NCBI GenBank assembly: GCA_028821455.1
Contig: JAPPGE010000001.1
Span: forward strand, 1-64,000
Reading direction: 5' to 3'
DNA length: 64,000 bases
Origin: a bacterium
GTDB taxonomy: Bacteria > Pseudomonadota > Alphaproteobacteria > SP197
Position 1 is the first letter of the stretch. Each line of letters starts with the position of its first letter. Position numbers and translations under genes: made by a program. Shown here one piece after another: positions 1 through 64,000 of this stretch. The notes beneath the pieces were generated by a model. It searched no databases, was not told the DNA's origin, and worked only from the letters and a program-made list of their open reading frames with translations.

Positions 1-2
1 AG

Positions 3-77
3 GTCACCCGGGACTACTTCGAGGAGATAGGCAAGCCTCTGGGCAGTCCCATTCCACCGAAGGAGCTCTCGTCCTGA
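3..77 (+). CDS. C-terminal end of an unidentified protein (cut by window edge)
   Basis: A frame open from the window edge reads 24 codons, ending in KELSS and a TGA at 75-77. Its composition (DYFEEIGKPLG) looks like a real protein tail, and a perfect hairpin follows 12 bases later. This supports a gene end, but too little is present to name a family. Seen: open frame and hairpin. Inferred: that it is coding. Confidence 0.4.
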   Translation, partial: VTRDYFEEIGKPLGSPIPPKELSS

Positions 78-89
78 TACCTGTCACCA

Positions 90-118
90 GGTGCCGGTGC
101 CTTCGTGGCACCGGCACC
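90..118 (+). terminator. Perfect 12-bp hairpin after the edge gene
   Basis: GGTGCCGGTGCC at 90-101 and GGCACCGGCACC at 107-118 are perfect inverted arms around the loop TTCGT. It lies 12 bases after the stop of the edge gene. No T-run follows, so it may be a 3'-end stabiliser or a REP-like palindrome instead of a classical intrinsic terminator. Confidence 0.5.
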
Positions 119-433
119 ATCCGGTCGAGGGCGCCGGCACGGGAGAGCGACGATCGTCACCGGGAGCCCGTTGCCCGATACCGGTGACTCCGGCTCGCGA
201 GGCCAGACCTTCGCGCCAGGCGCGACAACGGCATCGCTCATGCACCATGGAGCGGCCGGTGCATCCGGCTACGTGGATCCATGAACCTGATCGCCGCCAA
301 CTGACGTTCGGGATCCCTCGTTTTCACCAAGTTGTGTCCAGATTCATCCGCACTCTGCGCATGGCCCTGGGCGTGGTGTGAAGAACCCGAGGGTTCAATG
401 AGGAGCAATTGATGGCGCCTTGCCGGGCCGGGT
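119..433. other. No gene recognised
   Basis: This stretch lies between the hairpin and the end of the exporter gene. Short frames on both strands have arginine/proline-rich translations with no family resemblance and no good ribosome binding site. I see nothing else in it. Confidence 0.5.
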
Positions 434-2725
434 TCAGGATTTCCTTCGGTCAAGAAGCATCAGGAGCGGCGGCAGGAAAAGGAAATCCGCCAGCAGCGCG
501 AACGAAATCGTGAGCGAAACCAGGAGGCCGAGCGCCCAACTCACCTCAAACCCGGACGAGGCGAACACCAGGAAGCCGAGGACGAGCACGACGGTGGTCG
601 TCAACAGCGCGTGGCCAACGGTGCGGAAAGCGGCGCGCACCGCCTCCGGAGCGTCCAGCCCGTCGTGGCGGGCCCGGTGATACTTGGTAAGGAAATGGAT
701 CGTGTCGTCAACGACGATGCCGAAAGCGATCGCAGTCATCACCGAACCGGCAAGGCCGACATTGCCGACCGCGTATCCCCAGAGACCAAGGCTCATCGCG
801 GCAGGAATGAAGTTCGGCACGACGCTCACGAGCCCGACCCGCAGGCTCCGGAAGATGAACACCAGGATCAGCGAGATGAGAGCCATGGCGATGATGGTGC
901 CGGTCAGCATGCTCACGATGTTTCGCTGCGACAGGTGAGCGAAGATGATGCTGACCCCCGATGCTTCGGAAGCAAGGTCCGGCGCTCTGCCCCGGATCCA
1001 CTCCTGGGCGCGGGCATCGAGTTCACGCTGGGCCTGCGATGTGAGGTCGCGCATGACAACCGTCATCCGCGTGGCCGACTTGGCAACATTGATGCGGTTG
1101 TTCAGATCCCTTCCGAAGGGAAGGGAGAGTTCGTAGAGCAGCAGGTACTGCGCTGACAGTTCCGGATCGTCCGGCAGGACGTAGAAGGCCGGATCGTCTC
1201 CGTGCATGTTCTTGTTCAAACGCTTCATGATGTCGGGAAAGGCCTCGACGTGGAGAACTTCGGGTTGTTCCCGGAACCAATTGGCAAACGCCTCGACATT
1301 CCTCAGATAGGCGGGTTCGGTGATGCCTCCGTCGCGACCCGATTCGAGCGAGTACTCCAGGGATTCGATGCCGGTCAGGTTCTCGATCACGAAATCGGTA
1401 TCCTGCCGGAACTGGTAGCGCTCGCTCAGATAACTGGTCCAGTTGTCGGTCAGTTCGAGCCTGGGAACGCCCGTGACCAGCACGATGGCGACGACCGCGG
1501 AACTCCACAGCAGCACCGTCCGCCGGGCGACCACGAATGCGCCAAGGCGATCGAAGATATCAGGCATCCGGGCGCGCACCGGGCGCGGCCTCATGGGCAG
1601 GACGGACAGCACGGCGGGCAGCACCGTCATGGAATAGACGAAAGCACAGAACACGCCAAACGCCACAAGGTTTCCGAGAACGCGGAACGGCGGTGAGTCG
1701 GATGCGTTCAGGCTCAGGAACCCGATCACGGTCGTGAGCGAGGTCAGGAAAACGGGCCATGCGTTGATCCGGATCGATTCGGCGATCGCGGCATTCCGGT
1801 CCAGGCCGCGGCCGATCCCCGCCAGCACCTTCTCGACGATGTGGACCGAGTGGGCCACCGCCACGGTCATGACGATGATCGGCACACCGGAGTTCGCGGG
1901 ATTGAACACGATCCCGAGCCAGCCGGCGAAACCCACGGTCGTGTTGACCGTGAACATCAGCACGACGACGATCGCAATCGTCCCCAGGACGGATCGCAGG
2001 AGGAAGGCCGCCACGCCTGCGATGATGGCAAACACGATCGGGACCAGGGTCTCCATGTCATCCCTGGTGGCGTCGGCGAAGGCACGGTTCAACGGCACAT
2101 CCCCGGTCAGGTAGTAGGCGATGTCCGGATTGCTGACGCGAGCCCTGTCGAGGAGATGATGGAGATGGTCGGTGATCTCGAACACCGCCGCATCCGGGTT
2201 CTCCGGCAGGGCAAAGTCGATCACCAGCCCGGCCACCGCTCCGTCGTGCGAAACCAGACGTCCGGCGATCTCGGGTGTGTTCAGTGCGACATCCCGGATC
2301 CACTCGACATCCGCGTCGGTCAAGGCATCCGCATCTTCGACGAGCGACTGGACAGTCAGGTCGTCCCCGTCGGCCCAACTGTGGGAGTGGTTGGAAAGCG
2401 AGTCGACCCGCGTGGAATAGGGAGTCTGCCACGCCGCCTCGGTGAGGTCTTCGATGGCCGCCAGAGCAGCCCGGTTGAAGACCGAGCCGCTCTGCGGAGC
2501 GACGGCAATCAGCGCCCTGTTGGACGTGCCGTAGGTGGCTTCAAGAACATTCAACGACTCAAGCTGTGGATTGTCTTCGTCGAACAGGCTGCGGTAGTCG
2601 TTGGTCACGCCAACGAAACTGACGCCGGCAGTCAGTGCAACCATGACCAGTGCCATCAGCGCGAGAACCGGCCACCGGCGACGCAGGACCGTTTCGATAA
2701 AGGACTCGACGATACCCGTCATCAC
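434..2725 (-). CDS. RND/MMPL-family exporter
   Basis: A 763-residue inner-membrane protein of the RND superfamily, MMPL/HpnN-like branch. It has the duplicated plan expected: an N-terminal membrane helix (about residues 15-38), a soluble loop, a block of five helices (about 225-385), a second leading helix (about 400-420), a second soluble loop, and a final helix block (about 620-755). Acidic residues in the conserved helix of the second half (GIVVDDTIHF) are typical of the proton relay. Family members export lipids, hopanoids or hydrophobic compounds; the substrate here cannot be told. The MpaB-type gene lies 45 bp upstream on the same strand, so the two could be co-transcribed. No adaptor or outer-membrane partner is present, as usual for MMPL proteins. 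Confidence 0.88.
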   Translation of the reverse strand: MMTGIVESFIETVLRRRWPVLALMALVMVALTAGVSFVGVTNDYRSLFDEDNPQLESLNVLEATYGTSNRALIAVAPQSGSVFNRAALAAIEDLTEAAWQTPYSTRVDSLSNHSHSWADGDDLTVQSLVEDADALTDADVEWIRDVALNTPEIAGRLVSHDGAVAGLVIDFALPENPDAAVFEITDHLHHLLDRARVSNPDIAYYLTGDVPLNRAFADATRDDMETLVPIVFAIIAGVAAFLLRSVLGTIAIVVVLMFTVNTTVGFAGWLGIVFNPANSGVPIIVMTVAVAHSVHIVEKVLAGIGRGLDRNAAIAESIRINAWPVFLTSLTTVIGFLSLNASDSPPFRVLGNLVAFGVFCAFVYSMTVLPAVLSVLPMRPRPVRARMPDIFDRLGAFVVARRTVLLWSSAVVAIVLVTGVPRLELTDNWTSYLSERYQFRQDTDFVIENLTGIESLEYSLESGRDGGITEPAYLRNVEAFANWFREQPEVLHVEAFPDIMKRLNKNMHGDDPAFYVLPDDPELSAQYLLLYELSLPFGRDLNNRINVAKSATRMTVVMRDLTSQAQRELDARAQEWIRGRAPDLASEASGVSIIFAHLSQRNIVSMLTGTIIAMALISLILVFIFRSLRVGLVSVVPNFIPAAMSLGLWGYAVGNVGLAGSVMTAIAFGIVVDDTIHFLTKYHRARHDGLDAPEAVRAAFRTVGHALLTTTVVLVLGFLVFASSGFEVSWALGLLVSLTISFALLADFLFLPPLLMLLDRRKS

Positions 2726-2770
2726 GGAATCATGCGCATGGCGCCGGGGTGAGTCGACACCGCACGGGGG

Positions 2771-3958
2771 CTACCACTTGGACGACAACTCGGCATAGGG
2801 GTTGTCAGGCAGCTTGTAGCTGATCCCCTCTTCGTCGTACATCGAGATATCAAGGATTCTGGTGATGTCCTCGACAGGCCGGGAATAGCGGGGATTCAGC
2901 CTCTCCGCCAACCGCTTGATCCGGCTCAGCATGCGTATCTTCCACAGGATTCCGAATGTGGCGCTCTCGGGAATCATGAGTTCGTCGGCGAGTTCCTTGC
3001 CGACAAGGGCGCGCGACACCCGAGCGATGTCTCCGGCAAGCATCTGGCGCTTGTCCGTCTCGGTTACACCCGCAACCAATGGTGCGGAATTCAGGAGAGA
3101 CGAGGCAAGCGCGATCGACTCCATCGAAGGCGGAGGCTCGCACAGACGACCGATCCTGTAGGTTTCGAGGGCATCCTCCAGGTCGTGGTAGAGGATGGTT
3201 TCCGGAATGCCCATCAGGTAGCCGGAGTACCTCCATACCGCCATGAAGCTCCTGCTTTCCTCCTTGTTGAAGGAAGCTCCCAGCTTCCTGAGATAGTCCA
3301 GCGACCTTGCGGAAAAGGCCACGATGGCAAAACCGACGTGGGCCGCGCTGATAGGCACACCAAGTTCGTCCTCGTTCCAGTCGTCAGACTGGGCCAGCAG
3401 ATAGCGGACCTTTGCGTGGACCAGACGCACCCGGACAGAATGTGCCCACCCGTCATTGTACACATCCATGCCTCCCGGCATGAATATCTCCAGCATATGG
3501 CGGTTGTTCTGCTTGAGCCGTCTCACACCCTGATCACGCAGTCTGCCCGTGATGAAGAACGACTTGGCAATGTTGGTGGAAAACCCCTCCACGAGAACGC
3601 CGCCCACCATGCCCGCGAGAACCAGCGGAACATTCCGGTGGAACATCCGGCAGCCAGGCAGGAACTCGGCGAGATCGAGCCATGCCGGCGGTTCGGCACA
3701 ATGTTCGAAGAATTCCCTGACGGAGGCAGGTGCGCTTCGAAATGCCTCGCCTCCCTTTCCGGCCATGCAATGCTGAAGCAGCTTCGTGGACCTTTCGGCT
3801 CCGAGTTCCTCGAGATCAACGATCATGGCGTCGGCCAACGGGTCTCCGATGGTGGTGTGCGCGACGTAGTTCGCCGCCCTCTTCGGATCGACCGCCCGCG
3901 CCTTCGGATAGTGTTCGAGATAGGCGCCAGGAATCGTTGTCGGCTCTAGGGAGGTCAA
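2771..3958 (-). CDS. Oxygenase MpaB family protein (DUF2236)
   Basis: A protein of about 395 residues of the DUF2236/MpaB family, haem-b proteins related to latex-clearing oxygenase Lcp and fungal MpaB. Seen: the family string GRLRDQGVRRL, then HAKVRYLL and the GVPISAAHVGFAIVAFS segment that carries a conserved histidine, then a long helical C-terminus. I chose the TTG at 3958 because GGAGGAG sits 5 bases upstream of it; a GTG at 3976 in the same frame is the alternative. No signal peptide is visible. Substrate unknown; oxidation of a terpenoid-like or other hydrophobic molecule is a guess from the family. It probably shares a transcript with the RND exporter downstream. Confidence 0.85.
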   Translation of the reverse strand: MTSLEPTTIPGAYLEHYPKARAVDPKRAANYVAHTTIGDPLADAMIVDLEELGAERSTKLLQHCMAGKGGEAFRSAPASVREFFEHCAEPPAWLDLAEFLPGCRMFHRNVPLVLAGMVGGVLVEGFSTNIAKSFFITGRLRDQGVRRLKQNNRHMLEIFMPGGMDVYNDGWAHSVRVRLVHAKVRYLLAQSDDWNEDELGVPISAAHVGFAIVAFSARSLDYLRKLGASFNKEESRSFMAVWRYSGYLMGIPETILYHDLEDALETYRIGRLCEPPPSMESIALASSLLNSAPLVAGVTETDKRQMLAGDIARVSRALVGKELADELMIPESATFGILWKIRMLSRIKRLAERLNPRYSRPVEDITRILDISMYDEEGISYKLPDNPYAELSSKW

Positions 3959-4560
3959 CCCTGCTCCTCCACACACACCGACAGGCCGTTCCGATCACGG
4001 ATTCCGGTTGTGCGAAACACACCCGGGCGCGATTCTCGCATGGGGCTTCCCTTGCGCATTACTCCACCGTCAGCAGTCCCGAACCTCGCCGTTCCTCATA
4101 CTCCATCATGCAACCGAAAGCGCCCTTCATGAAGTCTGCCACGCCCGTCGACAATGGCCGGGAGAACAGGCGTTCACGCTCTTTCCGGGGCGATTATCAA
4201 GCAGATGGAATGCAGAGTCACCCCTCTTCGAAAACGCACCCGCATACCCACGGCAGGCAGGCAGTTTCATCATGGCGCACGCGACCTTGGTTCGAGTGGA
4301 CATGATGCAGCGCTTTGCGCCATCAGGTGTCGCGAATTCTGGATACATGCCGCGATACGGGGCGTTCCTGATGTCAGCGGCCTCACTCCGGTAGTCCGGT
4401 CCTGCGACGAAGCCCAAAAGACCGTGACTGTCGAGGCCACGGACACACCCATCTGTCGCCTCACGCTGACCTTTGGAGGCGGGTCACCAGCACGTGCCGA
4501 AGACGTGCAGCTCTTCCCGAGAGGTCTTCTCGACGCAACGCAGGGCAGGCTGTAGCGTGG
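3959..4560. other. Gene-free stretch, nothing recognised
   Basis: This divergent region separates the MpaB-type gene (minus) and the comB-like gene (plus), so both promoters should lie here. Several frames of about 100-190 codons overlap on both strands, but their translations are low-complexity or rich in R/S/P/H without family motifs. No tRNA or strong hairpin was found. Confidence 0.5.
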
Positions 4561-4981
4561 ATGGATGGAGCGAGTCGAATGCGCCGTATTCAGCCACGTG
4601 TAGATTTCGGCTGGGGACTCCGGGGTCTTCAATCGCTGCTTGCGACGAGCGATGTGGTCGTCATCGTGGACGTGTTGTCGTTTTCCACGGCCGTGGATGT
4701 CGCCACGTCCCGGGGCGCCCGGATCCTTCCCTTCCCTTACGGACACACGGACGCCGAAAGCTACGCAAGGAGCCGAGGTGCTGTCCTGGCCCAACCTCGA
4801 TTGGCAGGTGGTGAACAGTTGAACCTTTCTCCCGAAACGTTGAAGGCCGTGGCGAGCGGGACACGGATTGTCCTTCCGTCGCCGAACGGCTCGAGACTCT
4901 CTCGAGAAACGGGTGCGGTGCCGACGCTGGCCGGCTGCCTGCGCAACGCGACCGCTGTGGCACAGGGCGCATCGTCGCTTG
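4561..4981 (+). pseudogene. comB-like 2-phosphosulfolactate phosphatase family, 5' part (split by IS)
   Basis: The N-terminal 140 codons of a ComB-family protein. VVIVDVLSFSTAVDVATSRGA and the downstream VLPSPNGS match the family's core motifs. ComB hydrolyses 2-phosphosulfolactate in archaeal coenzyme M synthesis; the role of bacterial homologues is usually unknown. The frame runs into the IS1595-family element and stops at codon 146 inside its left end. Start may be 4561 or the ATG at 4579. The missing C-terminal part resumes after the element at 7447, in the same register once the element and one target duplicate are removed. Seen: split frame. Inferred: recent loss of function. Confidence 0.85.
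4974..4981. repeat. Left target-site duplication of the IS
   Basis: The 8-bp sequence GTCGCTTG borders the left inverted repeat and recurs at 7440-7447. Eight base pairs is the duplication length known for IS1595-family elements. Confidence 0.85.
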
Positions 4982-5004
4982 GGGGATTATACGCGTAACT
5001 AGCC
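4982..5004 (+). repeat. Left terminal inverted repeat
   Basis: Begins GGGGATTATACGC and ends TAACTAGCC. It pairs with 7417-7439 at 19 of 23 positions; mismatches are at positions 3, 4, 5 and 14 from the outer end. The outermost GG is conserved in both ends. Confidence 0.9.
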
Positions 5005-5012
5005 AAACCCCT

Positions 5013-5189
5013 CTAACCCGTTGTGCCGGTTGACGACTTCCGGCGCACCTTGCGAAGTGAGGGATCGGGTGGCTTGACGTGGGAGAAAAACGCTCTCGCT
5101 GCCTGTTCCGGGGTCCCGTCCAGCTTGATCACTTGCGTTGCCGGACGGCCCCGCGTCTTGTGCTGGCTCTTCGGCTTTGGCTTGGTCAT
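5013..5189 (-). CDS. Small cargo protein with AT-hook-like core (58 aa)
   Basis: Starts at ATG 5189 with a good ribosome binding site (GGGAG, 8 bases upstream) and stops with TAG at 5013, only 8 bp inside the left inverted repeat. The 58-residue product is very basic. It contains KTRGRPATQVIKLDG near residues 11-25; RGRP is the core of the AT-hook DNA-binding motif. A segment like GTPEQAARAFF and a basic tail KPPDPSLRKVRRK follow. It is transcribed divergently from the nuclease gene with 48 bp between starts. Possible roles are regulator of the cargo pair, DNA-binding accessory or antidote; none is shown by sequence. Real gene status is supported by the binding site and protein-like composition. 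Confidence 0.6.
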   Translation of the reverse strand: MTKPKPKSQHKTRGRPATQVIKLDGTPEQAARAFFSHVKPPDPSLRKVRRKSSTGTTG

Positions 5190-5237
5190 GTGTGAATCTC
5201 CCTTGCCCGAAGGATCGGTGCTTTCTACGGTGCGTTA

Positions 5238-5786
5238 ATGGCCCGCACGGTTCAGGACGATACCCGCGAGGCAGCCCTCGCCAGACTGCTTGAAATCAAG
5301 CGCTCGGCCCGTCGCATAGGGCCGGACGCCACGGATGAACGCGCCAACAGGTTCGAGTTGAAGACAACCACTAGGGACGCTCTCACCACGGCCCGCGATG
5401 TCGGACCGGAGTACTTCGCTCGGATGAGATCGCAGTACCTGATCGCGGCACGTGGGCGCCAGACTGACTACGGCTTCGCGTTCGATGACATCTACTTCCT
5501 GCACCCGGAAGACTTGGAGGGCTGGATTCAGCGATATGAGGCACGGCAAAGCCGTGACCTGTCTATCGTCCACCGGGCACACAAGGCGCTGGCTGCCTTG
5601 GGCACATGCGGCCAGGTCCTGGAACGCCTGCTGTCTATCGGACGGCGCGGGATCACGATCAACAACCCGAAGATCCCATGGCGCTACATCATGGAGCATG
5701 GGACTCGGCTCGGCGAGACTCCGTCTCTAGACCTGCGAGAGCTAGTTGCTGCGCGGCCCCTTCCAGCTTCAGACGCTGGTTCCTAG
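5238..5786 (+). CDS. Predicted small PD-(D/E)XK-type nuclease (IS cargo)
   Basis: A 182-residue protein, the only plus-strand gene of the element. Residues 30-42 read D..TDE....FELK, followed by TTTRDALTTARDVG and the strand YLIAARGR. Asp about 10 residues before E-x-K, flanked by hydrophobic strands, is the layout of the PD-(D/E)XK restriction endonuclease core; the candidate residues are Asp30 or Asp33, Glu40 and Lys42. A helical C-terminal half (DDIYFLHPEDLEGWIQRY onward) has no motif I recognise. Its 3' end overlaps the Mom-like gene by 98 bp tail-to-tail. Nuclease activity is inferred from this core only. Its pairing with a DNA-modification gene suggests restriction, homing or an addiction module. 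The ribosome binding site is weak. Confidence 0.6.
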   Translation: MARTVQDDTREAALARLLEIKRSARRIGPDATDERANRFELKTTTRDALTTARDVGPEYFARMRSQYLIAARGRQTDYGFAFDDIYFLHPEDLEGWIQRYEARQSRDLSIVHRAHKALAALGTCGQVLERLLSIGRRGITINNPKIPWRYIMEHGTRLGETPSLDLRELVAARPLPASDAGS

Positions 5787-6417
5787 ACAAGCGAGGGCGG
5801 ACATCCGCCCATACTGTTCTGGCCTTTGCCATTTGCTTTTCCGACAGACTGCGACGGTATCGGTGAATGAACGCGGTCTTTATGTGCCGATAGTCGTCAT
5901 GCAACTGATCTCGTCCGCCGTTTGAACGCTGCGCATTGCCATGGAGCGAACCGCCACTCTTGCCCACTTCCTTGAAGTTGGCGGCGCGGTACACCGTTCC
6001 TTCATGGTGAACGTCATCGGCCCATGACACGCATGCCTCGATCATCGGCAAGTGCGGGTACTTGCCGTGCCAGTCCTGCCTGATCTGGCGAAGGGCCATG
6101 CCGATTGCACATGTCGCCAACGCGAACGTGTGCTCCTGACCGTTGGAGTCCGTCACCCGCTGGCCCTGCGCGTCGGGGTCAATCCACATACGCGCCAGTT
6201 CGATCAGGTTCATGGGGCGGTGTCCCTGGTACGTGACACTCAACCGGGGCAGGGCGAACAGCAGGACGCCAACGCGTTTGCCGTCCAACGTGATCCAGTA
6301 GGGCATCTGGGCCATCGTGCGACCCCGATGCAGATAGTGCCTCTCGACGATGAGGGCCGTTGCCTCTTGCAGATTGGCGACTTCAAGTGACAGACGCTTC
6401 CGCAGTTTGGCCGTCAT
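5689..6417 (-). CDS. Mom-like DNA adenine modification protein (IS cargo)
   Basis: A 242-residue protein resembling the Mom family, GNAT-fold enzymes typified by phage Mu Mom, which converts adenine to a methylcarbamoyl derivative and so protects DNA from many restriction enzymes. Seen: a start-region HYLHRG (27-32), a strand pair GKRVGVLLFA, LIELARMWIDP (71-81), a helix ALATCAIGMALRQI, and the family-typical ACVSWADDVHHEGTVYRAANF block (about 128-147) followed by a Gly/Arg-rich stretch. Its ATG overlaps the transposase stop as ATGA, so translation is probably coupled. The basic C-terminal tail may bind DNA. Alternative: a GNAT acetyltransferase with another substrate. The family call is reasonably firm, the chemistry less so. 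Confidence 0.68.
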   Translation of the reverse strand: MTAKLRKRLSLEVANLQEATALIVERHYLHRGRTMAQMPYWITLDGKRVGVLLFALPRLSVTYQGHRPMNLIELARMWIDPDAQGQRVTDSNGQEHTFALATCAIGMALRQIRQDWHGKYPHLPMIEACVSWADDVHHEGTVYRAANFKEVGKSGGSLHGNAQRSNGGRDQLHDDYRHIKTAFIHRYRRSLSEKQMAKARTVWADVRPRLSRNQRLKLEGAAQQLALAGLETESRRAESHAP

Positions 6418-7355
6418 GCGACCAAGTCCACGTAGCGGAGCCGCTTGCCCACGATGGCGCGGGCGAGGAACGCCATCTGGTCGATGGTGTCCATGTCCCG
6501 GATGTTGTTGCGGCCCGCGAACTCCGCCACGTAGCGGCCAAGGTGCTTCTCTGACAGGTGATGGAACGTGCCGTGGTAGCCGCGCTTGAACAGGCTCCAG
6601 AAACCTTCCATGCCGTTGACCGTGACTTCGCCACGGACATACTCGCCATCGCCATGCTTCACCGTCTCGTGCTGGCGGGCGATCCCGGTATAGGCGCTTG
6701 CCTCATCGGTGTAGACCGTCGCACCTTCCTCGGTGCGATCCGTGACGAACTTCTGCAAGGTGGCGGCGTCCGTCTTCTCGACCACTGCGGCGCTGACTTG
6801 CTTGGTCTGCTGGTCCTTGACGCCAGCGACGATGGCCTTGCCGACGCTCCCGCGCCCGGTGAGGTGCTTGCGCTTGCTGGCGTGCATGTTCTTGCGCTTT
6901 CCGCCAACGGCGGTCTCATCGGCCTCTACAGGGCCGGGGAACGGCTTGTCGATGCCGCCCATGAACCCCTCGCGGATGCGCTGCATGAGGAACCATGCCG
7001 TAGCCTGCCGGATGCCAACCTCGCGATACAGCTTCATGGACGACGTGCCCTTGATGCCCGTCGTCATCATGTAGAAGGCGATGGCCCACTTCTGGTAGCC
7101 GATCTTGCTGGACTGCATCGTGGTCCCCTTCCGCACTGAAAAGTGCGCCCGGCAGTCCTTGCAACGGTATGGCATGGGCTTGCGGCTCGCAACGGGGGCT
7201 GTCCGCGTCGATCCACAGTCCGGGCAGAACCGGCCTTCGGGCCAACGCTGTTCCTCGAACCACTTCTCCGCAGTGGCGTTGTCCGGGAACAGCTTGAGCA
7301 TTTCCATGACAGTCATGCCCTTGCGGTGCGATCTTCCGGGTGCCTTCTGTGCCAT
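6414..7355 (-). CDS. IS1595-family transposase
   Basis: A 313-residue transposase from ATG 7355, which has GGAGAGTAGAG directly upstream; a GTG at 7388 would add 11 residues. Domains: an N-terminal zinc ribbon (C44, C47, C65, C68: CPDCGS and CKDC), a helical DNA-binding part, and an ISXO2-like DDE-type catalytic domain with EADETAVGGK (Asp146), VYTDEASAY (Asp217) and VNGMEGFWSLFKRG (Asn247/Glu250). All expected motifs are intact and the frame is unbroken, so the element could be active. It ends in a 4-base overlap with the Mom-like gene. Confidence 0.93.
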   Translation of the reverse strand: MAQKAPGRSHRKGMTVMEMLKLFPDNATAEKWFEEQRWPEGRFCPDCGSTRTAPVASRKPMPYRCKDCRAHFSVRKGTTMQSSKIGYQKWAIAFYMMTTGIKGTSSMKLYREVGIRQATAWFLMQRIREGFMGGIDKPFPGPVEADETAVGGKRKNMHASKRKHLTGRGSVGKAIVAGVKDQQTKQVSAAVVEKTDAATLQKFVTDRTEEGATVYTDEASAYTGIARQHETVKHGDGEYVRGEVTVNGMEGFWSLFKRGYHGTFHHLSEKHLGRYVAEFAGRNNIRDMDTIDQMAFLARAIVGKRLRYVDLVA

Positions 7356-7416
7356 CTCTACTCTCCGTTTCTGGATAGTATAGTGCACGTTATTCGGGAG
7401 GGTGTCAACACTTTTC

Positions 7417-7439
7417 GGCTAGTTAGGCGTATAAGTACC
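7417..7439 (-). repeat. Right terminal inverted repeat
   Basis: Read from its outer end on the minus strand it begins GGTACTTATACGCC and ends TAACTAGCC, matching the left end at 19 of 23 positions. It lies upstream of the transposase gene and probably overlaps its promoter. Confidence 0.9.
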
Positions 7440-7447
7440 GTCGCTTG
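7440..7447. repeat. Right target-site duplication of the IS
   Basis: GTCGCTTG, identical to 4974-4981. The surrounding match is 10 bp (CGTCGCTTGG at 4973-4982 and 7439-7448); I placed the ends so that both inverted repeats align symmetrically. Confidence 0.85.
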
Positions 7448-7776
7448 GACCGACCATTGGCGTCATCGCTGCAGGCGAGCGCTGGCCCGACAACAGCCTG
7501 CGCCCTGCGATCGAGGACCTCCTCGGGGCAGGATCGATCATCCAGCGCCTGTCGGCACGGCCTTCTCCAGACGCGCAAGCGGCCAAAGCTGCCTGGCGGG
7601 CTCTCCGGAGCCGGATCGGGGGCGTCATCCGGGAATCGCAATCAGGGCGGGAACTGATTGAAGCGGGATATGCGGGAGACGTGACAATCGCGACCGAAAC
7701 GGACGTTAGCGGCACGGTGCCGCGGTTGCAGGGCGACGCCTATGTCGACGCGGCAGGGAAACTGTCCCGGGCATGA
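7447..7776 (+). pseudogene. comB-like gene, 3' part (split by IS)
   Basis: About 109 codons continuing the ComB family after the element: GPTIGVIAAGERWPD, then SLRPAIEDLLGAGSII, both family-typical, ending at TGA 7774. Joined to the 5' part after removal of the element and one duplicate, the frame gives about 249 codons, close to the normal ComB length of 230-250. Without removal it has no own start signal. A GST-family gene follows 270 bp later. Confidence 0.85.
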
Positions 7777-8046
7777 GAGAAAATCGCATCGTGGGGATAC
7801 CGGCGCCATTCTCACCCTTGCCATCGTGCCGGAAGATCCGGCGTCGGTACCAGCAGTGATCATCCTCGAGGAGTCTCGGAGTTTCGCATACCGCGTGGCC
7901 CGAGGCGGCTGCCGTTGCCCGCTGCCAGACATGCCTCATCGTCCCGGCGCCCTTCGCCGCGATCTGTCGAGACGCGATCATCGCATGGCGACCGTCATCG
8001 GTGCGGCCATGGCAAGTCCCTTCGCCCGACGAACGCAGGAACCGAC

Positions 8047-8688
8047 ATGAGCCAGCCAATCGTCTTTGGTGCCGCCTACAGCGTCTATGTCCGGACGGTG
8101 CGCCTTACCCTGGCGGAAAAGAACGTCCCCCACCGTCTCGTCGAAGTCGATGTCTTCAGCGAAGGCGGACCACCGCCGGACTACCTCTTGCGCCATCCAT
8201 TCGGGCGCATCCCGGCATTTGAGCATGATGGCTTCCAGATCTACGAGACAGATGCGATTGTCCGCTACATCGACGAGACCTTCGATGGACCATCGTTGAT
8301 CCCGGACACACCGAGAGGCCGGGCGCGCATGACACAGGCGATGCGGATTCTCGACTGTTACGCCTACCCCAGCATGGTCTGGGGCGTGTACGTCGAGCAG
8401 GTCGACGCCCCGCAGGAAGGCGGTGAGACGAATTCCGTCAGGCTCGACGAAGCGATCAGGCGCTCGCGCACCTGTCTGGGAGCACTGGAACGGCTGATGG
8501 ACGGCGGTCCATTCCTCTTCGGCTACACGCCATGCCTAGCCGACCTTCATGCCGCGCCGATGTTCGCCTACTTTCGGCTGGCGCCAATGGGTCGCCAACT
8601 GCTGGATGAACAACCCCGGCTGAAGTCATGGCTGAAGCACATGCTGGCTCGGCCAAGCATCGCTGCGATCGACGACGCCGGCTCCTGA
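8047..8688 (+). CDS. Glutathione S-transferase family protein
   Basis: A 213-residue cytosolic GST-type protein. The N-terminal thioredoxin-like domain (about 1-80) starts FGAAYSVYVRTVRLTLAEKNV and has the cis-proline region HPFGRIPAFEHDGFQIYETDAIVRYID, which supplies the glutathione gamma-glutamyl contacts (Glu-Thr/Ser replaced by Glu-Thr-Asp). The all-helical C-terminal domain contains the capping motif TPCLADLHAAPMF. I chose ATG 8047 since homology starts there; the frame is open further upstream without resemblance. Substrate unknown. No partner genes point to a pathway. Confidence 0.88.
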   Translation: MSQPIVFGAAYSVYVRTVRLTLAEKNVPHRLVEVDVFSEGGPPPDYLLRHPFGRIPAFEHDGFQIYETDAIVRYIDETFDGPSLIPDTPRGRARMTQAMRILDCYAYPSMVWGVYVEQVDAPQEGGETNSVRLDEAIRRSRTCLGALERLMDGGPFLFGYTPCLADLHAAPMFAYFRLAPMGRQLLDEQPRLKSWLKHMLARPSIAAIDDAGS

Positions 8689-8987
8689 AACCTGGCAGAC
8701 TTGACGGGCTTGCCGATCAGGCGGCGGAGGCTGAGATGGCACGAGGACGAAACTGCATTCGCTTCTCACCTGAGCTGCCGACGAAGGCACGCCATGGAAT
8801 GGGCAACCCTTCCGACTGCATCGCGCCGCGCCGTGCTGGCTTGGTGTGCTGCCGGTAACGTTGATTTACCTCGACTTCGGCATGCCAATCCGCGAAGCGA
8901 TACTCGCTGCGACGTTTTCGTCCACCGGCAAGGCCGTCGAATTGAACACAGTCACCAATGAATGGGACGCCCCTTGCTCAAGAGGCA

Positions 8988-9707
8988 TCATGGATTGACC
9001 GCGGCCGTTCGTTGCAGGGGGAAGTCGACCGTGTAGCGCGTTCCCAGGTAGCTCAGAATTCGACTCGCCACCTGTTCGGTGTGCTCGTGGGCAAGGGTTT
9101 CGGCGAGGTCCGGATCACGCCTCTCGATCGCGTCGACGATACCGGCATGCTCCTGCGCAATGTCTTCCGGCAGGGCATCGTTAAGCGAATGGAAGTACAC
9201 CCTGAGAGTCCGGCGGCCCTCGTCCAGCAGACGCGTGTAAAGCCATGTGAAGTAGCGGTTCTTTCCGGCCTCGGCGATCGCCTTGTGGAAGTTGCGATTG
9301 GTCTCGATCATCGCAAGGGCATCACCCGCTTTCCTCACCCGGTCGAATTCGCGACTCATCTCCTTGATCCTGTTCAAGTCGTCCTCGGTGCGGTGCAGGG
9401 CCGCAAGCCGTGTGGTGACCCGCTGCATCAGGTCGAGCGCATCGACGTAGGCGGGAAATTCCTCGAGGTTGAGCGGCGAGACGATGGCGCTCTTGTTGGG
9501 CAGGGTACGGACCAGACCGTCGGCAGACAGACGAATGATCGCTTCGCGAACCGGCGAACGCGAGACCGCATAGCGGGCCGCGATGCCGTTCTCATCGAGG
9601 GGCGCTCCGGGCGCGAAGGACATGTCGAGGATTTCCCTGCGAAGCGCATGGTAGATCTGCAGTGCGGCTTCGCCCCTGGCGCGCCTCTCCTTGCTCAACA
9701 CCGTCAT
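8988..9707 (-). CDS. GntR-family regulator with FCD ligand domain
   Basis: A 239-residue regulator. The N-terminal winged helix (about 15-80) includes GAPLDENGIAARYAVSRSPVREAIIRLSADGLV, the GntR signature; the C-terminal FCD helical domain carries metal/ligand residues of the type D..R....NFHKAIAEAG and a later His-rich helix. FCD proteins usually sense organic or amino acids and repress adjacent catabolic genes. It is transcribed away from the ABC transporter operon with a 471-bp shared upstream region that holds a dyad at 10084-10098. Start ATG 9707 has AGGAG 6 bases upstream. It likely controls the transporter operon and perhaps the genes near 17 kb. Confidence 0.92.
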   Translation of the reverse strand: MTVLSKERRARGEAALQIYHALRREILDMSFAPGAPLDENGIAARYAVSRSPVREAIIRLSADGLVRTLPNKSAIVSPLNLEEFPAYVDALDLMQRVTTRLAALHRTEDDLNRIKEMSREFDRVRKAGDALAMIETNRNFHKAIAEAGKNRYFTWLYTRLLDEGRRTLRVYFHSLNDALPEDIAQEHAGIVDAIERRDPDLAETLAHEHTEQVASRILSYLGTRYTVDFPLQRTAAVNP

Positions 9708-10178
9708 GGCATGCTCCTGTCGCCCTGCCGAGTGCGCTGTGCTGGATGCCGATGTCGCAGGTTGTGCAGGGCAACGGACACTATCCGATTGCCCGAGGCA
9801 GTGTCACTAGCGCGCTCCGTCGACGGCAGCCGCGCCGCGCACGCCGCGCCCCGAATCGAAGTCATGCCGCCGCACCGCACAGTCCATCGCCGACGCGGCT
9901 GGGCTCGCAGAACGCAAGGCGGTCACACCGAAACGCCCGGGCCATCATTCGTGAACATCCCCTGCTCCCCCAATCCGAGCCGCGCGATCCCGTTCCGGCC
10001 CCACCGGGCCGCAATTCGAAACGCGCGCGCAAACTCAACCGATGTCCTGGCGAGAAACCCGGCCGCGAAAGGCCTTGACTTTGCATACACGTTGTATGGA
10101 ACATGTCATGCTTCTGCAACTGACCCCTCTGGGCCTCGTTCCAGCGAGGGCAGGACGATCACATGGGGAGTATGGACT
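9708..10178. promoter_or_regulatory. Divergent control region, GntR gene / ABC operon
   Basis: This 471-bp region separates the regulator gene and the binding-protein gene. It holds a possible -35 TTGACT at 10075-10080 for the plus-strand operon and an inverted repeat at 10084-10098. No convincing protein frame was found; plus-strand frames here are Arg/Pro-rich. The rest shows nothing recognisable. Confidence 0.5.
10084..10098. promoter_or_regulatory. Candidate GntR/FCD operator
   Basis: CATAC-ACGTT-GTATG is a perfect 5-bp-arm dyad starting 3 bases after the TTGACT hexamer, about 80 bp before the binding-protein start. Size and position suit an FCD repressor site blocking the ABC operon promoter. 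Inference from symmetry and location only. Confidence 0.45.
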
Positions 10179-10994
10179 ATGAAACGTGGATATCTCGCTC
10201 CGGTAGCAGCCGTTGCCGTGTTTTTCATTCTTGCGGCCGGGCAGGACGCCAGAGCCGACAAGCTGGATGACATCATCAACGATGGCCTCGTGCGTTGCGC
10301 GGTCGTTCTCGATTTCCCGCCCATCGGGTATCGGGACGAGAACAACGAACCTGTCGGGTTCGACGTTGAGTACTGCAAGGATCTGGCCGCCGCGCTCGAA
10401 GTCGATTATGAGATTCTGCCCGTGACCTGGGCCGAGCGCCTGCCTTCGATCGTGACGAATCGCGCGGACGTCGTGTTCGGCGGGACCTCGGATTCGCTCG
10501 AGCGGGCCAAGACGGTCGGCTTTACGATCCCCTATGCCATCTACTACGCGCAGGCCGTGGTCGGGATCGACTCCGGTGTCGTGACCTTCGAGGACCTGAA
10601 GGGCAAGCGTGTCGCCGCTGCAGTCGGCACCATTCCTGAACAGGAATACCTGAAGTACGCGGCAGAATGGGGCGTGGAAGATCTCTATCAGGGCTACCAG
10701 AGCGAGAACGAGGTGTTCCTCGCGGTTGCCCAGGGAAAGGCGGACGTCGGCATCACCACCAACACGGCGGTCAAGCCCATTGTCGCGCAGTATGACACCG
10801 TGATCGCCGGGCCGCGCATGCCCTGGACGACGGACTACACGTCGGTGGTGGCGCCGCGCAAGGACTTCGGATGGATCAACTATCTGAATCTGTTCATCAC
10901 CCACCAGGTGCGCTCCGGCCGCTATCAGGAACTCTGGGGCCGGTTCGTGGGTGGCGAGGCTCCCGAACTCCGTATTCCGGGCGTGATGTACTGA
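10179..10994 (+). CDS. Amino-acid ABC transporter substrate-binding protein
   Basis: A 271-residue periplasmic binding protein of family 3 (polar amino acids). A Sec signal peptide (MKRGYLAPVAAVAVFFILAAG, cut near ARA-DKLDD) is followed by the family motif FPPIGYRDENNEPVGFDVEYCKDLA and later GTSDSLERAKTVGFTIPY. Start ATG 10179 follows GGGAG. It is the first gene of an operon: binding protein, two permeases, ATPase, then an enolase-superfamily enzyme. The substrate is probably an amino or imino acid or a betaine, judged from the linked enzymes. A hairpin after the gene probably reduces read-through into the permeases. Confidence 0.93.
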   Translation: MKRGYLAPVAAVAVFFILAAGQDARADKLDDIINDGLVRCAVVLDFPPIGYRDENNEPVGFDVEYCKDLAAALEVDYEILPVTWAERLPSIVTNRADVVFGGTSDSLERAKTVGFTIPYAIYYAQAVVGIDSGVVTFEDLKGKRVAAAVGTIPEQEYLKYAAEWGVEDLYQGYQSENEVFLAVAQGKADVGITTNTAVKPIVAQYDTVIAGPRMPWTTDYTSVVAPRKDFGWINYLNLFITHQVRSGRYQELWGRFVGGEAPELRIPGVMY

Positions 10995-11068
10995 TTGGGT
11001 CCGTCATCTTCGGCGGCGGCTGACGCACCACCGCCGGTGCAACCGGCCGCTGCGGCGCGTTGGAATTT

Positions 11069-11099
11069 GGGGCGGGGAACTCGGGAGGTCCCTCGCCCC
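11069..11099 (+). terminator. Intercistronic hairpin after the binding-protein gene
   Basis: GGGGCGGGGAAC (11069-11080) can pair with GTCCCTCGCCCC (11088-11099) around a 7-base loop, with two imperfect positions. It sits in the 191-bp gap before the first permease gene. There is no strong U-run, so attenuation or 3' protection of the binding-protein mRNA is more likely than full termination. Confidence 0.4.
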
Positions 11100-11185
11100 A
11101 TTCCTTGACCAGTAGCGCAAATCCAGGTGTTGGTCCGATAATGAGACGATAGCTGCAACTGCGACGGTCGGCGGGAGGCGAACAG

Positions 11186-11845
11186 GTGGATTACACCTTT
11201 CATTGGCGACCTGTGATCCGGAAGCTCCCGGACCTGCTCGAGGCGGCTCTCGTGACGCTCGAAGTGGCCGTGTTGTCGATGGTGATCGGTATCCTGATCG
11301 GCCTAGCCCTGGCGTTGATCAGGATGTCGGGCAAGCGTTCGACGGTCTGGTTCGCGGTGGGCTGGATCGAGATTGCACGCAATACCCCCGCGCTGCTGCA
11401 ACTCTTCTTCTTCGGCTTCGGCCTCGGCGCATTCGGATTCCACCTGAGCCCCTACATGATCGTTCTGTGCGGGCTCTCGTTCAACAACGCAGGCTATCTC
11501 GCCGAGAACTTCCGGGGCGGCTTCAATGCCATCCCCGATACTCAATACCGGGCGGCGCGCTCTCTCGGCATGTCTGCAATCCAGGCATATGCCCGCATCA
11601 TCATTCCGCAGGTCTTCCGCATTGTGTACTACCCCATGACCAATCAGATGGTGTGGGCGGTGTTGATGAGCTCTCTCGGCATGCTCGTCGGGTTCCGCGA
11701 ACTGACCGGAGAGACCCAGTTTCTCGCTTCCAAGACATTTCGCATATTCGAGTACTTCCTGTTCACTGCCGCCATCTACTACGGGCTGGTCAAGATCATC
11801 CTCGGTGCGTCCAGGCTGATTGCCTGGCGCCTATTCCGGTATTGA
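11186..11845 (+). CDS. Amino-acid ABC transporter permease (first)
   Basis: A 219-residue HisM/GlnP-type inner-membrane permease. Membrane helices occur near residues 18-42, 60-80, 90-110 and 185-210. The coupling loop that docks with the ATPase reads FNAIPDTQYRAARSLGMSAIQAYARIIIPQ, the EAA motif of the family. The start is GTG at 11186, preceded by GGCGGGAGGC. It is followed 12 bp later by the second permease; the two would form a heterodimeric channel. Confidence 0.93.
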   Translation: MDYTFHWRPVIRKLPDLLEAALVTLEVAVLSMVIGILIGLALALIRMSGKRSTVWFAVGWIEIARNTPALLQLFFFGFGLGAFGFHLSPYMIVLCGLSFNNAGYLAENFRGGFNAIPDTQYRAARSLGMSAIQAYARIIIPQVFRIVYYPMTNQMVWAVLMSSLGMLVGFRELTGETQFLASKTFRIFEYFLFTAAIYYGLVKIILGASRLIAWRLFRY

Positions 11846-11857
11846 CGGATTCGGTGA

Positions 11858-12529
11858 ATGTCCGAAACCGACTCCATAGAGTTCTTCACCAGCTTCAGGG
11901 TCGAAGACCTCTGGTTTTTGCTCGAGGCAGCCGGGCGAACCCTGCTGATCTCCGTGCTCGGAATCTCGGGCGGTACGGTGCTCGGCATCGCGTTCGGATG
12001 GCTGCTGTCGATAGGCCGCTGGTATGGCGCCGCGACCCTCGGCTGGGTCCTTGACGTCTTCCGCAGCGTGCCATTGATCATCCAGCTCGTCCTGTTCTTC
12101 AACTTCTTCCCGATCGTCGGCTTTCCGCTTGATCCTTTCGGGGCGGGTACCCTGGTCCTGGTCATGTACACCAGCGCCCTTGTCGCTCAGGTTGCGCGCG
12201 GCGGCATCGAGGCGGTGTCGATTTCGACCCGCCGAGCGGCCCGCTCCCTTGGCATGAGCTACTGGCAGGACTTGCGCTACGTCGTCTGGCCAATCGGCAT
12301 TCGTGCCGTGTTGCCCTCGTGGACCGGCGTCGCGCTCGGAGTTCTCAAGGACACGGCGCTTGTTTCCGTGCTTGGCTACATGGAGCTGTTGCGCGCTTCC
12401 CAGATCCTGATCACCAGAACTCAGGAACCTTTCCTCGTTCTGGCGGTCGTCGGTGCCTTCTACTTTGCACTCTCGTTCCCGATCGCCCGCTTTTCCGAGC
12501 GGCTGGAGAGGAGATGGAGCCATGATTGA
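11858..12529 (+). CDS. Amino-acid ABC transporter permease (second)
   Basis: A 223-residue partner permease of the HisQ/M family, with the TGRTLLISVLGI-type first helix and the EAA loop ISTRRAARSLGMSYWQDLRYVVWPIGIRAVLP. Its stop overlaps the ATPase start by 8 bases, so translation is probably coupled. It should pair with the preceding permease. Confidence 0.93.
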   Translation: MSETDSIEFFTSFRVEDLWFLLEAAGRTLLISVLGISGGTVLGIAFGWLLSIGRWYGAATLGWVLDVFRSVPLIIQLVLFFNFFPIVGFPLDPFGAGTLVLVMYTSALVAQVARGGIEAVSISTRRAARSLGMSYWQDLRYVVWPIGIRAVLPSWTGVALGVLKDTALVSVLGYMELLRASQILITRTQEPFLVLAVVGAFYFALSFPIARFSERLERRWSHD

Positions 12530-13244
12530 AATCGAAGGTGTACGCAAGTCGTTCGGTCCGCTCGAAGTGCTTCGCGGCATCGACCTCACCGTTCGCAACG
12601 GTGAGGTCATCAGCATCATCGGCGCCAGCGGATCGGGCAAATCGACCCTGCTCTACTGCATCAACGGGCTCGAATCGATCCAGGGTGGGCGGATCCTTGT
12701 CGATGGCGAGGACGTGCATGGACGCGATACCAATCTCAACAGGTTGCGGCAGCGTCTCGGAATGGTGTTCCAGCAATGGAATTCGTTTCCGCATCTTACG
12801 GCCCTGGAAAACGTGGCTCTCGCGCCCAGGATCGTAAAGGGGAAGTCGCGTGCCGAGGCCCGCGAGATCGCCAGGGCGCAACTCGAGCACGTGGGGCTGG
12901 GCGACAAACTCGACGTCTATCCCTCGAAGCTGTCGGGTGGCCAGCAGCAACGCCTGGCGATCGCACGGGCGCTGGCCATGGAGCCGGACTACATGCTGTT
13001 TGACGAGGCGACCTCGGCACTGGATCCGGAACTGGTGGGAGAGGTTCTCGACACGATGCGGCTGCTCGCCAACGAGGGGGCGACAATGATCTGCGTCACC
13101 CATGAAATGGGCTTCGCGCGCGACGTGTCCGACCGGGTCGCTTTTGTCGACGAGGGTCGGATAGAGGAGATCGGCCCGCCGTCCCAGATATTTGGTGCGG
13201 CGCAATCCGAAAAAACACAACGCTTCCTTGCCAAGGTCCGCTGA
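12522..13244 (+). CDS. Amino-acid ABC transporter ATP-binding protein
   Basis: A 240-residue GlnQ/HisP-type ATPase. Walker A is GASGSGKST (about 34-42), the Q-loop is MVFQQWNSFPHLTALENV, the signature is LSGGQQQR, Walker B is YMLFDEATSALDPE, and the switch His lies in [10 protein letters not shown]. The Walker B segment has Glu followed by Ala-Thr instead of the commoner Pro-Thr (DEATSALD), a frequent variant. Start ATG 12522 lies inside the permease end with GGAGAGGAG upstream. Confidence 0.94.
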   Translation: MIEIEGVRKSFGPLEVLRGIDLTVRNGEVISIIGASGSGKSTLLYCINGLESIQGGRILVDGEDVHGRDTNLNRLRQRLGMVFQQWNSFPHLTALENVALAPRIVKGKSRAEAREIARAQLEHVGLGDKLDVYPSKLSGGQQQRLAIARALAMEPDYMLFDEATSALDPELVGEVLDTMRLLANEGATMICVTHEMGFARDVSDRVAFVDEGRIEEIGPPSQIFGAAQSEKTQRFLAKVR

Positions 13245-13277
13245 CGGCGCATCGGGACTCATACGGGGACTTAACTC

Positions 13278-14378
13278 ATGCGAATCAGGCAACTCAAGGT
13301 CTACCAGGTCGAATTGCCGTTGGTGGAAGGCCGCTACTCCTGGGCCGAAGGCAAGTACGTCGAGGTGTTCGACAGCACGATCGTTGAGGTCATAACCGAG
13401 GACGCTACGGGGATTGGCGAAGTGTGTCCCCTGGGCCCGTTCTATCTCCCGGCCTTCGGCAAGGGGGCCCGTGCGGGCATTGAGGAACTTGCGCCACACC
13501 TGATCGGGCTGAACGCCACCGACCTGACGACGATCAATACGGTCATGGATACGGCGCTGTTGGGCCACCCGTACGTGAAGTCCGCCATCGACATGGCGTG
13601 CTGGGATGTGCTTGGCAAGCACGCCGGCATGTCCGTCTGCGACTTGTTGGGTGGGCGTCAAGGTGATGCCGTTGCCCTCTATCGCGCCATCAGCCAGCTG
13701 CCACCGAAGGAAATGGCACGAAATGTCGCGTCCTACCGGGATCAGGGATACCGGAAGTTCCAGCTCAAGGTCGGCGGCAATCCGGACGAGGACATCGAGC
13801 GCATCCTTCAGGCGCGCGAAATCCTCGATCGAGGTGAGATCCTGGTTGCCGATGCCAATACCGGCTGGCTGGCGCACGAGGCCGCCCGTGTCGTCGATGC
13901 CGTGGCGGATTGCGACGTCTACATCGAGCAACCATGCAAAAGCTATGAGGAATGCCTGACCGTTCGTTCGCGGACCGCGCGGCCGTTCATCCTGGACGAG
14001 AACATCGACAGCCTTGCGATGCTCCTGCGTGCCTACCACGACGGCGCGATGGACAACATCAACCTGAAGATCTCGAAGGTGGGTGGGTTGTCGAAGGCAC
14101 GTGTGATTCGCGACGTGTGCGCTACGCTCGGGATCGCGATGACGATCGAAGACAGCTGGGGATCGGATATCGTAACGGCGGCCATCGCCCATCTCGCCCA
14201 TTCAACGCCCGAACGCGTTCGCTTCTCCTCGACCGACTTCAACAGCTATGTGACGGTCGACACGGCGACGGGCGGGCCTTGTCGAACCGACGGTACGATG
14301 CGGGCCGGCGATGGGCCGGGCCTCGGTGTCGACCTCGATCGCCAATCGGTGGGCAACCCGGTCGCAGTCTACGGATAG
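13278..14378 (+). CDS. Mandelate racemase / muconate lactonizing enzyme family protein
   Basis: A 366-residue enolase-superfamily enzyme. The N-terminal capping domain (1-125) is followed by a barrel with Lys164 (FQLKVGG), metal ligands Asp192 (VADANTGW), Glu217 (VYIEQPC) and Asp240 (FILDENI), and Lys267 in NLKISKVGG. Paired lysines on opposite barrel strands are the MLE-subgroup acid/base set, used by amino-acid and hydroxyproline-betaine epimerases and some dehydratases. It is the last gene of the ABC operon, so its substrate is probably what the transporter brings in. With a proline racemase homologue and a DapA-like protein next door, a betaine or imino-acid epimerase is my best guess; the exact reaction is not readable. 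Confidence 0.88.
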
Positions 14379-14693
14379 CCCCCGTGACCAGAGTTTCGCT
14401 CGAACCCGACAGGTGCCGCGAAGACGATCATGCGGCACCAAGGCGGCGTGACCGCGAGAGCGCCCTTTACGAACACGTACTGTTTGCCCAGCCAGGCTGA
14501 GGCTTTCCGGGGACTCCCGACACGACTTCGATACCCGGCGGTCAATCGGATGGTGCAAGACGAACCGCCTTCGTCCGGCGGACGGGGATCCATCAGCGCG
14601 ATGTCAATCCCCTCTTCGACCGGGAGCTACGCTGTCGAAACGCCGTTGACGCAAAATCACCGGCCCGAAGGCCGGGAGGCCAGTCTCGGGCGT
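14379..14693. other. Convergent gap with small hairpin
   Basis: This gap lies between the tail ends of the enolase-superfamily gene and the racemase-family gene. CGGCC-CGAA-GGCCG at 14661-14674 is a short stable hairpin near the end of the latter and may act as a terminator, though no T-run is present. Nothing else was seen. Confidence 0.4.
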
Positions 14694-15731
14694 TCAGGAT
14701 GAGAGGAGGTCGAAGGCATCTCCCCAGGTGTCCGAGAGGAGAAAGCCGTCAGGAAACGGATCGCTCGGATCCAATCCGATCTGGTGAACCCCGTGGATCC
14801 ACCCGCGTCCGGAAACCCGGGTACGGATCGCCGGCTTCGGGCCGACCTGCGCCGGGCCCACGAACTCGACGCTGAACGTGCTGCCGATGATCGATTTCGC
14901 CGTGACGACTTCGCCGGGACGGGCCTGGTGGCGGGTCCAACGTGCGGCCAGGCGAGCCGTGTTGCCGGTCCCGCATGGCGAGCGGTCCAGGCGGCCCGGC
15001 GGCAGGACGGTCGTGCCGATCAGCGTGCCGTCGTCGAGCGTGTCGGTGAACATGACATAGGACAGGCTGTTCAGGGACGGGACCTCAGGATGGCAGAACG
15101 AGAGAGCGGCGTTGGCGGCGCGATGAATTCTCGATCCGGCGTCCACCAGCGCGCGTCCCTGGTTCGGCTCGATCGAAAGGCCAAGCTGACGGGGATCGAC
15201 CAGGGCGTAGTAGAGTCCGCCGAACGCAATGTCGACCGTGACCGACCCGAGCCCCGGCACATCGAGATCGACGTCCAGGTCCTCCACGAATCCCGGAGGC
15301 ATGTCGAGGGTGACACGTTCGCACTTGCCGTCGCGGCACGCAGCGCGTGCGGCAACCAGTCCAGCGGCCGTGTCGAAACGAACCACCGTTTCCGGTTCCG
15401 TCATCGCGATGGCGCCTGTCTCCAGCAGGACCGTCGTGACACAGATGGCATTCGAGCCCGACATGGCGTGTGCCTTGTCGCCCTGCAGGACGATGAACCC
15501 GACATCGGCGTCAGGGCGGGTCGCGGGAAAAACGAGATTCGTGCTCATTTGGGCGCAGCCACGAGGTTCGAACACGCAGAACCGGCGAATGCTGTCGTCA
15601 ACCTGGTTCAGATGATCCAGCTTGGCGACCACCGTTTCTCCGGGAACATTCACGAAGCCTCCAGTGATGACGCGGCCGACCTCTCCTTCCGCGTGGGCCT
15701 CAACCATCGTCAACGTTTTCGACCACTGCAT
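14694..15731 (-). CDS. Proline racemase family protein (Ser/Cys type), hydroxyproline epimerase or dehydratase
   Basis: A 345-residue member of the proline racemase superfamily. The second catalytic Cys is present (DRSPCGTGN, Cys253), but the first is replaced by Ser91 (AMSGSNAICV instead of MCGH). The superfamily has Cys/Cys racemases/epimerases, Cys/Thr trans-3-hydroxyproline dehydratases, and Ser/Cys members reported as 4-hydroxyproline epimerase and/or 3-hydroxyproline dehydratase. The start ATG 15731 is preceded by AGGGGAGA; a longer upstream frame lacks homology. The next minus-strand gene upstream is a DapA-family enzyme, as in known hydroxyproline pathways, where a DapA-family deaminase acts two steps after the epimerase. 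Confidence 0.88.
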   Translation of the reverse strand: MQWSKTLTMVEAHAEGEVGRVITGGFVNVPGETVVAKLDHLNQVDDSIRRFCVFEPRGCAQMSTNLVFPATRPDADVGFIVLQGDKAHAMSGSNAICVTTVLLETGAIAMTEPETVVRFDTAAGLVAARAACRDGKCERVTLDMPPGFVEDLDVDLDVPGLGSVTVDIAFGGLYYALVDPRQLGLSIEPNQGRALVDAGSRIHRAANAALSFCHPEVPSLNSLSYVMFTDTLDDGTLIGTTVLPPGRLDRSPCGTGNTARLAARWTRHQARPGEVVTAKSIIGSTFSVEFVGPAQVGPKPAIRTRVSGRGWIHGVHQIGLDPSDPFPDGFLLSDTWGDAFDLLSS

Positions 15732-16216
15732 GGATGCGAATCTCCCCTGGCGGCGAACCGCCGGCTCAGGGCGGTCCGACATCCGTTGCGGAACGTTCGT
15801 CGATCGGCAGTTCTGTCCCATCAACAATGGTCCGCACCCTCGCACACCACCCTCGCGACGGGCTACGAAGCCGGCGCCTTCAGGCCATTATCAACGAGGT
15901 CACGAAGGATTGTGAATTCCTTGTCAGCACTGCCCGTGGTGAAGACGCAGCCGTCATGGTCGCCAAGCTTTCCCGTTGAGTTGGCGTTTGGCCAGCATCA
16001 CGAAACGAAGAAGGGGGTGCTTGCATTCGTTCGGGCAACGACACGACCGAACTTTGCACTCGAATGCTTCGCGCGGTCTCAAATGCACGACGTCGCCTCA
16101 ACGATGACTGCCAGCCGACGAATCACATCCTGCCCGATCAGGCGACTGCGAAAACGCCACCGGTGCACGCGATCGCAGGACATGAACGTTTCGACGTGAT
16201 GGCCGCGGTTTCATCC
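15732..16216. other. Gene-free stretch between two minus-strand genes
   Basis: This 485-bp region lies between the DapA-like gene end and the racemase-family start. Frames on both strands translate to unfamiliar Arg-rich sequence. The racemase promoter may lie here. No RNA gene or clear hairpin was found. Confidence 0.45.
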
Positions 16217-17158
16217 TCAACCAACAAGCCGGACATGCCTTTCTCCATCATTGGCGTTGGCCCGCGAGCGGATTGCGCCCAGCGTCCTCTTGACGGTTTC
16301 GAGGACCTGATGCAGTTCGCGCTTCAGTTCCTCATTCATGTCCCGCATGGGCGGGCGGACCGGGCCAGCGGGAAGTCCCTGGAAGGCAACGGCGTACTTC
16401 ACCGACTGGGCGTAGTTGCCGCCGCCCTCGATGACTGACATGAGCGGCAACAGAGCCGTCATCATGGCGCGCGCCTTGTCGAAATCCTTGTCCCGCGTAC
16501 AGACGTTGTAGAAATCGACCGCCTCCTCGACGAAAAAGTTGCCCATCGGCGTGACCCAGCTCGTAGCGCCCCAGACAAAGAACTCGAGCGCCTGGTTTTC
16601 GGCGCCGCAACTGATTTCGATGTGCGGAAAGTCGCACGCGAGAAGGTGCAGCCGGTCGATGTCGCCGCTGGCTTCCTTAATCGCCTTGAATGTGGCCCGT
16701 CGACCGACCTCTTCGAGAAACTCGGCACCCATCCCAACGCCGGTGCGGCCAGGGTAGTTGTAGAGCATGATCGGCAACCCGCAATCTCGGTCGACATCCA
16801 GGCAGTGAGCGGCAAGTTCGCGCTCCGTCGGCAGAGAATAGGGCGGTGCCGCCAGGAGGATGCCGTCGGCGCCCGCTTCCTTCGCCGCAACGGCATACGC
16901 GCAAGCGCCCGTCGTCGTCATGTCGTTCACGCCGCAGATCAAGGGCACGCGACCGCCAATCACCTCCTTCGCAAAGCGGAACTGACGGACCCTCTCGTCT
17001 CGCGTCAGGGCATAGCTCTCACCCGTAGTTCCGCCGCAGACGATGCCGTGGACGCCGCCGGCGATCATGTACTCGATCACTTCGGCGAATCCGGCCTCGT
17101 CAATGCCGAGGTCGTCGTGAAACGGCGTGATGATGGGGGGAATGATGCCTTTGAACAC
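16217..17158 (-). CDS. Dihydrodipicolinate synthase / N-acetylneuraminate lyase family protein
   Basis: A 313-residue class I aldolase-fold protein of the DapA family. Seen: GGTTGES (42-48), Tyr133 and Tyr135 in MLYNYPGRTG, and Schiff-base Lys161 in FKAIKEASGD. I chose GTG 17158 because AAGGAG lies 6 bases upstream; a longer frame up to 17299 lacks homology. True lysine-biosynthetic DapA is usually elsewhere, and the neighbours here are catabolic. A keto-acid aldolase or a pyrroline-4-hydroxy-2-carboxylate deaminase role is therefore more likely than lysine synthesis. A promoter with an overlapping palindrome lies upstream (17236-17277). Confidence 0.88.
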   Translation of the reverse strand: MFKGIIPPIITPFHDDLGIDEAGFAEVIEYMIAGGVHGIVCGGTTGESYALTRDERVRQFRFAKEVIGGRVPLICGVNDMTTTGACAYAVAAKEAGADGILLAAPPYSLPTERELAAHCLDVDRDCGLPIMLYNYPGRTGVGMGAEFLEEVGRRATFKAIKEASGDIDRLHLLACDFPHIEISCGAENQALEFFVWGATSWVTPMGNFFVEEAVDFYNVCTRDKDFDKARAMMTALLPLMSVIEGGGNYAQSVKYAVAFQGLPAGPVRPPMRDMNEELKRELHQVLETVKRTLGAIRSRANANDGERHVRLVG

Positions 17159-17740
17159 GATTGCTCTCCTTGTTGCGGGCGACGACCACTCATGCGAGCC
17201 GACGCGGGGCACCAACGTGACTGTCATGTCACGTGTTGTCGACAATTTGTATACTAACACGACATCAGGCCGGTCAAGGGCACTTTGACCCGGACGCACG
17301 GCCGGCGGGCGTTCGCGAGGGGTCCGGGCGTGTAACCGTCTCGATTGCCGGGCCGCTTTCGGTTGGCGCTCCGATCACCGAAATGGCACGACAGGTCGTC
17401 ATGCCGGAGAATTCAAAAAGCCCTCCCGATCCCCGATGGTCGATCCCACTCCCAACCTGCAAGAGCGACGTCGGCTGGCCCTCGTCGAACGGAGCATCCG
17501 GCGTGAGTGAGTCCGCCATTCGAGCGACATCTGTCCGGACACACGAGACGACATTTCCTTTCCATTGCGCGACGCACGCCCGTAAACAGCGCCGGAGGTT
17601 TGTTGTGGTCACATGCCCGGGCTCCTTGCACGAAGGCTGCGAGGGTCCGGAGGAGCAGGGTGCCATGATCGTCGGAGCGCTCTCTTGATCACATGTCTCA
17701 TGAACTTTCTGCCAGAGGGTGTGCAGGGGATTGCCGGATC
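17159..17740. other. Divergent intergenic region
   Basis: 582 bp between the DapA-like gene (minus) and the PEP-mutase-like gene (plus). It holds the promoter and palindrome annotated at 17236-17277. Frames of 130-150 codons exist on both strands but have no family resemblance or good start context. Confidence 0.45.
17236..17277 (-). promoter_or_regulatory. Promoter of the DapA-like gene with operator-like palindrome
   Basis: On the minus strand, TTGACC (17277-17272) and TATACA (17253-17248) are spaced 18 bases apart. The perfect palindrome TTGTCGACAA (17236-17245) follows directly where transcription would start, about 80 bp before the GTG. A repressor bound there would block initiation. 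The GTATAC core resembles the dyad half-sites at 10084-10098, so the same GntR protein might act here. Inference from pattern. Confidence 0.45.
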
Positions 17741-18598
17741 ATGGATGACGCACAGAAAACCAGAGGAACAGTGTTCAGGGAGCTGCATTCGGCCGAAGGA
17801 ACATTCGTGATGCCGAATGCGTGGAACGCCGGCAGCGCGTGCATGCTCGAAGCGGCCGGCTTCCCGGCGGTGGGCACGACAAGCGCGGGGATCGCCTTCG
17901 GTCTGGGATTGCCGGACTATGAAGGAGCGCTCTCCCGGGAGGCGGCACTGGAGGAAGCCGGCCGGATGTGTCATGCCGTTCGGATACCGGTCAGCGTGGA
18001 CGCCGAAGACGGTTACGGTCACTCTCCGGAGGAGGTGGCCGAGACCATCCTCCGGGTGGCGGAAACCGGCGCGGTCGGCGCGAGCATCGAGGATTTTGCC
18101 GCCTCCTATGGCACGGGCAATCTCTACGATCTCACCCTGGCGGTAGAGAGGATCGAGGCGGCGGCAGCGACTGCGGCCTCCCTGCCGTTTCCGTTTATCC
18201 TGACGGCAAGGGCCGAGTGTTATCTCGTCGGTTCCGAGAATCCGTTCGCGGAATCGGTGACGAGAGCCGAGGCCTACAGAGATGCAGGAGCGGACTGCCT
18301 TTATGTGCCCGGGATGACCGACGCCAAGACCATCGGCCGTCTGGTGACGGAGGTCGACGCGCCGGTTAACGTGGTCATGGGACTTGCCGGCAATCCGATG
18401 ACCGTGAACCAACTCGAGGATCTGGGGGTCAAGCGGATCAGCATCGGCGGGTCGCTGGCTCGCGCCACGTTCGGACTCATCCGGGATGCGGCGGCCGAGA
18501 TCCGCAATCGCGGCACCTTTAACTACTCGCAGCACCAAGTGCCCGACTCTGAACTTTGCCGGTTCTTTGCCGGCCGGCAGGATCGAACCGCTTCGTGA
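17741..18598 (+). CDS. Isocitrate lyase / PEP mutase family protein
   Basis: A 285-residue barrel enzyme of the PEP mutase/isocitrate lyase superfamily. Seen: FVMPNAWNAGSACMLEAAGFPAVGTTSAG, the metal-binding VSVDAEDGYG (near 82-91) and SIEDF. It lacks the KKCGH catalytic-loop sequence of true isocitrate or methylisocitrate lyase, which places it with the COG2513 carboxyphosphonoenolpyruvate/oxaloacetate-acting relatives of broad function. Start ATG 17741 fits the homology start. The HyuA/HyuB genes follow about 300 bp later on the same strand. Substrate unknown; C-C lyase on a 2-oxo or 2-hydroxy acid is plausible. Confidence 0.88.
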   Translation: MDDAQKTRGTVFRELHSAEGTFVMPNAWNAGSACMLEAAGFPAVGTTSAGIAFGLGLPDYEGALSREAALEEAGRMCHAVRIPVSVDAEDGYGHSPEEVAETILRVAETGAVGASIEDFAASYGTGNLYDLTLAVERIEAAAATAASLPFPFILTARAECYLVGSENPFAESVTRAEAYRDAGADCLYVPGMTDAKTIGRLVTEVDAPVNVVMGLAGNPMTVNQLEDLGVKRISIGGSLARATFGLIRDAAAEIRNRGTFNYSQHQVPDSELCRFFAGRQDRTAS

Positions 18599-18894
18599 CC
18601 GCCCGCAACAGGAGGTGTCGTTGCGCAGACCGGCGGGCCCCTCCTCAAGGGGAGTCACTCGATCGATTCCCCAACCTTGCGCCGGACAGGGACGCGGGCA
18701 CGTGCTCACGGTTCGACATGGCCGGTGACGGGCACGGAACGTGTTGTCGGAGTGTCGCCAGGCATCCCGGTGGTTGACGGGATTTCAGCGGGTGGCATTC
18801 TCCCGGCAATCTGACTGTTCGCGGCATGCCCGGCCAAACCGGGCGCCGTCCGGTCCGGTCCGATTTGCATCAATCACTCAGCACACTGAAGACG

Positions 18895-21003
18895 ATGTCT
18901 GAAAACGCCGCTTCCCAAGGTCGCGTCCGCATCGGAATTGATGTCGGCGGCACGTTCACTGACGTTGCCCTTGAAACCAGCGATGGCCGCCTCGAGACAT
19001 CGAAGGTTCCCACGACACCGCGAGCACCGGAGCGTGGCGTGATGAACGGTGTCGGACTGGCGCTGGAGAAGGGCGGCATCGGTGCCGATGCCGTCCTCAC
19101 GGTGATTCACGGCACCACGCTTGCCACCAACGCGCTCATTGAGCGAAGGGGCGCCAGAACGGCCCTGGTGTGTACCCGCGGCTTCCGCGATACGCTGCGC
19201 CTCGCCTATGAAAACCGGTACGATCAGTATGACATCTGGCTGAACAAGCCCGAGCCGCTGGTCCCTCGCCATCTTACCTGGCCGGTGACGGAGCGCATGG
19301 GTGTCGCCGGAACCCCGCTCATTGAGCTCGATGAGACGAGTGTCCTGGAGATCGCCGGAAAGATCCGTGACGAACAGATCGAATCCGTCGCCATAGGTCT
19401 CCTGCACGCCTATGCCAATCCGTGTCACGAAGAACGGGTTCGCAATCTTATCCTGCGTGAATGTCCCGACGTGTCCATCACCCTCTCTTCAGAGGCCTGT
19501 CCCGAAGTCAGGGAGTACGAACGGCTGACCACGACCGTGTGCAACGCCTACGTGCGGCCGCTGATGGCCCGCTATCTCGGCGCTCTTGCGGCCGAACTTG
19601 CCGATGCCGGCATCCGCGGGCCGTTGCTGTTGATGACATCGGGCGGCAGCATCTGCTCACTCGAGACGGCGATGAACTTTCCCGTCCGTCTCGTCGAATC
19701 GGGGCCGAGCGCCGGAGCAGTGCTCGCCGCGCAGGTGGCAGGCAGATGCGGGGAGCCCCGCGTGCTGTCCTATGACATGGGCGGCACGACAGCCAAGATC
19801 TGCATGATCGACGACGCGAGGCCGCAGACAGCCCGTATCTTCGAGATTGCCCGTGCGGCACGTTTCATGAAGGGGAGCGGCATGACCGTTCGCCTGCCGG
19901 TGATCGAGATGATCGAGATTGGCGCCGGAGGAGGATCGATCGCCGGCATTGACGGCCTCGGACGAATCTCGGTCGGTCCCCGCAGCGCCGGATCGGAACC
20001 GGGGCCGAGTTGCTACGCCAGAGGCGGCACCGATGCCACGGTCACCGACGCCGATCTGGTTCTTGGACGCCTCGAGGCAACAGGATTCGCCGGCGGCAGT
20101 ATGACTCTCGATACCGATGCGGCCCGCCGGGCCATCCAGCAGGACATTGCCGATCCGCTTTCCATGAATGTCACGACCGGAGCGCTCGGCATGTCGGAAG
20201 TCGTCGACGAGAACATGGCCAGCGCTGCCCAGGTTCATGCGGTCGAACGAGGCAAGGTCCTGAGGCAATGCACGATGATTGCCTTCGGAGGCGCCGGTCC
20301 CCTGCATGCCTGCCGCATGGCCGAAAAGCTCGCCATCGGGCGTGTAGTCATCCCTCTCCACCCCGGCGTTGGCTCTGCCGTCGGCATGCTGCGTGCACCG
20401 GTCGCATTCGAAGTCGTGCGCAGCCGCTACATGACCCTGGCCACGTTCGATGCCGCGGTGGCGGCAGGAATCTACTCCGCCCTGGCCGAAGAGGCATCGA
20501 CCATCGTCCGCCAGGGAGCCGGGGACGTCCTCCTCGAGGAACGCCGCACCTGTTTCATGCGCTATCTCGGACAGGGACACGAAATCGAGGTGCCCGTCAG
20601 CGGCGGGACAATCGACGATGGCGAAAAGAAGATCCTGCAGGCGGCATATGACCGCGAGTATGCCCGGCAGTACTCCCGCAGCGTGCCGGGAATGGACGTC
20701 GAGATCCTCGGCTGGAAACTTGTCGTGGCGGCACCGCTGCCGGACGACCCGGATACGATGATGACCACCAGGAGAGACGAAGGGGCAGGCTCGTCACGGC
20801 GCCACCTTGTGGACCCCGGCACAGGGCAGATGGTGGATGTGCCGGTCTTCAGCAGGGAGTTGCTTGCCCCCGGTGCCGTCTTCGAGGGACCCTGCGTCAT
20901 CACCGAAGGACAGACCACCACCGTGGTCACCGCGTCATTCCACGGACGGATCGACTGCAACGGATACATCGTCCTCGAGGCAAGGGAGGCAACCCCGTCA
21001 TGA
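18895..21003 (+). CDS. Hydantoinase/oxoprolinase family protein, HyuA subunit
   Basis: A 702-residue ATP-dependent amide-hydrolase subunit of the HyuA/5-oxoprolinase/acetone carboxylase group. The N-terminal ATPase-like fold begins RIGIDVGGTFTDVALE (about 13-28), with HGTTLATNALIERRG and later YDMGGTTAK. I chose ATG 18895 because homology starts there; 18826 would add 23 residues. HyuB overlaps by ATGA. Possible substrates are hydantoins, 5-oxoproline, N-methylhydantoin or related cyclic amides. An N-carbamoyl amidohydrolase gene 10 kb away could take the next step of a hydantoin pathway, but in another operon. Confidence 0.93.
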   Translation: MSENAASQGRVRIGIDVGGTFTDVALETSDGRLETSKVPTTPRAPERGVMNGVGLALEKGGIGADAVLTVIHGTTLATNALIERRGARTALVCTRGFRDTLRLAYENRYDQYDIWLNKPEPLVPRHLTWPVTERMGVAGTPLIELDETSVLEIAGKIRDEQIESVAIGLLHAYANPCHEERVRNLILRECPDVSITLSSEACPEVREYERLTTTVCNAYVRPLMARYLGALAAELADAGIRGPLLLMTSGGSICSLETAMNFPVRLVESGPSAGAVLAAQVAGRCGEPRVLSYDMGGTTAKICMIDDARPQTARIFEIARAARFMKGSGMTVRLPVIEMIEIGAGGGSIAGIDGLGRISVGPRSAGSEPGPSCYARGGTDATVTDADLVLGRLEATGFAGGSMTLDTDAARRAIQQDIADPLSMNVTTGALGMSEVVDENMASAAQVHAVERGKVLRQCTMIAFGGAGPLHACRMAEKLAIGRVVIPLHPGVGSAVGMLRAPVAFEVVRSRYMTLATFDAAVAAGIYSALAEEASTIVRQGAGDVLLEERRTCFMRYLGQGHEIEVPVSGGTIDDGEKKILQAAYDREYARQYSRSVPGMDVEILGWKLVVAAPLPDDPDTMMTTRRDEGAGSSRRHLVDPGTGQMVDVPVFSRELLAPGAVFEGPCVITEGQTTTVVTASFHGRIDCNGYIVLEAREATPS

Positions 21004-22670
21004 CTGACGCGCTCGAGAGAATTCATCTCCAGATCATGTGGGACCGTCTCATTTCGGTTGTCGAGGAACAGGCCCAGACACTGATGCGCGCCGCTTTCAG
21101 CCCCATCGTGCGCGAGTCGGGTGATATTTCGGCGGGCATCTTCGATCTCGAGGGACGCATGATGGTCCAGGCGGTGACGGGCACGCCGGGACACATCAAC
21201 ACCATGGCAGCTTCGGTGCGTCACCTGATCCGCCACTTTCCCCCTGGTGAGGCTCGTCCCGGCGACCTCTGGATGACCAATGACCCCTGGATCGGCGCTG
21301 GCCACCTCAACGATTTCGTGCTGGTCAAGCCGTGTTTCCTCGACGGCAGGGTGGTGGGCCTCAATGCCTGTACCTCGCACCTCGCCGACATCGGCGGCAG
21401 GAGCTTCGGCCCCGACGCAGCCGACGTCCATGAGGAGGGCATGTTCATCCCGCCCATCAAGCTCATCGAAGGCGGCACGATCAACCACACGCTGATGACG
21501 CTGCTCAGGGCAAACAGCCGGGTTCCGGTGCAGAACGAAGGCGATCTCTACGCTCTCATCGCCTGCTGTGAAGTGGGTGAGGAACGGTTGGCCGACATGA
21601 TGCGGGAGTTCACCCTCACGTCGCTCGCCGGCCTTTCGGACCACATCATCAACACATCGCGCGAGGCGACGCGGGAGCGTCTTCGTTCGTGGCCTTCCGG
21701 AACCTGGTCGAACGAGATGATGGTTGACGGCTACGAGTTCGAGATCAGGATCGCGGCCAGCCTCACCATTGCAGACGGCGCCCTGACCATCGACTTCAGC
21801 GGCAGTTCACCGGCCTCCCGCTACGGGATCAACTGCCCCCTGACCTATTCCCAGGCCTACACGGTGTTCGGTCTCAAGTGCGTCATTGCACCCGATATTC
21901 CCAACAATGCTGGAGCCCTCGAGCCCTTTGTCGTCCTGGCGCCGGAAGGCTCGATCATGAATGCCACCAAGCCGGCTCCCGTGGTCATGCGGCACATCGT
22001 CGGACAACTGCTCCCCGACGCCGCCCTGGGCTGTCTGCACAGGGCAAGACCCGGAAGTGTACCGGCCGAAGGGACATCGGTGCTCTGGGACCTTCCCCTG
22101 CGGGGCGGCTTCGGAATCTACCATTCCAGCGGACAGACGCGATTCGCCCTTGAGATGGTCCACAACGGCGGCACCGGCGCCCGTCCCTCGAGCGATGGCC
22201 TCGATGCGACTGCCTTTCCGTCAGGTGTCATCGGAACCCAGGTGGAACTGGCCGAATCCGTTGCCCCGCTCATCGTCTGGCGCCGCGAACTGCGCCCCGA
22301 TTCCGGCGGCGCCGGATGCCACCGCGGCGGTCACGGTCAGATCATCGAGATCGGATCGTCCGAGAACGCAACGCTCCAGCTGGCGGCAGCACTCGACAGG
22401 ATCACGTACCCGCCACGAGGCCGGGAGGGAGGCCACGACGGTGCCCGCGGCATCCTGTGCCTCGCTTCGGGACGACCGCTCAACGGCAAGGGCGAACAAG
22501 ACATTCCCCCGAACGAAACGCTCCGGATGGAAACGCCTGGAGGCGGCGGCTACGGCGATCCCGCAACACGGGATCCGGCACTGATCGCCGCCGATCTCAA
22601 GAGCGGCCTCGTGACTCCCGCCGCCGCCGAAAGGGACTACGGGTACCGCCAGGGATCCGCATCAACCTGA
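21000..22670 (+). CDS. Hydantoinase B/oxoprolinase family protein, HyuB subunit
   Basis: A 556-residue partner subunit. Family landmarks: RLISVVEEQAQTLMRAAFSPIVRESGDIS, GDLWMTNDPWIGAGHLNDF, HLADIGG, and the C-terminal ETPGGGGYGDP. It starts in an ATGA overlap with HyuA, which implies coupled translation and a stable HyuAB complex. Together they would catalyse ATP-driven ring opening of a cyclic amide. The M24-fold hydrolase gene follows after 180 bp. Confidence 0.93.
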   Translation: MTDALERIHLQIMWDRLISVVEEQAQTLMRAAFSPIVRESGDISAGIFDLEGRMMVQAVTGTPGHINTMAASVRHLIRHFPPGEARPGDLWMTNDPWIGAGHLNDFVLVKPCFLDGRVVGLNACTSHLADIGGRSFGPDAADVHEEGMFIPPIKLIEGGTINHTLMTLLRANSRVPVQNEGDLYALIACCEVGEERLADMMREFTLTSLAGLSDHIINTSREATRERLRSWPSGTWSNEMMVDGYEFEIRIAASLTIADGALTIDFSGSSPASRYGINCPLTYSQAYTVFGLKCVIAPDIPNNAGALEPFVVLAPEGSIMNATKPAPVVMRHIVGQLLPDAALGCLHRARPGSVPAEGTSVLWDLPLRGGFGIYHSSGQTRFALEMVHNGGTGARPSSDGLDATAFPSGVIGTQVELAESVAPLIVWRRELRPDSGGAGCHRGGHGQIIEIGSSENATLQLAAALDRITYPPRGREGGHDGARGILCLASGRPLNGKGEQDIPPNETLRMETPGGGGYGDPATRDPALIAADLKSGLVTPAAAERDYGYRQGSAST

Positions 22671-22850
22671 AGTGCCCGGCGCCTGGACAGGTGTGGCGAT
22701 GGCCGATGGCACCATTGTCTCGTTCTCGAATTCTGTCCTAGTCTTGCCGACGAACAGGATCGCAGGTCGGGCGATGGCGACCTTTTGAGTCGCGCCGGCG
22801 TTGTTTCCCGGCATGCGCGATGGCGGTCCAGAGCGTGGAGGCGCATCAAC

Positions 22851-24086
22851 ATGACAGGACATGCAGAATCACCTGGAAGCAGGCTAGTGGCCGACTCGGA
22901 CATTCGTCCGTTCCCTCTGGAGGAGTACGAAGGGCGCTGGAAACGCGTTCATGAACACATGGCGACGCTGGGTCACGAAGTGGCGGTGGTCTGGGGCAAG
23001 ACATCCGGGGTCTATGAACGTGCCGGTGACGTGCTCTACCTGACGAACTTCTATTCCACCCACTCCGGCCAGGAGCCCGATACCAATCTCTGGAACGCGA
23101 GATCATACTGCGCGGTCATTCTGCAGCCGGGCCAGAGTCCGGAACTGGTGACCGACGAGACCGAGCCCCGGTACGATCAGATTGCGACCGATCGCTTCAG
23201 CGGTCTCTACGATCCAATCGCGGGATTGGCCCGGATCCTGCGTGAGCGTCAAATCGAGGGGCGCGTCGCTTTCGTCGGCAGCGATTGCCTGCCCATGAAG
23301 TACTGGCTTCAGCTTCGGGCCGCGACTCCTCAGATCGATTGGGTCATGGAAGATGATCTCGTCCGAGACGTCCGACTGATCAAGAGCGCACGCGAACTGG
23401 CGCTGTATCGCGAGGCCGGCGAGTACGTGACCCGTGCCCATGTTGCCATGATGGAGGCGCTCATCGCCGGAAAGTCCGAATCGGAGGCTGCGTCCCGAGC
23501 CGGTGCACTCCTGCTGGAACGGGGTTGCAACTGGCATCGCATGGCCATCTCGCATGGAGCTGTGAGCCAGTATCTGGAAAGCGATCCGATCAACGGTTTC
23601 AGCACCAGGACACCGCAGCAGGGCGATATCGTGCATGGCTTCATCTACGGGCCGATCTACAAGGGCTACTGGCTCGATCCCGGCCGCACCGCGGTGTGCG
23701 GCGGCCGACCGACCGCAGATCAGAAGCATCTCATCGAGACCCTCGCCGATGTCATGGAGAAGCTCATGGCAGCCATCAAGCCAGGCGTTGCCGTCATGGA
23801 TGTCGCCCGTCTGGCAGATGACCTGTCGGAGAAGTCCGGCTACCAGTCCGATGTCCTGAAAACGGCCTGGCCCTACTACGGACACAGTGTGGGCTGCATG
23901 TGGGAAGCGCCCTACATCGAGACGCGCCTGTGCAACGAGGAGGACGTGTTTCTGGAAGGCATGGTGCATAGCGTGGAGGCGTTCTTCGAGGCTGATGACG
24001 TCGGAACCGCCACCTTCGAGACCAACTTCATCGTCACCGAGACCGGAGTGGACGAGATCACGACCACGCCTCACCTCTTCTGGTAG
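22851..24086 (+). CDS. M24-family (aminopeptidase P / creatinase-like) hydrolase
   Basis: A 411-residue pita-bread-fold protein with a creatinase N-domain (1-150) and a C-terminal catalytic domain. His and Glu ligands appear intact (YGHSVGCMW; HSVEAFFEA; TFETNFIV). The first metal Asp of the usual (L/V)D(F/L)G motif seems replaced: the segment reads GDIVHGFIYGPIYKGYWLDPGRT, keeping only the second Asp. That suggests an altered metal site, as in creatinase and other non-peptidase members that open C-N bonds. Start ATG 22851 has GGAGG upstream. Position after HyuAB fits a follow-on amide hydrolase, e.g. on an N-acyl or methylated amino acid. Confidence 0.85.
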   Translation: MTGHAESPGSRLVADSDIRPFPLEEYEGRWKRVHEHMATLGHEVAVVWGKTSGVYERAGDVLYLTNFYSTHSGQEPDTNLWNARSYCAVILQPGQSPELVTDETEPRYDQIATDRFSGLYDPIAGLARILRERQIEGRVAFVGSDCLPMKYWLQLRAATPQIDWVMEDDLVRDVRLIKSARELALYREAGEYVTRAHVAMMEALIAGKSESEAASRAGALLLERGCNWHRMAISHGAVSQYLESDPINGFSTRTPQQGDIVHGFIYGPIYKGYWLDPGRTAVCGGRPTADQKHLIETLADVMEKLMAAIKPGVAVMDVARLADDLSEKSGYQSDVLKTAWPYYGHSVGCMWEAPYIETRLCNEEDVFLEGMVHSVEAFFEADDVGTATFETNFIVTETGVDEITTTPHLFW

Positions 24087-24294
24087 TGCGAATTCCGCAA
24101 GGCGGTGAGACAGCTGCCCGGCGACGGATCGACATGTCGCATGCGATCGGCTGCCGGAAGCAAGCGATGATCATCGAACCGCGCCTGGGAAGGGACGCGG
24201 ACGGAATTGTAGCGTGTCGGCACGCGGCGGTCGTTGCTCCCGCAAGCCCTATCGAGCCCGGTTCATGTCACCGCGCCGACGTGCCGGCCCGGGC

Positions 24295-25077
24295 CTAGGG
24301 TCCGTAGGCTCCGGCCGTCGCGTCATTCCCGCCGTCGACAACCAGTGTCGTCCCGGTGACGTAGCTCGCGTCATCGGAAGCCAGAAACACAATGCACCGG
24401 GCAACCTCATCGGCACTGGCGACCCGGCGCATCGGTATGCCGGCGGCGAAGTTCCGCAGGTTCTCGTCGAAGTCTCCCCCCTGGTCGCGCAGCATCCTGT
24501 CCAGCATTTCCGTATGGGTCTCGCCCGGGCAGACAGCGTTCACCCGGATCCCTTCGGCCGCATGATCGAGCGCCATGCAGCGGGTCATCTGCACGACAGC
24601 GCCCTTGCTGGTGCAGTAGGCGACATAGTTTGGTTCCCCGTTGAGGCCCCATTCCGATGCCGTATTCACGATGCAGCCGCCTCCCTGCTCCTTCATCTGC
24701 CGGACGGCGGCGCGACTCATGAAGAAGACGGCGCTGACGTTGACCGTCATCGTCTCGTCCCAGGCGTCATCCGAAGTCCCGGTAGCCGTGCCTTCGTGAA
24801 GAACGCCGGCATTGTTCACGAGGACGTCAAGACGTCCGAAGCGCTGGACAGTTTCGGACACCAAACGGTCGCACTCGGCACGATCGGACAGGTCCGCCCG
24901 GCAGAACGCGGCGGTTCCTCCGTCTCCCTCTATCTCCGCACAGATGGTGGCGCCCCGTTCCTCATTGCGGCCGGTGACAAGCACCCTGGCACCCTGCGAG
25001 GCGAACGCCCGCGCACTCGCCTCGCCGATCCCCGTGGTGGAACCTGTCACCAGCACTGACTTGTCGGTGAAGCTCAT
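24295..25077 (-). CDS. Short-chain dehydrogenase/reductase
   Basis: A 260-residue classical SDR: VLVTGSTTGIGEA cofactor loop, NNAG, catalytic Ser in NTASEWG, YVAYCTSK (Tyr/Lys pair), and the C-terminal GTTLVVDGG. Start ATG 25077 has GGAGG 7 bases upstream. It is the last gene of the minus-strand run from 33.7 kb, separated from the preceding hydrolase by 258 bp, so it may have its own promoter. Substrate unknown. Confidence 0.92.
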   Translation of the reverse strand: MSFTDKSVLVTGSTTGIGEASARAFASQGARVLVTGRNEERGATICAEIEGDGGTAAFCRADLSDRAECDRLVSETVQRFGRLDVLVNNAGVLHEGTATGTSDDAWDETMTVNVSAVFFMSRAAVRQMKEQGGGCIVNTASEWGLNGEPNYVAYCTSKGAVVQMTRCMALDHAAEGIRVNAVCPGETHTEMLDRMLRDQGGDFDENLRNFAAGIPMRRVASADEVARCIVFLASDDASYVTGTTLVVDGGNDATAGAYGP

Positions 25078-25335
25078 CGTGGTTTCCTCCGGTGTTCCCA
25101 TACCGGTTTGGCGGAGGACCGTCATCACGGTTGGGTACCTTCCCGGCCGGGACATCCCTGGACACCCCTGCCCTTCCGCCGGATTCTACGCTTGAGCATG
25201 AGGCTTCACAACGGTGACCACCCGACAAGCACAAAGTCCTGCATCATCGTGAATGGACGCACGAACGCCGTCTCACAGATCCTGAAAGGCGGGCAAGAAC
25301 GGGGGTCGACGACGGAGGTGGTGGACTGAAGGGCG

Positions 25336-26145
25336 TCACCCATGGTCTTCGATGATGGAGCGAATGGTGGCGTTCACCACCTCGTGACGGTGGCCACACA
25401 GGGAGAGATGGCTGAGGCCGTCGAGGTGATGGTAGTGGCCGTTTGCCGCCAGCCCGGCGCACTTGCGGCCAAGGGAAGGCGGCGCCTGCATGTCGAGTCC
25501 GAATCCGATGACGTGGATCGGGACCTCGCACAGGGGGAGCCTTGCCGTCGTATCGAATTCGCAGCACGCCTGCCACTGGGCGTCGAGCATGGCGCCGTCC
25601 CGTTCTCCGTAGGCTGCCTCCGTCACCGTCCGCAATTTCTCCCACAACTCCGGGTCATCCAGCACCTCGGGCGGATACATGAAGGCCGCGTAGTGGGTGA
25701 CGGCAAAGTCGAAGGGCAGATCGCCGCGCGTGCGGCGATAGCGGATCTCTGCCTCCATCCACTCCCGGGAGAACCCTTCCGACACGGCAAAGGTCCCCAT
25801 GGGGATGGCAAGACGCACGAGATGTGGCCAGTTGATCGCCAGTTCCTGGACGATGAGCGAGCCCATGGAAAGTCCAGCCGCCACCACAGGGGGCGAACAG
25901 CGCGCCTCGATCAGTTCGGCGCAGTCGCGCGCCATGTCGAGAATGGACCATGGCGGACCCTCAAGGGCTTCAGTCTCGCCCACGCCTCGGGGGTCCATCG
26001 TCGTGTTGCGAAAGTCCGGGAAACCCTCCACCTGCCAGCGCATCTCCGAACCGCGCTGATCGCCGCCGGGAAGCCAGATGATGTCAGGGCCGGAGCCGGA
26101 CTGGTCGTACCACAATGAGGCGCCGGATGTCGTGAGGTGGGGCAC
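25336..26145 (-). CDS. Alpha/beta hydrolase
   Basis: A 269-residue alpha/beta hydrolase. Seen: the oxyanion segment IIWLPGGDQRGSEMRWQ, DPRGVGETEA, the nucleophile elbow GLSMGS, and the C-terminal DGLSHLSLCGHRHEV with the catalytic His. I chose GTG 26145: GGAGGAG precedes it by 8 bases and the homology starts there. It begins 4 bp after the PepN stop, so the two are co-translated. Esterase or lactonase is possible; no substrate is indicated. Confidence 0.88.
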   Translation of the reverse strand: MPHLTTSGASLWYDQSGSGPDIIWLPGGDQRGSEMRWQVEGFPDFRNTTMDPRGVGETEALEGPPWSILDMARDCAELIEARCSPPVVAAGLSMGSLIVQELAINWPHLVRLAIPMGTFAVSEGFSREWMEAEIRYRRTRGDLPFDFAVTHYAAFMYPPEVLDDPELWEKLRTVTEAAYGERDGAMLDAQWQACCEFDTTARLPLCEVPIHVIGFGLDMQAPPSLGRKCAGLAANGHYHHLDGLSHLSLCGHRHEVVNATIRSIIEDHG

Positions 26146-26149
26146 GGTC

Positions 26150-28768
26150 CTACTCCTCCTGCTCCAGGGACTTCGTGATCTTCTCGCCAAGGTCGGGCGA
26201 CAGGTTCTCCTTCGAACGTATCCGTTCCAGTTCCTGACACATGAGCGCCTGGCGGTCGCTGTCCTGGCGGCGCCAGCGGATGAGCGGGTTGATGATCCGC
26301 GCCGCCACCTGGGGATTGATGTCGTCGAGCTCCAGCAACCGGTCCGCGACAAAGCGGTAGCCCGATCCATCGCGACGATGGAAGTTGAGTGGATTGGCCG
26401 TCGCGAATCCGCCAATGAGGGCGAAGACCTTGTTGGGTTTCTGCAGGCTGAAGACCTCGTGGGAGAGCAGGACACGGACCCGGGCGAGCGTATCGTCGAG
26501 GGGCGATACCGCCTGAACACCCAGCCACTTGTCCATCACGAGGTCGTCGTTGCGAAACCGGTCATGAAAGTCCGCGAGGCATCCGTCACGGTGTGGCGTG
26601 TCGATGGCGGCAATCAGCGACAGCGCCGCAAGACGCTCGGTCATGTTGCCGGCGCCATCGTAGGCCCCGGTGACCAGCGCGACCGCTTCCGCGTCACCGG
26701 GTGCGGCGCAATAGGAAAGGGCCACGCCCTTCAGGGCACGCCGGCCGGCCTGTTCGCCGTCGGGACTGTAGGGTTCGTCATCCCCCTCGATCATCGCCCT
26801 CCAGCTGTCGGGAAAACGATTCGCGGCGGCCAGCCTCATGGTCTCCCTCGCCTCATGAATGGCCACGACATCCACCGTTTTCATCTGATCGGCGAGCCAG
26901 GATTCACCGGGGAGAGCAAGGGCACGAGCCTTGAAGGCGGGATCGAGCGACCTGTCGTCGATGGTCGTCGACATGGCCTCGAGCCATCGCTCGTCGGTGG
27001 CCGGAGTGTCGCCCTGGCGAATGATCTCGATCATGGCGAGAAGCAGGCGGGTGGCGTAACTCTGGCCGGCCTCCCAGCGGGCGAAAGGGTCGCTGTCGTG
27101 GGCCATGAGGAAGGCCAGACCGGCATCATCGATATCCGACGTGACACGCACCGGCGCCGTGAAATCCCGGTTGAGCGACAGGACGGGCCGGGCTCCGACA
27201 CCCTCGAAACGGAAGGTCCTCGAGGGCCGGTCGAGATCGAGGACATGGCTCGGTGCAGTCCTGCCTTCGAGGGTTACCTCCATGTCGCTGCCGTTGGGAC
27301 CAACAAGACCGACTTCCAGGGGAATGCGGAGTGCCTCCTTGGTTGCCTGGCCCGGCGTCGCAGGCGTTTCCTGTTCGAGCACGAGTTCATAGGCCGCCTC
27401 GTCGGCAAGCCATCGACCCGAGGCGGTCACTTCCGGGGTGCCGGCCTGGCTGTACCACAGGCTGAAGTGACCGAGATCGGCCGCGTTGGCATCCGCCATC
27501 GCGGCAATGAAGTCGTCGCAGGTCACCGCCATGCCGTCATGGCGTTCGATGTAGAGGTCCATGCCCTTGCGGAACCCGTTCCTGCCGAGGATGCGCTCCA
27601 TCATGCGGATGACTTCCGCCCCCTTCTCGTAGACCGTCGGCGTGTAGAAATTGTTGATCTCGACGTAGCTCGACGGGCGCACCGGGTGCGCCATGGGTCC
27701 GGCATCCTCGGGAAACTGCGCAGCGCGCAGGCGACGCACATCGTCAATCCGCTTGACTGGACGGCTTCTCATGTCGGCACTGAATTCCTGGTCCCGGTAG
27801 ACGGTGAGCCCTTCCTTGAGAGAGAGCTGGAACCAGTCGCGGCAGGTCACGCGGTCGCCGGTCCAGTTGTGGAAATACTCGTGAGCTATGACGCTCTCGA
27901 TGGCTTCGTAGTTTCCGTCGGTTGCCGTCTGCGGACTGGCGAGAACCAGGCTCGAATTGAAGATGTTGAGGCTCTTGTTCTCCATCGCTCCGGCATTGAA
28001 GTCTGCGACGGCGACGACGTTGAATGTGTCGAGATCGTACTCCAGACCGTAGCTCTCCTCGTCCCAGCGCATGGCCCGCTTGAGGGAATCCATGGCGTAG
28101 CGGCACTTCTCCCGGTTGCCGTGCTCGCTCCAGATCCGCAAGCTGACATCGCGGCCCGAGGCGGTGGTGAAGGTGTCCTCGAGGCAGCCGAGATCCCCGG
28201 CGACCAGGGCAAAGAGATAGGAGGGTTTCGGAAAAGGATCGTGCCAGACCGTGCGGTGCCGACCGTCTCCCAGATCATGTTCCTTCACGAGATTGCCGTT
28301 GGAAAGGAGAACCGGCGAGCCGCTGCGATCGGCATCGATGGCGACGGTGTAGGTGGCAAGCACGTCGGGACGGTCGGGAAAGAAGGTGATGCGGCGGAAT
28401 CCCTCGGCCTCGCACTGCGTGCAGTAGATTCCTGACGATATGTAAAGGCCTTCCAGGGCCACATTGCGAGCCGGTGCGATGGTGGTGCGGGTCTCCAGGG
28501 TAAATCGGCGGGGCGGCTCATGGATGACGAGTCCGGTGTCATCATGGTGATAGGCCGACTCGGCCAGAGGTTCATCGTCAATGGCCACCATGTCGAGGGA
28601 CAGGCTGTCTCCATCGAGTCTCAGTGGCTGGCCACCGGGCGTCGCCTCGATGGCCAGCCTGGCATGAACCACCGTCGCTTCGGGATCGAGTGACACATGA
28701 AGAACGACGGTATCGATGCGCCAGGGAAAGGGGCGGTAATCGGCAAGGCGGGTTTCTTCCATGGTCAT
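26150..28768 (-). CDS. pepN: Aminopeptidase N (M1 family)
   Basis: An 872-residue zinc aminopeptidase of the bacterial PepN type. GAMEN motif at 260-264 (exopeptidase N-terminus recognition), zinc site HEYFH at 296-300 with Glu319 in LKEGLTVYRDQEFS, and the long helical C-terminal domain. Length matches E. coli PepN (870). Cytoplasmic, no signal peptide. It degrades peptides from the N-terminus. The gene sits between an MFS carrier gene and a hydrolase gene in a tight minus-strand operon. Confidence 0.96.
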   Translation of the reverse strand: MTMEETRLADYRPFPWRIDTVVLHVSLDPEATVVHARLAIEATPGGQPLRLDGDSLSLDMVAIDDEPLAESAYHHDDTGLVIHEPPRRFTLETRTTIAPARNVALEGLYISSGIYCTQCEAEGFRRITFFPDRPDVLATYTVAIDADRSGSPVLLSNGNLVKEHDLGDGRHRTVWHDPFPKPSYLFALVAGDLGCLEDTFTTASGRDVSLRIWSEHGNREKCRYAMDSLKRAMRWDEESYGLEYDLDTFNVVAVADFNAGAMENKSLNIFNSSLVLASPQTATDGNYEAIESVIAHEYFHNWTGDRVTCRDWFQLSLKEGLTVYRDQEFSADMRSRPVKRIDDVRRLRAAQFPEDAGPMAHPVRPSSYVEINNFYTPTVYEKGAEVIRMMERILGRNGFRKGMDLYIERHDGMAVTCDDFIAAMADANAADLGHFSLWYSQAGTPEVTASGRWLADEAAYELVLEQETPATPGQATKEALRIPLEVGLVGPNGSDMEVTLEGRTAPSHVLDLDRPSRTFRFEGVGARPVLSLNRDFTAPVRVTSDIDDAGLAFLMAHDSDPFARWEAGQSYATRLLLAMIEIIRQGDTPATDERWLEAMSTTIDDRSLDPAFKARALALPGESWLADQMKTVDVVAIHEARETMRLAAANRFPDSWRAMIEGDDEPYSPDGEQAGRRALKGVALSYCAAPGDAEAVALVTGAYDGAGNMTERLAALSLIAAIDTPHRDGCLADFHDRFRNDDLVMDKWLGVQAVSPLDDTLARVRVLLSHEVFSLQKPNKVFALIGGFATANPLNFHRRDGSGYRFVADRLLELDDINPQVAARIINPLIRWRRQDSDRQALMCQELERIRSKENLSPDLGEKITKSLEQEE

Positions 28769-28810
28769 GCAGCCAGTCCTTCGTCTCTCATGGCGGGTAC
28801 CTGTCGATGA

Positions 28811-30028
28811 TCACGCGCCCCGTTGCGGAGCGACGGCAAGGCGCGCCAGGGGTCTCTCGTTGATGGGAAGATGGACCAGGCAGGCGAGCAGTCCAAGCAC
28901 CGCACTGATCCACCAGATCACATCGTAGGAACCGGTCGCATCGAAGAGACGTCCCCCCAGCCAGACACCAATGAAACTGCCGGCCTGGTGGCTGAAGAAG
29001 ACGATTCCGAAGAGGGTCGCCATATAGCGGGTGCCGAAGACCTGGGCGACGATCCCCGATGTCAGGGGCACCGTGGCCAGCCAGATGAGTCCCATGCATC
29101 CGGCAAAGAGCAAGATCGTGGCGTGGGTCATCGGAGCCAGCATGAGGGCGGCAATGAGCACGGCCCTCAGAAAGTAGATGGCGGAAAGACTGTAGCGCTT
29201 GCTCCAGCGCTGTCCGACCACCCCCGCCAGGAGACAGCCGACGATGTTGAAGGCGCCCACCAGGCCCAGCGACCAGGCAGCCACCGACGGACTGAAACCG
29301 GATCCGGTCACGAATGCCGGGAAGTGCACCGTGATGAAGGCAATCTGGAATCCGCAGACAAAGAAACCGAGAGTCAACAGCACGTACCCGGAGTGCCGCC
29401 CGGCCTCGACGATGGCATCGCGCATGCCTTGTTCATGCACTGCTTCGTCAACGGCCGGCGACGGAGCTGGCAAAATGACGGCCAGCGGAATCATCACCAG
29501 GGATGCCGCCGCCAGGACCATGAGTGCGCCTTGCCATTCGAACAGGCTGATGGCGACTTGGGCATTGGGTGAAAAGACGAACTGACCGAAGGAGCCGGCG
29601 GCGGTTCCAAGCCCTAGGACGAAGGAACGCCGTTCCGCCACCACGACCCGGGCCATGGAGGCGAGCGCCAGGGAAAAGGCGGTGAAGGCGACACCGAGAC
29701 CGACCAGGACACCGGCTGCGAGAATGAACATGGTGCCGGTTTCGACGACGGACATCGCCCAAATGCCAAAGGCATACACGATCGCTCCAAAAATGATCAC
29801 CCGGCTGGGACCAAATCGGTCGGCAATCATCCCGGCCACCGGAACGCCAAGACCCCAGAGGAGATTCTGCACGGCGAGCGCCATGGCGAACACTTCCCGG
29901 TTCCAGCCGTGATGGAGCGTCACGGGTTCCTGGAAGAGCCCGAAAACGGAACGCACACCAAAGCCGACCATGGCAATGACGCAACCCGCGGCGATCACGA
30001 CAAGAGGCGATCTCCAGGAACGTTCCAT
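28811..30028 (-). CDS. MFS transporter
   Basis: A 405-residue, 12-helix major facilitator. The first-helix GVRSVFGLFQEPVTLHHGW and loop 2-3 ADRFGPSRVIIFGAIVYAFG are typical of the oxalate/formate-type or monocarboxylate group. Substrate unknown, probably an organic anion. PepN follows 42 bp downstream and a 72-codon gene precedes it by 20 bp, so it is part of the long minus-strand operon. Confidence 0.9.
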   Translation of the reverse strand: MERSWRSPLVVIAAGCVIAMVGFGVRSVFGLFQEPVTLHHGWNREVFAMALAVQNLLWGLGVPVAGMIADRFGPSRVIIFGAIVYAFGIWAMSVVETGTMFILAAGVLVGLGVAFTAFSLALASMARVVVAERRSFVLGLGTAAGSFGQFVFSPNAQVAISLFEWQGALMVLAAASLVMIPLAVILPAPSPAVDEAVHEQGMRDAIVEAGRHSGYVLLTLGFFVCGFQIAFITVHFPAFVTGSGFSPSVAAWSLGLVGAFNIVGCLLAGVVGQRWSKRYSLSAIYFLRAVLIAALMLAPMTHATILLFAGCMGLIWLATVPLTSGIVAQVFGTRYMATLFGIVFFSHQAGSFIGVWLGGRLFDATGSYDVIWWISAVLGLLACLVHLPINERPLARLAVAPQRGA

Positions 30029-30048
30029 GGTCCTCGGGAGGAGAGCTG

Positions 30049-30267
30049 TCAGCCGTCGAGAAACCGTTTGAAGGCGCGCCCCATGAACCGTGCGGGATGC
30101 TCGTCGGGACCGCGCCTGGCTGCCTCCTCCTTCAGTTCACGTGCCTTTCTGGCAAGAACCGGGCGGGCCTTCTCCTCGTAAAGCTCCTTCGCCTTCGCCC
30201 TCACCCTGGGGTCGGACGCAGCGCGCCTGGCAGCGGCAAGGATGAGGTGGCGGAACACAAGAGGCAT
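30049..30267 (-). CDS. Small basic helical protein of unknown function (72 aa)
   Basis: A 72-residue, highly charged protein (RRAASDPRVRAKAKELYEEKARPVLARKARELKEEAARR), predicted to be one long amphipathic helix, possibly coiled coil. It lies 3 bp after the aldo/keto reductase gene and 20 bp before the MFS gene, same strand. Tight spacing supports a real gene. Similar short helix-only proteins occur in Alphaproteobacteria near cell-division or membrane genes, but I cannot assign a function. Confidence 0.65.
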   Translation of the reverse strand: MPLVFRHLILAAARRAASDPRVRAKAKELYEEKARPVLARKARELKEEAARRGPDEHPARFMGRAFKRFLDG

Positions 30268-30270
30268 GGA

Positions 30271-31227
30271 TCACGTCCCTCCGGATTGCCCGGCGATGGC
30301 GGCAATCTCGTCGACTTCACTGGTCGTCATCTTCCAGGCGCCGGTAGCCGCGGCATTGGCCTTCACCTGATCCTCCCTGGTCGCTCCACAGATCACGGTG
30401 GTCACTATATCATGACTCGCCAGCCAGCCGATGGCGAGTTCCAGGAGGCTCTTTCCGTGGTCCGCAGCGTAGGGCGCAAGCCTGTCGAGACGTTCGAAGT
30501 TCTCCGCCGACAGCATTGAGGAGCGGTCTGCCTCGCCTGCCGACAGACGGGATGATTCGGGGGGTTTTCCGCCTGCCGTGTACTTGCCTGTCAGAAACCC
30601 CATGGCCAGCGGATAATAGGGCATGATGCCAAGCCCGAACCGCCGGGCCGCCGGAACCACCTCGGTTTCGGTCTCCCGTGCGAGGAGATTCCACTTGTTC
30701 TGCGCTGCAACGAACCGGGGAACGCAACGGGAATCGGCCTGCCAGGCGGCATCCGCGATCTGCCAGCCCCTGTAGTTGGAACAGCCGTAATAGCGGATCT
30801 TACCCTGATCGATCAGACGGTCGAGGGCATCGAGCGTTTCCGTCACCGGGGTCAGGGGATCGGGGGCGTGATGCAGGTAAAGATCGATGTAGTCGGTGCC
30901 GAGACGGCGCAGGCTGCCCTCGCAGGAACGGATGATGTAGTCGCGCGACCCGCGCGGAATGTCCCGCTGGTCACTTTCCGTCTTCAAGCCGAACTTCGAT
31001 ACGATCGCCACGTCCTGTCGGCGGCCGGCAAGCGCCTTTCCCAGAATTCTCTCCGAGGTTCCGTCATCGTACATGTCCGCCGTATCGAAGAGTGCCACAC
31101 CGGAATCGAGAGCCGCATGAACCACGCGCGTTCCCTGGTCTTCGCCAACCCACCAGCCGAGCGTGTTGCAGCCCATGCCGGCGAGCGACACCTGCAGGCC
31201 GGAGCGACCGAACGTTCTCTGCTCCAT
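30271..31227 (-). CDS. Aldo/keto reductase
   Basis: A 318-residue NADPH-dependent AKR. The tetrad is visible: Asp and Tyr in FDTADMYDDG, Lys in VAIVSKFG, His in YLHHAPDP; the C-terminal cofactor segment VICGATREDQVKAN is present. Start ATG 31227 has AAGGGGA upstream; longer upstream reading lacks homology. Likely YghZ/AKR13-type. Substrate unknown. It lies 73 bp downstream of the amidohydrolase gene. Confidence 0.93.
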   Translation of the reverse strand: MEQRTFGRSGLQVSLAGMGCNTLGWWVGEDQGTRVVHAALDSGVALFDTADMYDDGTSERILGKALAGRRQDVAIVSKFGLKTESDQRDIPRGSRDYIIRSCEGSLRRLGTDYIDLYLHHAPDPLTPVTETLDALDRLIDQGKIRYYGCSNYRGWQIADAAWQADSRCVPRFVAAQNKWNLLARETETEVVPAARRFGLGIMPYYPLAMGFLTGKYTAGGKPPESSRLSAGEADRSSMLSAENFERLDRLAPYAADHGKSLLELAIGWLASHDIVTTVICGATREDQVKANAAATGAWKMTTSEVDEIAAIAGQSGGT

Positions 31228-31300
31228 GAGCGAATCCCCTTCGTGCATGCAGTGGATATCATGCACGACGAGCGGTGCCGTTGCACGACTTTGCCCGGCC

Positions 31301-32536
31301 CTATGTTCCCTCGAGCAGGATGGAGGCGACGGCGTCAGCGAAGACCTGACACCCGAGAACGATATCCTCCCTTGAGGTGTCTTCCTCGAAGGCATGGCTG
31401 ATACCGTCCTTGCTCGGCACAAAGAGCATGGCGCTGGGCAGGACCTGTGCAAGGTTCTGGGCGTCATGGACCGCCGCGCTCGGCATCGCCATCCATGCTC
31501 CCGGGGCATGGCGCTCGGCCGCCGCCTCGAGGTATCGCTGCAGGCCCGCATCCATGAGGGCAGCGGCGGTCCGGTCCTTCGCCGGTTCGATCGACACGGT
31601 GACCGGGCCGCATGCATTGCACTCGCGGACCAGATCCTCGACAAGGTCACCGAGCCGGTCCATCAGTGCCTCATCGGCATCGCGGAACTGCAGGGTGAGC
31701 CATGCCCGTCCCGGAATGATGCTGGCAGCACCGGGCTCGAGGCGAATGGTGCCGATCGTCCACACGGAACGTGGTCCGGCATGGGAGGCAAACACCTCGT
31801 GAACACGCGAGGCGAAGGTCACCAGCGCCGCGCCGGCGTCCCGGCGCCGGGCCATCGGGGTCGTGCCCGCGTGGTTCTGCTGACCTTCGAACCGGATCGA
31901 CAAACTCCGGATGCCGACGATGCCGGTGACCACGCCGATGCGCCTCTTTTCCTCCTCGAGCCACGGCCCCTGTTCGATGTGGGCTTCCATGTAGGCCCGG
32001 TACCGGTCAGGTACGCAGCGCTCAACGAAACTCCCCTCGAGACCGGCATCCCGCAGCGCTGCCCGCAGGGTTCGCCCGCCGGCGTCGCTTGCCCCGTCAA
32101 GCTCGGCCTCACCGACGAGGCCACAGAACATCTTGCTTCCCAGCAGGCCGAAGAAGGTCCCTTCCTCGTCGATCCAGGATGCGACATCGACGGCGAGATC
32201 CCGCGTTTCGCGGGACTCGGCGAAGGCGCGCACCGTTTCGAGGCCATACATGACACCCAGGGTGCCATCGAGCCAGCCTCCCGTAGGCTGGGTATCCGTG
32301 TGGGACCCGACGAGCAGCGCCTTGCCGGGATTGCGCGAGCGGCCGAAAACCGTGCCGATGCCATCGATGCGGGCGTCCAGTCCCGCATCGGCCATGCGCT
32401 CCACCAGCCAGCGGCGGGACTCCATGTCCACCTCGCTCAGGGACTGGCGGACCACGCCGTTGCCGCACTTGCCAAACGTGCGAAGCGTCTCGAGGTCGCG
32501 CAGCAGTCTGTCGCCGTTGATGACAGGCAAGGTCAC
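31301..32536 (-). CDS. N-carbamoyl-L-amino-acid hydrolase / allantoate amidohydrolase family (M20)
   Basis: A 411-residue binuclear-metal amidohydrolase. Metal residues: His79 and Asp81 region (GSHTDT), Asp90 (GWLDG), Glu-Glu in WIDEEG (about 127), HIEQGP, and C-terminal GISHAFEED; the substrate/dimerisation segment GQQNHAGTTPM is typical. The family cleaves N-carbamoyl amino acids, ureidoglycolate-like compounds or allantoate. Combined with HyuAB in this window it could complete a hydantoin to amino acid route, though it is in a separate operon. It follows the MDR reductase gene by 13 bp. Confidence 0.93.
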   Translation of the reverse strand: MTLPVINGDRLLRDLETLRTFGKCGNGVVRQSLSEVDMESRRWLVERMADAGLDARIDGIGTVFGRSRNPGKALLVGSHTDTQPTGGWLDGTLGVMYGLETVRAFAESRETRDLAVDVASWIDEEGTFFGLLGSKMFCGLVGEAELDGASDAGGRTLRAALRDAGLEGSFVERCVPDRYRAYMEAHIEQGPWLEEEKRRIGVVTGIVGIRSLSIRFEGQQNHAGTTPMARRRDAGAALVTFASRVHEVFASHAGPRSVWTIGTIRLEPGAASIIPGRAWLTLQFRDADEALMDRLGDLVEDLVRECNACGPVTVSIEPAKDRTAAALMDAGLQRYLEAAAERHAPGAWMAMPSAAVHDAQNLAQVLPSAMLFVPSKDGISHAFEEDTSREDIVLGCQVFADAVASILLEGT

Positions 32537-32549
32537 GTTCCTCCTGTCT

Positions 32550-33665
32550 TCATCCCGAAATCCCGCCTCCCCGGTCCTCTCCCTTCACCGGAGGAGGGAG
32601 GAGGACGAGTTTGCCGACATGGGTCTTGGCCATGAAGGTGCGTTGTGCCCGCCTGATCTCGCTGAGCGGGAAGGTGGCGGCCACCAGGGGGCGCACCGTG
32701 CCCTCCTCGACGGCACGCACCAGGTTGTCGAAGACGATGTCGTCCTGGGCCGTACAGCCAACGAGCGTCAGATCCTTGAGATAGAGTGTCCGCAGATCGA
32801 GTTCGACCAGTGGTCCGCCGATGGCGCCGGATGTCGCGTACCGGCCGCCGCGTTTGAGGATATCGAGGAAACGCGGCCATGCCGCGCCACCCACGACGTC
32901 GATGACCACGTCGACCGATTCCTCACCCAGCACGGCGGCGGGATCGGCATCGCGGTCGATCACCTCGCTCGCCCCGAGCGCCAGGACGCCTTCTGCCTTG
33001 GCCGCAGCGGCCACCGCGACGACCGTGGCTCCCCGGGGCCGGGCCAACTGCACCGCCGCCGACCCGACACCGCCGGAGGCGCCGGTCACGAGAATCCGCT
33101 CCTCCCCGACGCGCGCCCGCTCCAGCATGTTCTCGGCCGTCGACCAGGCACACGGGATGGAGGCAAGTTCGACATCCGTCCAGTCGCTCGTCACGGCGTA
33201 CGTCTCGGCAGACGGCGCGACGGCGAACTGGGCGAAGGCGCCGTCGCACTCCGAACCGAAGGTCCAGCACTCGAACGGTCTCGAGGCCACAGGCGCGGGT
33301 ATCACGCTCCGGACAATGACGCGCTCGCCCATGCGGGCGGGGTCGACGCCCTCGCCGGTGGCGACGATCCTGCCGCAGCAGTCGGCTCCCTGGATTCTCG
33401 GGAACGTCATCGCCACACCGGCCCATGACGCGTCGGATGCGTCGATTGCCGCCGGCCCCTCGGAGGTAGCGCCGGTCACCTTCTTCGAATACCAGCCGAT
33501 CCGCGTGTTGATATCCGTGTTGTTGATGCCTGCGGCAGCAACCCTGATCAGCACCTCGCCCGGTGCGGGATCGGGAACGGGCACGTCCTCCCGGTACTCC
33601 AGCACATCCAGCCCACCGTGGCCGGTGAGCAGGACGGCCGCCATGGTCGAGGGAATCGTCGTCAT
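32550..33665 (-). CDS. Zinc-independent-type MDR alcohol dehydrogenase / quinone oxidoreductase family
   Basis: A 371-residue medium-chain reductase. An N-terminal GroES-like domain (TMAAVLLTGHGGLDVLEYRED) is followed by a Rossmann fold with VTGASGGVGSAAVQLARPRGATVV. The classical structural-zinc four-Cys loop is not seen, and the Cys-Cys in IQGADCCGRIV replaces the usual GHE motif, which points to the quinone oxidoreductase branch. Start ATG 33665 was chosen from homology. First gene of the long minus-strand run; its promoter must lie in 33666-34150. Confidence 0.88.
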   Translation of the reverse strand: MTTIPSTMAAVLLTGHGGLDVLEYREDVPVPDPAPGEVLIRVAAAGINNTDINTRIGWYSKKVTGATSEGPAAIDASDASWAGVAMTFPRIQGADCCGRIVATGEGVDPARMGERVIVRSVIPAPVASRPFECWTFGSECDGAFAQFAVAPSAETYAVTSDWTDVELASIPCAWSTAENMLERARVGEERILVTGASGGVGSAAVQLARPRGATVVAVAAAAKAEGVLALGASEVIDRDADPAAVLGEESVDVVIDVVGGAAWPRFLDILKRGGRYATSGAIGGPLVELDLRTLYLKDLTLVGCTAQDDIVFDNLVRAVEEGTVRPLVAATFPLSEIRRAQRTFMAKTHVGKLVLLPPPVKGEDRGGGISG

Positions 33666-34150
33666 GGGTCCCAACCGAATTGCCCCATCACCTTCTGCCG
33701 GACAGACGATCCGGGTGCAAGGCGAGCTTTGACGCACTCTGGCTGAATCACCGCAGCCCACGACAGCACACAGCATTACGGGCGGGCTCAATCGGACGAG
33801 CCGGTGGATCTTCCCGGACGCGCGAATGCTAGGGCCGCAATCCAAGGCCTGGCCGAACTGCTTCTGGCATCGGTTCGGCACGTCATCTTGCGTCCGGAAT
33901 GGAACCGCATGGTCGCCGAGGCCCGACGTCGAGCTGTCCGCCCTCAACGCGGCGTGGCGGGGCATGGGCGGTCCGGCAGCAAGAGCAGGAAAGACAGGAC
34001 GGGAAGCAAGGAATGACGCACAGCCGGAGCCGGGGACGCAGCATGTGAGATCCGCGCCAGCATATGGCCGGCTTGGCCGGGAAAGCGCCATTGCACTACC
34101 ATGAATGCCGGGCCAATCATTGGGCCGGTCATCCTGACAGGAAAGACACG
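33666..34150. other. Divergent promoter region, no gene recognised
   Basis: 485 bp between two divergent operons (MDR reductase run, minus; PhyH-MttB run, plus). A 70-codon plus frame at 33804 is Arg-rich and unlike any family. No clear operator palindrome was seen. Confidence 0.45.
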
Positions 34151-35050
34151 ATGGCAGGACATACGAACGCGTTTCCAGACCTTGAACGGGATCTCAGGTT
34201 TTGTCCGCTCGGCGTGGAGTCGCCCAGAACTGTGAGCAAGGAGCAGATTTCACGCTACAACGATCAAGGATTCCTGGCACCGATCGACGTCTTCAGTAAT
34301 CGCGAAGTGGCTGACATTCGAGAGTACTTCGACGACCTGCTGATGAGGGCGCTTGCCGCTGGCTGGACGGCGGGCGAACTGACCAACTGGCACCTCCATT
34401 GCCGGGGCGTCTACGATCTCGTCACCCATCCCCGCATTGTCGATATCGTGGAAGATTTCCTGGGCAGCACGGTCATTCTCCGGAACTGCCACTTTTTCAT
34501 CAAACTTCCTGGCGACGGCCATCGCGTGAGCTGGCATCAGGACGCCTCTTACTGGCCATTGACGCCGAGCAAGGTAATCTCGGTCTGGCTCGCCATTGAC
34601 GAATCTTCTCCTGCGAACGGCGCAATGCGGGTCATTCCCCGCTCGCATCTGCACCCTGGTGTTCCCTTTCGCCGCAGTACGCCGGAAGAGCACAACGTTC
34701 TCAGCCAGACCGTCGATAACCCGGAGTGCTATGGCGATGCTCCGTTTTCACTTGAGCTCAAGCCTGGCCAGATTTCCCTGCACAGCGACTGGATCCTCCA
34801 CGGATCGGAACCCAACCGGTCTGACCGTCGGCGTTGCGGTCTGGCAATGCGTTACCTGTCGTCCGACGTCCGTGCGAGCGACGGCTGGAACAAAGACTCG
34901 GTCATTTGCCGGGGCGCGGACCCGTCGGGTCACTGGTCCAATCATCCAAGACCCGCGCATGACTCGATCCCTGGAAAACAGCAGGGCACGGAAAGGACAA
35001 CGCGCTCGTTTACACATGGCTGGACCGATCGCGGTGCGACGGCTTCATGA
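34151..35050 (+). CDS. Phytanoyl-CoA dioxygenase (PhyH) family protein
   Basis: A 299-residue non-haem Fe(II)/2-oxoglutarate oxygenase. The iron facial triad is seen as His129 and Asp131 (SWHQDASYW) and His217 (DWILHGSEPN), with Arg near 226-228 to bind 2-oxoglutarate. The family hydroxylates small molecules including betaines, ectoine and phosphonates. It heads an operon with MttB-like, aldehyde and alcohol dehydrogenase genes; its last 4 bases overlap the MttB-like start. An initial hydroxylation of a quaternary amine is an attractive guess. Confidence 0.9.
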   Translation: MAGHTNAFPDLERDLRFCPLGVESPRTVSKEQISRYNDQGFLAPIDVFSNREVADIREYFDDLLMRALAAGWTAGELTNWHLHCRGVYDLVTHPRIVDIVEDFLGSTVILRNCHFFIKLPGDGHRVSWHQDASYWPLTPSKVISVWLAIDESSPANGAMRVIPRSHLHPGVPFRRSTPEEHNVLSQTVDNPECYGDAPFSLELKPGQISLHSDWILHGSEPNRSDRRRCGLAMRYLSSDVRASDGWNKDSVICRGADPSGHWSNHPRPAHDSIPGKQQGTERTTRSFTHGWTDRGATAS

Positions 35051-36615
35051 CGCACGGAGACCGGGACGAGCATCACTCCGCAACAGGCACCAAGGACGTT
35101 CCTCGGCGACGGAGCAGGCGAACGGGACGCTTTCGCGATACACCGACGGCATGTGTCTCGCCTTACATCGTCCGCCGTATCCCGGGGTTCGAGTTGTTGT
35201 CGCAAGAGGCCCTGGAAGGAGTCGAGACACAGGCGGATTGGCTCCTGGCGGAAATTGGCATCCGCATCACGGGAGACCCGGGCGCATGCGCGCTGTTCAA
35301 GGACGCGGGTGCCAGTGTTGATGGAGACCGCGTTCGATTCGATCGTGGCCTGGTGCGATCGTTATGCGCCACAGCACCATCGACCTTCACGATGCACGCC
35401 CGCAATCCGTCGCGAAGCGTTGTCTTCGGAGGCGACAATGTCGTGATGGCCCCGGCCGACGGTGCCCCCTTCGTCACCGACATGAAGCAGGGCCGCCGGT
35501 ACGGCACGATCAAGGACCATCAGAATCTGACGAAACTGTTGCAGTGTGCCCCGGCACTTCATCACAACCCGGCGCTGATCTGCGAACCCTCCGACGTACC
35601 GGTCAACAAGCGTCACCTCGACATTGTCTGTTCTCAGTTGCGATATTCGGACAAACCGATCATGGGGGCCGTCAGCACACCGGAGCGTGGCGAGGACACG
35701 CTTGAACTGGCGCGCATTGTCTTTGGCGACGGCTTTCTGGACGATCATGCCGCGGTCCTGGCCGGTACCGCCGTGCAGTCTCCCCTGACCTTCAACGCGG
35801 AAACGACCGGCGCGATCAGAACCTACGCGACGGCCAACCAGGCCAACATGATCACGCCCTTCATCATTGCCGGCGCCATGTCGCCAGCCACGATGGCGGG
35901 CACCCTGGCGCAGGCCCATGCTGAAGCTATGGCTGGAATCGCCCTTTCCCAGCTCGTGCGAAAGGGCTCGCCCGCGCTCTACAGCGTCTTCGTGACCACC
36001 ATGGATCTCAAGAGTGGCGCACCGACCTACGGCACGCCGGAATCGAGTCTCGCGAATTTCGCGATCGTCCAGCTCGGGCGACGTCTTGGCCTGCCGGTCC
36101 GATGCGGCGGACATCTGACGGGCTCGAAACTGCTCGACGCACAGGCCATGGAGGAATCCGTCGCATCGATGACCCCACCCGTCATGGCGGGCGCACACTT
36201 CATTCATCAGTCTGCCGGCTGGCTGGAAGGCGGTCTGACAATAGGCTTCGAGAAGTTCATTGCCGATGCCGAGAAGTGCTCGTCCATCGCAAGGCTCCTG
36301 CAGGGCCTGGACGTTGATGACAATACCCTTGCCGGCGATGCCTTCCTGGAACTCGGCGACGAGTCCAACTTCCTTGGCTGCGGCCATACTCTGCGCAATG
36401 CCGCGACGGCCAACATTCGGACGGAACTGCCGGATTCCGACAGTTTCGAGGCGTGGACGGATCGAGGCAGCAAGGATACGCGCGAACGGGCCTACACCCT
36501 GTGGACACGGATCCTCGAGGATTACGAAAAGCCGCCGATCAATTCCGCCGTCGACGAAGAACTGACGGCGTACTGCACCAGAAGAAAGGCGTCGATGGAC
36601 GACGCCTGGTACTAA
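35047..36615 (+). CDS. Non-pyrrolysine trimethylamine methyltransferase (MttB) family protein
   Basis: A 522-residue COG5598 protein. Homology begins about residue 45 (RRIPGFELLSQEALEGVETQADWLLAEIGI) and runs to the end. The frame is continuous with no in-frame amber codon, so this is the non-pyrrolysine branch, whose characterised members demethylate glycine betaine, proline betaine, carnitine or gamma-butyrobetaine to a corrinoid protein. No corrinoid protein or methyl-corrinoid:tetrahydrofolate transferase is in the window. Start ATG overlaps the PhyH stop (ATGA). The first 40 residues are polar and unlike the family, so the true start could be downstream. Confidence 0.9.
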   Translation: MTHGDRDEHHSATGTKDVPRRRSRRTGRFRDTPTACVSPYIVRRIPGFELLSQEALEGVETQADWLLAEIGIRITGDPGACALFKDAGASVDGDRVRFDRGLVRSLCATAPSTFTMHARNPSRSVVFGGDNVVMAPADGAPFVTDMKQGRRYGTIKDHQNLTKLLQCAPALHHNPALICEPSDVPVNKRHLDIVCSQLRYSDKPIMGAVSTPERGEDTLELARIVFGDGFLDDHAAVLAGTAVQSPLTFNAETTGAIRTYATANQANMITPFIIAGAMSPATMAGTLAQAHAEAMAGIALSQLVRKGSPALYSVFVTTMDLKSGAPTYGTPESSLANFAIVQLGRRLGLPVRCGGHLTGSKLLDAQAMEESVASMTPPVMAGAHFIHQSAGWLEGGLTIGFEKFIADAEKCSSIARLLQGLDVDDNTLAGDAFLELGDESNFLGCGHTLRNAATANIRTELPDSDSFEAWTDRGSKDTRERAYTLWTRILEDYEKPPINSAVDEELTAYCTRRKASMDDAWY

Positions 36616-36648
36616 CCCTCCGGTCCAGCAACAAACGGAATATCTGTC

Positions 36649-38136
36649 TTGACCAAGGATCTGCCCAAACTGCAAATGTACATCGACGGCACTTTCGTCG
36701 AGCACGCTTCCGGTACCTACTTCGAGAGCTACGACCCCTTCACCGGCAAGCCCTGGTGTCGTGTTCCGCGCGGCACGGCTGATGATGCCGATCGTGCAGC
36801 CCGGGCGGCGCATCGCGCCTTCACCACAGGCGCCTGGCCGGGTCTCAATGCAAGCGAGCGCGGCGCCTTGCTGCGCAATCTCGCGGAACTCGTTGCCGAG
36901 AATGCGGACGATCTCGCCCGCCTTGAGGTCAGGGACAACGGCAAGCTGTTCAGCGAGATGGTGGGGCAGTTGCGATACGCCCCGAGCTTCTATCATTACT
37001 TCGCCGGACTGGCCGACAAGATCGAGGGATCGGTCGTCCCCACCGACAAGGCAGCCTTCACCTATACACGTCACGAGCCATTGGGTGTTTGCGCGGCCAT
37101 CGTGCCCTGGAACTCGCCGCTGCTGCTCACCGCCTGGAAGCTCGCGCCCGCGCTTGCCGCGGGCAACACGGTGGTCGTGAAACCGTCCGAATACACCTCC
37201 GCCTCGACTCTCAAGTTCATTGAGCTCGTTGAACGCGCGGGTTTTCCCAAAGGCGTTGTCAACGTCGTGACGGGCTTCGGGCCGGAAGCCGGGCAACCCC
37301 TGATCGATCATCCGCACGTGCGCAAGGTTTCCTTCACCGGGTCCGAGAAGACGGGGGCGGGCATCTATTCGGATGCCGCGCGGGACATCAAGCGCGTGAG
37401 CCTCGAACTCGGCGGCAAGTCTCCGAACATCGTCTTTGCGGACGCCAACCTCGACAATGCCGTCAAGGGTGCCGTCGCGGGAATCTTCGCGGCAAGCGGC
37501 CAGACCTGCGTGGCGGGATCCAGGCTTCTCGTCCAGGAGAGCATTCACGACGCGTTTGTGGACCGCCTTGTCGCCTTCGCAAGCAGGGCGAAAATGGGAA
37601 ATCCGATGAACGCCGACACCAATGTGGGGCCCGTCACCAACATGCCCCAGTTCGAAAAGGTACTGGCCTACATCGACATAGCCAGGAACGAGGGCGCGAA
37701 AATCGCGCTCGGTGGCGGAAAGGCGACTCGGCCGGAATGCGGCGACGGCTGGTTTGTCGAGCCCACGATCTTCACAGGCGTGCGAAATGACATGCGCATT
37801 GCCCAGGAGGAGGTGTTCGGGCCCGTGTTGTCGGTCATTCCGTTCAGGGATGACGATGATGCGGTGGCGATCGGCAATGATGTCGCATTCGGCCTGGCAG
37901 CCGGCGTCTGGACGGAGAACATGCGCCGAGCCATCACCATGGCAAACCGGCTGCAGGCCGGAACCGTTTGGGTCAACATGTACAGGGCCGTGAGCTACAC
38001 CACGCCGTTCGGGGGATACAAGAAAAGCGGTATGGGCAGGGAACTCGGACAGGAGGCGATCCGGGAGTATCTGCAGACCAAGAGCGTCTGGATCTCCATG
38101 GCCGAAAGCATGGACAACCCGTTTGTCATCGGATAA
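36649..38136 (+). CDS. Aldehyde dehydrogenase (NAD(P)-dependent)
   Basis: A 495-residue ALDH. NAD site FTGSEKTGAG (229-238), general base Glu253 in LELGGKSPNIV, catalytic Cys287 in SGQTCVAGSR, and C-terminal PFGGYKKSGMGRE. Betaine-aldehyde/hydroxymuconic-type substrates are compatible; the sequence alone does not decide. It starts with TTG at 36649, 33 bp after the MttB-like gene. In this operon it would oxidise an aldehyde formed after demethylation or hydroxylation. Confidence 0.95.
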   Translation: MTKDLPKLQMYIDGTFVEHASGTYFESYDPFTGKPWCRVPRGTADDADRAARAAHRAFTTGAWPGLNASERGALLRNLAELVAENADDLARLEVRDNGKLFSEMVGQLRYAPSFYHYFAGLADKIEGSVVPTDKAAFTYTRHEPLGVCAAIVPWNSPLLLTAWKLAPALAAGNTVVVKPSEYTSASTLKFIELVERAGFPKGVVNVVTGFGPEAGQPLIDHPHVRKVSFTGSEKTGAGIYSDAARDIKRVSLELGGKSPNIVFADANLDNAVKGAVAGIFAASGQTCVAGSRLLVQESIHDAFVDRLVAFASRAKMGNPMNADTNVGPVTNMPQFEKVLAYIDIARNEGAKIALGGGKATRPECGDGWFVEPTIFTGVRNDMRIAQEEVFGPVLSVIPFRDDDDAVAIGNDVAFGLAAGVWTENMRRAITMANRLQAGTVWVNMYRAVSYTTPFGGYKKSGMGRELGQEAIREYLQTKSVWISMAESMDNPFVIG

Positions 38137-38244
38137 CTCCACCGGCGAACCTCGCGCTTCGAGGGAGTTTCCCGGAACGCATGGATCTCATGCCACGGCG
38201 TGCCGTGTTGCGCAGCGGGCCCAGCCAGTCGAAAGGTCGACACG

Positions 38245-39288
38245 TTGAAAGGTGTCGTATTCCACGGAAACCGCGTTCTTGAATTGATGCACTTCCCCGA
38301 CCCGGAGCCGGGCCCGGGTGATGTCGTGCTGGAGATCAAGGCATCCGGCATGTGTGGAAGTGATCTGCACTTCTATCGCGCCGCCGAAGGCGCCAAGTCC
38401 CTGGGCCTTGATCTTGTGGACGGCCCGGTCATTGCCGGACATGAGCCATGCGGCGTGATCGTTGCCCGAGGGACGGATGTTCCTGAAGGTCGACTGGCGC
38501 TGGGCGAACGCGTCATGTGCCATCACTACAGCGGATGCGGCATCTGTTCCTCCTGCCGCTCCGGATGGCAGCAACTCTGCCCCAGTGGCTTCGTGGTGTA
38601 CGGCGCCACGGCACATGGAGCCCATGCCCCCTACATGCGCGTGCCCGCGGACACTCTGGTGGCTCTGCCCGAAGCGCTCTCGTTCTCGGAAGGCGCGGCA
38701 ATCGCCTGTGGGACCGGCACGGCCTTCAGAGCGCTCAAGCGCATGAACCTGACTGGAAGGGACACGATCGCCGTGTTCGGGCAGGGTCCCGTCGGCCTCA
38801 GCGTCGTCCTGCTTGCGGCGGAGATGGGCGCGCGCGTCATCGCCGTGGAACTCTCTCACGAAAGACGGGAGATGGCCCGGACCTTCGGCGCTGCCGAAAC
38901 CATCGATCCAGGCACTATCGATCCGGTCGAGACGATCAGGAACATGACCCGAGGCGAGGGAGCAAGCCTCACGATCGACTGCAGCGGATCATCGACGGCA
39001 CGGGTGCAGGCGGTCCATTCGACCCGAACCTGGGGCACCACATGCCTTGTCGGCGAAGGTGGGTCGGTTACGCTTGATGTCTCGAAGGACATCATGCGCA
39101 GGCAGTTGACCATCATTGGATCCTGGACGTTTTCAAGCGTCGATCAGGGCGAATGCGCCCGATACATCGCCGAGCGCGGCATTGATCTCGACCGCATCTT
39201 CACCCACAGGTTCTCCCTGGACGAGGCGGAAACCGCCTATCGGCTGTTCGACAGGCAGTCGACGGGCAAGGGCGTGTTCGAGTTCTAG
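38245..39288 (+). CDS. Zinc-dependent alcohol dehydrogenase
   Basis: A 347-residue MDR enzyme. Catalytic zinc ligands Cys37 (MCGSDLHFY) and His66-Glu67 (GHEPCG); structural zinc Cys98, Cys101, Cys104 and Cys112; NAD fold AVFGQGPVGLSVVLLA. Closest in style to threonine/sorbitol dehydrogenases. Start TTG 38245 has AAAGGT upstream and matches the domain start. Last gene of the PhyH-MttB-ALDH operon. Confidence 0.92.
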   Translation: MKGVVFHGNRVLELMHFPDPEPGPGDVVLEIKASGMCGSDLHFYRAAEGAKSLGLDLVDGPVIAGHEPCGVIVARGTDVPEGRLALGERVMCHHYSGCGICSSCRSGWQQLCPSGFVVYGATAHGAHAPYMRVPADTLVALPEALSFSEGAAIACGTGTAFRALKRMNLTGRDTIAVFGQGPVGLSVVLLAAEMGARVIAVELSHERREMARTFGAAETIDPGTIDPVETIRNMTRGEGASLTIDCSGSSTARVQAVHSTRTWGTTCLVGEGGSVTLDVSKDIMRRQLTIIGSWTFSSVDQGECARYIAERGIDLDRIFTHRFSLDEAETAYRLFDRQSTGKGVFEF

Positions 39289-39484
39289 GCACGGTCATCA
39301 TCGCGACACTCTCGCTGCATTCTTGACCGCCGAGCGGAGCGCGGCGAGCCCGCTTCCCAGGGTTACATCGGCGCGCGAGGGTGCCAGGGGCCGTCTGGAC
39401 TTTGGAACCCTGATGCAGTTGGCCACCATGCCAGACCGCCTTCCGGGGGTGAGTGCGCAGCAGTGCGTCCAACCTGAAACCACA

Positions 39485-39523
39485 GTCAGACCGGAAGAGG
39501 GCTGAGTCGAAGTCTGGTCTGAC
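39485..39523 (-). terminator. Hairpin at the end of the MFS gene
   Basis: GTCAGACC (39485-39492) and GGTCTGAC (39516-39523) are perfect 8-bp inverted arms spanning the last codons and stop of the minus-strand MFS gene. It also lies in the convergent gap after the alcohol dehydrogenase. The T-run is poor. Confidence 0.35.
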
Positions 39524-40715
39524 GCAAACAGAGGTGACCAATCACCATGAAGTTCAGCGCGTTGAATCCAAATCCGGCAAGGAAAGCATGCATGTATGTA
39601 CCGGTGACGTCATGGAGTACGCCCCCCAGCCAACCGCCCAACGCCATGCCTATGGCCCCGAACAAATAGATTGTGGCCACTCTCCAGCCAATCTGATTGC
39701 CTGGAAACCAATGTCTGATCATCAAGGCGTAGTTGGGCATGATTCCGGCAAAGCCGATGCCGAACATGAATGCGGCAAGATACAGGCCGATTTCGGTGGT
39801 GACGAAGGCGAAGGCCAACAACATGACCGCTTGGGCACTCGAAGCGATCAGCATTGATTTGACTGCACCTATCCTGTCGGCAAGCAAACCGAATCCGATG
39901 CGGCTGAAGAACGACGCTGCAAACAGCACTGACAACATGCTGGCACCGGTAGAACGCGAGAGTCCTATGTCGGTCACATGGCTGATGAGATGCACGATCG
40001 GCATCGCCATCGCCGTACAGCAACCCACGACCGCCAGACACAACAAGGCCTGCACCGTTGCTGGAGAATATCCCAGCACGGAAAATTCACCCATGCTGGA
40101 ACCCTGACTTGTCTCGGCACGCGCTATCGGTGGTTTCGGTTTCAGGAACAATGCAAGTGGCACAAGCGTTGCCAGTGCAAAAAACCCGAAACAGAGGTAC
40201 GTTTCCCGCCACCCTATGGAATCGTTCAGGAGCCTTATGATCGGTGGCCATATTGCTCCGGCCACGCCCTGGCCCGACGCGATGATCGCCACTGCAAGTC
40301 CCCGGCGTCGATCGAACCATCGTGTGGCATTTGCAATGAGCGGCGCAATCATTGCCGCTTCGCCAAAGGCACCGATAAGCAATCCGTTGGCGACATAAAA
40401 GTCCCATCGCGCACCGGCATGGCTGGCGACAATGGCGCCGAGACCGATCATGACCGAGCCGAACAGGACTGGCTCAATCACGCTTCGCCTGTCCATCCAC
40501 AGGCCCATGGCAATGCCACCCACACCACTCCCCATCATCATGAGGGAATATGCCAGAGAGGGGCCCGCACGGGGCCACTCGAAGTCGGAGGCAATGTCCT
40601 TCAGGCTGACAAAGAGAATGTTGGGTGCCGCCATGGCGATAGTCCCGATCGCCAGAGATATGGCGAGGATGACCCAGCCATAGCGAACTTCGATACTGTC
40701 AGCGCGCCGGGTCAT
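39486..40715 (-). CDS. MFS transporter (monocarboxylate/oxalate type)
   Basis: A 409-residue 12-helix carrier. VRYGWVILAISLAIGTIAMAAPNILFVSLKDIASDFEWPRAGPSLAYSL is the typical first helix-loop of the MCT-like/OxlT group, and MDRRSVIEPVLFGSVMIGLG is loop 2-3. It lies 109 bp downstream of an IPNS-type oxygenase gene on the same strand. It probably imports a carboxylate degraded by the neighbouring enzymes. Confidence 0.9.
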   Translation of the reverse strand: MTRRADSIEVRYGWVILAISLAIGTIAMAAPNILFVSLKDIASDFEWPRAGPSLAYSLMMMGSGVGGIAMGLWMDRRSVIEPVLFGSVMIGLGAIVASHAGARWDFYVANGLLIGAFGEAAMIAPLIANATRWFDRRRGLAVAIIASGQGVAGAIWPPIIRLLNDSIGWRETYLCFGFFALATLVPLALFLKPKPPIARAETSQGSSMGEFSVLGYSPATVQALLCLAVVGCCTAMAMPIVHLISHVTDIGLSRSTGASMLSVLFAASFFSRIGFGLLADRIGAVKSMLIASSAQAVMLLAFAFVTTEIGLYLAAFMFGIGFAGIMPNYALMIRHWFPGNQIGWRVATIYLFGAIGMALGGWLGGVLHDVTGTYMHAFLAGFGFNALNFMVIGHLCLRQTRLRLSPLPV

Positions 40716-40824
40716 GACATCCGCGCTTCAGGAGCCGGGGGTGTTGCCAGGCAGTATCGATGATGACCTGACCAGGAGTCCGGGCGCGATCGAAGCGGTC
40801 CGGGACGGTCATCGTGTTGCTCCC

Positions 40825-41832
40825 TCAAGCCGCCACCGCATCTCCCATGACATCGGCGTAGACGTCGAGATCGGCGAAGTCATCCTTCATGTGATCGGCG
40901 TAGGTGAACGGCCGCTCGTCCTCGTCAAGGGCAATCACCTCGGCAAAGCCGGGCTCCAGGAAGAAGCCCAGGGAACAGCGGTCCAGTCCCGTACCGACGA
41001 CCCTGTGCGGAGTCCCCGCGATACGATCGCGGGTCATCAAGGCCAGGGCGCGCCCTGCGTGGATCGAAAGCCGCCCGTTGCCTGACGGCACCTCGCGCCA
41101 TGTGCCATCGCGGCCTTCGTACTGCAGGCCGCCGATCCGATCCTGCCAAAGCACCGACAGGACACAGGCATCGGTGTGGCGGTGGGTGATGATGCGTCGT
41201 CCCGCGGCGTCGACCCGCTCTGGCAGGGTCTCCCTGTGCGCGGCGACGAAGTCGTCAGGCGGCGGCGGATAGTGCAGGATGCGGAGCGTCCCGTTGCCGT
41301 CGTCGAACTTGCTCATCACGGCCTCGACATCCTCGTCGAGCGCACCGGCAAGCGCGGCCATGACCGCAACGGAAAGCGCGCGCAGATCGTCAAAGAGCGC
41401 CTCGGCCGCGTTGCGCCAGCCTGCACAGGGCTCGCGTGTCGGCCACTGGTTCGTCTCTTCCAGGAATCGCTTTACCGGATGATCCTGCGGCGCACGGGAC
41501 GGCTCATGCGGTCCGAAATCGAAGATCTCGTTGTGGGCCCAGCCCCTCTCTTCGGGCAACGGGAAATAACCACGGTAGCAATGTCCGGCGTCGGCGCGGT
41601 GCCGTCGCGTGGCGAGGGACAACCGTTCTGGCTCGGGCAACTCGAAGAAGCGGAGCAGATTGCCGATCCGGGCATCGAGAGATGCGGCGCCAGGCACGCC
41701 TGTCGCGGCAAAGCCATTGGATGTCTCCATGGCCGCCAACATGGCCGCTCCCGTATCGGCCACTTCGACTTCGGCGCCATCGAACAGCGGTGACACGTCG
41801 ACCGCGGCGAGCGTGGAAAAGGTGTCTGACAT
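40825..41832 (-). CDS. 2-oxoglutarate/Fe(II) oxygenase, isopenicillin N synthase family
   Basis: A 335-residue DIOX/IPNS-like enzyme. Iron ligands His and Asp in ITHRHTDACVLSVL, distal His in GTPHRVVG, and the co-substrate R-x-S motif in DRCSLGFFLEP. N-terminal DIOX_N segment FFELPEPERLSLATR. Start ATG 41832 has GGAG upstream. On the same strand lie an aconitase-like gene upstream and an MFS gene downstream, so a catabolic hydroxylase is likely. Confidence 0.9.
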   Translation of the reverse strand: MSDTFSTLAAVDVSPLFDGAEVEVADTGAAMLAAMETSNGFAATGVPGAASLDARIGNLLRFFELPEPERLSLATRRHRADAGHCYRGYFPLPEERGWAHNEIFDFGPHEPSRAPQDHPVKRFLEETNQWPTREPCAGWRNAAEALFDDLRALSVAVMAALAGALDEDVEAVMSKFDDGNGTLRILHYPPPPDDFVAAHRETLPERVDAAGRRIITHRHTDACVLSVLWQDRIGGLQYEGRDGTWREVPSGNGRLSIHAGRALALMTRDRIAGTPHRVVGTGLDRCSLGFFLEPGFAEVIALDEDERPFTYADHMKDDFADLDVYADVMGDAVAA

Positions 41833-42159
41833 GGTCCAATCTCCGTCCTTGACAGATCGTGGACCTGTTGAGCGAAACGCCGGGGTTCCGGACGGCACAG
41901 ACATTGTGGTGAATCCGCCAGGACCGGTCAAGAACCGCCAGACATCTGCTGCACGCCGGGACCGGACCGCTCATGGACACCCGCGAAGGATCATGGACGA
42001 TGTCGTCGCGGTCTGTACGCCACCACCGGAGGTGATACGGCGACTGCGGCTCCTTGCCGCATGACCTCATGGTGCACCATGGATGCTCGGATCTTGGTCT
42101 GGATTGGTAGTCCGACGTTCGGCACACCGAATTGATGCGCCTCAGGGCCCGGTGCGGCG
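41833..42159. other. Intergenic gap with one palindrome
   Basis: 327 bp between the oxygenase start and the aconitase-like stop. It contains the 14-bp palindrome CATGGTGCACCATG at 42068-42081. No gene recognised. Confidence 0.4.
42068..42081. promoter_or_regulatory. 14-bp perfect palindrome, possible operator
   Basis: CATGGTGCACCATG is self-complementary and lies about 236 bp upstream of the oxygenase start. No spacer, so it would suit a dimeric regulator; equally it may be chance. Confidence 0.2.
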
Positions 42160-43953
42160 TCAGGGCGGGCTGGATTCTTGCCAGAATTCACGCGGATCCG
42201 TGATTTTCCCGGTTATCGCCGACGCTGCCGCCGTCGCGGGAGACGCGAGATAGATGAAAGCGTCGGGGCTGCCCATGCGGCCTTTGAAGTTGCGATTGGA
42301 AGTCGAAAGGCACGTTTCGCCAGCACCAAGGACCCCGTTGCTCCCTCCGGGGCAGGCCCCGCAACCGGACGGGGTGACGTGGGCACCCGCCTCCAGCAGG
42401 ATTTCAACAAAACCTGCCCGCGTCGCCTCCAGCAGCGTGCGTTTTGACGCCGGTGTGACCAGCAGGCGCGTGGTGGGAGCGACGGCGCGGCCTTTCAGGA
42501 TTCCTGCGGCGATTGCGAAGTCTTCAAGCCGGGCATTGGTGCAGGAACCAAGAAACACCTGGTCGAGCGCCGTTCCCTCAACGTCTTCCACCGGGCTCAC
42601 GTTAGCGGGACTGTGAGGCCTGGCCACTTGCGGCGAGATTGCGGAAACATCGATCCTGGCCTCGAATGCGTAGCTGGCATCCTCATCAGGGCCAAAGGAC
42701 GCCAGGGGGGCATCGGTACGCCGGTGGAGGTAGTCCAGAACCTTCTCATCGGCCTCGAACATCGCGAACTTGGCCCCCATCTCCACACCCATGTTGGCCA
42801 TGGTGAACCGGCTCGCGATACTCATGCGGTCAACAAGGTCGCCGGCAAACTCGATCGCCTTGTACTGCGCGAAATCGGCACCGTACCGGCCCAGGAGATA
42901 CAGAATGAGGTCCTTCGACATCACGCCAGGTCCGGGGGAACCATTCAGGGAAAACCGGATGGTTTCCGGCACCTGCATCCAGAGCTGCCCGGTCGCCAGA
43001 ACGTAGCTCATTTCGGCGATGCCGAGACCTGTTCCGGCGGCGCCCATGACACCATAGGAGGTGCTGTGCGAGTCCGTCCCGAACACGAGGTTGCCGGGCA
43101 GGACGTCACCCTTCTCGACCATCACCTGGTTGACGATCCCTTCATGACCGTAGAAGCACGAGAGACCCTTGTCGGCCGCGATCTCTCTCATCCGGCTGTG
43201 GACACGCGCCGCTTCGGGATCAGGAGCCGGAAACCGCAACGTGCTGACCGAGGAAACCTTGTCCGGATCCCAGAAGTCCTGCACTCCGGCCTCGGTCAGG
43301 CGGTCGACACAGGAGACCATGAATTCGATCAGGATGGCCCGGTCCGCCATGGCGACCACCAGTTCTCCCGGGCTGGTCTTCGTTCGTCCGCTGGCCCGGG
43401 CGAGGATTTTCTCGGCCATGGTCTGGCCTGGTTCGAGCTCGTCAAGTGATCGCGCGGCAATCCCGGCGACCGGAGCCTTGCCCAGAGCCTCCAGGATGCC
43501 GCCTTCGGCGAGGATCGTGCGTATAGTGTCCGGAAAGGCGGAGAATCGGAGCGTATGCCCGGTTGTCCTGTTACGGACCACACCGGCTTCCAGATCGATC
43601 GTGATCTCGTCGCCATCGGAACAGGCAGACACAATCCCGGCACAGGGGACGCATGGCAGACCCAGCGCGATTCCGTTGCGAAAGAAGATTCGTGCGAAGG
43701 ATTCGGCCACGATGGCGGTTGCGCCCAGGGATTTCATGTTGGCGGTTGCCTGCTCCCTGCTGGAGCCGCAACCCCAGTTCCGTCCGGCGACGATGATGTC
43801 TCCGGGCTGGAACGTCTCTACGAAACTTCGGTGGTCGGGAAAAATCCGGTCACGCACTTCCTTCCAGTGCCGCCCGAAGGGATACGGGGCCATCTGGTCG
43901 GTATCGATGCCGTCACCGAGCATTCTCGCCCGACCATGGATCATCGATGTCAC
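42160..43953 (-). CDS. Aconitase-family hydratase, small and large subunits fused in swapped order
   Basis: A 597-residue fusion. Residues 1-165 are a LeuD-like swivel domain with GRNWGCGSSREQA (57-69); residues about 175-597 are a LeuC-like large subunit with FGTDSHSTSYGVMGAAGTG, the first cluster Cys in LGSCTNARLED and the other two in SGCGACPGG. LeuC/LeuD, homoaconitase and AcnA have the large part first or separate; here the swivel domain comes first, as in AcnB-like permutations. All three [4Fe-4S] Cys are present. Start GTG 43953 has GGAGG 7 bases upstream. A hydroxy-acid dehydratase in a catabolic route is likely, not leucine synthesis. Confidence 0.9.
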   Translation of the reverse strand: MTSMIHGRARMLGDGIDTDQMAPYPFGRHWKEVRDRIFPDHRSFVETFQPGDIIVAGRNWGCGSSREQATANMKSLGATAIVAESFARIFFRNGIALGLPCVPCAGIVSACSDGDEITIDLEAGVVRNRTTGHTLRFSAFPDTIRTILAEGGILEALGKAPVAGIAARSLDELEPGQTMAEKILARASGRTKTSPGELVVAMADRAILIEFMVSCVDRLTEAGVQDFWDPDKVSSVSTLRFPAPDPEAARVHSRMREIAADKGLSCFYGHEGIVNQVMVEKGDVLPGNLVFGTDSHSTSYGVMGAAGTGLGIAEMSYVLATGQLWMQVPETIRFSLNGSPGPGVMSKDLILYLLGRYGADFAQYKAIEFAGDLVDRMSIASRFTMANMGVEMGAKFAMFEADEKVLDYLHRRTDAPLASFGPDEDASYAFEARIDVSAISPQVARPHSPANVSPVEDVEGTALDQVFLGSCTNARLEDFAIAAGILKGRAVAPTTRLLVTPASKRTLLEATRAGFVEILLEAGAHVTPSGCGACPGGSNGVLGAGETCLSTSNRNFKGRMGSPDAFIYLASPATAAASAITGKITDPREFWQESSPP

Positions 43954-44032
43954 GGCAAAGCCTCCGGCGGAAACCGTCGCCCCGGGGCCTCATCCCGGGA
44001 CGACAGCACCGTGTTGAGGCGCAGACAGACGA

Positions 44033-45634
44033 TCAGGCGGTATCCTCGGCGAACCACCAGCGTTCCGGCGCCTTGTCGCCGTCCAAGGGCCAATTGCCGG
44101 CGATGCGGTCCGGTGTCCCGACCTTGTCGCTCACGCCGTTGAGCCAGTTGGCGAAGACCGGAACGACAACGCCACCCTCATCGCGGCAGATCTGTTGCAT
44201 GTCGTAGTACATTTGTCGTCTCTTCGCATCATCCAGTTCACCGCGCGCGGCAACCAGCAACTCGTTGAACCTGTCGTGTTGCCAGTTCGTATCGTTCCAG
44301 CTGGCTTCGGCAGCGTAAGCGGTCGAGAACATCCAGTCCGACGTCGGACGCCCGCCCCAGTAACACACGCTGAACGGCTTCTGCATCCAGACGTTCGACC
44401 AGTAACCGTCGATCGGTTCGCGGACGATCTCAAGCGTGATTCCGGCGGCGGCGGCGCTCTCGCTGAAGACAATTGCGCTGTCCATGCCGCCGGCATAGAT
44501 GTCCGCGGCGTGCAACGGAATCGTGAGGCTGTCCAGACCCGCTTTCTTCAGGTGATGCCTGGCCTTTTCGGGGTCGTACTCGCGTATGGGCAGATCGGCC
44601 GCAAAGTAACGCTGGCTTGCCCCGATCGGATGATCGTTTCCAAGATACCCATGACCCCGCAGGATAGTATTGAGGATGGCCTCTCGATCAACGGCGAACT
44701 TCAGCGCCAGTCGCACATCGTTGTTGTCGAAAGGTGCTACGTCGGTGTGCATCGGAAACGTGAAGTGTTTGGTGCCGCCGACTTCCTTGACACTCAGGCC
44801 GGGAAGCTCCGCAAGCATGTCGACTCCCTTGAGTTCCGGTTCCTCCATGGCATCGACTTCGCCGGTCCGAAGCGCCGTCATTCGTGCCGTCGTGTCACCG
44901 ACGTTCAGCGATTCGCACTCGTCGAAGTAGGGGCGTCCCTCCTTGAAGTAGTTGGGATTGCGCGTGCCGGCGGAGCGAATTCCCGGTTCCCAGGCCGTCA
45001 GAACAAAGGGACCGGTACCGATGCCCGACTCCCAGCCGGCAGCATCGGTCCCGTTGGGAACGATGGTCAGATGGTAGTCGGCCATCAGGAAGGGAAAGTC
45101 CGCGCTGCCTCCCGAAAGGTTGAACACGACCTTGTCCTTGCCGTCCGCCTCGATGCTGTCGATGCTAGCGACGGCGCCCGAACCGCCCGAAGTCGAGTCC
45201 GGGCCGCGATGATGATTGATGGAAAAAATCACATCGTCCGCGTCGAGGGACTTGCCGTTGTGGAACTCCACGCCGTTGCGCAAGTTGAAGACCCAGGTGG
45301 CGGCATCCGCCGAGGCTTCCCAGCTTTCCGCAAGTTCTCCGACAATGCTTCCGTCCGGGGCCACTTCCGTCAGGTTGTTGCGGCAGGTCCAGGACGTCAG
45401 GATGTTGTGCGTATCGAGCAGCGCCGCACCGTCGAGACTGTCCGACGTGGCACCGCCACGAACCGCCGAGCGGAACAGCCCGCCGTGATTCGGTTCCGAT
45501 GCCCTCGCCTCTTCAGCGAGGATGCCGGCCGGGATGGCCGCAGCCATGCCCATGGCTGTCGCCCGCCGGATGAAGTCACGCCGGCCGACGCGTCCCTCGG
45601 AGAAACTCCGCTTCAGTTCGTCAAATGTTGTCAC
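44033..45634 (-). CDS. Family 5 (peptide/nickel type) ABC substrate-binding protein, Tat-exported
   Basis: A 533-residue SBP_bac_5 protein. Twin-arginine signal GRRDFIRRATAMGMAAAIPAG (about 17-37) indicates export after folding. Core family strings: TWVFNLRNGVEFHNGKSLDADDVIFSINHH and the C-terminal RQMYYDMQQICRDEGGVVVPVF. I chose GTG 45634 because GGAGGAAAGG lies just upstream. No permease or ATPase genes of a Dpp/Opp system are beside it, so it is either an orphan or uses components elsewhere. Aconitase-like gene follows 79 bp downstream. Confidence 0.92.
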   Translation of the reverse strand: MTTFDELKRSFSEGRVGRRDFIRRATAMGMAAAIPAGILAEEARASEPNHGGLFRSAVRGGATSDSLDGAALLDTHNILTSWTCRNNLTEVAPDGSIVGELAESWEASADAATWVFNLRNGVEFHNGKSLDADDVIFSINHHRGPDSTSGGSGAVASIDSIEADGKDKVVFNLSGGSADFPFLMADYHLTIVPNGTDAAGWESGIGTGPFVLTAWEPGIRSAGTRNPNYFKEGRPYFDECESLNVGDTTARMTALRTGEVDAMEEPELKGVDMLAELPGLSVKEVGGTKHFTFPMHTDVAPFDNNDVRLALKFAVDREAILNTILRGHGYLGNDHPIGASQRYFAADLPIREYDPEKARHHLKKAGLDSLTIPLHAADIYAGGMDSAIVFSESAAAAGITLEIVREPIDGYWSNVWMQKPFSVCYWGGRPTSDWMFSTAYAAEASWNDTNWQHDRFNELLVAARGELDDAKRRQMYYDMQQICRDEGGVVVPVFANWLNGVSDKVGTPDRIAGNWPLDGDKAPERWWFAEDTA

Positions 45635-46071
45635 GGCCTTTCCTCCCAAGGTGTCTGTTTTGACAACCCTATCTGCCAATGCGGCGAGGTCAAGGCGAAG
45701 CCTCCGCGGTTCTCGGCGCGTCTGAGGTCATTCCGGGCGACGAGGACTCCGGGATGAAACCCGTCCTGTGATGCGAACCCGGAAAGGGGAACTGCCTCTC
45801 TTGAGGGGTTGGAGAGCGCCCATGGGATGACATTCCTTCCGCACCCGGCTTCCGCGCGCTCGGAAAGTTGGGTACAACGCTGAGGTCTCACACAGGATCG
45901 CTGTCCGTACAGGACATGCATCGCTGGTTCCGTTTGACGCTTGCGAGAAAGAGCCCGCAATACAATGAGTTCTGGAGAGAGTCCGACGCAGGGAAACTGT
46001 CCCCGTCGCGACAGACCATCATTTCGCTGCGTCACGCCTGGGCCCCGGGGAAACCGGTGGAGAACCCTGCC
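45635..46071. other. Divergent gap, no gene recognised
   Basis: 437 bp between the binding-protein gene (minus) and the NUDIX gene (plus). The NUDIX frame stays open to 45868, but that extension shows no homology. No RNA gene or clear operator seen. Confidence 0.4.
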
Positions 46072-46704
46072 ATGATCGCCGACAGTCTCGTCAACGGCCC
46101 TGCCTTGAAGGAACGCATGGCGCGGCATCTTGCCGGCTTCGAAGTACGGCAGATCGCCCCTGACGGGCGCAGGAGGGCTGCCGTGACCATGACCGTCGTC
46201 TCCGACCGCAAGGGTCAGGGTGCCTTCATCCTGACCCGCCGGGCAGCGCGCATGAACCGGCATGCCGGACAGTGGGCACTTCCCGGAGGCCGCCTCGATC
46301 CCGGCGAGACACCCGAGAAGGCGGCACTGCGGGAACTCGCCGAGGAGGTGGGCCTTGATCTCGACGACAGCGCCGTGCTGGGACGACTTGACGACTACCC
46401 TACCCGTTCAGGCTACCTCATCACACCGGTTGTCATCTGGGGAGGCGGCAAGGTCGAACTGAAGGCCAATCCGCAGGAGGTCGCGGCCATCTACCGGATC
46501 CCCTTCACCTCCCTCTACAAACCGGGATCCCCGGAGTTCGTCACCATTCCCGAAAGCGACCGCCCGGTGATCCGCATGCCGATCGCCGGGACCAAGATCT
46601 ATGCGCCGACCTCTGCCGTGATCTTCCAGTTCCGCGAAGTGGTGCTGGGCGGGCGGTCAACCCGGGTCGATCACCTCGAGCAGCCGGTGTTTGCCTGGCG
46701 CTGA
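46072..46704 (+). CDS. NUDIX hydrolase, CoA-pyrophosphatase-like
   Basis: A 210-residue hydrolase. Nudix box G72-L95: GGRLDPGETPEKAALRELAE followed by EVGL, with all metal-binding Glu present. The preceding FILTRRAARMNRHAGQWALPGG resembles the UPF0035 signature of CoA/acyl-CoA pyrophosphatases. Start ATG 46072 fits the homology start. Its 3' end overlaps the molybdopterin enzyme gene by 34 bp, tail to tail. Confidence 0.88.
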   Translation: MIADSLVNGPALKERMARHLAGFEVRQIAPDGRRRAAVTMTVVSDRKGQGAFILTRRAARMNRHAGQWALPGGRLDPGETPEKAALRELAEEVGLDLDDSAVLGRLDDYPTRSGYLITPVVIWGGGKVELKANPQEVAAIYRIPFTSLYKPGSPEFVTIPESDRPVIRMPIAGTKIYAPTSAVIFQFREVVLGGRSTRVDHLEQPVFAWR

Positions 46705-48788
46705 CTTGAGGCGGGTTTCAGCCAGACCGAGGTGTCGTGGAAGAGACCGCCGCCGATCGGGGCGCCGGGTTCCGCCGACACCAGGAGATTAATGCCCATC
46801 CCTTCGTCGAACGCGCTGTTGGGCCAGACGCTCTCGACGATGACCGTACCCGCCAGCTGATCTTCCGTGACACGGGCCCTTAGCACGACACTGCCCTTGT
46901 CATTGCCCAGGCGCACCCGCGAGCCATCCGTGATGCCGAGGGGACGGGCATCATCAGCATGAACCTGTGCGGTGGGCGTTTCCTCGCGCCGTATGGATGT
47001 TGGAGTTTCGGTGAAACTCGAGTTGAGGTAGTTGCGCGCTGGAGCCGTCACAAGGCGCAGGGGATGGCGGGTGTCGATGACATCCCAGAAATCGGGAAAC
47101 CGCGGCATGGTGTCCGGCACCCCGTGCGGACCGAAGATATTGTGCCGGTGCGACCAGTCCGCGCGGAAACGGAAGCGGCCATCGGCGTGACCGAATCCCC
47201 TGACGAAATGGGCGCGATCGAAGTCGGGCTGGACGTCCATCCATCTCCTGGAAACGAGATTATCGAGCGGCCCCCATCCAGATGCCTGCATCAGGTGTTC
47301 GGCCAGTCCGGCAGGCGTCATGGAGAACCCGGGGTGCTCGTCTGCCACGCCGAGGCGACGGGCGAGATCGCAGATGACCTCATGGTTGCTGCGGCACTCT
47401 CCCGGCGCCGAAACCAGCTTCGGTCCCCACATGATGTGCTGATGTCCGCCCCCCTGGTAGATGTCGTCATGTTCGAGGAACATCGTGGCGGGCAACACGA
47501 TATCGGCCATCCTGGCAGTTTCCGTCATGAACTGCTCGTGCACGCAACAGAAGAGATCATCCCGTGCGAATCCCCGATGCACGAGGCCGAGATCGGGAGC
47601 CACCACCATCGGGTTGGTGTTCTGGATCAGCATGGCCGTCACCGGAGGACCTTCACCGAGGTCGCGCCTGTCGCCGACAAGGACCGGGCCGATGCGTGAC
47701 TGATCCAGGACGCGAACTGACGCGTCCCTCCGGTCGATGCCCTCGATCATCGTGCGGTCCCAGTGGTAGATCTGGCCGTTGTTGTGAAAGGCGCCGCCAC
47801 CTTCGTGACGCCACGAACCGGTCACCGAGGCGATGCAACTGGCGGCATGCATGGAGACGGCACCGTTGCGGCCGCGACAGAATCCGTAGCCCAGGCGCAG
47901 GTAGGTCTTCGGCGTTCGACCCACCAGCCGGGCAAAGGTCTCGATCCTTCCGGCCGGCACGCCGCAGATCGCTTCGGCCCATTCCGGTGTTCGGGTCTCG
48001 AGGTGTTTCTCGAGACCTGCCGGATCATCGGTGTAGTGATCCATCCACTGCCGGTCGGCCAGATCTTCGCGGAACAGGACATGCATGACGCCGCAGGCCA
48101 GGGCTGCATCCGTTCCGGGTTTCACGCAAAGGAAGAGATCCGCCTTCTCGGCGGTGCCCGTCCGGTAGGTGTCGATCACCACGATGGTTGCGCCGCGTTC
48201 CTTGCGTGCGCGCATCGCGTGGGTCATGACATTGACCTGCGTGTTGACCGGATTGGTGCCCCAGATGACGACGCAGTCGGACTTCGCCATCTCGCGGGGA
48301 TCGGGACCCATGAGCGCTCCGGTACCGGCCATGTAGCCGGCCCAGGCCAGTGTCGTGCAGATGGTGTTGTGCTGCCCGCTGTAGCGTTTGACATGGCGCA
48401 GCCGGTTGATGCCGTCACGCATCACCATGCCCATGGTACCGGCGTAATAGTAAGGCCAGATCGTTTCGGGGCCATGGCGGGCTTCCGCGTCGGCGAATCG
48501 GGCCGCGACCTCGTCCATCGCCTCATCCCAGGTGACAGGGTCGAAGTCCGTCGACCCCTTGTCACCGACGCGGCGCAGCGGTGTCGTCAGGCGCTGCGGG
48601 TGATGGATCCTCTCCGCATAGCGCGCCACCTTGGCGCAGATGACACCTGCGGTGTAGCTGTTGTCCTTCGCCCCCCTCACCCTGCCGATCCGGTCCGGCG
48701 CGAGAACGTCGACTTCAAGGGCACACGTCGACGGGCAGTCGTGCGGACACACGCTGTATCCCTTGTGGACCGGTTCGGGGGGCAGCAT
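46671..48788 (-). CDS. Molybdopterin-dependent oxidoreductase (DMSO reductase superfamily)
   Basis: A 705-residue enzyme. N-terminal Cys14, Cys18, Cys22 and Cys51 would bind one [4Fe-4S] cluster; bis-MGD-binding domains follow, including WGTNPVNTQVNVM and the C-terminal molydopterin dinucleotide-binding domain with ARPLGITDGSRVRLGN. There is no signal peptide, so it is cytoplasmic. Family members include formate dehydrogenase-like and biotin/TMAO reductase-like enzymes; the COG0243 stand-alone type is often of unknown substrate. No electron-transfer subunit is nearby. Confidence 0.93.
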   Translation of the reverse strand: MLPPEPVHKGYSVCPHDCPSTCALEVDVLAPDRIGRVRGAKDNSYTAGVICAKVARYAERIHHPQRLTTPLRRVGDKGSTDFDPVTWDEAMDEVAARFADAEARHGPETIWPYYYAGTMGMVMRDGINRLRHVKRYSGQHNTICTTLAWAGYMAGTGALMGPDPREMAKSDCVVIWGTNPVNTQVNVMTHAMRARKERGATIVVIDTYRTGTAEKADLFLCVKPGTDAALACGVMHVLFREDLADRQWMDHYTDDPAGLEKHLETRTPEWAEAICGVPAGRIETFARLVGRTPKTYLRLGYGFCRGRNGAVSMHAASCIASVTGSWRHEGGGAFHNNGQIYHWDRTMIEGIDRRDASVRVLDQSRIGPVLVGDRRDLGEGPPVTAMLIQNTNPMVVAPDLGLVHRGFARDDLFCCVHEQFMTETARMADIVLPATMFLEHDDIYQGGGHQHIMWGPKLVSAPGECRSNHEVICDLARRLGVADEHPGFSMTPAGLAEHLMQASGWGPLDNLVSRRWMDVQPDFDRAHFVRGFGHADGRFRFRADWSHRHNIFGPHGVPDTMPRFPDFWDVIDTRHPLRLVTAPARNYLNSSFTETPTSIRREETPTAQVHADDARPLGITDGSRVRLGNDKGSVVLRARVTEDQLAGTVIVESVWPNSAFDEGMGINLLVSAEPGAPIGGGLFHDTSVWLKPASSQRQANTGCSR

Positions 48789-49244
48789 GGGTCAGTCTCC
48801 CCGGATCTGACGAAGCTGGCGGCGTGACACCGGTAACGCACCTCCGGGGCTGAACGGAACAGTAACACGCTGAATCAACATGCGTTCTCTCGCGCGTGCG
48901 GTCACCGGGCGAGCGGGTGCTCGTCTTTTCCGGATTCCGGGACCACAGGATCACAGGAGGATGCTATGCGGAAAGGCCGCATCACTCAACGGCGGGTCGA
49001 TGCTCTTGGACCACGAACGAAAGCCCAGGATTCTGACTCCAGTGTGGCCGGACTACCGGGAAGCCAGGTGCCATTTGCCCGATACGATGACTGGTCCGCA
49101 CGATCCAGCCGCTGAAGGCGGCGGCGCTCGGTAGCCGGGTATTCGCAGTCAGGAACAATTGTCGATCTGACTCTCATGGCGCAGGGCACTCAATCCCCGA
49201 TGCTCGCGCCGCATTTGCGACAACGCAGCGCTCCCCTTGGGCTT
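48789..49244. other. Intergenic region with integrase-like remnant
   Basis: 456 bp between the molybdopterin gene start and the IMPase-like gene stop. Apart from the possible integrase remnant at 48966-49134, nothing is recognised. The promoter of the molybdopterin gene should lie at its left end. Confidence 0.4.
48966..49134 (+). pseudogene. Possible degraded tyrosine-integrase N-terminus
   Basis: After AGGAGG-like sequence, ATG 48966 opens a 49-codon frame MRKGRITQRRVDALGP...SDSSVAGL, resembling the arm-binding N-terminus of phage-type integrases. The adjacent frame then reads TGPHDPAAE (to 49134), like the usual G-x-DPAAE segment further along the same domain. Two in-order fragments in different frames suggest a shrunken, frameshifted remnant. 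Resemblance is short, so this is tentative. Confidence 0.3.
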
Positions 49245-50027
49245 TCAATTGGCAGCCAGGATCGCCATTGCTTCGGCATGCCTTCGCGCATCGCCGGCAG
49301 CGAGAATGCGGTTGCCGGAGGCCATGGTCAGCGGAGCGCCCTGCCAGTCGCTCACGACGCCGCCGGCACCCTCTATGACGGGCACGAGCGCAAGATAGTC
49401 CAAGGGGTCGAGCGCGACGTCGATGCCGAGGTCGGTGCGTCCCGAAGCGAGTTGGGCATAGGCGAGGCAGCTGCCGCCATAGACCGTCCAGCATACCGCC
49501 GCCTTGAGTCGTGCGAAGGCATCGCCATCGTCGGCGCCGTAGAAGTCGGGATTGCTGGTCGACAACAGCGCGTCGGCGAGACCGCTGCAGGCGCGCACTC
49601 TGACGGCCGCGCCATTGCGGGTCGTCGGACGACCCCGGCAACCGAGCCAACGTTCGGCAGTTGCCGGCATGTCGATCACGCCGATCAGCGGCATGCCATC
49701 CTCAACCAGCGCGATCAACGTACCGAACACCGGGATACCGGCGAGGAAGGGCAGCGTGCCGTCAATCGGGTCGATGACCCAAACCGGGCCATCGTTGGCC
49801 GCCTTGTCGCCGCGTTCCTCGCCGACAATGCCGTGGTCCGGATAGGACGTCGCGATTATCGTGCGCAGCCGGTCCTCGACGGCGCGATCGACATTGGTAA
49901 CCGGGCTGCCATCGGCCTTCGCTTCGGTGGAGAAGCCGCCCTGATGCGCCTTTCGGATGATGGGGCCGCTCTCATCGGCCAGCCGGCCGGCGAATTCGGC
50001 AAGTTCATCGACAAGGGCCTGCTCCAC
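49245..50027 (-). CDS. Inositol monophosphatase family protein (HisN-like)
   Basis: A 260-residue Mg-dependent phosphatase. Glu70-Glu71 (VGEE), DPIDGT at 86-91, and a third metal Asp in LDPLDYLALVPVIEGAGG. The VWVIDPIDGTLPFLAG context resembles HisN-type histidinol phosphatases. Start GTG 50027 lies 10 bp after the ABC ATPase stop on the same strand, making it the last gene of the amino-acid transporter operon. Histidinol-phosphate, inositol-phosphate or another sugar-phosphate could be the substrate. Confidence 0.9.
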   Translation of the reverse strand: MEQALVDELAEFAGRLADESGPIIRKAHQGGFSTEAKADGSPVTNVDRAVEDRLRTIIATSYPDHGIVGEERGDKAANDGPVWVIDPIDGTLPFLAGIPVFGTLIALVEDGMPLIGVIDMPATAERWLGCRGRPTTRNGAAVRVRACSGLADALLSTSNPDFYGADDGDAFARLKAAVCWTVYGGSCLAYAQLASGRTDLGIDVALDPLDYLALVPVIEGAGGVVSDWQGAPLTMASGNRILAAGDARRHAEAMAILAAN

Positions 50028-50037
50028 GTCGCCGACC

Positions 50038-50790
50038 TCAGTATGACAGGACCTGGCTGAGGAACAGCCTGGTGCGTTCGCTCCTCGGGTTGTCGAAGAA
50101 CTCCTTCGGCGGGTTCATCTCGACGATCTCGCCCTCATCCATGAAGACCACATTGTCGGCCACCGAGCGGGCAAATCCCATCTCATGGGTGACGCATATC
50201 ATGGTCATGCCGTCGCGCGCCAAGTCCGTCATGACGTCGAGCACTTCCGAGATCATCTCCGGATCGAGCGCTGAAGTCGGTTCGTCGAACAGCATGATCA
50301 CGGGGTTCATGCACAGTGCGCGGGCAATCGCGACACGCTGCTGCTGTCCGCCGGACAGCTGGCTGGGATACTTGTCCGCCTGCTCCGGAATCTTGACCCT
50401 TTCAAGATAGCGCATGGCCGTCTCATACGCCTCCGACCTAGAGGACTTGCGCACCAGTTTGGGCGCCAGCATGAGATTCTTGACGACCGTCATGTGGGGA
50501 AACAGATTGAAGTCCTGAAACACCATGCCGACTTCGCGGCGCACGGCATCGATGTTCTTCACGTCATCAGTCAGCTCGTGTCCGTTTACGGTGATCGTGC
50601 CACTGTTGTGTTCCTCAAGCCGGTTGATGCACCGGATCAGGGTCGACTTTCCTGACCCGGACGGACCGCAAACGACAACGCGTTCTCCCTTCCTGACCGA
50701 CAGATTGATGTTTTTCAGCGCCTGAAACGTACCAAAGAACTTGTTGACGTTCTCGAGGTGAATGATGTCATCCGAATTGCCGTCGTTCAT
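50038..50790 (-). CDS. Amino-acid ABC transporter ATP-binding protein (second system)
   Basis: A 250-residue GlnQ/HisP-like ATPase. Walker [11 protein letters not shown]-loop [17 protein letters not shown], signature LSGGQQQR, Walker [16 protein letters not shown], switch His in [10 protein letters not shown]. It starts 1 bp before the end of the upstream permease region (2-bp gap), so coupled. Works with the two permeases and the binding protein encoded upstream. Confidence 0.95.
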
Positions 50791-50791
50791 G

Positions 50792-51487
50792 TCACACCTC
50801 TTCTCTCACGTATCGGCTCATGCATCTCTCCACCCAGCCGAAACTTCTCTGAATCATCCACGTCAGGATCAGATAGATGACCATCAGCGACATGAAAATC
50901 TCATAGGGCGCATAGGTTTCGGCCACGATGGTTCGCGCGATACCCGTCATGTCCAGGAGCGTGATCGTGCTGGCCAGGGCCGTGCTCTTCATCAGGCTGA
51001 TGACATCATTGCTGTACGCCGGAAGAGCCAGGCGAATGGCAATGGGGGTCGTGATGTAGATGAATCTATGTGTGGTGCTGAGCCCGAGTGCCGCACCTGC
51101 CTCCTTCAGGCCACGGTCCACGCCCAGAACGCCGCCACGCAGGATTTCCGACACGTAGGCGCCGGTATTCAGTGTCAAGGCGAGGATTGCACAGCCGAAG
51201 GGCTCTCGCAAAATCGGCCAGAAAATACTGTCTCGCACGAAGTCCAGCTGAGGCAGCCCGTAGTAGATGATGAATATCTGCACCAGTATGGGGGTTCCGC
51301 GAAAGATGTAGATATAGGCCATGGTCGGCGCCGCGAGATACCACCGGCCGCTGATTCGCATCAACAGCAGGATAATGGCGAGGGTCAGGCCCAACGCCGC
51401 CGACAGGAAGAGCAACTGAAGGGTCAGCCCAATTCCCATGAGCATCTTTGGAATACTGTCCAGGATCAGCGCAATGTCGAAGCTCAT
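50792..51487 (-). CDS. Amino-acid ABC transporter permease (second system, b)
   Basis: A 231-residue HisM-type permease with the EAA loop [34 protein letters not shown] and the first-helix pattern [27 protein letters not shown]. Start ATG 51487 overlaps the stop of the preceding permease (ATGA). It partners permease a. Confidence 0.94.
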
Positions 51488-52179
51488 CGCGCGATCTCCA
51501 GGTGCCGATTGGCATATTTTTCCAGCACCATGACGGTCAACGTGATGACCGTCGAAAACGCCAGATAGATCACGCCCACCACAATATACATGGTAAACGG
51601 TTTGTTCGTGGTGCCAATCGCCTGCGCGGCGACAAACAGCGTCTCTTCCAGGCCGATAATGGCAATCAGCGCGGTGTCCTTGATCAGTGAGAGCATGTGA
51701 TTGCCGAAGGGTGGAAGAGCCAGCCGCCACATCGCCGGAATACGCACATGGACGAATGTTTGCAGTTTCGACAGACCGAGCGCCCGGGCGGCCTCGACCT
51801 GCCCCGGTGCGACACCGAGGAAGGCGCCGCGAAAGGTCTCCGTCGCGTAGGAGCCGACGATTAATGCGATGGCAAACGAACCGGCCCAAAATGGCGGAAG
51901 ATCAACGAATTTTATCTCGGGATCGAAGATCTGGGCAATGGCGGTAAGGGTGATGGCGGAGCCGAAGTAGATCAACAGGAGAACCAGGATTTCGGGCGTG
52001 CCGCGAAAGACGACCGTATAGCCTCCGGCAATTGCCTTGGCGGCGCGATTCCCCGAGAGTTTCGCGGCCGCGCCCATCAATCCGAACAGGATCGTCAGGA
52101 TCAACGCGACAACAAAAACCTCGGCGACAACAACCGATCCCCAAAAATAGTCATCCCACCAGCCATCTAGTGCGTCCAC
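51484..52179 (-). CDS. Amino-acid ABC transporter permease (second system, a)
   Basis: A 231-residue HisQ-type permease. The EAA loop reads VAPGQVEAARALGLSKLQTFVHVRIPAMWRLALP and the conserved YTVVFRGTPEILVLLLIYF segment precedes it. Starts with GTG 52179. A stable hairpin lies upstream, between it and the binding-protein gene. Confidence 0.94.
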   Translation of the reverse strand: MDALDGWWDDYFWGSVVVAEVFVVALILTILFGLMGAAAKLSGNRAAKAIAGGYTVVFRGTPEILVLLLIYFGSAITLTAIAQIFDPEIKFVDLPPFWAGSFAIALIVGSYATETFRGAFLGVAPGQVEAARALGLSKLQTFVHVRIPAMWRLALPPFGNHMLSLIKDTALIAIIGLEETLFVAAQAIGTTNKPFTMYIVVGVIYLAFSTVITLTVMVLEKYANRHLEIAR

Positions 52180-52243
52180 GACCGCTCATCCCATGTGGCG
52201 CGATAGAACATCGTTCATGGACGGGATATCAAATCATCAGAAA

Positions 52244-52285
52244 ATGTTCGCGACGGGAGTCAATAGAGACCCCCATCGCGAACAT
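52244..52285 (-). terminator. Strong hairpin with U-run after the binding-protein gene
   Basis: ATGTTCGCGA (52244-52253) and TCGCGAACAT (52276-52285) are perfect 10-bp inverted arms, extended by GGG/CCC pairing. On the minus strand TTTTCTGATTT follows. It sits between the binding-protein stop (52320) and the first permease start (52179). This is a leaky terminator or mRNA stabiliser that would give more binding protein than permease. Confidence 0.65.
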
Positions 52286-52319
52286 GACGTCTGATCTGAA
52301 CTGCGAATGCTGCGCCTGG

Positions 52320-53111
52320 TCAGTGGATGGCGAAGGGGAAATACTGCAGGGCGTATCTCTCCAGCGAACCGTCCTCGGTCAGCGTCTTGATGGCGGCATT
52401 CAGACGGGCCTTCAATTCGTCGTTGCCTTTGCGAAGTCCAATTCCCACACCAATGCCGAAATACTTCTTTTCATCGATCTGCGGACTGACGAACTCAAAG
52501 CCTCCGCCGTCCTCCTTGCTGAGAAATCTGAGGTAGGCCTTCATGGGATTGGTCATGATCATATCGGTTCGGCCATTCACCAAATCGAGATACAGCGCCT
52601 CGTTTGAATCGTAGAGAACCACTTCAGCTTCCGGAAGTTCGTTTTCGAACCAGTCGGCATAGGTCGTCGCCCGTTCCAGGCCCACCTTGAGTCCAGCGAA
52701 GTTCTCGGGGATCGGATTGCCCGCATCGTCGAACAGCTCCCAACCGGCGTCTTTTCTGCCCACCAAACGGCCGACTGAAATGCGGTACGTATCGGAGAAG
52801 TCCATTTTCTCCAGACGCTTTTCAGTGATCGACATGGATGCGATGATCAAGTCGAACTTGTTGGCGAGGAGGGCCGGGATCATGCCGTCCCATTGCTGGC
52901 AGACAAATTCCAGATCAGCGCCGATAATGCCAGCGACACCATTGGCGACATCGACGTCATAGCCCATGAGTTCACCATCGGCGCTCTTGAAGTTGAACGG
53001 CGCGTAGGTGCATTCCATTCCGACGCGCAGCGTTTCGGCCGTGGCGGTGTTGACCACACCGAATGCAAGGACGGCGAGTGCCGCCAAGATCGTACATATT
53101 TTCTTCATCAT
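52320..53111 (-). CDS. Amino-acid ABC transporter substrate-binding protein (second system)
   Basis: A 263-residue family 3 binding protein of the Lys/Arg/Orn type. Signal peptide MMKKICTILAALAVLAFGVV with cleavage near TATA-ETLRV. Signature YAPFNFKSADGELMGYDVDVANGVA and SMSITEKRLEKMDFSDTYRIS. GAAGGAAG precedes the ATG. First gene of the operon binding protein, permease, permease, ATPase, IMPase-like. Substrate probably a basic or polar amino acid. Confidence 0.94.
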   Translation of the reverse strand: MMKKICTILAALAVLAFGVVNTATAETLRVGMECTYAPFNFKSADGELMGYDVDVANGVAGIIGADLEFVCQQWDGMIPALLANKFDLIIASMSITEKRLEKMDFSDTYRISVGRLVGRKDAGWELFDDAGNPIPENFAGLKVGLERATTYADWFENELPEAEVVLYDSNEALYLDLVNGRTDMIMTNPMKAYLRFLSKEDGGGFEFVSPQIDEKKYFGIGVGIGLRKGNDELKARLNAAIKTLTEDGSLERYALQYFPFAIH

Positions 53112-53349
53112 ACTTCCTTCTCGTTAACCTGGCTTGTTTGGTTATGGTCTCGGTCGCTCACCTTCAGGCGAGTTGGTCCAAGGCATCGATCGGACGGTGG
53201 GTGCCCCGCGGTCCAAAGTTGGTGGGCGAGCGATACGCGGTCGACACCATTCTGCGGCCGTGCGCGATGGTGTCAATGCGGCGCGCCGCGGTGCGGCCTT
53301 CTGGCGTTCGGCGCAGGCGCGGATGTCCGTACACCCTTGATCTCTCCTG

Positions 53350-54222
53350 CTACCAGGCCAGCATGGGCATGATACCCGCCGGAGTGACCTCATGGCGCCG
53401 GCAGGCCTCATCCACCAGAGTCTGCGGCGGAACCCGTTCCGGTGCGATGCCCCAGAAATGAGCCGGCAGGCCACCGGTGATCCAGACTGCATCGATGCCA
53501 CTGTCGCGAGCCCCCACAATGTCCGTTGCGATGCCGTCTCCCACGGCAAGGACGCGTTCCGGGAGCGCCCCCGCCATCATGTCGAGACAACGACGGTAGA
53601 CCGACGGAAGGGGCTTGCCCTCCTGGCGCATGGAACCGCCACGGGCCACATAGGCCTCGGCGATCATGCCGGCACAGATCTCGCGCACGTGCCCGCGCAG
53701 GACAAACCTGTCCGGATTGGCCGACAGCATCGGCAGGCCGCGTTCGAGCGCCGGTTCGAGTTCGGGCATGATGTCGTCAACGGTCTCGCCCGGACGACGG
53801 ATTCCGCAGCACAGCACGAAGTCCGCTTCATCGACGACTGTGCATCGCTCAAGGGCAAGCCCGTCAAGAAGACAGGCGTCCCGCTCGGTTCCCAGGTGCC
53901 AGAACCTGGGACCCAACGCGGCATACCAGGAGTCCTCACGCTCCTGGACCGCCAGACGCGTCGCCAGGCCGGCCGTCATGATGCCGTCCCAGGCACAGTC
54001 GGGAACACCCATCGTCTCGAGGTGCCGGGCAACGGCCTGCGGCATGCGCGGCGCATTGGACAACAGCACGACATGACCGCCAAGGCGGCGGAAGGCCATC
54101 AGTGCATCGACAGCGCCGGCATGGGCGTCAACACCGTTGTGCAGGCACCCCCACAGGTCCACAAGCAATCCGTCGTAGCGTCCGGCCAGTGAGGAAAGGC
54201 CATGGATCAGCGGGATCGTCAT
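53350..54222 (-). CDS. TIGR01459 family HAD-type (class IIA) hydrolase
   Basis: A 290-residue HAD phosphatase of the class IIA, alphaproteobacterial TIGR01459 type. Motif I DLWGCLHNG, where Trp replaces the usual residue after Leu and the second Asp of DxD is absent as normal for this subfamily; motif II VLLSNAP; motif III/IV VLAVGDGIATDIVGARDSGID. Start ATG 54222 has GAGGAAG upstream. Physiological substrate not known; a sugar or nucleotide phosphate is typical. Confidence 0.9.
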   Translation of the reverse strand: MTIPLIHGLSSLAGRYDGLLVDLWGCLHNGVDAHAGAVDALMAFRRLGGHVVLLSNAPRMPQAVARHLETMGVPDCAWDGIMTAGLATRLAVQEREDSWYAALGPRFWHLGTERDACLLDGLALERCTVVDEADFVLCCGIRRPGETVDDIMPELEPALERGLPMLSANPDRFVLRGHVREICAGMIAEAYVARGGSMRQEGKPLPSVYRRCLDMMAGALPERVLAVGDGIATDIVGARDSGIDAVWITGGLPAHFWGIAPERVPPQTLVDEACRRHEVTPAGIMPMLAW

Positions 54223-54347
54223 CGGCTTCCTCGCCTCTGGCGTGACGTGATTCCTGCCATCATGTCCTTCCCTTGCCAAGGCCCGGGGGTTGCCCGCAGA
54301 AAGACGTATCGGCACAGTGTCGTGCGAACGGCTGAGGTGACTGGCGT

Positions 54348-54944
54348 GTGACGGTTCTTGCCACAAGTCGGCTCGTTCTGCGCCCCCTTGCCGGGGGTGA
54401 TCTCCCGGCGCTCGAGAACCTGTTTGCGGACCGCGAGCACATGTGGGATCTCATGGACATCCCAGGACGCTCCAATAACCCCGGTGACCTTTCCCGGTAC
54501 TACGTCGAACGGTCACTGTGGGCCTTCGAACACCATGGTGTCGGCCTGTGGGGCATCCGGGAGAAGGACCTGAGCAACGCGCCCATCATCGGCTACACGG
54601 GATTTGTCATCGACATCGGCGATGACATCGATCCTGCGGAGAAGATGGAGGCGGGCTGGGCGATCGCCCGCCGGGCAGCCGGAAGGGGGCATGCGGCGGA
54701 AGCCACAGCCAGAATCATCGAACATGCCTTCATCGATCTCGGCACACGCAGCATCGAGGCCATCACGAGCCCCCACAACCTCGCCTCGAGGCGCCTGATG
54801 TCGAGACTCGGGTTCACGTACGCGAGCGACGTCGTCGCCTACCAGGGATCCCAGGTCCTGTACGCGATCAGCCGGGAGGAGTGGCTGGAGGAATGCCGTT
54901 CCCCCGCGCAACAGGACGGCGTCAGCCGGCAAGCGTCATGGTGA
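54348..54944 (+). CDS. GNAT N-acetyltransferase (RimJ/RimL-like)
   Basis: A 198-residue acetyltransferase. LATSRLVLRPLAGGDLPAL is the family's opening, the acetyl-CoA pyrophosphate loop is in AIARRAAGRGHAAEA, and TSPHNLASRRLMSRLGF is the conserved asparagine helix. Starts with GTG 54348. Its end overlaps the MFS start by 7 bases. Substrate unknown; protein or small-molecule amine. Confidence 0.9.
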   Translation: MTVLATSRLVLRPLAGGDLPALENLFADREHMWDLMDIPGRSNNPGDLSRYYVERSLWAFEHHGVGLWGIREKDLSNAPIIGYTGFVIDIGDDIDPAEKMEAGWAIARRAAGRGHAAEATARIIEHAFIDLGTRSIEAITSPHNLASRRLMSRLGFTYASDVVAYQGSQVLYAISREEWLEECRSPAQQDGVSRQASW

Positions 54945-56212
54945 CCACCCGTCCTGCCGGGATCAGGGGAATCGTCTCGTGGTGCCTCTTCGACTGGGCA
55001 AACTCTCCCACGCCCACCATTGTCATCACGTTCATCTTTGCCCCCTACTTTGCCCGTGCCATTGCCGGCGGCGAGGCAGAGGGTCTTGCCCTGTGGAGCT
55101 GGGGTATCGCGGTGTCGGCATTCGTCATCGCCATTCTGGCGCCGGTGACAGGTGCCATCGCGGATGCCGGCGGCCGGCGCAAGCCATGGGTCACGGGATT
55201 CAGTCTCATCATGGTCGTGGCGACGGCGGCATTGTGGTTCTGCGCCCCCGAAACGCGCTGGATCATTCCGGCCCTGGTCCTCGTCGCCCTGGTCAACGTC
55301 GCCTTCGAGACGTCGATCGTCTTCTACAACGCGATGCTGCCGGATCTCGTCGACCCCTCACGCTTCGGCCGCCTGTCGGGATGGGCGTGGGGCCTGGGGT
55401 ACGCAGGCGGAATCGCCTGTCTTCTCCTGGTCCTCGGGCTGTTTGTTCTGGCCGATCCGCTGCCCTTCGGGCTGGAACGCGACGAGGCGGAGCACATCCG
55501 ATTCGCCGCCGTCGTCACGGCACTCTGGTTCATCATCTTCAGCTGGCCGTTCTTCGTGTTCACACCAGACAGACCGGGGACTGGACAGGCTCCGGCAGAG
55601 GCCGTGCGCAACGGCATCCGGCAACTCGTGGACACATTGCGGGAGTTTCGCCAGCATCGCACGATCATCAGGTTTCTCATCGCCCGCCTGCTCTATGTCG
55701 ATGGCCTCAACACGCTCTTCGCCCTGGGGGGCATCTATGCCGCCACCACCTTCGCCATGGATGAGGAATCGGTGTTGCTGTTCGCCATCCTGCTCAACAT
55801 CACGGCGTGCGCAGGGGCCGCGGTCTTCGGTTGGGTGGACGACCGGATCGGGGCGCGGCGGACCCTGCTTGTCTCGCTCGCTGCCCTCATCGTGCTCAGT
55901 GTCGTCGTCCTGATCACCGAATCGACGCTCTGGTTCTGGATTCTCGGTGGCCTGCTCGGCGTTTTCATCGGCCCGGTGCAGTCGGCAAGCCGATCTCTCA
56001 TGGCCCACCTCGCCCCGTCGCACATGACCGGCGAGATGTTCGGCCTGTTCGCGCTCTCCGGCAAGATCACCAGCTTTGCCGGGCCGCTTCTCGTCGGCGT
56101 GATCGCCTATGCGACGTCAAGCCAGCGCCTTGGCATGGCTGTCATCGTTGTCCTGCTGGCAGCCGGCTGGCTTGTGCTGAGCACCCTGAAGGAGGAGCAG
56201 GGCCACTCCTGA
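54938..56212 (+). CDS. MFS transporter, UMF1 (Atg22-like) type
   Basis: A 424-residue carrier. GIVSWCLFDWANSPTPTIVITFIFAPYF is the hallmark of the UMF/Atg22 branch, and APVTGAIADAGGRRKPWV is loop 2-3. Twelve helices, with SHMTGEMFGLFALSGK near helix 11. Start ATG 54938 lies inside the GNAT gene end. Homologues may export amino acids, but the substrate is unproven. Confidence 0.92.
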   Translation: MVTTRPAGIRGIVSWCLFDWANSPTPTIVITFIFAPYFARAIAGGEAEGLALWSWGIAVSAFVIAILAPVTGAIADAGGRRKPWVTGFSLIMVVATAALWFCAPETRWIIPALVLVALVNVAFETSIVFYNAMLPDLVDPSRFGRLSGWAWGLGYAGGIACLLLVLGLFVLADPLPFGLERDEAEHIRFAAVVTALWFIIFSWPFFVFTPDRPGTGQAPAEAVRNGIRQLVDTLREFRQHRTIIRFLIARLLYVDGLNTLFALGGIYAATTFAMDEESVLLFAILLNITACAGAAVFGWVDDRIGARRTLLVSLAALIVLSVVVLITESTLWFWILGGLLGVFIGPVQSASRSLMAHLAPSHMTGEMFGLFALSGKITSFAGPLLVGVIAYATSSQRLGMAVIVVLLAAGWLVLSTLKEEQGHS

Positions 56213-56225
56213 ACCGGCCACTTGA

Positions 56226-57434
56226 CTACAGCCTCTCCCCGGTCATCAGCCGCGGCAGCCGCCCCGCCACTCCCATGGCATCCTTCATGAGCAGGCGCTT
56301 GACGGGTGTCATGGATCCGACGAGGGCAAGACCGAGGCCGCGGGCCAGCGCCACCGGAGGCGATCGCATGGCAAAGAGGCGGTTGAGACCGTGGGTCATG
56401 GCGACCAGCATCGACGTATCGACACGACGCCGGCGGGCGTAGGCCGCGAGGACCGCGCCGGCGCCCGGGTCCAGCCCAAGACGCGCCATGTCGGCCAGGA
56501 CCTCGGCCAGCACTGCCGCATCGCGGATGCCAAGATTGAACCCCTGGCCGGCAATGGGATGGATGGCATGGGCGGCATCACCCACCAGGGCCAGCCGACG
56601 ACCAGTCAACCGGTTGGCGACCACCAGGGACAGATGATGGTCGAGGACCGGTCCAGACACGTCCAGCGGCCCCAGAAAGTCGCCGAACCGCCATGCCAGT
56701 TCCTCTGCGAACATGCTGTGGTCGAGTTCGAGCACCCTTTTCGCAATGTCCTCGTCCTCGGTCCACACGATGGAAGAGCAGTCCCCCGGCAGCGGCAAGA
56801 TGGCAAAGGGGCCACCGGCAAGGAAACGCTCGTGGGCGATACCGTTGTGTGGCCGCGAGTGACACACCGTAGCGATGATGGCGGTCTGCCGGTAGTCGTG
56901 CTGCCAGGCATCAATGCCGGCCATGGTGCGCAATGGCGAACGGGCGCCGTCGCAGGCAACGACAAGGCTGCAGCGGAGCGTGACACCATCATCAAGGCCC
57001 AGGGTTTCTCCCGCATCGTCGTATTCCATGGCGACAACGCGTGCGCATATCGGGTGTATCCGCCCGGCGCGACCGACCGCGCGATCGAGCGTATGCCGGA
57101 GGAACCGGTTCTCCATGATCCATCCCATGGGATGGTCGCCGACATCCCGATGATCGTAGTGAAGGAAGAAGGGCGAATGGCGATCGGAGACGCGGATATC
57201 AAGGATGGGCTGGGCGTGGGGAACGACGTCACGCCATGCATCCAGCCGCTCAAGAACGAGCTTCGAACCCCAGGAAATGGAGGACACGCGTCCGTCGAAG
57301 GAGCTGTCGAGAATCGTCTTACGGGGTACCCTTTCCACCAGGGCCACCTTGAATCCAGCCTGTGCCGTGGCAAGGGCCGCCGTCATGCCGCTCATGCCAC
57401 CACCGACGACACAGATATCGAAACGCGATTCCAT
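56226..57434 (-). CDS. UbiH/UbiF/COQ6-family FAD monooxygenase
   Basis: A 402-residue flavoprotein hydroxylase. FAD GxGxxG as VVGGGMSGMTAA (9-20), DG motif ACDGARSPLR, and second FAD motif GDAAHAIHPIAGQGFNLGIRDA. The family hydroxylates the ubiquinone ring. Start ATG 57434 was chosen from homology; another ATG in frame lies 6 codons upstream. Divergent from the amidase gene, 110 bp away. Its position in ubiquinone synthesis (UbiH, UbiF or UbiL) cannot be decided from sequence. Confidence 0.92.
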   Translation of the reverse strand: MESRFDICVVGGGMSGMTAALATAQAGFKVALVERVPRKTILDSSFDGRVSSISWGSKLVLERLDAWRDVVPHAQPILDIRVSDRHSPFFLHYDHRDVGDHPMGWIMENRFLRHTLDRAVGRAGRIHPICARVVAMEYDDAGETLGLDDGVTLRCSLVVACDGARSPLRTMAGIDAWQHDYRQTAIIATVCHSRPHNGIAHERFLAGGPFAILPLPGDCSSIVWTEDEDIAKRVLELDHSMFAEELAWRFGDFLGPLDVSGPVLDHHLSLVVANRLTGRRLALVGDAAHAIHPIAGQGFNLGIRDAAVLAEVLADMARLGLDPGAGAVLAAYARRRRVDTSMLVAMTHGLNRLFAMRSPPVALARGLGLALVGSMTPVKRLLMKDAMGVAGRLPRLMTGERL

Positions 57435-57544
57435 GGCTCCATTCAACATCACATCCCGTGCGACGTCATCACTGGCAGCACCGGCGTGACAATGGTAGCA
57501 AGCAGCCGGGGATACCCGTCTGAGGACATCAGAGGAGCCGGGCA

Positions 57545-58903
57545 ATGATGTGGCACGACATGACGGCGCTGCAGCTTGGCAGGGAGATTGCCGGTGGCGT
57601 GATCGATCCCGTGGATCTTGCCGAACACTTTCTCGAGCGCATCGCGACACTTGATGCCGAAGGGCGGATCTTCATCCGCCTTTCCGAGGACCGCACCCGC
57701 GCGGAGGCCCAGGCTGCCCGTCGACGCCAGCGCCAGGGTGCGGGACGGGGACCTCTCGACGGCGTCCCGGTGTCCTGGAAGGATCTGGTGGACGTCGCCG
57801 GTGTCGAGACCACGATGGCGGCACGGGCTCTCGAGGGCCGCGTGCCCGAGCGCGACGGCGTTCTGCTGCAGCGCGCCACCCAGGCAGGCACCGTCTTCCT
57901 TGGCAAGACGAACATGACGGAATTCGCCTTCTCCGGGCTCGGCATCAACACGACCCACGGAACACCGGCCAATGCCCACGACACGACCGTCGACCGCATT
58001 CCCGGAGGCTCGTCGTCCGGAGCCGGTGTTGCCGTTGCACGAGGACTCGGCCCGATCGCAATTGGCAGCGATACGGGAGGGTCGGTGCGCATTCCCGCTT
58101 CCTTGAATGGCGTGGTCGGTCTCAAGACCACCATCGGCGCGCTCCCCATGGATGGCGTGATGCCGCTGGCGTCGCTGTTCGACACCATCGGACCGCTAAC
58201 CGCGGACGTGGCCGATGCCGCCGCCATGTGGTCGGTTCTCTCGGGCAGGCCGATGGCCGACCTTGACGGCGCCCGGATCACAGGCAAGCGCCTTGTCGCG
58301 GTCGCCTCGCCGATGTGGCGCGGTATCGATGAGGGTATTGACCACGCCTGCCGCCAGGCCCTCTCACGACTCGAGGCTGCCGGCGCAGACGTCGAATGGC
58401 AGGATGTCGACGAGTTCGCGCAAGCGATGGATGTCGCAGGCCGGCTGATCACGACGGATGCCTGGTCGCGCTGGTCCGGTGTGGTGAGCGACAGGCCAGA
58501 CAGGATCTTTCCCTTCATGTTGCCCCGGTTCCTCTCCGGCAAGGCCCAGGCCGGACACGAGGTCCTGGAGATACTGCGCGAGCTCGACTCCCTGGCCGGC
58601 CGGCTCCACCGCAGGATGGGCGGTTGCGATGCCCTGGTTGCCCCCACCGTCCGTATCGGTGCTCCAAGGATCGCCGATCTCCTCGATGACGAGAAGGCGT
58701 ACAGGGAAGCGAACGCCGGGATGCTCGCAAACACGACGCCGGGCAATCTGCTGAAGGTCTGCGCCGTGACCCTGCCGTGCGGAAAAGACGCATCCGGCAT
58801 GCCGGCGGGCCTGATGCTGATGCAACGGCCCGGCAGGGAGGAGGCCCTGCTGCGTCTCGCCGGGGCCGTCGAGGCTGCCGGAACGACACAGCTGCCTTCG
58901 TGA
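57545..58903 (+). CDS. Amidase (amidase signature family)
   Basis: A 452-residue amidase. Ser-cisSer-Lys triad: Lys79 in VSWKDLVDV, Ser156-158 cluster in IPGGSSSGAG, nucleophile Ser180 in GSDTGGSVRIPAS. Length and motifs are close to GatA-like, AtzF-like and indole-acetamide amidases. It overlaps the next gene (GTGA). Without GatB/C nearby, it is probably a stand-alone catabolic amidase. Confidence 0.94.
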   Translation: MMWHDMTALQLGREIAGGVIDPVDLAEHFLERIATLDAEGRIFIRLSEDRTRAEAQAARRRQRQGAGRGPLDGVPVSWKDLVDVAGVETTMAARALEGRVPERDGVLLQRATQAGTVFLGKTNMTEFAFSGLGINTTHGTPANAHDTTVDRIPGGSSSGAGVAVARGLGPIAIGSDTGGSVRIPASLNGVVGLKTTIGALPMDGVMPLASLFDTIGPLTADVADAAAMWSVLSGRPMADLDGARITGKRLVAVASPMWRGIDEGIDHACRQALSRLEAAGADVEWQDVDEFAQAMDVAGRLITTDAWSRWSGVVSDRPDRIFPFMLPRFLSGKAQAGHEVLEILRELDSLAGRLHRRMGGCDALVAPTVRIGAPRIADLLDDEKAYREANAGMLANTTPGNLLKVCAVTLPCGKDASGMPAGLMLMQRPGREEALLRLAGAVEAAGTTQLPS

Positions 58904-59775
58904 CCCGCTTTCATCCACACGCCGCCGGCATCATCCTGATGCTGCTGTCGCTGTCGCTGATCAACACCTCCGACGCCCTGGCAAAGTGGACAATCCAGGA
59001 TCTGCCGATCTTCCAGATCATGGTGTTTCAGGCAGTCGGCCTCGTGGTCATGGCGCTGCTGGTGTCGCGCCAGCCCAATCCGTTGCGTCTCATCCGGACC
59101 GCCGACCCAGGCTGGCAGATCGCCCGTTCTGCCTGCCAGTTCGCCATGGGGTACACGTTCTACAGTGGCCTCAGGGTCCTCCAGTTCGCCGACCTCATCG
59201 CCATTCTCTTCGTCGGTCCCCTGATGATCACGGCCATGGCCCACGTGTTTCTGGGCGAGCGTGCCGGATGGCACCGATGGGCGGCCTGCGTCGTCGGTCT
59301 CATCGGCGGTCTCATCATCGTGCGCCCCGGTTCGGGACTGATGGGATGGGGTGCCATCTGGCCGGTGCTGGCGACCGTTCTCTGGTCAGTCTATGTCATC
59401 ATCACACGCAAGATTTCCGTGAGAAACTCCACTTCAAACATGATGTTATGGTCATCGCTGGTCACCCTGGGCGTGCTCGCGGCGATGAGCCCGTGGTACT
59501 GGCAATCACCCGTCGGCTGGCAATGGGTGGCGCTTGTGGTGATTGCCGTGCTGTCGTCAAGCAGCAACGGTCTCGTCATCAGGGCCTATACCCTGGCACC
59601 GGCCTCGCTGCTGGCACCCTTCATCTACGTGGAGATTGTCGGTGCCACGTTCTATGGCTGGGTTTTCTGGCGCGAGTTTCCGGACACGTGGACCTGGTTC
59701 GGTGCCGTCATCATCGTCCTTGCCGGTCTCTATGTCGCTCGCAGGGAATCCCTGGCGCGCCAGCGCGAAAGTTGA
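58900..59775 (+). CDS. EamA/DMT-family exporter
   Basis: A 291-residue protein with ten membrane helices in two EamA repeats (about 5-140 and 150-285). Each repeat ends with the usual G-x-x-x-G-x-x (LIGGLIIVRPGS and VLAGLYVARRES). Starts with GTG 58900, overlapping the amidase stop. The family exports amino acids or other metabolites; a role in removing amidase products is possible. Confidence 0.92.
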   Translation: MTRFHPHAAGIILMLLSLSLINTSDALAKWTIQDLPIFQIMVFQAVGLVVMALLVSRQPNPLRLIRTADPGWQIARSACQFAMGYTFYSGLRVLQFADLIAILFVGPLMITAMAHVFLGERAGWHRWAACVVGLIGGLIIVRPGSGLMGWGAIWPVLATVLWSVYVIITRKISVRNSTSNMMLWSSLVTLGVLAAMSPWYWQSPVGWQWVALVVIAVLSSSSNGLVIRAYTLAPASLLAPFIYVEIVGATFYGWVFWREFPDTWTWFGAVIIVLAGLYVARRESLARQRES

Positions 59776-59877
59776 CCAAAGCCGGGAGGAATACAGTTTA
59801 ACAGACCATCAACAAAGAATATTTTGATTGCAGGGGGTGATGTGTGCGACACTCCCGACCGGCCGCGGATTGACAGC

Positions 59878-61080
59878 ATGATCAGCGACAGACTCGAAAC
59901 CCTGAAGGAATATCCATTCCGGCGCATGAACGCGCTCATCAAGGACATTCCCTTGCCTGACGGCAGCGGCGAGGCGATCGCGATGTGGATCGGCGAGCCG
60001 CGCCATGGTGTGCCGGAGATTGCGCGCCAGCCACTGTCTGATTCCTTCGCGGATTACGGCAGGTATCCCCCAGTGGAGGGCACACCAGGCCTCAGACGCA
60101 CCATGGCCGCCTGGCTCTCCCGACGCTACGGCCTCGCCGATGGCTTCATCGACCCCGACCGGAGCATCATCCCGGTCCAGGGAACCAGGGAAGGCCTCTT
60201 CATGATCGCTCTCGCAGCCGTGCCGACGACACGGGGGGGCGGTACGCCGCTGGCGCTGATGCCCAATCCCTTCTATCCCCCCTACAAGGCGGGTGCCGTG
60301 GCCGCCGGGGCACAGCCGGTCTTCATGCCCTGCACTTCAGAGACCGGCTTTCTGCCGGATCTCGACAGTCTCTCGGGTGATGTCCTCGACAGAACGGCCA
60401 TCTTCTACCTCTGCTCACCTGCCAATCCACAGGGCGCGGTGGCTGATCCTGCGTATCTCCGGCGGGTTGTCGACCTTGCCAGGCGGCACGACTTCCTGCT
60501 TGTCTCGGACGAGTGCTATGCGGAGATCTGGGATCGCGCACCACCGCCCGGCGTCATGCAGATCTGTGCCGAGGACCGTGATCTGTCGCATGTCGTCTGC
60601 TTCCATTCACTGTCGAAGCGCTCCAGTATTCCCGGCCTGCGCCATGGTTTCGTGGCCGGTGATCCTGATTTCATCGCCGCCTACATGCGCCTGCGCAGGT
60701 ATGCGGCGGCGGCAAGCCCGATGGCCGTCATAAGCACCGCCGAGGTGCTGTGGTCCGACGAGGCTCACGTCGTGGAGAACCGCCGGCTTTACCGGGAGAA
60801 GATCGACATGGCCGAGTCCGTTCTCGGCAACCGTTTCGGATTCTTCAGGCCTCCCGGCGGATTCTTCCTGTGGCTGGATGTCGGCAACGGTATCGACGCC
60901 GCCAGGAAGCTGTGGGCCGAAGCCGGCGTCAAGGTTCTCCCTGGCGCCTATCTCGCGGAGGATCACGCCGATGGCACCAATGACGCGCTGCCCTACATCA
61001 GGGTGGCGCTGGTGGGCGATCAAGACTCCACCCGGGAAGGACTGACCCGTCTTGCGGAAACACTGGCAGAAGGGAACTGA
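59878..61080 (+). CDS. Class I/II aminotransferase, DapC-like
   Basis: A 400-residue fold-type I PLP enzyme. PLP Lys247 in SLSKRSSIPGLRHG, Asn and Asp in CSPANPQG and VSDECYAE. The YPFRRMNAL start and GEPRHGVPEIA segment are typical of succinyl-diaminopimelate aminotransferase (DapC), lysine synthesis. Start ATG 59878 was chosen from homology; a longer frame begins at 59824. The FtsK gene follows 3 bp later. Confidence 0.9.
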   Translation: MISDRLETLKEYPFRRMNALIKDIPLPDGSGEAIAMWIGEPRHGVPEIARQPLSDSFADYGRYPPVEGTPGLRRTMAAWLSRRYGLADGFIDPDRSIIPVQGTREGLFMIALAAVPTTRGGGTPLALMPNPFYPPYKAGAVAAGAQPVFMPCTSETGFLPDLDSLSGDVLDRTAIFYLCSPANPQGAVADPAYLRRVVDLARRHDFLLVSDECYAEIWDRAPPPGVMQICAEDRDLSHVVCFHSLSKRSSIPGLRHGFVAGDPDFIAAYMRLRRYAAAASPMAVISTAEVLWSDEAHVVENRRLYREKIDMAESVLGNRFGFFRPPGGFFLWLDVGNGIDAARKLWAEAGVKVLPGAYLAEDHADGTNDALPYIRVALVGDQDSTREGLTRLAETLAEGN

Positions 61081-61083
61081 GTC

Positions 61084-63423
61084 ATGGCCACACGACCGGC
61101 ATCTTCCTTTCCCAACCTGCTTCCGGCGACAACGATGGCGTGGATGAGCCGGCGGCTGATGGAGGTCCTGGGCGTCGTCTGCCTCGCAATTGCCGGCTGG
61201 TTCATCCTGGCTCTTGTCACGTTCGAGGTTGCCGATCCGTCTGTGAATTACGTGACAGACGGACCCGTGCTCAACCTTGCCGGTGCCACGGGCGCCACCG
61301 TGGCCGAAGCAATCCTCACGTTCACCGGCCTCGCCGGACTCCTGCCGGTCGTCGTGCTGCTTGCATGGGGGCGTTCCCTCATTGCCCGTCACCGGCTCAC
61401 CCATCCGGTCTGGCGCGCTCTCGCGATGCTGGCGGCGACAGTCCTCGCCATGCCGGCTCTTGCGGCGACACCGGTGAGCGCGTGGTTTGTTGCCGGTGCG
61501 GGCGGCATCGGCGGAACCCTGGCGGTGACCTGGGCCGCGCAGACGCTCGGAGTTCCTTTTGCCATGGCACAGGACTATGCCCTGGCTCTCCATGTACCGG
61601 CATTGGCCGCTCTTGTGTTCGCCGCCGCCGTGCCCTGGGCGGATGTCAGGCAGGTCTGGCGAGCGTGTCGTGCCACGACGCGCGGTCTCGTACGCCTGAA
61701 ACAGAAGATCGTGCTGTGGCGGGCCGGCGGCAGTGCGCTGGCAAGCCACGGCGATGCGGTTCCCGAGTTCCCGATACCGAAGGGGGATCTGTCGCGACGC
61801 CCCGATCGGAAAAAGCCCCGCAAGAAGGGTTCCGGAACGGTCGTCGACCGAGGGAGGTCCCCCGGCAAGCGGCGGACGGCGCCGCGCAGGGAGCAGCGTC
61901 ATGACGGCACCTTCCGGCTTCCTCCCCGCGAACTCCTGGTCAATGTCGATTCCTCGCGGCGACGCGAGGTCAACAGGAACGCACTGATCGAGAAGGCGCG
62001 GATGCTCGAAGAAGTGCTGTCGGACTTCGGCATTCGCGGTCACATCGAAGACGTGCGCGAGGGCCCGGTGGTGACACTCTACGAACTCGAACCCGACGCC
62101 GGGATACGCGCCAACCGCATCATAGGACTGGCCGACGACATCGCCCGGAACATGTCTGCGGTCTCGGCCCGCGTGGCCGTTGTTCCCGGGCGCACCGTCC
62201 TCGGCATCGAACTTCCCAACGACGACCGCGAGATGGTGGTTCTGCGCGAGCTGCTGGAAACCCGCGACTTCACCAGAACGGATGTCAGGCTGCCGATCGC
62301 CCTGGGCAAGCAGATTTCGGGCACCCCGGTGATCGAGGACCTCGCCAACATGCCTCATCTGCTGGTTGCCGGAACCACCGGGTCCGGCAAGTCGGTGGCG
62401 GTCAACGCGATGATCCTTTCCCTCCTCTACAGGCTGTCGCCGGACGAGTGCCGGCTCATCCTGATCGACCCGAAGATGCTGGAACTCTCGGTCTACGACG
62501 ACATTCCGCATCTTCTCGCGCCGGTGGTCACCGAACCGCACAAGGCGGTCATGGCCCTCAAGTGGGTGGTCAGCGAAATGGAAAATCGCTACCGCGGCAT
62601 GCAGAAGATCGGGGTGCGTAACATCGAGGGCTTCAATGCCCGTGTCGCCGCGGCGCTCGCAGAAGGCGCCCCCCTGACGCGGACTGTGCAGACCGGTTTC
62701 GATGCCAGAACCGGTGATCCGTGCTTCGAGGAGGAGGTGATCGCCGACAAGCCCCTGCCCTTCATCGTCGTCGTGGTGGACGAGATGGCGGATCTCATGC
62801 TGGTCGCAGGCCGCGACATCGAGGGCGCCATTCAGCGCCTGTCGCAGATGGCCCGTGCCGCCGGCATCCACCTCATCATGGCCACCCAGCGGCCTTCGGT
62901 CGATGTCATCACAGGCACCATCAAGGCCAACTTCCCATGCCGCGTATCGTTCAACGTCACCTCCAAGATCGACAGCCGCACGATCATCGGCGATCAGGGC
63001 GCCGAACAACTGCTCGGCAAGGGCGACATGCTGTTCCTGCGCGGCGGAGGCCGGCTGACACGCATTCACGGACCCTTCGTCAGCGATGAAGAGGTGCGCG
63101 AGGTTGTCGCCTACCTGCGCACGCAGGGCACGCCCGAGTACCTTGACGCCGTCACGGAGGAACCCCTGGACGCCGGCGACTCCCTGCCGGAGATGGCGGC
63201 CGGCGGAGCACCCGACAAGAACCGGGCACTCTACGACCGCGCCGTTTTCATCGTCACGACGGAACGCAAGGCCTCGACAAGTTTCATCCAGCGTCACCTG
63301 CAGATCGGGTATAACCGCGCCGCCTCGATCATCGAACAGATGGAGAAGAACGGTGTGGTCAGTGCCGCCAATCACGTCGGAAAGCGCGAGGTTCTCGCGA
63401 ATCCGCCGCCTGGCGATGACTAG
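61084..63423 (+). CDS. ftsK: DNA translocase FtsK
   Basis: A 779-residue septal DNA translocase. About four membrane helices in residues 20-200, a short linker (about 220-290) rich in Lys/Arg, the alpha/beta motor with Walker A GTTGSGKS (430-437) and Walker [11 protein letters not shown] (about 562-571), then the winged-helix gamma domain ([26 protein letters not shown]). Pumps chromosome ends across the septum and activates XerCD at dif. The linker is shorter than in E. coli. Confidence 0.96.
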
Positions 63424-63455
63424 AGGGCGGTCACGGCACGCCCAACGCTGGCAGA

Positions 63456-63473
63456 CGGGCATTTTCTTGCCCG
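63456..63473 (+). terminator. Weak hairpin after ftsK
   Basis: CGGGCA (63456-63461) and TGCCCG (63468-63473) flank a T-rich loop TTTTCT. It lies 33 bp after the ftsK stop. The T-run is in the loop, so termination is only possible, not certain. Confidence 0.3.
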
Positions 63474-63540
63474 CATCCCTTGTCTCCGGCAGCAGGCAGG
63501 CGCACAAGGGATGAGACGCCGGTAACCAGCGACCACTGCC

Positions 63541-64000
63541 ATGTTCCAGATCTACCTGCCGATCGCGGAGATGTCAGTCGACATCTTTCTCCTGCTCGGC
63601 ATGGGTGGCGCGGTCGGCTTTCTGTCGGGCCTGTTTGGAGTCGGTGGCGGATTTCTCATGACTCCCCTGCTCATCTTCATCGGCGTCCCGCCTCCGGTGG
63701 CCGTGGGATCCGAGGTGAACCAGGTGGTGGCGGCTTCCGTTTCGGGCTTCATGGCGCACTGGCGGCGGCGCCAGGTCGATTTCAAGATGGGCGGCGTCCT
63801 CATCGCCGGCGGCGTGCTCGGTTCGATCTTCGGAGTGTGGCTGTTCGGCATCCTGCGCCAGATCGGCCAGATCGACCTCGTGATTTCGATCTCCTACGTC
63901 GTCATGCTGGGCGCCATCGGGACGCTGATGTTGGTGGAAGCGCTGCGCACCATCCTGCGCCGGCGCAGCGGTACGAACGTACGCCGCAAGGCCCATGTGC
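63541..64000 (+). CDS. TauE/SafE-family permease, N-terminal part (cut by window edge)
   Basis: The first 153 codons of a TauE/SafE permease. Seen: GLFGVGGGFLMTPLLIF, GSEVNQVVAASVSGFMAHWRR and QVDFKMGGVLIAGGVLGSIFG, which are the family core. At least four membrane helices are present before the edge. The family exports sulfite, sulfoacetate or similar anions. It starts at ATG 63541, 117 bp after ftsK. Confidence 0.9.
   Translation, partial: MFQIYLPIAEMSVDIFLLLGMGGAVGFLSGLFGVGGGFLMTPLLIFIGVPPPVAVGSEVNQVVAASVSGFMAHWRRRQVDFKMGGVLIAGGVLGSIFGVWLFGILRQIGQIDLVISISYVVMLGAIGTLMLVEALRTILRRRSGTNVRRKAHV

Follow-up and report, generated by a model that had tools for sequence, protein, structure and literature searches.

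Transposons of the IS1595 family create an 8-bp target duplication, end in inverted repeats and can carry passenger genes beside the transposase. Type II restriction-modification (R-M) systems are exemplified by PvuII of the Proteus vulgaris plasmid pPvu1, whose nuclease is accompanied by a controller protein as well as by a DNA methyltransferase; its target is CAGCTG and its base-contact triplet is H83-H84-H85. R-M systems move with insertion sequences, their genes being flanked by IS copies or co-integrated with them (PMC3031569). The Mom protein of phage Mu is a counter-defence enzyme that is expressed under the control of Com and protects the phage DNA (PMC6483171), and it is reported to be toxic upon artificial expression (PMC12707154). 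The two activities have been brought together in jumbo phages, in which Mom domains are fused within a single polypeptide to REase-fold domains with a predicted division of labour between modification and restriction; bacterial Mom systems are cited in the same work (PMC7824862).

The window analysed here, a stretch of 64,000 nucleotides, harbors a complete IS1595-family element at positions 4982-7439. It is bounded by 23-bp inverted repeats, whose sequence had no chance occurrence in 100 shuffles, and is flanked on both sides by the 8-bp duplication GTCGCTTG. Deletion of the element and one duplication copy in silico restored a 249-aa reading frame, the first half of which matches 2-phosphosulfolactate phosphatase (PF04029); judging from this restored frame, the element splits a ComB-like gene. 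The transposase exceeds the cut-offs of both PF12762 (2.3e-35) and PF12760, covering the zinc ribbon and the DDE domain, and matches NF033547 (2.8e-51, 174.5 bits against a cut-off of 75). Its first GTG is at 7388, and an ATG at 7355 is a better fit to the start in relatives. The domains, repeats and duplication are those of the IS1595 family, which bears out the precise repeats, target duplication and IS1595 transposase of the original prediction. Starting from the transposase end, the transposase gene is followed by a Mom-family gene, a nuclease gene on the opposite strand and, next to the distal repeat, a gene that encodes a 58-aa protein. The ATGA overlap between the transposase stop and the Mom start probably couples their translation. 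Profile searches revealed no methyltransferase domain in any of its four annotated frames.

Features of the window element and cargo of related IS1595 elements
Feature	Location	Strand	Support
Terminal inverted repeat, cargo-distal end	4982..5004	+	GGGGATTATACGCGTAACTAGCC
Terminal inverted repeat, transposase end	7417..7439	-	GGTACTTATACGCCTAACTAGCC = reverse complement of 7417-7439
Target-site duplication, left copy, 8 bp	4974..4981		GTCGCTTG
Target-site duplication, right copy, 8 bp	7440..7447		GTCGCTTG
Interrupted ComB-like (2-phosphosulfolactate phosphatase) gene, 5' part	4561..4981	+	PF04029, restored frame
Interrupted ComB-like gene, 3' part	7448..7776	+	restored frame
58-aa AT-hook-like small protein	5013..5189	-	56% identical homolog in L077, 1e-7
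182-aa PvuII-family type II restriction endonuclease	5238..5786	+	PF09225, PDB match, catalytic-residue alignment
Nuclease/Mom tail-to-tail overlap, 98 bp	5689..5786		reading frames
242-aa Mom-family DNA modification protein	5689..6417	-	PF25680, phrog_1384
ATGA overlap, transposase stop / Mom start	6414..6417	-	sequence
IS1595-family transposase	6414..7388	-	PF12762, PF12760, NF033547
N6_N4 methyltransferase + HNH	L037		
Methyltransferase-Mrr fusion	L038		
3.8-kb element, 860-aa N6 DNA methylase	L039:4072-7909 (host genome contig C51)		type I / type IIG similarity
Degenerate transposase, then C5 methyltransferase, type II nuclease, Vsr (more distant element)	L041:3920-6324 (host genome contig C23)		PADLOC REase_II (nuclease)
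Methyltransferase + XcyI	L077		
D12 methyltransferase + NotI	L078, probably L108		
C5 methyltransferase + GIY-YIG	L080		
Methyltransferase-HNH fusions	L081, L089, L098, L099, L101		
N6_N4 methyltransferase + BglII-like nuclease, four copies	L082-L085 (genome G312)		
N6 methylase + type I specificity subunit	L088		
Fused type I-like protein	L109		

The 242-aa protein matches the Mom family PF25680 (7.4e-14), with scores of 52.3 bits for the window protein and 51.2 bits against the curated cut-off of 27.1, and the 'Mom-like' family phrog_1384 (4.3e-16), so the Mom-family assignment of the original prediction holds. Its similarity to Mu Mom is low (28%); both possess the motifs ELxRMW and ADxxxGxVYxAxNF, and the RMW segment, D134 and Y143 of the window protein align with R111-W113, D149 and Y159 of Mu Mom. 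In contrast to Mu mom, the window gene follows a transposase gene, has no Com-like gene in view and has a nuclease as its partner. Elsewhere, a 593-aa protein with a Mom domain is encoded two genes downstream of a transposase gene on the Stanieria plasmid pSTA7437.02 (L013:3710-5491); Pfam revealed no nuclease domain in it, and its C-terminal part has no Pfam match. Two further Mom-like matches (L012 and L003) were weak and were not used.

Sequence searches assigned the 182-aa protein to the PvuII family (PF09225, Endonuc-PvuII), with 28.6 bits for the window protein and 29.5 bits against the curated cut-off of 25, and by itself it matches PvuII in the PDB. A profile of its three members aligned to PvuII at 4e-14 for the single-chain subunit and at 4e-30 for a 324-residue chain, which was matched twice, with an hhalign probability of 98%. 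Residues D30, E40 and K42 correspond to D58, E68 and K70 of PvuII, and N142, N143 and K145 to N140, N141 and K143; all six positions are invariant in a four-way alignment that includes PvuII. The predicted PD-(D/E)XK nuclease can thus be specified as PvuII-like, its core being present by sequence homology to PvuII; the predicted models of Mom and the nuclease, built from 2-3 sequences with pLDDT values of about 40 (42 for the nuclease), were too low for a fold search. The two nucleases share the catalytic D/E/K and the NNPKIP segment, but the window protein has insertions ahead of this segment and a C-terminal extension, and the triplet H83-H84-H85 is replaced by A-R-D in all three members. 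Because of this replacement, its target may differ from CAGCTG, and we read the protein as an active nuclease whose recognition of the inner bases has changed. The host genome shows no avoidance of CAGCTG over 421 kb (121 observed against 117.6 expected), which a recent arrival of the element would also explain. No sigma-70 promoter match was found upstream of the nuclease gene. Among phage proteins, the family phrog_28628, of unknown function, matches the window nuclease (5238-5786; 1e-9) and is probably a PvuII-type nuclease family. Two other candidates were set aside, a 37% match in genome G168 whose frame is unrelated and by eye resembles a uracil-DNA-glycosylase, and a viral-contig match (L004) that by context lies inside a phage structural gene.

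The Mom and nuclease genes are paired at two other loci. A pattern scan with Mom of 84,980 species genomes, which is sensitive to close relatives only, identified locus L015 on the 172-kb contig JAJEJC010000009 of a Dehalococcoidia MAG, where Mom is 80% and the nuclease 74% identical to the window proteins, in the same convergent order and with an overlap of likewise 98 bp (4629-4726). This locus has no transposase, and its DNA similarity to the window ends at the module edges. The phylum to which the L015 genome belongs was searched across 360 genomes and yielded L138 in genome G917, with Mom 62% and the nuclease 42% identical; here the genes are convergent and abutting, and Mom lacks the N-terminal 30-40 residues in the same frame. 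No IS1595 element is detectable around either pair. Codon comparison of the window and L015, with dS near saturation, placed the dN/dS of Mom at about 0.07 and that of the nuclease at 0.10-0.13, values that indicate purifying selection on both. At all three loci the nuclease adjoins a predicted DNA modification enzyme. In the plasmid relatives of PvuII (pPvu1, an Acinetobacter plasmid and an Aeromonas plasmid), the gene adjoining the nuclease encodes a site-specific DNA methyltransferase, and by gene position Mom occupies the methyltransferase place at the window, L015 and L138. The cargo genes are present once in the host genome, and no further copy of the pair turned up when phages, plasmids and viral contigs were scanned. 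PF09225 gave no match in 299 genomes of the phylum but also missed the window nuclease itself, so this result does not support an absence. A Mom remnant (L139) and a Mom gene cut by a contig end (L016) were also observed.

Related transposases, taken from the same genus and class, are mostly 49-67% identical to that of the window, and R-M genes recur as cargo in the slot that follows the transposase (see table). In the transposase tree, 18 of the 33 rows of one supported clade bear R-M cargo, counting the window pair, whereas the nine outgroup elements have none (Fisher 0.005, an ad hoc test on rows that are not independent); for L097, L099 and L108 the assignment relies on resemblance to proteins that were scanned in other elements. 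This cargo is scattered within the clade, the label requiring 14 changes on the tree. Over the 20 bases compared, the ends of L039 are identical (20/20). In genome G312, two of the four copies have repeats at their ends and 8-bp duplications that differ between them, and therefore the R-M genes move within the transposon. The sister of the window element is L077 (support 100/100), which is homologous in its ends, transposase and 58-aa protein but not in its cargo. The cargo has therefore been exchanged at the transposase stop codon, and the Mom and PvuII-like pair sits where a classical R-M system would. Another IS1595 element bounded by repeats and a duplication carries the defence gene UzuA (L095:3572-4393), so that defence cargo extends beyond R-M. 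PIN-domain (L045:2057-2512), KilA-N (L034:2423-3262) and Cas2-like (L042:2784-3056) proteins are encoded within or next to IS1595 elements that are more distantly related.

It is likely that the cargo of the window element constitutes a two-gene type II-like R-M system, in which Mom-type adenine acylation provides self-protection. We use the term type II-like rather than file the pair as a classical type II system, as Mom stands in place of an S-adenosylmethionine-dependent methyltransferase. The bounded element, the protein families, their catalytic residues, the recurrence of the pair, the purifying selection and a slot filled by methyltransferase and nuclease in sister elements can all be read from sequence; we infer the enzymatic activities, the chemistry of the mark, a common target site and a defence or addiction phenotype. 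Mom would mark resident DNA at sites including the nuclease target, presumably by transferring an acyl or carbamoylmethyl group, like Mu Mom, to the N6 position of adenine, and the PvuII-like enzyme would cut unmarked DNA that enters the cell. A cell that lost the element would be left with unprotected sites, and the pair would thereby stabilize the transposon, an effect that ordinary R-M systems have on their carriers. With Mom coupled to the transposase and the nuclease on the other strand, protection could come first in a newly entered cell. These sequence comparisons support the original prediction that a simple transposon carries an R-M logic in which the mark is of acyl type. We count against this reading the lack of CAGCTG avoidance, the ARD triplet, the 28% similarity to Mu Mom, the truncated Mom of L138, the small number of known pairs (three) and the reported toxicity of Mu Mom (PMC12707154).

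Since the same biochemistry would serve both, an R-M system is inseparable by sequence from a pair that is mainly an addiction module retaining the transposon, with phage defence marginal; the two differ in the target of selection. A nuclease with a protecting enzyme follows the post-segregational-killing logic known for R-M systems, and the transposon has no other selectable gene. However, the pair is kept without a transposase at L015 and L138, and UzuA in a related element suggests a host benefit, so that we regard a predominant addiction role as unlikely, albeit worth serious attention. Mom might instead be an anti-restriction shield of the element or chance cargo, with the nuclease an unrelated passenger, given that Mu Mom works in counter-defence (PMC6483171) and that IS1595 elements bear miscellaneous cargo such as PIN, KilA-N and UzuA proteins. 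We find this improbable, as both families occur together in convergent orientation at three divergent loci, two of them without the transposon, as purifying selection acts on Mom and nuclease alike, and as a chromosomally integrated non-viral element has little to gain by shielding its own DNA.

Recent capture of genes that are intact by chance and inert in the host would account for the single genomic copy, the absent site avoidance and the missing sigma-70 match before the nuclease, but fits poorly with open frames that retain every catalytic residue and with the low dN/dS obtained in comparison with a distant locus; such dead cargo seems quite improbable. The difference from PvuII at the H83-H85 contacts might also indicate a modification-dependent nuclease that attacks Mom-modified phage DNA, Mom being present for another reason. 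Host DNA would then be cut whenever Mom is active, whereas PvuII cuts unmodified sites and no separate reader domain was recognized in the 182 residues, which makes this arrangement very improbable indeed.

Returning to the R-M system with a Mom-type mark, the original prediction named no known instance of the combination, a statement to be qualified, as the jumbo-phage fusions were predicted to operate in the same way (PMC7824862). Unlike those fusions, the window pair consists of two convergent genes, occurs in bacterial genomes and on a transposon, and has a PvuII-family nuclease; unlike the PvuII system, it has Mom as partner and no controller. Compared to the IS-linked R-M systems (PMC3031569), the pair is contained within one unit transposon, next to the transposase. 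The clade shares its transposase, 8-bp duplication, inverted repeats and passenger genes with known IS1595 elements, but complete and unrelated R-M systems recur in one slot. The literature searched, with the founding IS1595 paper outside it, contained no description of such a clade. What is new is that the pair stands alone in bacteria and on a transposon, that its nuclease is of the PvuII family and that the pair recurs, together with the R-M-swapping IS1595 clade. It appears reasonably probable that a stand-alone type II-like system, with bulky Mom-type adenine acylation as its self mark and a PvuII-family nuclease of altered specificity, resides on an IS1595 clade that is a general vehicle exchanging R-M cassettes at one fixed slot. 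If so, Mom, known for phage counter-defence, would supply the self mark in a bacterial restriction system, and this mark may escape methylation-based surveys. The well-understood family of the partner nuclease would allow the Mom-restriction prediction to be tested directly in E. coli, and the clade would explain the spread and swapping of very different R-M systems as single small transposons.

The 58-aa protein had been grouped with the Mom and nuclease cargo, and of the proposed joint conservation only that of Mom and nuclease stood, at three loci of which two have no detectable IS1595 element. Its homolog occupies the same place beside different cargo in L077, and it therefore belongs to the transposon, as a predicted accessory outside the Mom/nuclease module. 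A role as controller protein was rejected on the same ground and on its absence from L015. Small proteins with a TPE(E/D/Q)xAR motif are encoded on the transposase strand downstream of the cargo in L037, L038, L077, L089, L099, L103 and the window (5013-5189), and possibly represent a transposition accessory family of this IS1595 clade.
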